Shown here piece by piece: positions 1 through 42,352 of a stretch of 42,352 nucleotides of DNA (position 1 is its first letter; each line of letters starts with the position of its first letter). The position numbers were made by a program, and so were the translations under genes. Location: assembly GCA_905479815.1 (NCBI GenBank), contig CAJQOA010000046.1, positions 1 to 42,352 of the forward strand, given 5' to 3'. The stretch is from an uncultured Psychroserpens sp. Its GTDB lineage: Bacteria; Bacteroidota; Bacteroidia; Flavobacteriales; Flavobacteriaceae. The notes below the pieces were generated by a model. That model saw only the letters and a list, made by a program, of their open reading frames with translations. It made no database searches and was not told the DNA's origin.

Positions 1-113
1 TCCAGAACCATTTACAATCGTTGTGTTGTCCTTATCAATCATTACAGACTCTGCTGTACCTAACATTGTTAAATCTGCATTTTCTAGAGAGAATCCTCTT
101 TATTCAGAAATGA
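1..113. repeat. Inverted duplication of internal groEL sequence (reverse complement of 582-694) at the window edge; probable chimeric contig end
   Basis: Positions 1-101 are the exact reverse complement of 594-694; mismatch at 102; 103-113 match again. The peptide [26 protein letters not shown] appears at the start of ORF 23..1318 and also in the antisense ORF 451..747. Confidence 0.93.
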
Positions 114-1318
114 TTAAGCAAGTTGCTGCAATCTCTGCAAACAACGATGATACTATTGGTGAGTTAATCGCTAAGGCTTTTGGTAAAGTTGGTAAAGAAG
201 GTGTAATCACTGTAGAAGAAGCTAAAGGTATGGAAACATACGTTGACGTTGTAGAAGGTATGCAATTTGACAGAGGATACTTATCGCCTTACTTTGTAAC
301 TGACTCAGATAAAATGATTGCAGATTTAGAAAATCCATACATTTTATTATTCGACAAAAAGATTTCTAACTTACAAGAAATTCTTCCAATATTAGAACCA
401 GTAGCACAATCTGGACGTCCATTATTAATTATTGCCGAAGATGTAGAAGGTCAAGCCTTAGCAACTTTAGTCGTAAATAAATTGCGTGGTGGTTTAAAAA
501 TTGCTGCTGTAAAAGCACCAGGATTTGGAGATCGTCGTAAAGCAATGCTTGAAGATATCGCTATCTTAACAGGAGGTGTTGTCATTTCTGAAGAAAGAGG
601 ATTCTCTCTAGAAAATGCAGATTTAACAATGTTAGGTACAGCAGAGTCTGTAATGATTGATAAGGACAACACAACGATTGTAAATGGTTCTGGAAAATCT
701 TCTGATATCAAAGCAAGAGTTAACCAAATCAAAGCACAAATAGACACAACAACAAGTGACTACGATAAAGAAAAACTTCAAGAACGTTTAGCTAAATTAG
801 CTGGAGGTGTTGCAGTACTTTATGTTGGTGCAGCGAGTGAGGTTGAAATGAAAGAGAAAAAAGACAGAGTTGATGATGCTTTACATGCAACTAGAGCTGC
901 TGTAGAAGAAGGTATAGTTGCTGGTGGTGGTGTTGCTTTAGTTAGAGCAAAATCTGTACTAGAAAAAATTACAACAGAGAATCTTGATGAAACAACAGGA
1001 ATTCAAATCGTAGCACGCGCTATTGAATCGCCTTTAAGAACGATTGTAGAGAATGCAGGTGGTGAAGGTTCTGTAGTTATTAATAAAGTATTAGAAGGTA
1101 AAAAAGACTTCGGTTTTGATGCTAAATCTGAAACGTATGTTGATATGCTCAAAGCAGGAATCATTGATCCTAAAAAAGTAACTCGTATCGCATTAGAAAA
1201 TGCAGCATCTGTTGCTGGAATGATCTTAACTACTGAATGTGCTTTAGTTGACATCAAAGAAGAAGCTGCTGGCGGAGGAATGCCTCCAATGGGTGGTGGA
1301 ATGCCAGGAATGATGTAG
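107..1318 (+). CDS. groEL: Chaperonin GroEL (60 kDa), 5'-truncated by the chimeric junction
   Basis: [63 protein letters not shown] ... [15 protein letters not shown]; the first ~28 residues of ORF 23..1318 are not GroEL but antisense sequence. Confidence 0.97.
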
Positions 1319-1375
1319 TAGCACATCACTACAGATAAATTATCTCACTCTTATGTGAGAACTAAAATAAGTTAG

Positions 1376-1410
1376 AAAAGCCATTGATTTACATCAGTGG
1401 CTTTTCTTTT
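1376..1410 (+). terminator. Rho-independent terminator after groEL
   Basis: AAAAGCCATTGAT-TTAC-ATCAGTGGCTTTTCTTTT hairpin with T-rich tail. Confidence 0.75.
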
Positions 1411-1451
1411 AAATAATTTCCTTAGTTTTAGAAAACCAATCAACTAACTAC

Positions 1452-2105
1452 ATGGCAAAAGCAACTTGGAAGTACACTTTAAGAGAAATAATTATTGTTA
1501 TCATAGGTATTAGTATTGCATTTAGCATGAATAAATGTGCTGATAATGTGAGTGATAATAAGCTAAGAAAACAATATCTAACAAATCTAAAAAGTGATAT
1601 TGAGGCTGATAAGACTCAACTAACAGATAATATAGAAGCTATTAATAAAAAACTCAAAACATGTGCTGAAATCATCCCTGTTTTAAACTCTGATCAACAT
1701 CCAGATATGCGGTTGATGAATAATATATTCGCCATAGTAAAATACCAAACATTCAGCCCTAAAAACATCACTTATAAAACACTAATCAATTCTGGGGATT
1801 TGAAATTAATAGACAATTTTCAATTAAAAACGTCTATTCAACAGCATTATTCAAATTACGAAGACATGTCTGAAGTTTACACAAGACATACGAGTTTGAT
1901 ACAAGATTATTTAGGCAACTACCTTGTTAATCATGCAGATTATGATCAAATAATGCAAGGCAAGTCTCCATTTCTAGATGAGATAAAACTAAAAAACATA
2001 GTACGTGCCATGCTTACTACATTTGACGAAAAAAAGAAATCCACTCAAGAAGGCATAACTAGTTGTGATGTTTTAATTTCTACTATTGATAAAGAAATAA
2101 ACTAA
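1452..2105 (+). CDS. DUF6090-like membrane-anchored protein of unknown function
   Basis: N-terminal REIIIVIIGISIAFSMNKC transmembrane segment, then a helical domain, resembling Bacteroidota DUF6090 proteins. Confidence 0.6.
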   Translation: MAKATWKYTLREIIIVIIGISIAFSMNKCADNVSDNKLRKQYLTNLKSDIEADKTQLTDNIEAINKKLKTCAEIIPVLNSDQHPDMRLMNNIFAIVKYQTFSPKNITYKTLINSGDLKLIDNFQLKTSIQQHYSNYEDMSEVYTRHTSLIQDYLGNYLVNHADYDQIMQGKSPFLDEIKLKNIVRAMLTTFDEKKKSTQEGITSCDVLISTIDKEIN

Positions 2106-2112
2106 CAATAAC

Positions 2113-2146
2113 AAAAAGCCTTTGATTGTCATCAAAGGCTTTTTAT
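2113..2146 (+). terminator. Rho-independent terminator (possibly bidirectional)
   Basis: AAAAAGCCTTTGAT-TGTC-ATCAAAGGCTTTTT. Confidence 0.8.
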
Positions 2147-2169
2147 TAATAAAATGCATCTACAATTAA

Positions 2170-3066
2170 CTATTCATATTGATATGTTAATACGCGATCA
2201 ATTGGATTGGTATAAAATATTTTATTTTTTGTTTGCTTGGTTAATCTTCCCTGAGCATCAAATTCGTAATTAACAGTTAAAGAAACGACATTACTTCCAT
2301 CAAGAGCCACATGAGAATAACCAGAAAGATAATTTGCACCTAATTCTGCTAGTTGTTTAAATGAAAAACCTCCAACTTGATTATGCAACATAATATTCGT
2401 TTTCCATTGAGGTCCGAATCTGAATTTTTCTTTTTGATAGGGTTCTGATGCTAATTCGTTAGCATATGTGAACGTTGCTGAGCCATCTTTATTACCATAA
2501 CCACTAACAATAATTGTTGCAAGATTTCCATTAGTATAAGTAGCTTCCCAAATACCTCCAAAATTGAAGTTTTCAAATTTGATGATTTCATTATTAGAAT
2601 TGAGTGTAAAAATATTTGATTGATCCGAAGACTCAATTGAACCATCTGGATTATAGTTCACTTTTGTAGATAAAATCTCATTACCACTGTAAACAAAAGT
2701 AATTATGTGATTTAAGATTGTTGCTTCAGCAACACTTGAGTAAGATGATTTATTTATTAATCTTTTAGAGGCATCATATTGAAACTCCTGTCTACCAGTA
2801 AAGTCATCATTTTGATCGTAAAAATCAGACAACACCATTAATCCATCTGAAAACTGTTGAACATTATAGCTACCTCCAGAATACATTATTTGGGTATTTA
2901 TACCATCGCTAATTGTATAGTTTGTCGTTGAAGCTTGATTTAATGTTTCTTGAATAGCAATTAAATCGTTTGATTCTTGTATGGGACTATCCATGGATTC
3001 ATCATCACAAGAATACATAAAAATTGAAATGACTATTAAAATGAGTACGCTTGCTGTTTTTTTCAT
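2170..3066 (-). CDS. Hypothetical lipoprotein with YD/RHS-like degenerate repeats
   Basis: Lipoprotein signal MKKTASVLILIVISIFMYSC; repeated patterns such as QFQYDASKRLINKSSY and YEFDAQGRLTKQTK. Confidence 0.6.
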   Translation of the reverse strand: MKKTASVLILIVISIFMYSCDDESMDSPIQESNDLIAIQETLNQASTTNYTISDGINTQIMYSGGSYNVQQFSDGLMVLSDFYDQNDDFTGRQEFQYDASKRLINKSSYSSVAEATILNHIITFVYSGNEILSTKVNYNPDGSIESSDQSNIFTLNSNNEIIKFENFNFGGIWEATYTNGNLATIIVSGYGNKDGSATFTYANELASEPYQKEKFRFGPQWKTNIMLHNQVGGFSFKQLAELGANYLSGYSHVALDGSNVVSLTVNYEFDAQGRLTKQTKNKIFYTNPIDRVLTYQYE

Positions 3067-3138
3067 AATCCTATAATTTTAATTAAACCTCTTTCTTTAT
3101 AGTCTTCTATAATTGAAAAAGGTTGCGTCAAATCAAAA

Positions 3139-3171
3139 TAAAAAAGCCCAAACTTAAGTTTGGGCTTTTTT
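3139..3171 (-). terminator. Terminator downstream of the metal-handling cluster (minus strand; symmetric hairpin)
   Basis: AAAAAAGCCCAAACTTAAGTTTGGGCTTTTTT perfect inverted repeat with A/T tracts on both sides. Confidence 0.8.
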
Positions 3172-3175
3172 ATTT

Positions 3176-3532
3176 TTAATTCTTTTTATGATCTTTTTGA
3201 ACTTCATCATCTCGATACTTACAACAGGGATGAACAGAGTTATAAGCCTCTTCTGTAGCTTTTAACGCTTTGGTATCATGACCAACTGATGCTATTTTTT
3301 TACTAATAGAATCTAGATTCGTTTTTCGAGCGTCATAAATTAATTTAAGCTCATGCGTATCTACATTCCATATAGCAGATTTCACACCTTTAGTTCTAAT
3401 TGCTGCTTTTTCAATACGGTCTTTACACATTAAACACACACCATCGACTTCTATAGAAGCTCTTTCATTTTTGTTTTGTGCAAAAGTGACTGTTGTTACT
3501 AATAACACTAATACTATAATTACTTTTTTCAT
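3176..3532 (-). CDS. Periplasmic heavy-metal-associated (HMA) domain protein
   Basis: Signal peptide MKKVIIVLVLLVTTVTFAQ; HMA-like VDGVCLMCKDRIEKA; C-terminal HPCCKYRD. Confidence 0.8.
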   Translation of the reverse strand: MKKVIIVLVLLVTTVTFAQNKNERASIEVDGVCLMCKDRIEKAAIRTKGVKSAIWNVDTHELKLIYDARKTNLDSISKKIASVGHDTKALKATEEAYNSVHPCCKYRDDEVQKDHKKN

Positions 3533-3547
3533 ATTCTTATTTTATTT

Positions 3548-5788
3548 TTATTTTATTTTAAATCTCAAGCCTGCATAATACATACTTCCAAAAATTGGGC
3601 CATATACAAATGTAGTATCAAAATTTGAACCAAAAGGATCATCTGCTCCTAAAATTGGATCACTCTGTCTTACATTAGTAATATTTTCACCACCTAAATA
3701 TACTTCAAATTTAGGAGAAAACACTTTAGTTACTTGAACGTTTAAAGTCCCTACAGTTGGAGATTCTTCTGGCAATCTATATGCTATCGGATTAGATATT
3801 GTTGATGAAAATCGTTGCTCACTTAACCAATTATAAGTCAAATCAAACTTCCATTGTGAAGTCTTTCCTTCTTCCACATGCGTTTCATAAGAGGCATTCG
3901 CAAAAAAGCGATGTGTTGGTATTAATGGTTTTGCTAATCGTCCTGTTTGATACTGTGTTTGCACATCATAATATTTATATGCAGTTCTTATGTCAAAATT
4001 TTCAAAAACATTATAATTGAATTCTACTTGAAAACTATTTGCAAAACTATCTCCATCTAAATTATAAAAATTGACTTCTTGTGGGTTTTCCCAATCTACA
4101 ACAACTTGATTTTGAAAATCTGTTACATAAAAATCAAAAGTTATATCTGCTTTTCTTCCAAAAAGATTAAAACCTTGAAGGTAAGATAGACCATAGTTCC
4201 ATGCAATCTCAGGGTCTAATCCATAGATATTTCCGTTGGAATTAAGAATATTAACAGAACGAGACGTGGCAAAAATACTTTGATTTTCTGCAAAAATATT
4301 AGCGCTTCGTTTTCCTCTACCAATTGATGCACGAAAAGCAGATTTCTCCCAAGGCGTGTATCTTGCATGTAATCGAGGTGTTATAAATTCACCTAATAAA
4401 TTGTGAGTATCAAAGCGTAAACCTGCAGTGATCGTTAGTTTATCTAAATCATCGTAAGCATATTCAAAAAAAGCACCTGCAGAACGCTCGCTTCGTTCAA
4501 AATCAGCACCAATAGCAAACTCATCATAATGATCGTAAGTAAAACCTAAACCTGTCTTTATTTTATGTCTTGAGTCACTAATAATAGAATTGTAAATCAC
4601 ATTAGAATACACACTATTATGATTGATATCATATTGGTTTAATCCAAAATAAGAATCCTGATTATGGCTGCTAAACGCAAATTGAACACCTAAACTTCGC
4701 CATGGAATTTCTGGATTGACATATCCAGCTTTTGCAGAGACTTCAAAACGCTCGGTATTTATTTCACTTCCCCAAGCATTCGTTGTTAAGCGATCTGTAT
4801 CTGGATCAAAATTAAGTTGCCCTGCTTGATTTTGATCATTTAAATAACGAACATTTATAAAACTAACAAAACCTTTTTCTGGATTTGTATATTGCCAACG
4901 GTTCATTACATTGATTTGCTTTTTAAGTGGCACATCAAGAAATGTATCTTCATTTTTATCAAATTTTTCATCTCGAAGATTACCATGTAAATACAAACCA
5001 GTACTCCACTTCTCACTTACTTTAGTATTAAAATGAGTATTCAATTCTAGTCTACCATTCGCAGAAGCATATGCATTTACAAAAAAGCGATCATCTTTTG
5101 ATGGCTTTTGGAGTTCTGCATTAATTTGTCCTGCAATACTTTCAAAACCATTAACCACACTTCCTGCGCCTTTTGTAATTTGAATACTTTCTACCCAAGT
5201 TCCTGGTATAAAACTTAACCCATAAGCTTGAGACGCTCCTCTAATAGATGGTATGTTCTCTGTAGTAATTAATATATACTTACTCGTTAATCCAAGCATC
5301 TTAATTTGACGTGTACCTGTAACGGCATCTGAAAAATTGACATCAATAGATGGATTAGTTTCAAAGCTCTCAGACAAATTACAGCAGGCAGCTTTTAATA
5401 GTTCATCACTACTAATAGTCATTATATTTTGAGCACTCATGTATGATCTAGATGTTGCTTGTTTTCTTGCTGTTAATGTAATGACATCTAACTCACTAGT
5501 CGCTTCTAATAGATGCTTTATAAATTTCGGCTTAGTAATAGTTAGTGTGTCGGTTTTAAAACCAACAAAACTAATCACTAGTTTTGTATAACTTGGTTGG
5601 TATGCGATACTAAATTTCCCATCAATATCTGTAACTGCTCCAACCGACGTGTCGAGCCAAAAGACATTAGCTCCTGCTAATGGGAACAATTTATTCCCAT
5701 CAGTTTTCTCTGTGATAATGCCTTCTAAAGTTTCTTGTGAAAACGCAAATAAAGGCAACATTAAGAGTATATACAATACATATTTCAT
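3548..5788 (-). CDS. TonB-dependent outer membrane receptor with N-terminal carboxypeptidase-like regulatory domain
   Basis: ETLEGIITEKTDGNKLFPLAGANVFWLDTSVGAVTDIDGKFSI; plug region CCNLSESFETNPSIDVNFSDAVTGTRQIKMLGL; C-terminal beta-barrel ending YYAGLRFKIK. Confidence 0.9.
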   Translation of the reverse strand: MKYVLYILLMLPLFAFSQETLEGIITEKTDGNKLFPLAGANVFWLDTSVGAVTDIDGKFSIAYQPSYTKLVISFVGFKTDTLTITKPKFIKHLLEATSELDVITLTARKQATSRSYMSAQNIMTISSDELLKAACCNLSESFETNPSIDVNFSDAVTGTRQIKMLGLTSKYILITTENIPSIRGASQAYGLSFIPGTWVESIQITKGAGSVVNGFESIAGQINAELQKPSKDDRFFVNAYASANGRLELNTHFNTKVSEKWSTGLYLHGNLRDEKFDKNEDTFLDVPLKKQINVMNRWQYTNPEKGFVSFINVRYLNDQNQAGQLNFDPDTDRLTTNAWGSEINTERFEVSAKAGYVNPEIPWRSLGVQFAFSSHNQDSYFGLNQYDINHNSVYSNVIYNSIISDSRHKIKTGLGFTYDHYDEFAIGADFERSERSAGAFFEYAYDDLDKLTITAGLRFDTHNLLGEFITPRLHARYTPWEKSAFRASIGRGKRSANIFAENQSIFATSRSVNILNSNGNIYGLDPEIAWNYGLSYLQGFNLFGRKADITFDFYVTDFQNQVVVDWENPQEVNFYNLDGDSFANSFQVEFNYNVFENFDIRTAYKYYDVQTQYQTGRLAKPLIPTHRFFANASYETHVEEGKTSQWKFDLTYNWLSEQRFSSTISNPIAYRLPEESPTVGTLNVQVTKVFSPKFEVYLGGENITNVRQSDPILGADDPFGSNFDTTFVYGPIFGSMYYAGLRFKIK

Positions 5789-5789
5789 T

Positions 5790-6521
5790 TTAATTGTAGG
5801 TTTTAATTAGCATGATGATTGCCATGATAATCATGATCGAATTTTCAATAAAAGTGGCTTTTGTCATTGGAAGCTTTAAAGCGGTTCCTAAACAAGCGCA
5901 TTGAATTGATTTTTTACTTAATAATGTTTTGGTAACGCCAATAGTTGTAACTCCAAGAATAATTAAAGTGATTATCAATGCTAACGGTATTTGAATACGC
6001 ATCAAAAACATAATACCTAATGACAACTCTATAAATGGATAAACCCAACCGTAAGCAGGCAATACTTTTGCTAAAGGGTCGTACATTTTAAAACTTTCTG
6101 GAAATCCTTTTAAATCTAATAATTTAAAGAAACTAAACACGATATAGAATAACCCCATAAAATCGAGCATAAATGCATCAAGATAAAACGGATTATAATT
6201 CATCAAAAGTGAACCTCCTAAGATATATCCAAAAATGAGAAAGAGAGGAAACAACTGTTTAAGCTCACTCTTTTTCTCTTCTTTTTCTTCGGAAACTGAA
6301 GTAAAAATAGTCTTGTTTTCTTTTTCTGAAAGGGTGTATTTAGATGGTAAAGCTTGTTTTAAAATCTCCGTAGAAATATGACTTTCCATGGTTATCTTAA
6401 CTTCTGAAGCATCTAAGTTTATAGATACATTCTCTACATGATCTATAGAACTCAGGGCTTTTTCAACCGAAGCTTTACAGCCATTACAGGTCATCCCAGT
6501 AACTATGTATGTGTGTGTCAT
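5790..6521 (-). CDS. HMA domain fused to MauE/DoxX-like membrane domain
   Basis: MTHTYIVTGMTCNGCKASVEKALSSIDHVENVSINLDASEVKI followed by about four TM helices and SIQCACLGTALKLPMTK. Confidence 0.75.
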   Translation of the reverse strand: MTHTYIVTGMTCNGCKASVEKALSSIDHVENVSINLDASEVKITMESHISTEILKQALPSKYTLSEKENKTIFTSVSEEKEEKKSELKQLFPLFLIFGYILGGSLLMNYNPFYLDAFMLDFMGLFYIVFSFFKLLDLKGFPESFKMYDPLAKVLPAYGWVYPFIELSLGIMFLMRIQIPLALIITLIILGVTTIGVTKTLLSKKSIQCACLGTALKLPMTKATFIENSIMIIMAIIMLIKTYN

Positions 6522-6593
6522 TTATATTTATTTATGTGAAATCAATGATTAGACCAATAAATGGCCTTAATAAATCTTAGAACATAAATACTA

Positions 6594-7007
6594 TCAAATT
6601 GTGAATACTTGGTCGAGCACTTGTATGTCTGCAACCAAATTTGGTGGATTATAATGTTGGTGAGGAATAATTTGCTTTTGAAGAACTTCAAACAGATTAT
6701 TAAATGTATATAAATAAGCCGCTAAAACTATTTGTTGATCTAACTCTAAATCATCAAAAGTCTTTACTGTTAATTGATTTTGACCTTCAATCACATCTAA
6801 AGTATCCTTACAACATGGTACTTTAGTCACTTGTTCTTGCTCGATCTCAAATGCTTCCATAGTACATTTTTCAACGTCACTAAACACTGCAACATCAATT
6901 AAAACATCACCACAAAAATGTTTCTCAACAGTAAAAGACACTGTTGATAGCAATAGCAAAAATGCCATTGAGATAGAAAACATTTTATGTAAAATTTGTT
7001 TTAACAC
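6594..7007 (-). CDS. HYC_CC_PP-like small secreted/membrane Cys protein
   Basis: KHFCGDVL ... KVPCCKDTL ... HYNPPNL pattern; N-terminal signal/TM segment. Confidence 0.6.
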   Translation of the reverse strand: MLKQILHKMFSISMAFLLLLSTVSFTVEKHFCGDVLIDVAVFSDVEKCTMEAFEIEQEQVTKVPCCKDTLDVIEGQNQLTVKTFDDLELDQQIVLAAYLYTFNNLFEVLQKQIIPHQHYNPPNLVADIQVLDQVFTI

Positions 7008-7064
7008 GCTACAAAGTTAAAAAAAAGAAATTAGTGGCTCAATAATTACCGTTTGATTAACAGT

Positions 7065-7493
7065 TTAATTTTTAAGCTTGTAGTAATAAAATGCAGGAAC
7101 AAGTAATAATAGTAATAAGGGCTGAATCAAGAATCGTCTAAAATTGAAAAACAAATAATAGTCTTCCTGTCTTGGATTGATTACGAAATATAGAAAGAAT
7201 AACATCAAGATAATATAAGCAACGCCATACACTATAGATGAAAATTTTACAATTGATTTATCTCTAAAGAGTATATAAATAATACCTAAAGAAATAGCTG
7301 TATTTAAGACAAATCGCAGTGTCGTAAAAAGTGATAATTTTAAAATTTCGCGACGAGGAAAATCCATATGCAGATAATCGCTCTTAAAAAACATGAGGTA
7401 GGGATCGTAAAATAATTCGTTTTCAAAAACACGAATCAAAACGAGAAATCCAAAAAGGATTAAAAGCAGTATGTACGTTATTGGATTACGCAT
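7065..7493 (-). CDS. Exosortase F system-associated membrane protein
   Basis: Small multi-TM protein overlapping the exosortase gene by 8 nt; position and pattern as in flavobacterial XrtF loci. Confidence 0.7.
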   Translation of the reverse strand: MRNPITYILLLILFGFLVLIRVFENELFYDPYLMFFKSDYLHMDFPRREILKLSLFTTLRFVLNTAISLGIIYILFRDKSIVKFSSIVYGVAYIILMLFFLYFVINPRQEDYYLFFNFRRFLIQPLLLLLLVPAFYYYKLKN

Positions 7494-8037
7494 GCTGTTG
7501 TTTCTTTTTTGAAAACCGATTCACCCAAAACATCCAAAGCAAAAAAACCATTCCGTAAATAATCATAGGAAATATAACGGTATGCAAGATATCTTCTCGC
7601 CAAGGGTAATTATATAAACCAATAGATAATATGGCAATTCGTATGAGGTTCACAACATAAATAAGCACACTTCCAGATAATATATAAATAAAAGTTGCTT
7701 TAAATTTTCCTGCAAATGCTATTATAAATGATATAAATAAAATGATAACGCTTATAGAATTGCAACCCTCTACTACTCTAGCTACAAATTTTGAATTCAC
7801 CAATAATTTCATAGAAGGTTCATCTGGATGCGGAACGATCTTAGCATCATAACCAAGCGTATTTATGAGAGATTCGCTCTGTTTTGCAACAAGATTAGTT
7901 AAATAGTCTGGATAATATTTTGAACCATCAAAAAAATCAAGATACACTTTATATCCTATTGTCAAAACCACATAAACTGTAAGAAATGTCAATATGAATT
8001 TTACAACAGATTTATATTTAAGAAGAAGTGCTTTCAA
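7486..8037 (-). CDS. xrtF: Exosortase family protein XrtF
   Basis: Catalytic-type motifs VVEGCNSISV (Cys), NLIRIAIL (Arg), REDILHTVIFPM (His) in a multi-TM protein. Confidence 0.85.
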   Translation of the reverse strand: MKALLLKYKSVVKFILTFLTVYVVLTIGYKVYLDFFDGSKYYPDYLTNLVAKQSESLINTLGYDAKIVPHPDEPSMKLLVNSKFVARVVEGCNSISVIILFISFIIAFAGKFKATFIYILSGSVLIYVVNLIRIAILSIGLYNYPWREDILHTVIFPMIIYGMVFLLWMFWVNRFSKKKQQHA

Positions 8038-8127
8038 AAAAATTATAGATTACTTTCAGTTAAAATTATACAAAATGAATATAGAAATTGCACTTTTTAA
8101 ATACTTTTACCAAAATATATTGTCTCT

Positions 8128-8583
8128 ATGATTTTTGAAAGCCTAAAACCTCAAGTTAAAACTATAATAACTGACACCAAAAAAAAGATTGATGAACGTT
8201 TATTATCTATATGCGAACTTCTTGAAAACCATATAGATTACTATAACTGGGTAGGTTTCTATTTCAAAAATGGAGATAAAAACGAATTGAAGCTAGGACC
8301 ATATGTTGGAGAACCTACAGATCATACAATTATTCCCTTCGGAAAAGGGATTTGCGGACAAGTAGCTGTTTCTAATGAAAATTTCGTCGTACCAGACGTT
8401 GCAGCACAAAATAATTACATCGCTTGTAGTATTACTGTAAAAGCAGAAATTGTAATTCCAATATTTGTAAATGGAGAAAACATGGGACAAATAGATATTG
8501 ACTCAAACACGCCAGATCCTTTTACTAAAGACGATGAGCGCTTTTTGGAGTTTGTTTGTGAACAGGTGGCTAATTTATTGTAA
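8128..8583 (+). CDS. GAF domain protein (free methionine-(R)-sulfoxide reductase-like)
   Basis: YNWVGFYFKNGDKNELKLGPYVGEPTDHTIIPFGKGICGQVAVSNENFVVPDV ... GQIDIDSNTPDPFTKDDERFLEFV. Confidence 0.8.
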   Translation: MIFESLKPQVKTIITDTKKKIDERLLSICELLENHIDYYNWVGFYFKNGDKNELKLGPYVGEPTDHTIIPFGKGICGQVAVSNENFVVPDVAAQNNYIACSITVKAEIVIPIFVNGENMGQIDIDSNTPDPFTKDDERFLEFVCEQVANLL

Positions 8584-8589
8584 TTACTT

Positions 8590-9003
8590 TTATAGCTTAA
8601 CTTGTTTAGTAGATTTGCTAGTTACTACAATAACAAGAAAAAGTATAAATACAAAAACTTTAAAATATCCTACTACCATATAATTCATGCCAAATAAAGT
8701 ATCCCAAATAAAAATCAAAAACAATCCTAATAAAAATAGCTTTGAAAAAACATTATTAGTCTTTCTTTTTAAAATCAATAAAATTATAAGTCCGATAAGA
8801 TAAATTGCTAAAGTGTAAAAAGTAATTATGAAGTCTATGGATGTTATAATCCATCGCCAGCTTATTGTCATATTAAACCCTCCATAAATAAAAAAAGGAA
8901 TAACTATATTAACTATTAAATAAAGAATTAAGAGTAATGAGTATAAATACAGTAGTCTATTCTCTAGATACCAACTAAACGTTCTATTAGGCTTTACATT
9001 CAT
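8590..9003 (-). CDS. Hypothetical multi-TM protein; start probably at MNVKPNRTF rather than the ORF-track start at 9036
   Basis: About four hydrophobic segments; the ORF-track start would overlap the upstream permease gene. Confidence 0.5.
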   Translation of the reverse strand: MNVKPNRTFSWYLENRLLYLYSLLLILYLIVNIVIPFFIYGGFNMTISWRWIITSIDFIITFYTLAIYLIGLIILLILKRKTNNVFSKLFLLGLFLIFIWDTLFGMNYMVVGYFKVFVFILFLVIVVTSKSTKQVKL

Positions 9004-9010
9004 AATAAAA

Positions 9011-10258
9011 TTACATCCCTGTTCTAATTGCTTCAACTGGATCTAATTTAGATGCCGAAATTGCTGGTATAATCCCAGAAATTAAACCAATGAATGTAGA
9101 CAATCCAAAGCCAAGAAAAATATTAAATAAAGACAGTACAAACTCAAATTCTAATGCCGCATTTGCAACTAATGATACCAACCAAACAAGAAAAATACCA
9201 ATTATCCCTCCAAGAACAGATAGTATTACTGCCTCAAACAAAAATTGAAATAAGATAAATCTATTCTTAGCTCCTAATGATTTTTGAATCCCAATAAGGT
9301 TTGTACGTTCTCGTACACTTACAAACATGATGTTAGCGATCCCAAATCCTCCAACTAAGAGAGAAAAACCACTTATTAACCAACCTGCACCATTTAAAGT
9401 CGAAATAATTCCATCAATAAACTGCGTAAATCCTGAAATTTTGTTGACAAAAAAGTTATCTGGCTCATCTGCTTTCAAACCTCTATAAGCTCGATACTTC
9501 TGTTTTAAAACAGCTTCAAAAGCGCCTATATCTACATTTTTAACTGGCTTTATAATAATGGCTCCAGGAATTCCATTTGCACCTCCATTTTGAAAACGAC
9601 GTACAAAATTGGCTGGCACATAAGCATTCTCATCTGGAGAATCACCTAAACCTGCTCCTACTTTTTTCAACACACCTATAACCGTTAATTTTCGTCCATA
9701 AGCACGTACTGTTTTACCAATTGGGTTTATAGTTCCAAAAATATTTTCTGCCGTAGAAAATCCTAGCACCATAACATTTGAACCCGAATTAGATTCAGAT
9801 TCGGTATAAAACCTACCCTCTTCAATTTTCATGTTTTCAATATCATAAATCCCTTCAGATACAGGTGTTATATTCACACCCGAAACAGTATTTCCTTCGT
9901 ATTTAATATTTTCATTACCTCCAAAAATCACATAAGCAATGGCGCTAATATCTGGCACATTTCGCTCAATAAACTCATAATCATCATGCTCTGTCTGAGG
10001 GAAATTTTCACGTTGCCATCTAGGCACTTCTGTGGGACCAAAAGAATACTTAGTTAAATACATTGTGTTTTTATCTAGACCACTCAATTGGTCTTTGATA
10101 CTTTTATCTAATGAATCAACAGCAGCCAAAACAGCTATGATCGAAAAAATACCAATAGTAATTCCTAAAAGCGATAAAAATGTTCGCAATTTATTGTTAC
10201 GTAACGCATTAATAGCAAACGAAAAACTCTCTGTAAATAACCTTAGATAAACAAGCAT
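9011..10258 (-). CDS. ABC transporter permease (MacB/FtsX type)
   Basis: ALRNNKLRTFLSLLGITIGIFSIIAV ... SFSLLVGGFGIANIMFVSVRERTNLIGIQKSLGAKNRFILFQFLFEAVILS ... DPVEAIRTGM; start at internal MLVYLRLFTESF preferred. Confidence 0.9.
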   Translation of the reverse strand: MLVYLRLFTESFSFAINALRNNKLRTFLSLLGITIGIFSIIAVLAAVDSLDKSIKDQLSGLDKNTMYLTKYSFGPTEVPRWQRENFPQTEHDDYEFIERNVPDISAIAYVIFGGNENIKYEGNTVSGVNITPVSEGIYDIENMKIEEGRFYTESESNSGSNVMVLGFSTAENIFGTINPIGKTVRAYGRKLTVIGVLKKVGAGLGDSPDENAYVPANFVRRFQNGGANGIPGAIIIKPVKNVDIGAFEAVLKQKYRAYRGLKADEPDNFFVNKISGFTQFIDGIISTLNGAGWLISGFSLLVGGFGIANIMFVSVRERTNLIGIQKSLGAKNRFILFQFLFEAVILSVLGGIIGIFLVWLVSLVANAALEFEFVLSLFNIFLGFGLSTFIGLISGIIPAISASKLDPVEAIRTGM

Positions 10259-10381
10259 ATAATTGGTTTGTTTTACCAGTTTGATTCTGGAAATATAAAG
10301 ATAGGACGTTTTCAACAATTTATTGTTACAAAAAACTTAAACAAACTGCATTTTGGAACCAATTAAGGGTTTGATATTATG

Positions 10382-10389
10382 TATTTTTG
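10382..10389 (+). promoter_or_regulatory. Candidate flavobacterial -7 element TATTTTTG upstream of purH
   Basis: TAnnTTTG match; implies translation starts at 10447, not 10387; no clear -33 element. Confidence 0.4.
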
Positions 10390-10446
10390 GGCTTTAATTT
10401 TTACAACAACAACAAAAATTCACAACACAACGACAACAATTTCAAA

Positions 10447-11979
10447 ATGAGCAACAACAAAACAATCAAATCTGCCTTAATTTCGGTTTTTAGTAAAGAT
10501 GGATTAGCACCAATCGTTAAACAACTTGACGAACAAAACGTCACTATTTACTCTACAGGAGGTACAGAAAAATTCATCAAAGACTTAGGTATTAATGTCG
10601 TTCCTGTTGAAGACGTGACATCTTACCCTTCAATTCTTGGTGGACGCGTAAAAACACTACATCCAAAAGTATTTGGTGGCATTTTAAATCGCCAAAATCA
10701 TGAAGGCGATGTTGCTGAAATGGTAGATTTTGATATCCCGCAAATAGATGTAGTCATTGTAGATTTATATCCTTTTGAAAAAACGGTAGCTTCAGGAGCG
10801 CCTAATCAAGATATTATAGAAAAAATTGACATTGGAGGTATTTCTCTAATTCGTGCAGCTGCAAAAAATTATGCAGATGTCATTTGTGTATCGTCTGTTG
10901 ATGACTATTCAGAGTTTTTAGAACTTCTGAAATCAAAAAACGCTGAGACTTCTGAAGATGATAGAAAACAATTTGCTGCAAAAGCATTTAATGTATCATC
11001 GCATTATGATTCAGCAATTTTCAACTATTTCAATGCAGACCATAGTATTGCGTCTCTAAAAATTAGCGAGACTAAAGGTCAAGTATTGCGTTATGGAGAG
11101 AATCCTCACCAACGTGGTTTTTTCTTCGGAAATTTTGATGAGTTATTCACAAAACTCCACGGAAAAGAACTTAGTTACAACAACCTTCTTGATGTTGATG
11201 CAGCTGTAAACTTAATGAATGAATTTAAAGGAGAAGCACCTGCTTTCGCCATATTAAAACATAACAACGCTTGTGGTTTTGCACAACGTGATAATATACA
11301 TCAGGCTTATGTAGATGCATTAGCTGGTGATCCAGTGTCTGCTTTTGGAGGTGTTTTAATTGCTAACACTGAAATTGATAAAGCTACAGCAGAAAAAATC
11401 CACACCTTATTTTGTGAAGTAGTCATAGCACCTTCTTTTTCTGAAGACGCCTTAGCCATTTTAAAAGGCAAAAAGAATCGTATTTTATTAATCTTAAAAG
11501 ACACAGAGTTTGCAGAAACAACTGTAAGAACATGTCTTAACGGAATTCTAGTTCAAGATAAAAACAACAAAACCGATAGCATTGCAGACTTAACGAATGC
11601 TACCATCAAAAAACCAACTCAAAACGAGTTAGACGATTTAATATTTGCTTCAAAAATTTGTAAGCATACAAAGTCTAACACAATTGTTTTAGTTAAAAAC
11701 AAACAATTGTGCGCTAGTGGAACAGGACAAACAAGTCGTGTTGACGCCCTTAACCAAGCCATCCATAAAGCACAGTCTTTTAATTTTGATTTAAAAGGTT
11801 CTGTAATGGCAAGTGATGCATTTTTTCCGTTTCCAGATTGTGTAGAGATAGCAGATAATGTAGGAATCACTGCTGAAATTCAACCAGGTGGATCAATTAA
11901 AGATCAATTAACGGTTGACTATTGTAACGCAAATGATGTAGCTATGGTGATGACAGGAACACGTCATTTTAAGCATTAG
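10447..11979 (+). CDS. purH: Bifunctional AICAR transformylase/IMP cyclohydrolase
   Basis: KSALISVFSKDGLAPIVKQL ... STGGTEKFIKDLG ... GGRVKTLHPKVFGGIL ... LRYGENPHQRG ... VDYCNANDVAMVMTGTRHFKH. Confidence 0.97.
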   Translation: MSNNKTIKSALISVFSKDGLAPIVKQLDEQNVTIYSTGGTEKFIKDLGINVVPVEDVTSYPSILGGRVKTLHPKVFGGILNRQNHEGDVAEMVDFDIPQIDVVIVDLYPFEKTVASGAPNQDIIEKIDIGGISLIRAAAKNYADVICVSSVDDYSEFLELLKSKNAETSEDDRKQFAAKAFNVSSHYDSAIFNYFNADHSIASLKISETKGQVLRYGENPHQRGFFFGNFDELFTKLHGKELSYNNLLDVDAAVNLMNEFKGEAPAFAILKHNNACGFAQRDNIHQAYVDALAGDPVSAFGGVLIANTEIDKATAEKIHTLFCEVVIAPSFSEDALAILKGKKNRILLILKDTEFAETTVRTCLNGILVQDKNNKTDSIADLTNATIKKPTQNELDDLIFASKICKHTKSNTIVLVKNKQLCASGTGQTSRVDALNQAIHKAQSFNFDLKGSVMASDAFFPFPDCVEIADNVGITAEIQPGGSIKDQLTVDYCNANDVAMVMTGTRHFKH

Positions 11980-12218
11980 AAAGTGACTTGTGATTATTAA
12001 AGTTTCCGAAGAAAAAAAGAGATCTCTTAAATTAAAATCTTTTAATCTATCAGAAACATCCAAAATCAAAAAGTAAACGTTTAACCATTTAAAGTTAACC
12101 ACTTAACTTTCATATAAATTGAAATAGAAATAAACCGTAAATATCTAGTAAGTTTTACTATTTTTACAACACGTCAAAAACTGAATACAATAACACCCTC
12201 ATAACATTAGAATAACAC

Positions 12219-13247
12219 ATGGGATTTTTTGATTTCTTAACCGAAGAAATAGCCATAGATTTAGGAACTGCAAACACGCTAATCATCCACAACGATAAGG
12301 TTGTTGTTGATAGCCCGTCAATAGTTGCTCGAGATAGAATTTCTGGAAAAATAATTGCAGTTGGAAAAGAAGCCAACATGATGCAAGGTAAAACTCACGA
12401 AAACATCAAAACAATTAGACCTTTGAAAGATGGTGTAATTGCAGATTTTGATGCCTCTGAGCAAATGATAAGTATGTTTATTAAGAACATACCTGCATTA
12501 AAAAAGAAATTATTCACTCCAGCATTACGAATGGTGGTTTGTATTCCTTCTGGAATTACAGAGGTTGAAATGCGAGCTGTAAAAGAATCTTGTGAGCGTG
12601 TTAACGGTAAAGAAGTTTATCTAATACATGAACCAATGGCAGCGGCTATTGGTATTGGTATTGACATCATGCAACCAAAAGGAAACATGATTGTTGATAT
12701 TGGTGGTGGTACAACAGAAATCGCCGTGATTGCACTTGGTGGAATCGTATGTGATAAATCTGTTAAAGTTGCAGGTGACGTATTTACAAATGACATTATA
12801 TATTACATGCGTACACAACATAACTTATATGTTGGTGATCGTACTGCGGAAAAGATAAAAATTCAAATTGGTGCTGCTACTGAAGATTTAGATATGCCAC
12901 CAGAAGAAATGAGTGTTCAAGGTCGTGATTTATTGACTGGAAAACCAAAGCAGGTTCAAATCTCATATCGTGAAATTGCAAAAGCATTGGATAAATCTAT
13001 TTTGAGAATTGAGGATTCTGTAATGGAAACCTTATCACAAACACCTCCAGAATTAGCTGCTGACATCTACAATACTGGTATCTATTTAGCAGGTGGTGGT
13101 TCTATGCTAAGAGGTTTAGATAAACGTTTATCTCAAAAAACAGACTTACCAGTTTATATCGCAGAAGATCCATTAAGAGCAGTTGTTCGTGGTACAGGAA
13201 TCGCACTAAAAAATCTAGCCAAATTCAAAAGTGTATTGATTAAATAA
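12219..13247 (+). CDS. mreB: Rod shape-determining protein MreB
   Basis: IAIDLGTANTLI, ALRMVVCIPSGITEVE, VDIGGGTTEIAVIALGGIV. Confidence 0.98.
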   Translation: MGFFDFLTEEIAIDLGTANTLIIHNDKVVVDSPSIVARDRISGKIIAVGKEANMMQGKTHENIKTIRPLKDGVIADFDASEQMISMFIKNIPALKKKLFTPALRMVVCIPSGITEVEMRAVKESCERVNGKEVYLIHEPMAAAIGIGIDIMQPKGNMIVDIGGGTTEIAVIALGGIVCDKSVKVAGDVFTNDIIYYMRTQHNLYVGDRTAEKIKIQIGAATEDLDMPPEEMSVQGRDLLTGKPKQVQISYREIAKALDKSILRIEDSVMETLSQTPPELAADIYNTGIYLAGGGSMLRGLDKRLSQKTDLPVYIAEDPLRAVVRGTGIALKNLAKFKSVLIK

Positions 13248-13266
13248 CCCAGATTAACAACATAGC

Positions 13267-14097
13267 ATGCAACAAATTATAAACTTTGTCATAAGAAACA
13301 AAACGTTCCTTTTGTTTCTGTTGCTGTTTGTCATTTCTTTAGGATTAACAATACAATCACATTCTTATCATAAAAGTAAGTTTATAAACTCTGCCAATTT
13401 TTTGACTGGAGGAATTTATGAAGGTGCAAGTGGTATTTCAGATTATTTTGATTTAGATGACCAAAATAAAATTCTAGTCGAAGAAAACAACCGATTACGT
13501 TCTCAAGTTTTCAATTCAGGTGATTCTACTGTTGTAGGACGTTCATCAATAGACAGTGTTTCTTATAATGGTCGATACACCATTCAATCTGCAAAAATCA
13601 TCAATAATAATTATTCGTCATCTAAAAATTATTTGACCCTCAATAAGGGCGAAAAAGATGCTATCAAAGAAGATTTAGGTGTGATTACTTCAAAAGGTAT
13701 TGTTGGTATTATTGACAATACATCAAATGGTTATGCAAGAGTGCTATCTATTTTAAACACTAAAAGTAGAATTAATGCCCAATTAAAAGCGTCTAATCAT
13801 ATTGGTTCTTTAGAATGGGATGGCAAATCACATGTCAACACTGTTCAATTAACAGATGTTTCTAAATTTGCTCCTGTTAAAATAGGAGACACCATTATTA
13901 CTGGTGGTGAATCAACAATATTTCCTAAAGGCATACCAATTGGGATTATTGAATCCTTTGTTTTAGATATTAGTGGAGATACATATACAATTCAAGTCAC
14001 GTTATTTAATGATATGACGAACCTTTCACATGTCTATATTATTGAAAATTTAGATTCCGAAGAAATTAAGCTTTTAGAAAACCCAATTGATGAATAG
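13267..14097 (+). CDS. mreC: Rod shape-determining protein MreC
   Basis: N-terminal TM, coiled coil, GVITSKGIVGIIDN..., position between mreB and mreD. Confidence 0.95.
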   Translation: MQQIINFVIRNKTFLLFLLLFVISLGLTIQSHSYHKSKFINSANFLTGGIYEGASGISDYFDLDDQNKILVEENNRLRSQVFNSGDSTVVGRSSIDSVSYNGRYTIQSAKIINNNYSSSKNYLTLNKGEKDAIKEDLGVITSKGIVGIIDNTSNGYARVLSILNTKSRINAQLKASNHIGSLEWDGKSHVNTVQLTDVSKFAPVKIGDTIITGGESTIFPKGIPIGIIESFVLDISGDTYTIQVTLFNDMTNLSHVYIIENLDSEEIKLLENPIDE

Positions 14098-14596
14098 TCT
14101 TAATATAAATAGCATCGTTAGGTTTTTAGTACTGATACTGGCTCAAGTTCTCGTATTTAGTAACATTAACTTCATAGGTTCAATAAACCCGTATCCATAT
14201 ATTTTATTCATTCTATTATTTCCAATTAACAATAACCGCACGCTATTTATATTTTTAAGTTTTATGTTAGGATTGTTTGTAGATATCTTTTCTAATTCTG
14301 GAGGTGTTCACGCTGCAGCTTGTGTTACTGTAGCATTTATAAGACCTCCTGTTTTAAAATTTGCTTTTGGGATGGTTTACGAGCATCAAACAATTAAATT
14401 CAACAACACCGAATTTGGCAATAGAATCATCTATTTTTCTATCCTAATATTCATTCATCATTTTATTATGTTTTTGCTAGAAATTTTTAACATTTCAAAC
14501 ATACTTTTAGTATTACAAAAGACGTTATTTTCTAGTATTTTTACTGTAATACTATGTGCAGTAATTTCTATACTTTTCAGTAACAAACAGCGATGA
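14087..14596 (+). CDS. mreD: Rod shape-determining protein MreD
   Basis: Multi-TM protein overlapping the mreC 3' end in the mreBCD cluster. Confidence 0.9.
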   Translation: MMNSLNINSIVRFLVLILAQVLVFSNINFIGSINPYPYILFILLFPINNNRTLFIFLSFMLGLFVDIFSNSGGVHAAACVTVAFIRPPVLKFAFGMVYEHQTIKFNNTEFGNRIIYFSILIFIHHFIMFLLEIFNISNILLVLQKTLFSSIFTVILCAVISILFSNKQR

Positions 14597-16545
14597 GAAA
14601 AATTCTACTTTTATTAACCGTTATTATCGTAGGACTCTTATTCATTTCACGCTTATTTTATTTACAAGTCTATAAAAAAGAAGCTTATAGTTTGTATGAA
14701 GATACTGCAATTAGAAAAGAATTTGACTATCCAAAACGTGGCTATGTATATGATAGAAACGGAAAACTACTCGTTGCCAATCAACCCTCTTATGATGTGA
14801 TGATTATCCCTAGAGAAGTTGAGTCATTAGACACTTTAGAATTTTGTAAACTATTAAAAATCACCAAAGAAGATTTTATAAAAAAATATAGGAGAGCTAA
14901 AAACTACTCGCCACGATTACCATCACCTTTTGTACCTCAACTATCAAAAAAAGATTATGCTGTACTTCAAGAAAAAATGCGAAAATTTGATGGCTTTTAT
15001 ATTCAAAAAAGATCATTACGTGATTACCAAACCTCCATTGGAGCTAATGTTTTAGGTGATTTAGGCGAAGTGAACCAACGCACTATAAAAAAACAGCCCT
15101 ATTATGGATTAGGTGATCTCATTGGTAAACAAGGGATTGAGCTATCGTATGAAGATGTACTTAGAGGAAAAAAGGGTATTAAATTTATTCAAAAAGATAG
15201 ATTTAATAAAAACATTGGACCATATAAAGAAGGCCAATTTGATACATTACCGCAACCAGGAAAGGATATTAAGATTACCATAGATGCAGAACTTCAAAAG
15301 TACGGAGAGCTTTTAATGACAAATAAACGTGGTGGCATCGTTGCAATTGACCCATCAAATGGAGAAATTTTAGCATTAGTAACTGGACCAAGTTACAATC
15401 CAAACTTATTAGTAGGCAGAGAACGTAATAAAAATTTTTCGAGATTATATTTAGATACTATTTCAAGACCAACATGGGATCGAGGTTTACAAGCACAATA
15501 TCCACCAGGTTCACCTTTTAAAGTAATTAACGCACTTATTGGGCTCCAAGAAAATGTAATAACTCCTGAAGACAAAGTAACCTGTAGAATGGGTTATTAC
15601 TACGGAAGCAGAAAATTAACAGGTTGTCACCATCACAAAAGTCCTGTAGATATGAACGCAGGAATTGCTCAATCTTGTAACGCCTACTTCGTTACAACCT
15701 ATCGGAAAATAGTTGACAAATACAAAGATGCAGGAGAAGGCATGAATATTTGGGCTGACCATGCTAAGAGTTTCGGACTAGGAGATTATTTAGGTTACGA
15801 CTTACCAGTTGGGCAAAAAGGCAGAATACCAAATGGAAGTTATTACGACAAAGCCTATGGAGATAATCGTTGGGGTTCTACATATATTGTTTCTAATGCC
15901 ATTGGCCAAGGAGAGGTTGAAGCAACGCCAATACAGCTTGCCAATATGGTTGCTGCCATTGGAAATCGCGGTTATTACTATACACCTCATATTATAAAAG
16001 AAATTGAAGGAGATACCATCCCAAGTAAATTCACAACCAAAAGACAAACAACCATTGATAAGCGCCATTTTGAACCCGTAGTTCAAGGTATGTTTGATGT
16101 TTATAATAAAGGAACTGCTGCCAGCCTTCGTATTCCAGGAATTGACATCTGCGGAAAAACAGGAACTGCTGAAAATTTTATTAAGATTGATAGTGTAAAA
16201 ACCCAATTGACAGATCATTCCATTTTTGTCGCTTTTGCTCCAAAAGACAATCCCAAAATAGCCATTGCAGTTTTTGTAGAAAACGGATATTGGGGAAGTC
16301 GATTTGCTGGACGAATGGCCAGTTTAATGATTGAAAAATATATCAATGGTGAGATTACTAGAACAGATATGGAACATTGGATTCTAACCCACAGTTTAGA
16401 AAATGAATATGCAAAACCGTATTCTGGTGAGCCTTTTAAAATTAATGGAGAAACCACACTCCAAGTCATTGACAAAGTACTAGCACCAAAAAATGATGAT
16501 TTTGATTATTCTATACAGACCAACCCAAACAAACCTAAATTATAA
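14593..16545 (+). CDS. mrdA: Penicillin-binding protein 2 (peptidoglycan transpeptidase)
   Basis: RGYVYDRNGKLLVANQPSYDV, PPGSPFKV (SxxK), SCN motif, GKTGTAEN. Confidence 0.95.
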   Translation: MRKILLLLTVIIVGLLFISRLFYLQVYKKEAYSLYEDTAIRKEFDYPKRGYVYDRNGKLLVANQPSYDVMIIPREVESLDTLEFCKLLKITKEDFIKKYRRAKNYSPRLPSPFVPQLSKKDYAVLQEKMRKFDGFYIQKRSLRDYQTSIGANVLGDLGEVNQRTIKKQPYYGLGDLIGKQGIELSYEDVLRGKKGIKFIQKDRFNKNIGPYKEGQFDTLPQPGKDIKITIDAELQKYGELLMTNKRGGIVAIDPSNGEILALVTGPSYNPNLLVGRERNKNFSRLYLDTISRPTWDRGLQAQYPPGSPFKVINALIGLQENVITPEDKVTCRMGYYYGSRKLTGCHHHKSPVDMNAGIAQSCNAYFVTTYRKIVDKYKDAGEGMNIWADHAKSFGLGDYLGYDLPVGQKGRIPNGSYYDKAYGDNRWGSTYIVSNAIGQGEVEATPIQLANMVAAIGNRGYYYTPHIIKEIEGDTIPSKFTTKRQTTIDKRHFEPVVQGMFDVYNKGTAASLRIPGIDICGKTGTAENFIKIDSVKTQLTDHSIFVAFAPKDNPKIAIAVFVENGYWGSRFAGRMASLMIEKYINGEITRTDMEHWILTHSLENEYAKPYSGEPFKINGETTLQVIDKVLAPKNDDFDYSIQTNPNKPKL

Positions 16546-16547
16546 GT

Positions 16548-17831
16548 ATGCACAGTAGAGAACAGCATAGAGGTTTTAGGTTTGACTGGATTACCATTGT
16601 ATTATTCTTATTACTTGTTGGCTTTGGGTGGCTTAACATAATGTCTGCTTCTCATGAAGGCGATATCGTTAGCTACTTTGACATGAGTCAATTATATGGC
16701 AAACATGCTGTTTTTATTGGATTAACTTTTGTTCTTATTACTTTAATTCTATCTGTTGAAGCCAAGTTCTATGAACGGTTTTCCAGTGTGATTTATATCG
16801 TCGCCATGCTGGCTCTTGTTGGCTTATTTATCTTTGGAAAAGATGTCAATGGCGCTCGTTCTTGGTACGGAATTGGAAGTATGACTATCCAACCTAGTGA
16901 ATTTGCAAAATTTGCTACAGCTCTCGCTCTTGCTAAATACATGAGTGATTTGCAAACAGATATGAACACCATAAAAGACCAATTAAGAGCAGTTGGAATT
17001 ATCATACTGCCAGCCCTATTAATCTTACTACAAAATGATGCTGGAAGTACTATTGTATACGCCTCATTCTTCTTTGTGTTTTATCGTGAAGGGCTTCAAC
17101 AAGTATATTTAGCAATTGCGATCTCTGCCATTGTTTTAGCGGTTTTGGCGCTAAAATTTGGAATATTAATTACAGCTGTAATTGCTGCTATTGTCATTTG
17201 TAGTCTTTATTTTTTTCGAAGAAAAAAACGGGCATCAATTCTACAGTCTGTTGTTATCTTATTGGTTTGTGTGTCTTTTTCTGCAGGTGTGCGCATGTTT
17301 TACGATCACGTTTTAAAACCGCATCAACAAAATAGAATAAGTCTATGGTTGCGATTGGAGAAAGACCCTGCAAAACTAGAGAGAATGAAAAAAGAGGAGG
17401 CTTACAACCTCATACAATCTGAGCAAGCCATTAGTTCTGGTGGATTGACAGGAAAAGGCTTCATGCAAGGCACAAGAACTACCGGTAAATTTGTACCAGA
17501 ACAAGAAACAGATTACATCTTTAGTACAGTTGGAGAAGAATGGGGCTTTTTAGGAAGTAGCATAGTCGTTATTCTATTTATGGCTTTAATAATACGAGTG
17601 CTCTTTCTTGCTGAATCTCAGAAATCACAATTTAGTCGTGTTTACGGCTATGGTGTAGCAGCTATATTATTTACCCATTTCACAATTAATATAGGTATGG
17701 TTATGGGATTAATCCCAACCGTTGGAATCCCTCTCCCCTTCTTTAGTTATGGAGGATCCGGACTTTGGGGCTTCACTATTTTACTATTTATTTTCGTGAA
17801 ATTAGATAGTAATAAAATCAATGAATGGTAA
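16548..17831 (+). CDS. rodA: Rod shape-determining protein RodA (SEDS glycosyltransferase)
   Basis: GARSWYGIGSMTIQPSEFAKFA; FVPEQETDYIFSTVGEEWGFLGS; GIPLPFFSYGGSGLWG. Confidence 0.96.
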   Translation: MHSREQHRGFRFDWITIVLFLLLVGFGWLNIMSASHEGDIVSYFDMSQLYGKHAVFIGLTFVLITLILSVEAKFYERFSSVIYIVAMLALVGLFIFGKDVNGARSWYGIGSMTIQPSEFAKFATALALAKYMSDLQTDMNTIKDQLRAVGIIILPALLILLQNDAGSTIVYASFFFVFYREGLQQVYLAIAISAIVLAVLALKFGILITAVIAAIVICSLYFFRRKKRASILQSVVILLVCVSFSAGVRMFYDHVLKPHQQNRISLWLRLEKDPAKLERMKKEEAYNLIQSEQAISSGGLTGKGFMQGTRTTGKFVPEQETDYIFSTVGEEWGFLGSSIVVILFMALIIRVLFLAESQKSQFSRVYGYGVAAILFTHFTINIGMVMGLIPTVGIPLPFFSYGGSGLWGFTILLFIFVKLDSNKINEW

Positions 17832-17887
17832 AAGAAAAAGCTGCCCATTACAGACAGCTTCTTTATTCAAATAATAGTATCTAAAGC

Positions 17888-20521
17888 TTATTTCAAACTC
17901 GCTAAACTATTTTTAATAGTCTCAATTTTAGCTAAAGCATCTGCTTCCTTTTTCTTTTCTGAAGCAACAACTTGCTCAGGAGCTCCAGCAACAAAACGCT
18001 CATTTGAGAGTTTCTTTTGAACTGATTTCAAAAAGCCTTCAGTATAGTTTAACTCTTCGGTTAACTTTGAAATCTCAGCCTCTACATCAATACTTCCTTC
18101 CATTGGAATAAAGTATTCGTTAGATTTTACACGATACGTCAAAGCGCCTTCTACAGCTTCTGTAACGTATTCAAAACTATCTAGATTACCAAGCTTAGAA
18201 ATCACCTCATCAAACGTTGAAGCAGCATTTTCATTATTGACTATAGAAAAACCTATAGCATCTTTAAACGCAATATTCTTCTGAGTTCTAATATTTCTAA
18301 TTCCTGTGATAACTTCCGAAGCAAAATCAAACTCTGAAATCAATGTCTCATTTATTGGCTTTGCTTTTGGCCATTCTGCAATAATCAAAGCCTCTTCTGG
18401 AGAACGTTCTTTAATATAATGCCATATTTCTTCTGTCAAGAAAGGCATAAATGGATGCAATATTTTAAGTATATCTTCAAAAATTGTATTTACACTTTCT
18501 AGAGTTTTTGCATCAATAGGTTGCTGATAAGCTGGCTTGATAATTTCTAATAACCATGATGCAAAATCATCCCAAATCAATTTATATGTTGCCATTAAAG
18601 CATCACTTAACCTGTATTTACTGAAGTGATCTTCAATCTCAGCAATCGTTTGTTGAAATTTAGATTCAAACCACTCTAAAGCAATTTTGCTTGAGTTGGG
18701 TTGACTTATAGAACTATCTACTTCCCAACCTTGAACTAATCTAAAAGCATTCCATATTTTATTAGCAAACTGTTTTCCTTGCTGACATAAGTCTTCATCA
18801 AACATTAAGTCATTCCCAGCTGCAGAACTCAATAACAGACCTACTCTAACACCATCTGCTCCATATTCTTCAATCAATTTTAAAGCATCAGGCGAGTTCC
18901 CTAAAGATTTAGACATTTTACGTCTTTGCTTATCTCTAACTAATCCTGTTAGGTATACATTTTCAAAAGGTCTTTGATCTTTATATTCATAACCTGCAAC
19001 AATCATTCTCGCTACCCAGAAAAACAAAATATCTGGACCTGTAACTAAATCATTCGTAGGATAATAGTATTTAATCTCTTCATTTTCTGGATTTCTAATA
19101 CCATCAAAAACACTCATTGGCCATAACCATGAACTAAACCATGTATCTAGTGCATCTGTATCTTGACGCAAATTGTCTGCAGTTAACTCTTGATTATTAG
19201 CAGCAACTCTAGCGAGTTTAACGGCCTCCTCAATAGTTTCTGCAACGACATAATCTTCCTTACCATCTCCATAGAAATAAGCAGGAATTTGTTGTCCCCA
19301 AAGTAATTGTCTAGAAATATTCCAATCGCGAATATTCTCCATCCAGTGTCTATAGGTGTTTTCAAATTTCTTCGGAAACAGCTTCACTTCACCAGTTTTT
19401 AAAACGGCATCAATAGCAGGCTTTGCTAGATCTTCCATTTTAAGAAACCATTGATCACTTAAGCGAGGTTCTATAACGGCTTTCGTACGTTCTGATGTGC
19501 CTACTTTATTGATATGGTTTTCTGTTTTTATTATAACTCCTGAAGCTTCCAGTTCTTTCGTTACTGCTTTTCTTGCGACAAAGCGATCTTGTCCTTGAAA
19601 ATGCATTCCGAAGCTATTCAAAGATGCATCATCATTAAAAATATCAATAACTTCAAGATTGTGCTTATCTCCTAAAGCTTTATCATTTTCATCGTGAGCA
19701 GGTGTCACTTTTAGGCAACCTGTACCAAACTCAATATCAACATATTCATCTTCAATAATAGGAATAACCCTTCCGCAGATAGGAACAATAGCTTTCTTCC
19801 CTTTTAGATGAGTAAAACGCTCATCTGTTGGATTGATACATATTGCTGTATCTCCAAAAATGGTTTCTGGACGTGTTGTAGCAATGGTTAATTTCTCATC
19901 ACTTCCTTCTATTTTATATTCTAAATAATAAAGTAGACCTTGCTTTTCTACATGGATAACTTCTTCATCAGATAAGGTTGTTTTAGCTTCTGGATCCCAA
20001 TTAACCATGCGATAACCTCTATAAATCAAACCTTTATTATGTAAATCAACAAATACTTTAATTACAGCTTCACTCATATCATCATCCATCGTAAACTTAG
20101 TACGATCCCAATCACATGAGCAACCAAGCTTTTTCAATTGTTCTAGAATGACACCTCCATATTCTTCTGTCCATTCCCAAGCATGCTCTAAAAACTCTTC
20201 ACGAGATAAATCATTTTTATCAATCCCTTGAGCTTTTAATTTTGCAACCACCTTAGCTTCTGTAGCAATAGATGCATGATCTGTTCCTGGCACCCAACAC
20301 GCATTTTTCCCTTGTAAACGTGCACGGCGTATGAGAACATCTTGAATAGTATTATTCAACATATGTCCCATGTGTAAGATACCTGTCACGTTTGGTGGCG
20401 GAATTACAATTGTATATGGTTCTCTCTCATCTGGAGTAGAATGAAAGTAGTTGTGTAACATCCAGTAGTCGTACCATTTGTTTTCTACTGCTTGTGCTGA
20501 ATATTTTGATGGAATTTCCAT
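17888..20521 (-). CDS. valS: Valyl-tRNA synthetase
   Basis: [21 protein letters not shown] (HIGH), [13 protein letters not shown] (KMSKS), C-terminal coiled coil. Confidence 0.98.
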
Positions 20522-20633
20522 GCTTTGGTATTGTTTTTGCTTTATAACTTACAAAAGTACTTATATTTCCTTTTAAGCGAAATGAATACAGGAAATAATG
20601 AGCACTTAAATCGTAATTAATGTTAATTAAAAG

Positions 20634-20664
20634 GTCATACATCTAATTTATTTTGAAGTATGAC
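20634..20664. repeat. Perfect inverted repeat GTCATAC-N17-GTATGAC in the DUF1573 gene promoter
   Basis: GTCATAC at 20634-20640 and GTATGAC at 20658-20664. Confidence 0.7.
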
Positions 20665-20682
20665 AAAAAGTAAGTAGCTTTG
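20653..20682 (+). promoter_or_regulatory. Flavobacterial-type promoter TTG-N19-TAGCTTTG upstream of DUF1573 gene
   Basis: TTG 20653-20655, 19-nt spacer, TAGCTTTG 20675-20682; matches Bacteroidota consensus TTG-N~19-TAnnTTTG. Confidence 0.7.
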
Positions 20683-20705
20683 ATAGTATCAATTTAAAAA
20701 TTTAA

Positions 20706-21134
20706 ATGATGAAAAAATTAGTAGCAATTTTATGTGTAGCTTTTATAAGCTTTGGAGCAATGGCTCAAAAGAAGGTCGCAAAAATAGAATTCAAAACAGA
20801 TGTAATAGATTACGGAACAATAGAGAAAGGTTCAGATGGTGTAAGAATATTTGAATTCACCAACACAGGAAATGCTCCTTTAATTATCTCTAATGTAAAG
20901 TCAACTTGTGGTTGTACTGTGCCTAAAAAACCAGATGGCCCTATTTTACCTGGAGAAACAGGAAAGATTGAAGTTAAGTATGACACTAATAGAGTAAATC
21001 CTATTAGAAAAACAATTACAGTTACTTCTAATGCTGACACTCCAACTGTAGCTTTAAAAATTAAAGGTTTAGTTGTAGATCCTAGTAAGACTAACGTTTT
21101 AGATAAAACGAAAAAAAGTGTAATGGAGCAATAA
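20706..21134 (+). CDS. DUF1573 domain-containing secreted protein
   Basis: FKTDVIDYGTIEKGSDGVRIFEFTNTGNAPLIISNVKSTCGCTVPKKPDGPILPGETGKIEVKYDTN. Confidence 0.92.
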   Translation: MMKKLVAILCVAFISFGAMAQKKVAKIEFKTDVIDYGTIEKGSDGVRIFEFTNTGNAPLIISNVKSTCGCTVPKKPDGPILPGETGKIEVKYDTNRVNPIRKTITVTSNADTPTVALKIKGLVVDPSKTNVLDKTKKSVMEQ

Positions 21135-21168
21135 AATTCTTATCCAAAATATAATACAAAAGAACTCT

Positions 21169-22539
21169 CTAATTAGGGAGTTCTTTTTTTTTGAATACAT
21201 CTTCTAATCTAAATTCTACATTTAGAGTTTTATTTCCTCGTTCTACTTTAAGTCTAATCGTTTTACCTACTTTACCTCTAAAATAGTGAATCACCTCTTG
21301 TAATTTCAACTCATGGGACTGTTTACCATTTATAGAAATAACCACATCATTTTGCAGTAAACCTGCCTTTTCAGCTGGAGAATTTTTTCTAATTTCAATA
21401 ATAGTATACGCAGGTTTTAAACCCACTCGGTAAGATTGAACTGTAGAAATTGTGATGTTATCATCATTTGATCTTCCATAATTATCTAGACTCTTCTTTT
21501 TCACAGACTCTGTTACTAGTCGAAAACCGTGTTGTTCTAAAACAATACCACTTCTATTATAACGAAATGCATCTTTAAAATAGCCATTCTTTTTTAGAGT
21601 GATTTTTGCACTTTCATAATCAAATATAACATTGAAACGTCTTAAAATTTCGGCAGACAAGCTTCCGTTTCTATTTTCTATTTGTTTTGCATGATGTATT
21701 GCTGAAGAATCTGGGAAGGCAGCATTCACATTATTTAAGGTGAAATTTTTAAGCCTAAAAGCGTCAATTTTAGAGCGTTTACCATGAACATTACCACTTA
21801 ATCCTCTTCCCAAAAAATCATGAAAATAGTTATTATTCTCAGCTGTAATACCATGACTTTCATCTTCAAACAGCCAAAGGGCATCACTACTTCCTGTATC
21901 TATTAATAATTTAACTGGCAACGTCTCTTCTCCCAAAGTAACTTCTCCCTTTATGTAAGGTTTATTGTTGTGGAAAGAGAGATTAAATGTTTCACATTTT
22001 TTACAGGATTTGTAAGTATATCCTTCTCTCTTATTTAACTTAATAAGCTTCGTTCTATAATTAATTTCTACTATAAAGTCTTTAAATAAACTATAACCTA
22101 TAATACCATGAATAGGAACGCCTAATTTGGGAGTAAAATTAATTTCTTGATCAAACACAACATAAAGTTCTTGATTAACATTAACTGCATTACCAATTTT
22201 TAAAAAATTGTTTTTTGATCGAAGTGCCCTAACTGTTTCTCCTCCTCCTAGACCACGTAAGAATATAGTCTCTACATTATTCATTTGTAAAGAATCTGTA
22301 TTGGTGATATTGAACAAGATAGGTTTGCTAACACCTGTATCTAATAAAAAAGAAAGCTTAACACCATTAATTTCTACAGGTATAACAATAAGATTATTAA
22401 TGAGTTCAAATCTAACTTTATCTTGTTGCTTACCTGGTAATTCAAATTTACCTTGCCCAAAAGAGTACATTATACTCAATAGCAAAAGTAAAGTGAAAGC
22501 GCCTATTTTATTATTAAAAACCATAAGTATAAATACCAA
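21169..22539 (-). CDS. Retropepsin-like aspartyl protease with C-terminal PDZ domain
   Basis: FLLDTGVSKPIL and LLIDTGSSDALWL motifs; PDZ-like SPAEKAGLLQNDVVISINGKQSHELKLQEVIHYFRGKVGKTIRLKVERG. Confidence 0.85.
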   Translation of the reverse strand: MVFILMVFNNKIGAFTLLLLLSIMYSFGQGKFELPGKQQDKVRFELINNLIVIPVEINGVKLSFLLDTGVSKPILFNITNTDSLQMNNVETIFLRGLGGGETVRALRSKNNFLKIGNAVNVNQELYVVFDQEINFTPKLGVPIHGIIGYSLFKDFIVEINYRTKLIKLNKREGYTYKSCKKCETFNLSFHNNKPYIKGEVTLGEETLPVKLLIDTGSSDALWLFEDESHGITAENNNYFHDFLGRGLSGNVHGKRSKIDAFRLKNFTLNNVNAAFPDSSAIHHAKQIENRNGSLSAEILRRFNVIFDYESAKITLKKNGYFKDAFRYNRSGIVLEQHGFRLVTESVKKKSLDNYGRSNDDNITISTVQSYRVGLKPAYTIIEIRKNSPAEKAGLLQNDVVISINGKQSHELKLQEVIHYFRGKVGKTIRLKVERGNKTLNVEFRLEDVFKKKELPN

Positions 22540-22633
22540 GTTACAAATCTTTATTTCATAGTTTGTTTTTTACCATAGTTTTAAATAAAATTTAAGATTA
22601 TTTTTCAGAACTTTACCAAATAAACTTACAATC

Positions 22634-23824
22634 ATGCCAAAAATTTCTAAGAAGGGAGTATCAATGCCAGAATCTCCTATACGTAAACTAGTTCCCTATG
22701 CTGAGAATGCCTACAAACAAGGAAAAACGGTTTATCATTTAAATATAGGTCAACCAGATATTAAAACGCCTCAAGTAGCAATGGACGCTGTTAGAGTCCA
22801 CTCCTTAGATATTTTGGCTTACACTAGATCTGAAGGATCTGAAGGTTATCGTATCAAAATAGCAGACTACTATGCAAAAAACGACATACATGTTAAACAT
22901 GACGACATTATTGTAACTACTGGAGGTAGTGAAGCACTTTTATTTGCTTTTGGTAGTGTTATGGATACTGGTGATGAAGTTATAATACCTGAACCTTTCT
23001 ATGCAAACTATAATGGTTTTTCAACTGCTTCGGGTGTTAAAGTTGTTCCGGTGATTTCTAAAATTGAAGATAATTTCGCCTTACCTCCAATTGAGGAGTT
23101 TGAAAAATTAATAACCCCAAAGACTAAAGCCATTCTTATTTGTAATCCAGGAAACCCAACAGGTTACCTTTATTCCAAAGATGAAATAAAGAAATTAGCA
23201 AACATTGCTAAAAAACATGATTTGTTTTTAATTGCTGATGAAGTATATAGAGAGTTTGCTTATGATGGCGCAACCCACTATTCTATTCTTCAAGAAGAAG
23301 GTTTGGATGATTATGCCATTGTTATTGATTCTGTTTCAAAGCGTTATAGTATGTGTGGCGCACGTATTGGATGTTTAGTATCAAAAAACAAAGACGTTAT
23401 TAAAACTGCTTTAAAATTCGCACAAGCACGCTTAAGTCCGCCAACACTAGCACAAATAGCTAGTGAAGCTGCTTTACAAACACCACAAAGTTATTTTGAT
23501 GACGTTATTGAAGAATATGTTGAACGACGTAACGTTTTAATTGAAGAATTAAATAAAATTGAAGGCGTACAAGTAGCCAACCCTAAAGGTGCTTTTTATT
23601 GTATAGCACAATTACCTATTAAAAATAGTGATGCCTTTGCACAATGGTTGTTAGAATCATTTGATGTCGATGGAGAAACTGTAATGGTTGCTCCAGCTGG
23701 AGGTTTCTATAGTACTCCAGGTGTTGGACTAAACCAAATTAGAATTGCTTATGTTTTAAACACAGAAAGCTTAAAAAAAGCAGTAAATATTATAAAAGAA
23801 GCCTTAAAAGTATATAAAGAGTAG
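22634..23824 (+). CDS. Pyridoxal phosphate-dependent class I/II aminotransferase (aspartate aminotransferase-like)
   Basis: HLNIGQPDIKTP, ICNPGNPTGYLYSKDE, ADEVYREFAYDG, SVSKRYSMCGARIG. Confidence 0.93.
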   Translation: MPKISKKGVSMPESPIRKLVPYAENAYKQGKTVYHLNIGQPDIKTPQVAMDAVRVHSLDILAYTRSEGSEGYRIKIADYYAKNDIHVKHDDIIVTTGGSEALLFAFGSVMDTGDEVIIPEPFYANYNGFSTASGVKVVPVISKIEDNFALPPIEEFEKLITPKTKAILICNPGNPTGYLYSKDEIKKLANIAKKHDLFLIADEVYREFAYDGATHYSILQEEGLDDYAIVIDSVSKRYSMCGARIGCLVSKNKDVIKTALKFAQARLSPPTLAQIASEAALQTPQSYFDDVIEEYVERRNVLIEELNKIEGVQVANPKGAFYCIAQLPIKNSDAFAQWLLESFDVDGETVMVAPAGGFYSTPGVGLNQIRIAYVLNTESLKKAVNIIKEALKVYKE

Positions 23825-24837
23825 TGCACATACAAAACGACATATCTTTAAAACCCTTCAACACCTTTGGTATTGATGTAAAGGCAAAACACTTTATATC
23901 AGTAAAATCGGTTGAGGGTTTAAAAAGGATTTTTTCTTCGGAAGAATTTCCGCAGAAATTCATTTTAGGAGGTGGCAGTAATATGTTACTCACTAAAGAT
24001 ATAGATGCGTTAGTTATTCACTTAAATCTAAAAGGTAAAACCGTATTAGAACAAACCGAAAATGAAATCTTAGTCAAATGTGAAGCTGGTGAAAATTGGC
24101 ATGAATTTGTGTTATGGACATTAGAAAAAGATTTTGGAGGCTTAGAAAACCTATCGCTTATTCCTGGTAATGTTGGCACAAGTCCTATTCAAAACATTGG
24201 CGCTTATGGTATTGAGTTAAAAGATGTTTTCCATTCATGCGACGCTTTAAACTTAGAAACTCTTGAGATAGAAAGTTTCACTAAAGAAGCATGTGAATTT
24301 GATTACCGAAATTCCATATTCAAACAGCACGCAAAAGATAGATACATCATTATTAGTGTTGTTTTTAATTTAAGCATAGGGCATCATAATTTAAATACAA
24401 ATTATGGAGCAATCATTTCAGAATTAGAAAACATGAATATAGAGCAACCTACAATTCAAGATGTTTCTAGGGCTGTTATTGCTATTCGCCAAAGTAAGCT
24501 ACCAGACCCTAAGGAGATTGGAAACTCTGGAAGTTTTTTCAAAAACCCTATAATCCCAAAAGAAGATTTTTTAAAATTACAAGGCAATTTCCCTGACGCT
24601 CCTCATTATATAGTTTCAGAAAACGAAATAAAAGTTCCTGCTGGTTGGCTTATAGAACATGCTGGTTTTAAAGGCAAGACTTTTGGCAATTATGGCGTTC
24701 ATAAAAAGCAAGCTTTAGTACTTGTCAATTATGGAGGTGCAAAAGGAAAGGATATTTTAAATCTTTCTAAGCTAATTCAGGATACAGTAGTAAGAATTTT
24801 TGGGATTCATATTGAAGCCGAAGTTAATATTATATAA
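23824..24837 (+). CDS. murB: UDP-N-acetylenolpyruvoylglucosamine reductase (GTG start)
   Basis: SLKPFNTFGIDVKAKHFI, ILGGGSNMLLTKD, LSLIPGNVGTSPIQNIGAYG, IGNSGSFFKNPII, AGWLIEHAGFKGK. Confidence 0.97.
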   Translation: MHIQNDISLKPFNTFGIDVKAKHFISVKSVEGLKRIFSSEEFPQKFILGGGSNMLLTKDIDALVIHLNLKGKTVLEQTENEILVKCEAGENWHEFVLWTLEKDFGGLENLSLIPGNVGTSPIQNIGAYGIELKDVFHSCDALNLETLEIESFTKEACEFDYRNSIFKQHAKDRYIIISVVFNLSIGHHNLNTNYGAIISELENMNIEQPTIQDVSRAVIAIRQSKLPDPKEIGNSGSFFKNPIIPKEDFLKLQGNFPDAPHYIVSENEIKVPAGWLIEHAGFKGKTFGNYGVHKKQALVLVNYGGAKGKDILNLSKLIQDTVVRIFGIHIEAEVNII

Positions 24838-24861
24838 AAAAAGCCTCAAATTAATGAGGCT
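24836..24861 (-). terminator. Hairpin with U-tract on the minus strand, at the 3' end of murB
   Basis: AGCCTCA-N6-TGAGGCT with A7 on the plus-strand left side (U7 on minus); no comparable T-run on the plus-strand right side. Confidence 0.5.
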
Positions 24862-25020
24862 GATATTTACTACAGAATAGTCTTGAAAATGCTATTAATC
24901 AATTTTCCTTTTGGAAGAAAAAAATTCTATGCCGCAGAAATTATATGTAAATGGATTAAATTCCGTTTTAGTATTATTTCACTAATTTTACTGTCTTATT
25001 ATTTATATACGATTGTAACT

Positions 25021-25028
25021 TAATTTTG
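25021..25028 (+). promoter_or_regulatory. Candidate -7 element TAATTTTG upstream of the ECF sigma gene
   Basis: TAnnTTTG match about 48 nt before the TTG start; no clear -33 element. Confidence 0.45.
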
Positions 25029-25075
25029 GACGTTTCAAAATTCATTTTTATTTAAAAAAATTTAATTTTTATTTT

Positions 25076-25615
25076 TTGAGCACTTCTTTAGAACAACAAA
25101 TAGTAGAATTACTCGCAAATGGCGATGAAAAAGCACTTAATCTTCTTTATGAAAATTATGCAGACAGCCTCTATGGAGTCATTTTAAAAGTGACAATAAA
25201 TGAAGAATTAGCTCAAGACGCACTTCAAGAAACATTTGTCAAAGTGTGGAAAAATGCAAAAAAGTACGATTCAAAAAAAGCAAAATTATTTACCTGGCTG
25301 TACCGAATTGCTAAAAATACTGCCATAGATAAATTAAGAAGTTTTAATAATAGATTTGAAAAAGAAGTCCAAATCGATAAATCAAACGTATATATCTTAC
25401 CAACTGCAAATTTAAATCAAGATGTACTCGATTTAAAAGAGCATGTTGCGCGCCTAGACGACAAATATCAAATAGTATTGAAGGCACTGTTTTTTGAAGG
25501 TATGACTCAACAAGAAGCAAGCGATGAATTAAACATTCCGCTAGGTACTATTAAGTCTAGATTAAAAATTGGATTACGAGAACTTAAAAAGGTTTACGAT
25601 CCAGAAACAAATTAA
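25076..25615 (+). CDS. RNA polymerase ECF sigma factor (sigma-70 family; TTG start)
   Basis: LYGVILKVTINEELAQDALQETFVKVWKNAKKYDSKKAKLFTWLYRIAKNTAIDKLR ... FFEGMTQQEASDELNIPLGTIKSRLKIGLREL. Confidence 0.93.
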   Translation: MSTSLEQQIVELLANGDEKALNLLYENYADSLYGVILKVTINEELAQDALQETFVKVWKNAKKYDSKKAKLFTWLYRIAKNTAIDKLRSFNNRFEKEVQIDKSNVYILPTANLNQDVLDLKEHVARLDDKYQIVLKALFFEGMTQQEASDELNIPLGTIKSRLKIGLRELKKVYDPETN

Positions 25616-25616
25616 A

Positions 25617-26417
25617 ATGGAAAAAAAATTACATACATTTTTTCAATCTGGTTTACTTGACAAGTATATCCTAGATGAAACCTCTGCTTCAGAAAGTCTG
25701 AAAGTAGAACATTATATTGACACCTACCCAGAAGTAGAAAGTGAGTATTTGAGATTGCAAGATCATCTTCAAATATTAGCTAAAGCTGATGCTGTAGAAG
25801 CTCCTAAATTTATTTTAGATAATATTCTAAATAAAGTAAAGGAGGATGAAACTCCTGTAATTCAAATGGAGACTTTACATCGAAAAACGCCTTGGTATAG
25901 CATTGCTGCAAGTATTGTAGCGCTCCTTTTTGCTGGCGCCGCTTTTATGATGTATGAGCAAAACCAAGATTTACTTAAAGAGAATCAAGTTGTTGTAGAT
26001 GAAATATTTGACTTAAGAAGTGATATTGACATCAACAATCAAAAGCTTGATGACGTGATGCGCCAGTTTATGAAATTAAACAATCCTGAAACAGAAAAAT
26101 ATGTTTTAAGAGGAAATGCTCGTGCAAAAGATTTAAAGACTGTTGCATATATCAATGCAATTGAAAAAACCTCAATGATTGATATTGTGTCTTTGCCACA
26201 TTTAGAGAAAGACCAGTTTGTAGAAGTTTACGCAGAAATGGAAGATCATTTTGTTAGTCTAGGTATATTAGACCCTTCAGATAAAAAAATGCAAACACTA
26301 CCTTATATGGAAAACGCCCTTGGCCTAAGTCTTAGAATAGGATCTAATAAAGGTAGCGAAACAAATGTTAATGAAGAACCAGTGGCTGAAATAGAATTGA
26401 AAACTAAGAATAATTAA
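25617..26417 (+). CDS. Anti-sigma factor (RskA/DUF2337-like), membrane-anchored
   Basis: Starts 2 nt after the sigma gene; IAASIVALLFAGAAFMMYEQ TM segment; C-terminal EKTSMIDIVSLPHLEKDQFVEVYAEMEDHFVSLGILD. Confidence 0.85.
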   Translation: MEKKLHTFFQSGLLDKYILDETSASESLKVEHYIDTYPEVESEYLRLQDHLQILAKADAVEAPKFILDNILNKVKEDETPVIQMETLHRKTPWYSIAASIVALLFAGAAFMMYEQNQDLLKENQVVVDEIFDLRSDIDINNQKLDDVMRQFMKLNNPETEKYVLRGNARAKDLKTVAYINAIEKTSMIDIVSLPHLEKDQFVEVYAEMEDHFVSLGILDPSDKKMQTLPYMENALGLSLRIGSNKGSETNVNEEPVAEIELKTKNN

Positions 26418-26435
26418 TAGCAAAACTCAAGTATT

Positions 26436-26474
26436 AAAAAGCCACTTTTAAATTATCAAAAGTGGCTTTTTTTT
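26436..26474 (+). terminator. Rho-independent terminator between convergent genes
   Basis: AAAAAGCCACTTTT-AAATTATC-AAAAGTGGCTTTTTTTT. Confidence 0.85.
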
Positions 26475-26491
26475 ATATACTTTTTTTAAAC

Positions 26492-27178
26492 CTATTCTTT
26501 ATCAAAAAATGCTTTATGAATAAGTCCAGCAACAATAGCACCAGCAATTGGAGCTAACCAAAACAACCATAATTGCATTGTGAAATCTCCACCAGCAAAA
26601 AGAGCTTGACTAGTAGAACGTGCAGGGTTAACAGATGTATTAGAAATTGGAATACTAATTAAATGTATTAGTGTTAAACCAAGACCTATTGCTATTGGAG
26701 CAAATCCTTTTGGAGCTCTCACATTAGTACTTCCTAAAATAATCAATAAGAAAAACATTGTTAATAAAAATTCTGCAATTAATACAGACGTCATACTAAA
26801 ACCTCCAGGAGATAATTCGCCATATCCATTAGAAGCAAAACCTCCAATATCTACAAAACCAGATTTACCAGTTAAAATCAAATACAATGCTCCAGCTGCT
26901 ACACAAGCACCAACCACTTGTACGATGATATAACCAATTAAATCTTTTGCAGGAAACTTTCCTGCTGCCCATAATCCTAGAGATACTGCTGGATTAAAGT
27001 GTCCGCCAGAAATATGACCTACAGCAAAAGCCATAGTTAATACTGTTAAACCGAATGCTAGAGAAACTCCAACAAATCCAATTCCTAATTCAGGAAAAGC
27101 AGCAGCAAAAACAGCACTACCACAACCTCCAAATACAAGCCAAAATGTTCCAAAGAACTCTGCTAATAATTTTTTCAT
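26492..27178 (-). CDS. aqpZ: Aquaporin Z / MIP family channel
   Basis: [11 protein letters not shown] and [14 protein letters not shown] (dual NPA motifs). Confidence 0.97.
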
Positions 27179-27311
27179 AATAAATGATATTAGTTAGTTA
27201 ATAATTCAATTCAATAAATATAAGACACTTAAACAACTCTAAAAGTCACATTTAATATTTTAGCTGGTAATAACACATTAAATAAACTGCTTAAAAAACA
27301 TTCAAAATATT

Positions 27312-27319
27312 TATCTTTG
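27312..27319 (+). promoter_or_regulatory. Candidate -7 element TATCTTTG
   Basis: TAnnTTTG match about 20 nt upstream of the ATG at 27339. Confidence 0.5.
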
Positions 27320-27338
27320 CACAAATAATTAAACACAA

Positions 27339-27542
27339 ATGAAACTCTTATTAATTACATTACTTCTTTTAGGTTTGGGTGTAGCAGGAATTGCTATTAA
27401 AATTTGGGCAAAAAAGGATGGTAAATTTGCTGGCACATGTGCTAGTCAAAATCCTATGATTAATCAAGAAGGTGAAGCTTGTGGTTTCTGCGGAAAATCG
27501 CCTGACCAATTTGAAAACTGTGACGAACCTCAACACTCGTAA
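27339..27542 (+). CDS. Small membrane/secreted Cys-rich protein
   Basis: MKLLLITLLLLGLGVAGIAIKIWAKK then CASQNPMINQEGEACGFCGKSPDQFENC. Confidence 0.75.
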   Translation: MKLLLITLLLLGLGVAGIAIKIWAKKDGKFAGTCASQNPMINQEGEACGFCGKSPDQFENCDEPQHS

Positions 27543-27548
27543 TAGTTA

Positions 27549-28664
27549 ATGTTAATTTTTGAGGTTCTATTCTACTCTTTTATTGTTGTTGTTGTTATTC
27601 AAGTGATCTTCTACGGTTTTATCTTCGGAAAATTTGCGACAACAAAACAAAAAAAAGTCTCTAATTCAAATCAACCACCTATCTCTGTAATCATATGTGC
27701 AAAAAATGAAGCAGAAAACTTAAAACAAAACGTACCCTTTATACTATCCCAATCTTATTCATCTTTTGAAATTGTATTGATAAATGACAATTCTTCAGAT
27801 CATACTTTGAAAGTTATGGAAGCTTTCAAAAATGATAATGAGAACATAAAGATTGTTAATGTTCAACCCATTGAAAAATATTGGGGCAACAAAAAATACG
27901 CACTAACATTAGGTATTAAAGCAGCAAAACATAATACTTTATTATTCACAGATGCAGATTGCAAACCGATATCCAAACACTGGATAAGCGAAATGAGTGC
28001 TAGGTTTGATTCAGAAAAAATACTCGTTTTAGGTTATGGACCGTATCAAAAAATTAGAGGATCACTCCTTAATCTACTTATACGATTTGAAACCTTCATG
28101 ACAGCTGTACAATACGTTTCGTACACAAATATTGGATTGCCATATATGGGTGTTGGTAGAAATTTAGCCTACAAAAAAGATCTTTTTTTTGAAGCAAACG
28201 GTTTTATGAGTCATATGAATATAAAATCTGGAGATGATGACTTATTCGTGAATCAAATAGCTACTCCAAAAAATAGTACAATATGTATTTCAAAAAATAG
28301 CTTTACAGAGTCTATTCCGAAGAAAACATTCAAATCTTGGTGTCTACAAAAAAGGAGACATATAAGCACTGCGTCACATTACAAGCTTAAACATAAAATA
28401 TTGCTATCACTATTCTATTGTTCTCAATTTCTATTTTGGACTTTAGCCACAGTTCTCTTAGCGTTCTTGTATCAATGGCAATTAATATTGGGTTTAGTCT
28501 TATTAAGGTTCATCATTCAATATACAACGCTGTATTCAGCATCTGCAAAACTTGACGAGAAGAGTTTAATCATTTACACTCCAATCTTAGAATTGCTATT
28601 AATTATTATTCAATTCTTTATATTTATGCAAAATCTCTCATCAAAACCAAAACATTGGAAGTAA
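27549..28664 (+). CDS. Glycosyltransferase family 2 protein
   Basis: PPISVIICAKNEAENLKQNVPFILSQSYSSFEIVLINDNSSDHT ... LLFTDADCKP ... C-terminal TM segments. Confidence 0.92.
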   Translation: MLIFEVLFYSFIVVVVIQVIFYGFIFGKFATTKQKKVSNSNQPPISVIICAKNEAENLKQNVPFILSQSYSSFEIVLINDNSSDHTLKVMEAFKNDNENIKIVNVQPIEKYWGNKKYALTLGIKAAKHNTLLFTDADCKPISKHWISEMSARFDSEKILVLGYGPYQKIRGSLLNLLIRFETFMTAVQYVSYTNIGLPYMGVGRNLAYKKDLFFEANGFMSHMNIKSGDDDLFVNQIATPKNSTICISKNSFTESIPKKTFKSWCLQKRRHISTASHYKLKHKILLSLFYCSQFLFWTLATVLLAFLYQWQLILGLVLLRFIIQYTTLYSASAKLDEKSLIIYTPILELLLIIIQFFIFMQNLSSKPKHWK

Positions 28665-29203
28665 AAGACGCGATCGTAAAAGCTAAGAAGAATGACCAAA
28701 CAGCTTTTAATTTTTTGTTAGACAGGTTTTGGAATACCGTTTACGGATTTCAATTAAAACGTACTGAAAACGAAAATGATGCTGAGGATATTACCATTCA
28801 AACATTTTCAAAAGCGTTTGATAAAATTCATACTTATAATGATGACTATGAATTTAAAACATGGCTGGTTACCATCTCTAAAAACATTCATATTGATTTA
28901 GTAAGAAAGCAGAAATCAACCATTTCTAGTCAATCTAATACAAGTGAGGAAAAAGAGTATTATAGTATTATTGACGAATCGCCTTCACCTGAAGACAAAC
29001 TTATTACCGAGCAAAATTTAGCCAAACTACTTCGCGATATCAAAAAGTTAAAACCCCATTATCAAGAAGTAATTAATTTAAGATACTTTCAAGAATTAAG
29101 TTACAAAGAAATCTCTGAGCAATTAGGCGAGTCTATGAACAATGTAAAAGTCAAACTTTTACGTGCAAAAAAGTTATTGGCAGCAATTATTAAAAAAGAA
29201 TAA
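28655..29203 (+). CDS. RNA polymerase sigma factor, sigma-70/ECF family (TTG start)
   Basis: ENENDAEDITIQTFSKAFDKIHTYNDDYEFKTWLVTISKNIHIDLVRK ... LRYFQELSYKEISEQLGESMNNVKVKLLRAKKLL. Confidence 0.92.
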   Translation: MEVKDAIVKAKKNDQTAFNFLLDRFWNTVYGFQLKRTENENDAEDITIQTFSKAFDKIHTYNDDYEFKTWLVTISKNIHIDLVRKQKSTISSQSNTSEEKEYYSIIDESPSPEDKLITEQNLAKLLRDIKKLKPHYQEVINLRYFQELSYKEISEQLGESMNNVKVKLLRAKKLLAAIIKKE

Positions 29204-30432
29204 TGGCTTTTAGTCTCAAAAAAATAGGTCCAGGTTTATTGTTTGCAGGCGCTGCAATTGGTGTTTCACACCTGGTCCAATCTACAAGAGCTGGAGCAGA
29301 CTTTGGTTTTGGACTAATTTGGGCTCTGATATTAGTAAACATTTTCAAATATCCATTTTTTCAGTTTGGACCTCGATATGCTATGGCAACGGGTGAAACA
29401 CTTTTAGATGGCTACAAAAAACTAGGAAAGGGTGTTTTAATCGCTTATTTCATATTGACTTTTGCAACGATGTTTACGATTCAAACCGCAGTGACCATTG
29501 TTACAGCTGGATTAGCTAAATCTATTATTGACAGTTATATTTCTATCCCTATTGAACTATGGACAGTTATCATCTTATCCATATGCTTTTTCATACTAAT
29601 TATTGGCAAGTACACTTTTTTAGATAAACTCATGAAGTTTATTATCATTATACTAACTATTAGTACAGTGTTTGCAGTCATTTTTGCTTTTAAAGGCACC
29701 GTTCAAACACCTACTTTAAATCAAGTATTTCCAAATGTTTTGGAGTTTGGATTTCTAATTGCATTTATGGGCTGGATGCCTGCACCTTTAGATATTTCTG
29801 TTTGGCACTCCATTTGGGCTTTAGAAAAACAAAAAACAGAACAAGACTACACTGTTAAATCAACGCTCTTTGATTTCAATGTTGGTTATTTTACAACTAT
29901 TATTTTAGGTTTAGGGTTTTTAGCATTAGGAGCTTTAGTCATGTTTAATAGCGGGGAAGTTTTTAGTGGCAAAGCTGGTGAATTTTCTAATCAATTAATT
30001 TTGATGTATACTAAAAGTCTAGGAAGCTGGTCTTATATTCTAATTGCTGTTGCTGCTTTTACAACAATGTTTAGTACAACACTCACTACACTTGACGCCT
30101 CTCCTAGAGCTATGGCAAAAACCACAGCATTACTTTTTGGTAATGTTTTAAAGAAACCTTATTTACTATGGATTTTAATCTTGCTTTTTGGGACTATTCT
30201 AATTTTCTTTTTCTTCAAATCTGACATGATTTTACTAATTAAAATTGCAACAGTGTTATCCTTTTTAACGGCTCCTTTTTATGCCATAATTAATTATAGA
30301 TTAATTAGTAGCAATCACACACCCAAAGAATGGAGACCGAGTACCATACTTCACATATTAAGTTGGTTAGGAATTATTTTTCTCATAGGTTTTAGCATCT
30401 GGTATCTCACTATTCTATATACACCAAATTAA
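29203..30432 (+). CDS. Nramp family transporter, divergent (lacks DPGN and MPHN)
   Basis: IGPGLLFAGAAIGVSHLVQSTRAGADFGFGLIWALILVNIFKYPFFQFGPRYAMATGETLLDGY fits the Nramp fold; TAATG overlap with the sigma gene. Confidence 0.85.
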   Translation: MAFSLKKIGPGLLFAGAAIGVSHLVQSTRAGADFGFGLIWALILVNIFKYPFFQFGPRYAMATGETLLDGYKKLGKGVLIAYFILTFATMFTIQTAVTIVTAGLAKSIIDSYISIPIELWTVIILSICFFILIIGKYTFLDKLMKFIIIILTISTVFAVIFAFKGTVQTPTLNQVFPNVLEFGFLIAFMGWMPAPLDISVWHSIWALEKQKTEQDYTVKSTLFDFNVGYFTTIILGLGFLALGALVMFNSGEVFSGKAGEFSNQLILMYTKSLGSWSYILIAVAAFTTMFSTTLTTLDASPRAMAKTTALLFGNVLKKPYLLWILILLFGTILIFFFFKSDMILLIKIATVLSFLTAPFYAIINYRLISSNHTPKEWRPSTILHILSWLGIIFLIGFSIWYLTILYTPN

Positions 30433-30444
30433 CTTTATACTTCG

Positions 30445-30452
30445 TATCTTTG
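30445..30452 (+). promoter_or_regulatory. Candidate -7 element TATCTTTG upstream of lipA
   Basis: TAnnTTTG match 20 nt upstream of the ATG at 30472. Confidence 0.55.
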
Positions 30453-30471
30453 TAATCCATAAAACATATAG

Positions 30472-31350
30472 ATGGATACAAAAATTGCATCAAAACCTGT
30501 TGTTGAACGTCAACCAAAACCAAAATGGTTACGAGTCAAATTACCTACAGGTAAAAAATACACAGAGTTAAGAAGTCTTGTAGACAAGTACAAATTAAAT
30601 ACTATTTGCACGTCTGGAAGCTGCCCAAATATGGGTGAATGTTGGGGAGAAGGAACAGCAACCTTTATGATATTAGGAAATGTGTGTACACGCTCCTGTG
30701 GGTTTTGTGGTGTTAAAACGGGACGTCCAGAAACTGTGGATTGGGCTGAACCAGAAAAGGTAGCTCGTTCAATTAAAATTATGGGCATTAAACACGCTGT
30801 TTTAACAAGTGTCGATAGAGATGACCTTAAAGATATGGGAAGTATTATGTGGAGCGAAACTGTAAAAGCAGTGCGACGCATGAATCCTGAGACAACTCTA
30901 GAAACTTTAATTCCAGATTTTCAAGGCATAGAACAACATATAGATAGAATTATTGATGTTGCTCCAGAGGTCGTATCTCATAATATTGAAACTGTAAGAC
31001 GTTTAACACGTGAGGTTCGTATCCAAGCTAAATACGATAAAAGTCTAGGTGTGCTTAAATATTTAAAGCAACAAGGTCAACGACGTACAAAATCTGGTAT
31101 TATGCTAGGTTTAGGTGAAACTAGAGAAGAAGTCATAGAAACACTTCATGATTTAAGAGCTAATGATGTTGATGTAGTCACCATAGGACAATATTTACAA
31201 CCTTCAAAAAAACATTTACCGGTTAAACTATTTATCCAACCAGATCAGTTTGACGAGTATAAAGAGATTGGACTTGATTTAGGGTTTCGTCATGTAGAAA
31301 GTAGTGCTTTAGTAAGATCTTCTTATAAAGCTCAAAAACATATCAACTAA
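30472..31350 (+). CDS. lipA: Lipoyl synthase
   Basis: [41 protein letters not shown] (radical SAM CxxxCxxC plus auxiliary cluster Cys). Confidence 0.98.
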
Positions 31351-32345
31351 TGATTCGTGTTGCAATTAATGGGTTTGGACGTATTGGGCGTCGTGTCTTT
31401 AGACTAATTCAAGAAAGAAATGACATGCAAGTTGTTGCTGTTAATGACCTTGCAGATGCTAGAACGCTTAGTCATTTATTAAAGTATGATAGTATTCATG
31501 GTGTTTCTAAACATGAGATTTCTTCTTCGGAAGACACTATCATTATAAACAGCAGATCTATAAAACTTCTCAACCATAACCACCCTAGTTTAATTGATTG
31601 GTCACTTTATGATGTTGATTTTGTTATTGAAGCTACCGGAAAGTTTAAAACTTCCGAAGTACTAAAACACCATATTACTAATGGAGCAAAAAAAGTTATT
31701 TTATCTGTCCCTCCTATTGAGGATGATATTAAAACTGTCGTTCTAGGTGTTAATGATGAAGATATTAATGGCACAGAATTAATTATCTCTAACGCGTCTT
31801 GCACCACTAATAATGCAGCACCAATGATCTCTGTGATAAAGGACTTATGTGGTGTGAAGCAAGCATATATTACAACTATCCATTCATATACAACAGATCA
31901 AAGCTTACATGATCAACCGCATAAAGATTTACGTCGTGCTAGGGCTGCTGGACAGTCAATAGTTCCAACAACTACTGGAGCTGCAAAAGCTCTTACAAAA
32001 ATCTTCCCTGAATTATCAGAGGCCATTGGTGGATGTGGTATTAGAGTTCCTGTTGCAAACGGCTCATTAACTGACATTACATTTAATGTAAAAGAAACAG
32101 TCACAATAGAAGATATCAACAAAGCTTTTGAAAAAGCTGCAAATACATACCTAAAAGATATTCTTGAATATACAGAAGACCCAATTGTATCTATTGATAT
32201 TGTTGGCAACACACACTCTTGCATCTTTGATTCTCAAATGACTTCTGTCATTGGAAACATGGTTAAAATTGTTGGTTGGTATGATAATGAAACTGGATAT
32301 TCTAGCAGAATTCTGGATTTAATATGCAATTTGTCGATGAAATAG
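31350..32345 (+). CDS. gap: Type I glyceraldehyde-3-phosphate dehydrogenase
   Basis: RVAINGFGRIGRRVFR, SNASCTTNNAAP, DQPHKDLRRARAAGQSIVPTTTGAAKAL, WYDNETGYSSR. Confidence 0.95.
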   Translation: MIRVAINGFGRIGRRVFRLIQERNDMQVVAVNDLADARTLSHLLKYDSIHGVSKHEISSSEDTIIINSRSIKLLNHNHPSLIDWSLYDVDFVIEATGKFKTSEVLKHHITNGAKKVILSVPPIEDDIKTVVLGVNDEDINGTELIISNASCTTNNAAPMISVIKDLCGVKQAYITTIHSYTTDQSLHDQPHKDLRRARAAGQSIVPTTTGAAKALTKIFPELSEAIGGCGIRVPVANGSLTDITFNVKETVTIEDINKAFEKAANTYLKDILEYTEDPIVSIDIVGNTHSCIFDSQMTSVIGNMVKIVGWYDNETGYSSRILDLICNLSMK

Positions 32346-32367
32346 TGTGTTTTATCGAATAAATATT

Positions 32368-32375
32368 TATATTTG
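32368..32375 (+). promoter_or_regulatory. Candidate -7 element TATATTTG upstream of the hybrid kinase gene
   Basis: TAnnTTTG match 23 nt upstream of the ATG at 32398, inside the extended ORF. Confidence 0.55.
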
Positions 32376-32397
32376 TCCAAATAAAAGTGGTCTAAAT

Positions 32398-34629
32398 ATG
32401 TCCCAAACTAAATATTATATACTTACTTTATTCTTGTTATTTTCTTGTGTAATTATTGCGCAAAACAATGACATAGAAGATCCCGAGGTCTTAAAACTTC
32501 GCATAGATAATACGATCATACAATCTGATTTTGATGTTAAAAGAGGAGATTATTTCAATGCGAAAGAGAATCTTGAAGAGGCATTAATTCTTGCTCAAAA
32601 AATCGAAGACAAAAAAAGCCAAGGTATTATTTATGCTAAAATTGGTGAGTTACAATTTACTATTAATGAATTTGACAAATCTTTAGTATCACTTATCAAA
32701 GCTACAGAAATCCAAAGAGACATAGATGATAAGGTAAATCTTGCTACTACGTATAGCTTAAATGGTATGCTGCACGCTGGGAGACAGGAATACAAAGATG
32801 CCTTAGAGTACTTAAAATCTGCAAAACAACTTTTTGAAGAAAATAATTTAGATGCTAAAATTCCTGAGGTCACCCTTAATCAAGGAAAAGTATATCTTAA
32901 ACTAGCGGACTACAAAACAGCAAAATCCTTTTTTGAAAAAACAATTGTTTTAGCTAAAAAGAACAATCAAACACACATATTATCAAAAGCCTTAATCTAC
33001 AATAGTAAAACGTTAGTTAAGCTTGGTAATACTGAACAAGGTATTACATCTGCACTTGAAGGTTTAGAAGTTGCTCAATCAAATAAACAAATAGATAATA
33101 TTGATGATGCTTATTTAACTCTAAGTGATATTTATAAAAACAATGGAGACTTTAAACAAGCACATAACTACCTTCAAAAACACGCAAAGATTACAGATTC
33201 AATTTTAACTGTTGAACGCGCAAATCTGTCTCCTACAGGACAAACAGATTATATAGAAGCGTTTAACGCTGCCGAATTTAAGAAATTAAAAGAACAAGTT
33301 GCAATACAAGAATCTGATAGTAATTTAGCTAAAATAACTACCATACTTAGTATTGCATTAATCACAATTTTATCACTTCTAACGTTATCACTATACAAGA
33401 ATAATAATATTAGACTCAAATCTAATAACATGCTTCAGGAGAAAAATGATGATTTAATTGAAGCAATGAAAAGAGCAGAATTAGCATCAAAAACCAAAGC
33501 AAACTTCTTATCAACGGTAACGCATGAGCTAAGAACACCTCTCTATGCTGTTACAGGTTTAACAAATATGCTATTAGAAGAAGAACCTAGCGAGAATCAA
33601 ATACCGCATTTAAAATCTTTAAAGTTCTCTGGTGATTATTTATTGACGTTCATTAATGATATACTTCAAATCAATAAAATTGAAGCAAATAAAGTAGAAT
33701 TAGACCCAGTACTATTTAATCTTAAAACCAAGGTTGAGAATGTGTGTTCTGCTTTAAACAATTCGGCATTAGATAATAATACCAAAATGCACTATAATTT
33801 TCAAGCAGACTTGCCAGAAACTTTTATTGGTGATAACCTTAAGATATCTCAAATCCTTATCAATTTAATAGGTAACTCTATTAAATTTACTAAAGATGGT
33901 GACATATGGGTTAGAGTGTATAGCATAAACAATACAGGTAATGATCATACGCTTCGCTTTGAAATTGAAGATAATGGTATTGGTATCTCCAAAGAGAAAC
34001 AAGACAATATGTTTGAGAGCTTCTCCCAAGGCTCAATACAAATCAATAGAAAATATGGTGGCACAGGCCTAGGTCTATCTATCGTAAAAGGTCTTATTGA
34101 AATATTAAAAGGAAAAATCTACTTAAAAAGTGAACTCGGAAAAGGAACAACCTTCTTTTTTGAAATTCCGTTAACCTATGCTCCAGAAACTGTTAAAATA
34201 GAAAAAGAAGACTACTCTAAAAACATTAAAAAATTGGACATTAGCAACATTAAAATCTTAATTGTAGAAGACAATAAGATTAACCAAATGATTACCAAAA
34301 AGATTCTTAATAAGATGAACCTGCAATGCGATATTGTAGATAATGGTGAGGCAGCTGTAGAAAAAGTTAAAGAAAACAATTACAATGTTGTTTTAATGGA
34401 TATTCACATGCCAGGAATTAGTGGTCTTGAAGCCACTAAAATAATTAGAACCTTTGATAAAGAGCTTACTATTTTTGCACTTACTGCAGTAACTTTAGAA
34501 GATAAAATGCATGAGTTTGATGAAGCTGGATTTGATGATATTATTTCAAAACCATTTAAGCAAGAAGACTTTGAGAAAAAATTATACGAAGTACTAGCTG
34601 CTAATCAAAATTCAACGGCTTCTTATTAA
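32398..34629 (+). CDS. TPR-containing hybrid sensor histidine kinase/response regulator
   Basis: TPR repeats; H-box FLSTVTHELRTPLYAV; DNGIGISKE; GGTGLGLSIVKGL; receiver domain KILIVEDNKINQ ... VVLMDIHMPGISG. Confidence 0.94.
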   Translation: MSQTKYYILTLFLLFSCVIIAQNNDIEDPEVLKLRIDNTIIQSDFDVKRGDYFNAKENLEEALILAQKIEDKKSQGIIYAKIGELQFTINEFDKSLVSLIKATEIQRDIDDKVNLATTYSLNGMLHAGRQEYKDALEYLKSAKQLFEENNLDAKIPEVTLNQGKVYLKLADYKTAKSFFEKTIVLAKKNNQTHILSKALIYNSKTLVKLGNTEQGITSALEGLEVAQSNKQIDNIDDAYLTLSDIYKNNGDFKQAHNYLQKHAKITDSILTVERANLSPTGQTDYIEAFNAAEFKKLKEQVAIQESDSNLAKITTILSIALITILSLLTLSLYKNNNIRLKSNNMLQEKNDDLIEAMKRAELASKTKANFLSTVTHELRTPLYAVTGLTNMLLEEEPSENQIPHLKSLKFSGDYLLTFINDILQINKIEANKVELDPVLFNLKTKVENVCSALNNSALDNNTKMHYNFQADLPETFIGDNLKISQILINLIGNSIKFTKDGDIWVRVYSINNTGNDHTLRFEIEDNGIGISKEKQDNMFESFSQGSIQINRKYGGTGLGLSIVKGLIEILKGKIYLKSELGKGTTFFFEIPLTYAPETVKIEKEDYSKNIKKLDISNIKILIVEDNKINQMITKKILNKMNLQCDIVDNGEAAVEKVKENNYNVVLMDIHMPGISGLEATKIIRTFDKELTIFALTAVTLEDKMHEFDEAGFDDIISKPFKQEDFEKKLYEVLAANQNSTASY

Positions 34630-35642
34630 GAATTAAAATCACTTATATGTGATAATATTTCAGCATCAAAAGCTTTATTATCGTTGATTTTAAATGAAAT
34701 TGGTAAGTAACATAATTGTTTTGATTGCGTTTTAAAACTATCCACCAATCTCACATAATCTTTTTCAGTAGTTAAAACAAACTCCTTTTGCTTCAAAAGT
34801 TCAATTTCCGAAGTAGAAAACACATGATGGTCCTTAAAATTTAAGTGTTCAAAATCTATCGATTTAGACTTTAAATAATCCAACAAAGGCCTTGGATTTG
34901 CTATCCCTGTAACTAAAGATACTTTTTTACCTTCAAAGTGTTTCAATGGTAATTCTTCGTTTTCATTGAAAACTGTATCAGAATATGATATTAAACTAAA
35001 ATAGACTTGTTGATGTGTCAAAGGCCTAATCTTTGCTATAATTTTTTCTTTTTCTGAAGACGATAAATTCGCAGGACATTTAGTCACTAAAATAACATCT
35101 GCTCGTTTTGCTCCTGCTCTAGGCTCTCTAAGATTTCCGGTAGGCAAAACGATGTCATCACAATATAAATCGTTATAACTCGTCAATAAGATATTAAAAC
35201 TTGCTTTAACTTTCCTATGCTGAAAAGCATCATCTAAGAGAATAACATCTGGTTGTTTTAATTTTAAAAGCTGTTCAATACCATGTTGTCTATCTGTATC
35301 AACACTAATGGTGACATCTTTAAATTTACTATGAAATTGATAAGGCTCATCACCTATAGATTTTGCAGTCGCTTTATCGTCTGCAATAATAAACCCTGTG
35401 GTCTCTCGCTTATATCCACGACTTAATGTAGCAACTTTATGTTGTTCTTTTAATAACCTAATCAAATACTCAATGGTAGGTGTTTTCCCTGTACCTCCTG
35501 TGCTTAAATTACCAACACATATAACTGGGTGAGAAAAATACTTTGAAGATTTCCAGCCTAAATCATAGAATTTATTTCGCAACCAAGTCACGATAAAATA
35601 AATTGGAACGATTGGAAAAAGTATTTTTCTGAGTAGCTTCAT
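34626..35642 (-). CDS. lpxK: Tetraacyldisaccharide 4'-kinase
   Basis: VICVGNLSTGGTGKTPTIEYLIRLL (P-loop), LSRGYKRETTGF, VILLDDAFQHRKV, LREPRAGAKRADVILVTK. Confidence 0.96.
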   Translation of the reverse strand: MKLLRKILFPIVPIYFIVTWLRNKFYDLGWKSSKYFSHPVICVGNLSTGGTGKTPTIEYLIRLLKEQHKVATLSRGYKRETTGFIIADDKATAKSIGDEPYQFHSKFKDVTISVDTDRQHGIEQLLKLKQPDVILLDDAFQHRKVKASFNILLTSYNDLYCDDIVLPTGNLREPRAGAKRADVILVTKCPANLSSSEKEKIIAKIRPLTHQQVYFSLISYSDTVFNENEELPLKHFEGKKVSLVTGIANPRPLLDYLKSKSIDFEHLNFKDHHVFSTSEIELLKQKEFVLTTEKDYVRLVDSFKTQSKQLCYLPISFKINDNKAFDAEILSHISDFNS

Positions 35643-35661
35643 TAGAACGAAGTTAATATTT

Positions 35662-35669
35662 TATATTTG
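35662..35669 (+). promoter_or_regulatory. Candidate -7 element TATATTTG upstream of the Nif3-like gene
   Basis: TAnnTTTG match 26 nt upstream of the ATG at 35695. Confidence 0.5.
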
Positions 35670-35694
35670 TTTTCAAACTCAACACAAAAATTAT

Positions 35695-36789
35695 ATGGTA
35701 GTTCAAGACGTCATAAATCACCTAGAAGCTTTAGCACCTTTACATTATGCTGAAGATTTTGACAACGTTGGTTTACTAGTTGGCGATAAAAGCGTAGAAA
35801 TTTCTGGTATTTTAGTTACCCTAGACACTTTAGAATCTGTGATTGATGAAGCCATTGAGAAAAATTGCAACCTCATTGTAAGTTTTCACCCGATCATCTT
35901 TAAAGGATTGAAATCACTCACAGGAAAAGATTATGTAGAGAGAACGGTATTAAAAGCTATTAAAAGTAATATTGCAATTTATGCCATTCATACTGCTCTA
36001 GACAATGCGCTTAGAGGTGTTAACGATATTATTTGTAACACACTTGGGTTAGAAAATAAAAAGATTCTAATACCACAAAAAGGCACTATAAAAAAATTAA
36101 CAACGTATGTTCCCCTCGGAAATGCAAGCGCTCTAAGATCTCATCTTTTTAAAGCAGGTGCTGGTAATATTGGCAATTACGACAATTGTAGTTTTAATGC
36201 AGAGGGTATTGGCACCTATAGAGGCAATGAAAACTCTAATCCAACTCTTGGTAAGAAAGGCGAACTTCATGAAGAGAAAGAGGTACAAATATCTGTAACC
36301 TTCAATAAACATATAGAATCAAAATTACTAAAAACACTTTTTGAACATCATCCTTATGAAGAAGTTGCATTTGAAGTAGCTACACTAGATAATTATGATC
36401 AAAACATTGGGATGGGAATGGTTGGAGAACTTAAAAATTCTCAGGATACGTTAAAATTTCTAGAGTTTGTAAAAGATAGAATGAATGTCTCTTGTATTAA
36501 ACATTCAGAAATTTCAAAAGAAAAAATTAAAAAAGTAGCTGTTCTCGGAGGTTCTGGAAGTTTTGCTATTTCTGCTGCTAAACGAGCAGGAGCTGATGTT
36601 TTAATAACAGCCGACTTGAAATACCATGATTTCTTTTCCGCAGAAAAAGAGATAATCCTAGCAGATATTGGACATTATGAAAGCGAACAGTTCACAAAAA
36701 ACTTTTTAGTAGAGTATCTCTCGAAAAAAATCACTAATTTTGCAGTCGTTTTATCAACGACGAATACAAATCCTGTAAAGTATTTATAA
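35695..36789 (+). CDS. Nif3-like dinuclear metal center hexameric protein
   Basis: LAPLHYAEDFDNVGLLVGD, IVSFHPIIFKGLKSLTG, IYAIHTALDNALRGVNDII, DVLITADLKYHDFFSAEKEIILADIGHYESE. Confidence 0.94.
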   Translation: MVVQDVINHLEALAPLHYAEDFDNVGLLVGDKSVEISGILVTLDTLESVIDEAIEKNCNLIVSFHPIIFKGLKSLTGKDYVERTVLKAIKSNIAIYAIHTALDNALRGVNDIICNTLGLENKKILIPQKGTIKKLTTYVPLGNASALRSHLFKAGAGNIGNYDNCSFNAEGIGTYRGNENSNPTLGKKGELHEEKEVQISVTFNKHIESKLLKTLFEHHPYEEVAFEVATLDNYDQNIGMGMVGELKNSQDTLKFLEFVKDRMNVSCIKHSEISKEKIKKVAVLGGSGSFAISAAKRAGADVLITADLKYHDFFSAEKEIILADIGHYESEQFTKNFLVEYLSKKITNFAVVLSTTNTNPVKYL

Positions 36790-36791
36790 TT

Positions 36792-37571
36792 ATGGCAAAA
36801 AAAGCTGAAGCATCTGTAGAAGATCGATTAAGAGCATTGTATGATTTACAATTAATTGACTCTAGAGTAGATGAAATTAGAAACGTTAGAGGGGAACTTC
36901 CTCTTGAAGTTCAAGATTTAGAAGATGAAGTTGAAGGTTTAAATACAAGACTTGAAAAGCTATCTACAAACCTTGATTTAATTGACGATCAAATTAAATC
37001 AAAAAAGAACTTAATGGAAGAAGCGAAAGCTTTGATTAAGAAATATAGCGAACAACAAAAGAATGTTAGAAATAACAGAGAATATAACTCTTTGACAAAA
37101 GAAGTTGAATTTCAAGAATTAGAAATTCAATTGGCTGAAAAGCATATTAAAGAATTTAAAGCTCAAATCGATCAAAAGAAAGTCGTTATTGACGAGACTA
37201 AAGGTCGCCTTAAGGATCGTAAAACACACTTAAAGCACAAGCGTAGTGAGTTAGATGCTATCTTAGCAGAAACTCAAAAAGAAGAAGAAGCATTAATGAA
37301 GAAATCTGAAGATTTCCAAAAGAAATTAGACGAACGTTTAGTTAAAGCATACTTCCGCATAAGAAACAATGTAAAAAATGGATTAGCTGTTGTGCCAATT
37401 GAAAGAGGTGCATCTGGAGGTTCTTTCTTTACTATTCCACCACAAATTCAAGTTGAAATTGCTTCTCGTAAAAAAGTGATTACAGATGAGCATAGTGGTA
37501 GAATCTTAGTTGATGCAGAACTAGCACTAGAAGAAAGAACTAAAATGGAAAAAATGTTTTCAAAACTATAA
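36792..37571 (+). CDS. Coiled-coil protein of the C4-type zinc-ribbon family, zinc-ligand cysteines lost
   Basis: Long coiled coil then GASGGSFFTIPPQIQVEIASRKKVITDEHSGRILVD, collinear with zinc-ribbon domains but with no Cys. Confidence 0.8.
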   Translation: MAKKAEASVEDRLRALYDLQLIDSRVDEIRNVRGELPLEVQDLEDEVEGLNTRLEKLSTNLDLIDDQIKSKKNLMEEAKALIKKYSEQQKNVRNNREYNSLTKEVEFQELEIQLAEKHIKEFKAQIDQKKVVIDETKGRLKDRKTHLKHKRSELDAILAETQKEEEALMKKSEDFQKKLDERLVKAYFRIRNNVKNGLAVVPIERGASGGSFFTIPPQIQVEIASRKKVITDEHSGRILVDAELALEERTKMEKMFSKL

Positions 37572-37590
37572 TCCATTATCAAGTTATATT

Positions 37591-37626
37591 AAAAAGCCTT
37601 TATCAAATTGATAAAGGCTTTTTTGA
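37591..37626 (+). terminator. Rho-independent terminator
   Basis: AAAAAGCCTTTATCAA-ATTGATAAAGGCTTTTTT. Confidence 0.85.
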
Positions 37627-37700
37627 TTTTAATAAAACTTTCACACACTTCACTATAAGGTTCCTTAACTTTATACGACTTATTGAAAAAAGAAAAATCT

Positions 37701-38360
37701 ATGAAAAACTTTTTATCAACGCTAACTATTGCCCTCTTATTTAGTTGTCAAAATAACGCGCAAACTAATGTTAAGCAACAAGCAGTAATCAATGCAGAAC
37801 CAATTGAAATCCCTCTTAAAAACGGAAAAGCCAAAGCTTATTTTGCAAGCGGGTGTTTTTGGTGCGTAGAAGCGGTTTTTGAAAGCGTAAAAGGTGTCGA
37901 TGAATCTATTAGCGGTTATGCTGGCGGACATACAAAAAACCCAACATATGAGTCTAACAGTTATGGTCGCATAAAAGATCACGCAGAAGCTGTTGAAATT
38001 ATATACGATCCAAAAGTAGTGAGCTTTGAAACACTAGTAGATGTTTATTTTGCATCTCAAAATCCAACACAAGTAAACGGACAAGGTCCAGATAGAGGTT
38101 TTCAATACCGCTCAATCATTTTTTATCAAAATGATGCTCAAAAGAAAATCATTGAAACAAAAAAAGCAGCTTTAAATAAAGAACTTAATGCTACAATAGC
38201 AGCAGAAGTATATCCATTTCAAAAATTTTGGGTTGGTGAAGATTACCATCAAAATTATGAGAGACTTCACCCAAACCAAAGTTATATTAGAAATGTATCT
38301 ATCCCAAGGTTAAATAGATTCAAAATAAAGATGCCAGAAGTTTTAAAAGCTAATCATTAA
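37701..38360 (+). CDS. msrA: Peptide-methionine (S)-S-oxide reductase with N-terminal lipoprotein signal
   Basis: MKNFLSTLTIALLFSCQNNAQ lipobox; YFASGCFWCVEAVFESVKGV; YESNSYGRIKDHAEAVEIIYDP; start at internal ATG 37701. Confidence 0.95.
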   Translation: MKNFLSTLTIALLFSCQNNAQTNVKQQAVINAEPIEIPLKNGKAKAYFASGCFWCVEAVFESVKGVDESISGYAGGHTKNPTYESNSYGRIKDHAEAVEIIYDPKVVSFETLVDVYFASQNPTQVNGQGPDRGFQYRSIIFYQNDAQKKIIETKKAALNKELNATIAAEVYPFQKFWVGEDYHQNYERLHPNQSYIRNVSIPRLNRFKIKMPEVLKANH

Positions 38361-39151
38361 AGTTTAGTTGCCTTAATTTCAAAAATCAAAGGATACAGTT
38401 TATCCTTCGTTACATAATTGCCAGACTTAGTTTCGACTAACTCTGGCAATACGTTATAAGGGCTTTCGTCATGCTCATTTAAATACTCTATTTGCAATCC
38501 TGCCTCAATAAGAGCATTTATCACCTCACTCAAACCGTGATTCCAACCGTATTCTTTAGTAATCATTTTTGAACCTTGATCGGCATAAGTCCCTTCGTAT
38601 TCTTCATAAATAACCTCATCTTGCATGTATCCATATCTCATATTTAGTTTATCATCTAAATAATCAAACATCCAAACTATGGGATGAAATTCAACCATAT
38701 AAAATGTGCCTCCTTTTTTTAATTTTTCAGCAATCATTTGCCCCCAAGGTTTTAAATCTGGCAACCAACCAATCACTCCATAACTCGTATATACAATATC
38801 AAAAGTCTCTTTTACATGTTTTGATGTATCCAAAACGTTACAACATACAAATGCTGCATCAAGTTTCAACTCGTCATTTAAAGATGTTGCTAATCTAATA
38901 CCTTCATCACTTAAATCTACTCCAACACATGCAGCTCCCATCCTACTCCAACTCATTGTGTCTTGACCAAAATGGCATTGCAAATGCAAAAGAGACTTCC
39001 CCTTTACATCACCAAGGGCATTAAGTTCATATGGCATTAAAGACGATTTTCCGTTTTTAAAAACTTCCAAATCATACATCTCGCTTTTAGAATGAACTTT
39101 CACCTTTTCATTCCATGTTTCTCTATTAGCTTCAAAATGATCTTTACTCAT
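38357..39151 (-). CDS. Class I SAM-dependent methyltransferase
   Basis: LLHLQCHFGQDTMSWSRMGAACVGVDLSDEGIRLA; FDIVYTSYGVIGWLPDL. Confidence 0.92.
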   Translation of the reverse strand: MSKDHFEANRETWNEKVKVHSKSEMYDLEVFKNGKSSLMPYELNALGDVKGKSLLHLQCHFGQDTMSWSRMGAACVGVDLSDEGIRLATSLNDELKLDAAFVCCNVLDTSKHVKETFDIVYTSYGVIGWLPDLKPWGQMIAEKLKKGGTFYMVEFHPIVWMFDYLDDKLNMRYGYMQDEVIYEEYEGTYADQGSKMITKEYGWNHGLSEVINALIEAGLQIEYLNEHDESPYNVLPELVETKSGNYVTKDKLYPLIFEIKATKL

Positions 39152-39207
39152 AACTTTCTATTTAAAACTCTAAAGTAATAATATCTTCGGAAATATGACA
39201 ACTTTCA

Positions 39208-39215
39208 TACCTTTG
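39208..39215 (+). promoter_or_regulatory. Candidate -7 element TACCTTTG
   Basis: TAnnTTTG match; supports a start at ATG 39228 rather than 39195. Confidence 0.55.
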
Positions 39216-39227
39216 CAAAAAAAACAA

Positions 39228-39935
39228 ATGAAACAACTACTAACCTTCATTTCCATTCTTACTGTATTAGCATCATGCAAATCTGACCCAAAAGACCAAA
39301 ATGTAACATCTCGTTCAATTTCAAATGAAAGAACAAAAAACATACAAGAAGATGAACAACTTACAGTTGCCCAAGAAATTGGCTTTGCTAACGGGTTAGA
39401 AAATTGGTCTAGTATAAATCAAGTTGACTTCACATTTAACGTAGATAAAGATGGTAGTCATTTTGAACGCTCATGGACTTGGAATCCAAAAACGGATGAT
39501 GTAAAGCTAACCTCTGGAAAAGATATTATTACCTACAATAGAAAATCTATGGATAGTGTCGCATTAAAAGCAGACAGAAGCTTCATTAACGATAAATTTT
39601 GGTTATTAGCGCCTTATCAAATCGTATGGGATGAAGGCACTACAATTTCTGAATCAATAAAAGAAACTGCTCCAATGAGCAAAACCGAACTCAACAAGAT
39701 CACAGTATTGTATTCTAATGAAGGTGGATATACTCCTGGTGATGCTTATGATTTTTACTTTGATGATAGACATGAAGTAAAAGAATGGGTTTTTAGAAAA
39801 GGAAACTCTAAAGAACCTTCAATGATTACTTCTTTTGAAAATTACGGCTATTTCAACGGAATCAAAATTGCACAAGACCACATTAAATCTGAAGGCAACT
39901 GGAAACTCTATTTCACAGCTATCACGATAAAATAA
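39228..39935 (+). CDS. Hypothetical lipoprotein
   Basis: Lipoprotein signal MKQLLTFISILTVLASC; no recognised domain. Confidence 0.65.
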   Translation: MKQLLTFISILTVLASCKSDPKDQNVTSRSISNERTKNIQEDEQLTVAQEIGFANGLENWSSINQVDFTFNVDKDGSHFERSWTWNPKTDDVKLTSGKDIITYNRKSMDSVALKADRSFINDKFWLLAPYQIVWDEGTTISESIKETAPMSKTELNKITVLYSNEGGYTPGDAYDFYFDDRHEVKEWVFRKGNSKEPSMITSFENYGYFNGIKIAQDHIKSEGNWKLYFTAITIK

Positions 39936-39957
39936 GTAATTCTTAAAAAAATATTAA

Positions 39958-40090
39958 AGTTGGCTGTTTCCTGTAATTAAAACATCCAACTATAGACTTA
40001 TGGACGTATATAAAGTATATTAATATTCCGCACTATGCGTCTATATACATTCAAAGCGCTTCATCTACTTAGTTGAAGCGCTTTATTTTT
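39958..40090 (+). ncRNA. Candidate structured small RNA: two hairpins followed by a terminator hairpin (possibly 3'UTR-derived or a kynU leader)
   Basis: P1 39958-39969/39980-39991 (11 of 12 paired); P2 39999-40010/40034-40045 (12 bp with two G.U pairs); P3 terminator 40053-40063/40074-40084 plus T-rich tail; no ORF. Confidence 0.45.
40053..40090 (+). terminator. Rho-independent terminator
   Basis: AAAGCGCTTCA-TCTACTTAGT-TGAAGCGCTTTATTTTTT. Confidence 0.85.
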
Positions 40091-40203
40091 TCTGTTTATT
40101 CTAAAAAAATGCACCTTTCATCACTTTAATTCCTCGTTAATAATCCTTATTTTTATACACATATTCTAATTTTAGAATCACCAATCAACTAAAAAATAAG
40201 ACA

Positions 40204-41472
40204 TTGTCCAACTATAAATTAGGTCGTGAATTTGCAGAACAATTAGACCAAAATGATGCCCTTTCAGCATATAGAAAACAATTTCATATGCCAAAAGATG
40301 ACAAAGGAAACGAACTCATCTACATGACAGGAAACTCATTAGGTCTCCAACCAAAAATCACCAAAGACTATATAAATCAAGAACTAGAGGATTGGGCCAA
40401 TCTTGGTGTAGATGGACATACTCATGGCAAAAATCCTTGGCTACATTATCATGAGTTTCTATCTAAAACCATGGCAAAAATAGTTGGCGCAAAAGAATTA
40501 GAAGTAGTGGTTATGAATTCTTTGACAGCTAATCTACATTTCATGATGGTGAGTTTTTATACACCAACACCTAAACGCTATAAAATTCTTATTGAGGCAG
40601 ATGCATTCCCAAGTGATAAATATGCCGTAGAATCTCAATTACGTCATCATGGATACGATGATAAAGAAGGTTTAATCCTTTGGAAAGCTCGCGAAGGTGA
40701 AGAACTCGCTAATTATGAAGATTTAGAGAACATCTTAAAAGAGCATGGTGATGAAATCGCATTAGTCATGATTGGTGGAGTAAATTATTATACTGGTCAG
40801 TTTTTCGATTTAAAACGTATTGCTACTCTTGGTCATAAACATGGATGTGTTGTTGGTTTTGACTGTGCACATGGTGCAGGAAATGTCAAACTCAATCTTC
40901 ATGATTCTGGTGCAGACTTTGCTGTTTGGTGCAGTTACAAATACTTAAACTCTGGACCAGGAAGTTTATCTGGTGCTTTTGTACACGAGCGTCATGCTCA
41001 TAATAAAGATCTAAACCGTTTTACAGGTTGGTGGTCACACAATAAAAAAACACGTTTTAGAATGCGTGATGACTTTGATCAATTACCAGGCGCAGAAGGT
41101 TGGCAACTCAGTAATCCTCCTATTCTATCTATGGCAGCCATAAGAGCATCGCTAGATGTTATTGAAACAGCTGGATTTGACAAACTTTGTGAGAAATCAA
41201 AGCAATTAACAGGCTACTTTGAGTTTTTAATCCATGAATTAAATAACTCAGACATTAAAATTATAACTCCAAGCGACCCAAAACAACGTGGATGTCAACT
41301 CTCTATACAAGTTAAAAATGCAGATAAGGCTTTACATGATAAGCTCACTCAAGCAGGTATTATAACAGATTGGCGTGAACCCGATGTTATTAGATGTGCA
41401 CCTGTTCCTCTCTATAATTCATTTATGGATGTGTACGGGTTTGTAGAACGATTAAAAACGATTTTAAATTAA
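40204..41472 (+). CDS. kynU: Kynureninase (TTG start)
   Basis: YMTGNSLGLQPK, EADAFPSDKYAVESQ, GFDCAHGAGNVKLNLHDSGADFAVWCSYKYLNSGPG, GWWSHNKKTRF. Confidence 0.96.
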   Translation: MSNYKLGREFAEQLDQNDALSAYRKQFHMPKDDKGNELIYMTGNSLGLQPKITKDYINQELEDWANLGVDGHTHGKNPWLHYHEFLSKTMAKIVGAKELEVVVMNSLTANLHFMMVSFYTPTPKRYKILIEADAFPSDKYAVESQLRHHGYDDKEGLILWKAREGEELANYEDLENILKEHGDEIALVMIGGVNYYTGQFFDLKRIATLGHKHGCVVGFDCAHGAGNVKLNLHDSGADFAVWCSYKYLNSGPGSLSGAFVHERHAHNKDLNRFTGWWSHNKKTRFRMRDDFDQLPGAEGWQLSNPPILSMAAIRASLDVIETAGFDKLCEKSKQLTGYFEFLIHELNNSDIKIITPSDPKQRGCQLSIQVKNADKALHDKLTQAGIITDWREPDVIRCAPVPLYNSFMDVYGFVERLKTILN

Positions 41473-41528
41473 CTTGTATTCAAACAAAAAAAGATAAATT
41501 CTTGCCTTTGTAAGAATGACAAAATAAG

Positions 41529-42352
41529 ATGAGCAAACAACAAAACATACTAATAATAGGCGCAGGACTTTGCGGCAGTCTTCTCGCATTACGATTAGGA
41601 CAACGTGGATATAACGTCACCGTTTATGAAATGCGTCCAGATTTGCGTAGAACAGATATTTCCGCAGGACGTTCTATTAACTTAGCGTTTTCAGATCGTG
41701 GCAACAAAGCCATCAAACTCGTTAATTTAGAAGACAAAGTTAAAGAACTCTGCATCCCAATGAATGGAAGAATGCTCCATGATAGAGAGAGCAATACGTT
41801 TCTTTCAAATTATAGTGGTCGTGATTATGAATTTATAAACTCAATTTCTAGAGGCGAACTCAATAGTTTATTGTTAACCGAAGCCGAAAAACATGATAAT
41901 GTCACTATTCACTTTAATAAACAATGCAAGTCGGTAGATTTCGAAAAAACCACAGCTCATTTTCAAGATTATAAAACTAAAGAAGAATTTATTGAAGATG
42001 CCGATTGTATTATTGCAACAGATGGTGCAGGTTCTGCATTGCGTAAAAGCTATTATCTAGAGCGTAAATTTCTATTTAGTTTCTCACAAAATTATCTAAC
42101 ACATGGTTATAAAGAATTATCAATTCTTCCCACGGAAACTGGAGACTACAAAACTTATAAAAATGCATTACACATTTGGCCAAGAGGCGACTTTATGGTT
42201 ATCGCACTTCCAAATTTAGATGGCAGTTTTACTGTAACTCTATTTTTAAGTTATGCCGAAGGTGACTATAATTTCAACAATCTAACAACTCCCGAAATTG
42301 TAACAGAGTTTTTCAAAAAAGAATTTCCAGACGCATTAGAACTCATGCCTAA
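41529..42352 (+). CDS. kmo: Kynurenine 3-monooxygenase, truncated by window end
   Basis: My translation: MSKQQNILIIGAGLCGSLLALRLGQRGYNVTVYEMRPDLRRTDISAGRSINLAFSDRGNKAIKLV ... no stop before the window end, so absent from the ORF track. Confidence 0.94.
   Translation, partial: MSKQQNILIIGAGLCGSLLALRLGQRGYNVTVYEMRPDLRRTDISAGRSINLAFSDRGNKAIKLVNLEDKVKELCIPMNGRMLHDRESNTFLSNYSGRDYEFINSISRGELNSLLLTEAEKHDNVTIHFNKQCKSVDFEKTTAHFQDYKTKEEFIEDADCIIATDGAGSALRKSYYLERKFLFSFSQNYLTHGYKELSILPTETGDYKTYKNALHIWPRGDFMVIALPNLDGSFTVTLFLSYAEGDYNFNNLTTPEIVTEFFKKEFPDALELMP

Follow-up and report, generated by a model that had tools for sequence, protein, structure and literature searches.

A conserved intergenic element of Flavobacteriaceae is probably a small RNA gene with a predicted ECF-type promoter

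The gap between a lipoprotein-like gene and kynU in the window (the whole 42,352-nt stretch of Psychroserpens DNA analysed here) contains three consecutive hairpins, the last of them a terminator, and raises the question of whether they belong to a free small RNA, to the 3' UTR of the upstream gene or to an attenuator of kynU. The hairpins are present as proposed in the preliminary description: P1 pairs 39958-39969 with 39980-39991 (11/12 pairs), P2 pairs 39999-40010 with 40034-40045 (12 pairs, including two G.U), and the P3 hairpin (40053-40084) is followed by ATTTTTT (40085-40091); TATAGAC (39991-39997) is also complementary to GTCTATA (40039-40045), as claimed. Folded alone and compared with dinucleotide shuffles, P1 (z = -3.9) and P3 (z = -7.1) were clearly above chance in the window sequence, and P2 was marginal (z = -2.1, with 5/200 shuffles equally stable); the 161-nt stretch, folded whole, reached z = -6.2. 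The search of Rfam release 15 gave nothing at gathering score. The weak match to the L10_leader family (RF00557; 39972-40096, 24.4 bits) was rejected: its score falls well short of the gathering score (44), and a ribosomal-protein gene is absent downstream of the element.

When relatives were searched at the DNA level, almost every genome of the window's genus matched the stretch, most strongly over ~39941-40084, and the kynU start usually formed a separate match several hundred bases off. The element was detected in 24/25 Psychroserpens genomes at a score of at least 84 bits by a covariance model of the core (R1), the sole exception showing a 43-bit match only, and in 114/400 sampled Flavobacteriaceae genomes at 50 bits or more; the looser R1 tally (224 genomes at E <= 0.1) takes in chance matches. 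Hosts known by name include Winogradskyella, Bizionia, Algibacter, Tamlana, Formosa, Maribacter, Zobellia and Arenibacter. The models usually gave one strong match per genome across the family, and a repeat search found the element in single copy in its own genome; the phage records searched contained no match. Nothing convincing was found outside Flavobacteriaceae by a second model, R2 (judged by bit scores, because its E-values were too optimistic), and in the family's largest genus, g147 (presumably Flavobacterium), neither model gave a convincing homologue; the R2 matches of ~40 bits and below in g147 and in other families were, where inspected, plain terminators. In the alignment of the 25 genus homologues the core sequence was strongly conserved, but the P1 and P2 helices were not.

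The features recognised in the window are the following:
39942-39959, plus strand: A/T-rich block CTTAAAAAAATATTAAAG, retained across most of the genus (25 genus homologues aligned).
39981-39989, plus strand: putative -35 box AACATCCAA, 22-23 nt before CGT in 127 homologues, spacer unconserved.
40005-40012, plus strand: putative -10 box CGTATATA of the CGT type, ~1.3-1.9 bits per position in 127 homologues.
40014-40091, plus strand: predicted small RNA of ~78 nt, from models R1 and R2 across the family, with its start deduced from the -10 box.
40029-40039, plus strand: mini-hairpin CGC-ACTAT-GCG, stem invariant in the aligned homologues.
40040-40052, plus strand: linker TCTATATACATTC, consensus TCTATATATATTC, most positions holding 1.2-2.0 bits up to TATATATAT (values partly fixed by the search pattern).
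40053-40091, plus strand: intrinsic terminator (P3), compensatory change at all 15 pairs.

On this map two of the three hairpins are reinterpreted, since they overlap the predicted promoter boxes. Among the 127 homologues, (A)ACATCCAA stands 22-23 nt ahead of CGTATATA with almost no information in between, and the next conserved block follows CGT at a variable distance (17 to 34 nt). Because two boxes at nearly fixed spacing flank an unconserved spacer, AACATCCAA and CGTATATA appear promoter-like, with an ECF-like -10 box. ECF sigma factors typically use a -10 box with CGT, and here such a box stands at a fixed distance from a -35 box, the arrangement expected of an ECF-sigma-dependent sRNA. 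The promoter motif SM6 of Flavobacterium psychrophilum also has a CGT -10 box and is attributed to ECF sigma factors (PMC9723704). The A/T block CTTAAAAAAATATTAAAG is a possible UP-like or activator site; a similar A/T tract also lies ahead of the promoter of the second RNA described below.

The pattern ATCCAA-N14/15-CGTATATA was found at 110 sites in 72 Flavobacteriaceae genomes (6 sites for the reversed control), a count that overstates the number of promoters and leaves the size of a regulon uncertain because some sites, several of them in other genera, fall in conserved coding sequence. Outside the family (47 genomes) there were 2 sites, versus 4 for the reversed control. A looser promoter pattern was not above its control in the element's own genome alone, and no matching promoter was found upstream of gldN in that genome. 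Matches to the pattern also fall within the reading frame of a gene for an ECF-like sigma factor (L387, L391, L392, L393, L408), probably as a result of coding conservation; in several genomes this sigma gene lies ~10 kb from the element, a suggestive proximity.

The proposal of a compact P1-P2-P3 RNA or switching element did not hold. Covariation was absent from P2 in 100 homologues (65.6% of cells paired, versus 65.1% in shuffles), so that conserved, mutually exclusive helices were not found. P1 was variable among the aligned homologues. P1 and the 5' arm of P2 probably lie outside the transcript, because they overlap the DNA of the promoter boxes. Other registers of P2 (GUAUAUA with UAUAUAU) could be paired in nearly all sequences, both sides being almost invariant, and were uninformative. 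What survives of the three-hairpin structure is P3, a terminator conserved as structure, whereas P1 and P2 are not conserved helices.

The terminator contained 285 double-change cells versus 71 +/- 7 in shuffled data, with 94% versus 78% of cells paired, in an alignment fitted to the terminator stem and thus somewhat favouring it; slid versions were at most 55% paired. The stem ranges from GCGCTTCA-type to GTCCTTCAC-type and is fully compensated. The predicted ~78-nt RNA, with its start placed ~9 nt after the C of CGT, folds at z -5.1 into two hairpins only, and comprises an A/U-rich 5' end, the CGC-loop-GCG hairpin, the linker and the terminator. Covariation cannot back the 3-bp mini-hairpin, because its stem never varies; its four-nt loops were GNRA, UNCG or CUNG in 20/48 cases. 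The near-invariant linker between mini-hairpin and terminator (consensus UCUAUAUAUAU) is a candidate pairing or protein-binding site. Taken as a target motif, the complement of the linker was not clearly over-represented outside the element, and an Hfq gene was not found in the own genome (89% complete). The element contains no open reading frame, its internal distances varying by non-multiples of three among the 127 homologues.

These data also bear on whether the element acts as DNA, as a conserved protein-binding or recombination site, instead of encoding an RNA. The very high conservation of the A/T-rich boxes and the usual single copy per genome would suit such a site, but a same-strand terminator is always found downstream with its stem rebuilt by compensatory change, the hairpin loops include stable RNA tetraloops, the spacing within the body varies, and both upstream boxes recur ahead of unrelated terminator-ended units. 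We regard a DNA site as very unlikely.

The usual gene order in relatives is methyltransferase (-), lipoprotein (+), element (+), Fer4_19/CDGSH gene (-) and kynU (+). Immediately 5' of the element, other genera have msrA or a divergently oriented methyltransferase gene, and in the Maribacter/Zobellia/Arenibacter group the element usually has a divergent kmo on one side and a convergent clpP-like gene on the other. Since the neighbours differ between genera while the element stays, it behaves as a unit of its own, and sequence comparison points to an independent unit that is kept when the flanking genes change. In the window the Fer4_19/CDGSH gene is missing (40092-40203), so kynU adjoins the predicted RNA gene.

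That kynU is the next downstream gene in the window, ~112 nt beyond the terminator, would fit a leader or attenuator of kynU with P1 and P2 as its switch, one of the roles initially considered. This role is extremely improbable: the convergent Fer4_19/CDGSH gene intervenes in most relatives, kynU is located elsewhere in the kmo clade (where the element is not upstream of it), and P2 shows no covariation. A conserved 5' UTR position ahead of kynU was not observed. The upstream side offers a better case, since the lipoprotein gene ends shortly before the element on the same strand, both in the window and in most relatives, making read-through into the terminator likely; the element could then be the 3' UTR and terminator of that gene, perhaps yielding a 3'-UTR-derived sRNA by processing. 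We consider this unlikely, given that the element persists behind other or divergent upstream genes (msrA, methyltransferase, kmo), shows much stronger conservation than the lipoprotein (identity mostly 35-50%) and carries promoter-like boxes. The lipoprotein-like protein (39195-39935) has no Pfam match, and its identity to relatives compares with ~80-90% for its neighbours, as in a fast-evolving gene.

The free sRNA is the initial suggestion that fits a stand-alone conserved unit with promoter-like boxes and a covarying terminator that survives changes of neighbour. The element combines its own promoter (as judged by conservation) and terminator with the lack of an open reading frame and with conservation independent of its neighbours, as expected of an intergenic sRNA. 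The region ~39942-40091 is thus read with good confidence as an sRNA gene, in which an ECF-type sigma promoter would drive a ~78-nt RNA acting through its linker. The boxes AACATCCAA (-35) and CGTATATA (-10) would be recognised by an alternative sigma factor, most probably an ECF one; transcription would start near 40014 and stop at the terminator ending at 40091; the conserved unpaired linker would most likely pair with target mRNAs, or else bind an RNA-binding protein; and the RNA would act under whichever condition activates the sigma factor. A trans-acting sRNA is the most likely form of this reading. We infer transcription from the AACATCCAA/CGTATATA promoter, the ECF-type identity of the sigma factor and the action in trans from patterns of conservation.

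The same -35 and -10 boxes precede other RNA-like units. A second unannotated unit, of ~145 nt, lies in the own genome (G000:C38:33660-33832, minus strand) and at loci L401, L412, L413, L414, L416, L394 and L395. Seven sequences of this unit had a mean column identity of 90%, with invariant boxes and a variable spacer; BLAST found it in ten genera, it has its own strong terminator (AAAATCCTGTCTG/CAGACAGGATTTT), and no Rfam match was found for it. It is flanked by what we take to be a MazG-type pyrophosphohydrolase-like gene and a convergent peroxidase-like gene. A third terminator-ended unit with these boxes occurs in several Psychroserpens genomes (L404, at G022:C4:183000-186700; L399; L415), ~15 kb from the element in G022 and G021. 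In Galbibacter and one further genus, a short terminator-ended unit with the same boxes and a different body (ATCATTACATAGTAGTAGGTATTAGTTTAGGG) is located near the element (L192:316-427 and 733-839; L215; L418). A Flavobacteriaceae-specific sigma factor may run a regulon that includes the 78-nt, the ~145-nt and the third RNA from AACATCCAA-N15-CGTATATA promoters, a tentative proposal to which we give slightly less than an even chance. If true, Bacteroidota would have in this regulon an equivalent of the enterobacterial sigma-E sRNA arm that evolved with other RNAs and, it seems, without Hfq.

Few conserved small RNAs have been described in Flavobacteriaceae, a major marine group, and the element spans many of its genera; the sharply defined shared promoter and the precise predicted start make the sigma factor, the inducing condition and the targets directly testable. 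Of the RNAs already described, Rfp11 of F. psychrophilum (THC0290_N_0107; TSS 182564 in strain OSU THCO2-90) comes closest: it is a conserved, structured sRNA from an intergenic region and is listed under the SM6 CGT-box promoters (PMC9723704). Rfp11 shares with the element the bacterial family, the intergenic position and the CGT -10 box; it is a possible homologue only, judged here from its description, and models R1 and R2 gave no convincing homologue in g147, the presumed Flavobacterium. We take the element to be a new family among sRNAs, a known kind of RNA, and Rfp11 may belong to that wider family. Rfp18 of F. psychrophilum is a conserved sRNA with a demonstrated effect on protease mRNAs; it has at least three stem-loops, the third being the pairing region for metalloprotease mRNAs, and an SM6 promoter is not reported for it in the main text (PMC9723704). 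Rfp18 resembles the element as a conserved sRNA of the same family but fits less well than Rfp11, since it has a third stem-loop and the RNA predicted here has two hairpins only. In enterobacteria, MicA, RybB and MicL are sigma-E-dependent sRNAs. FoxJ is a sigma-E-dependent sRNA of Fusobacterium (PMC11005410). Their likeness to the regulon proposed here is one of proposed logic only, several short sRNAs depending on a single alternative sigma factor, with no sequence relation claimed.
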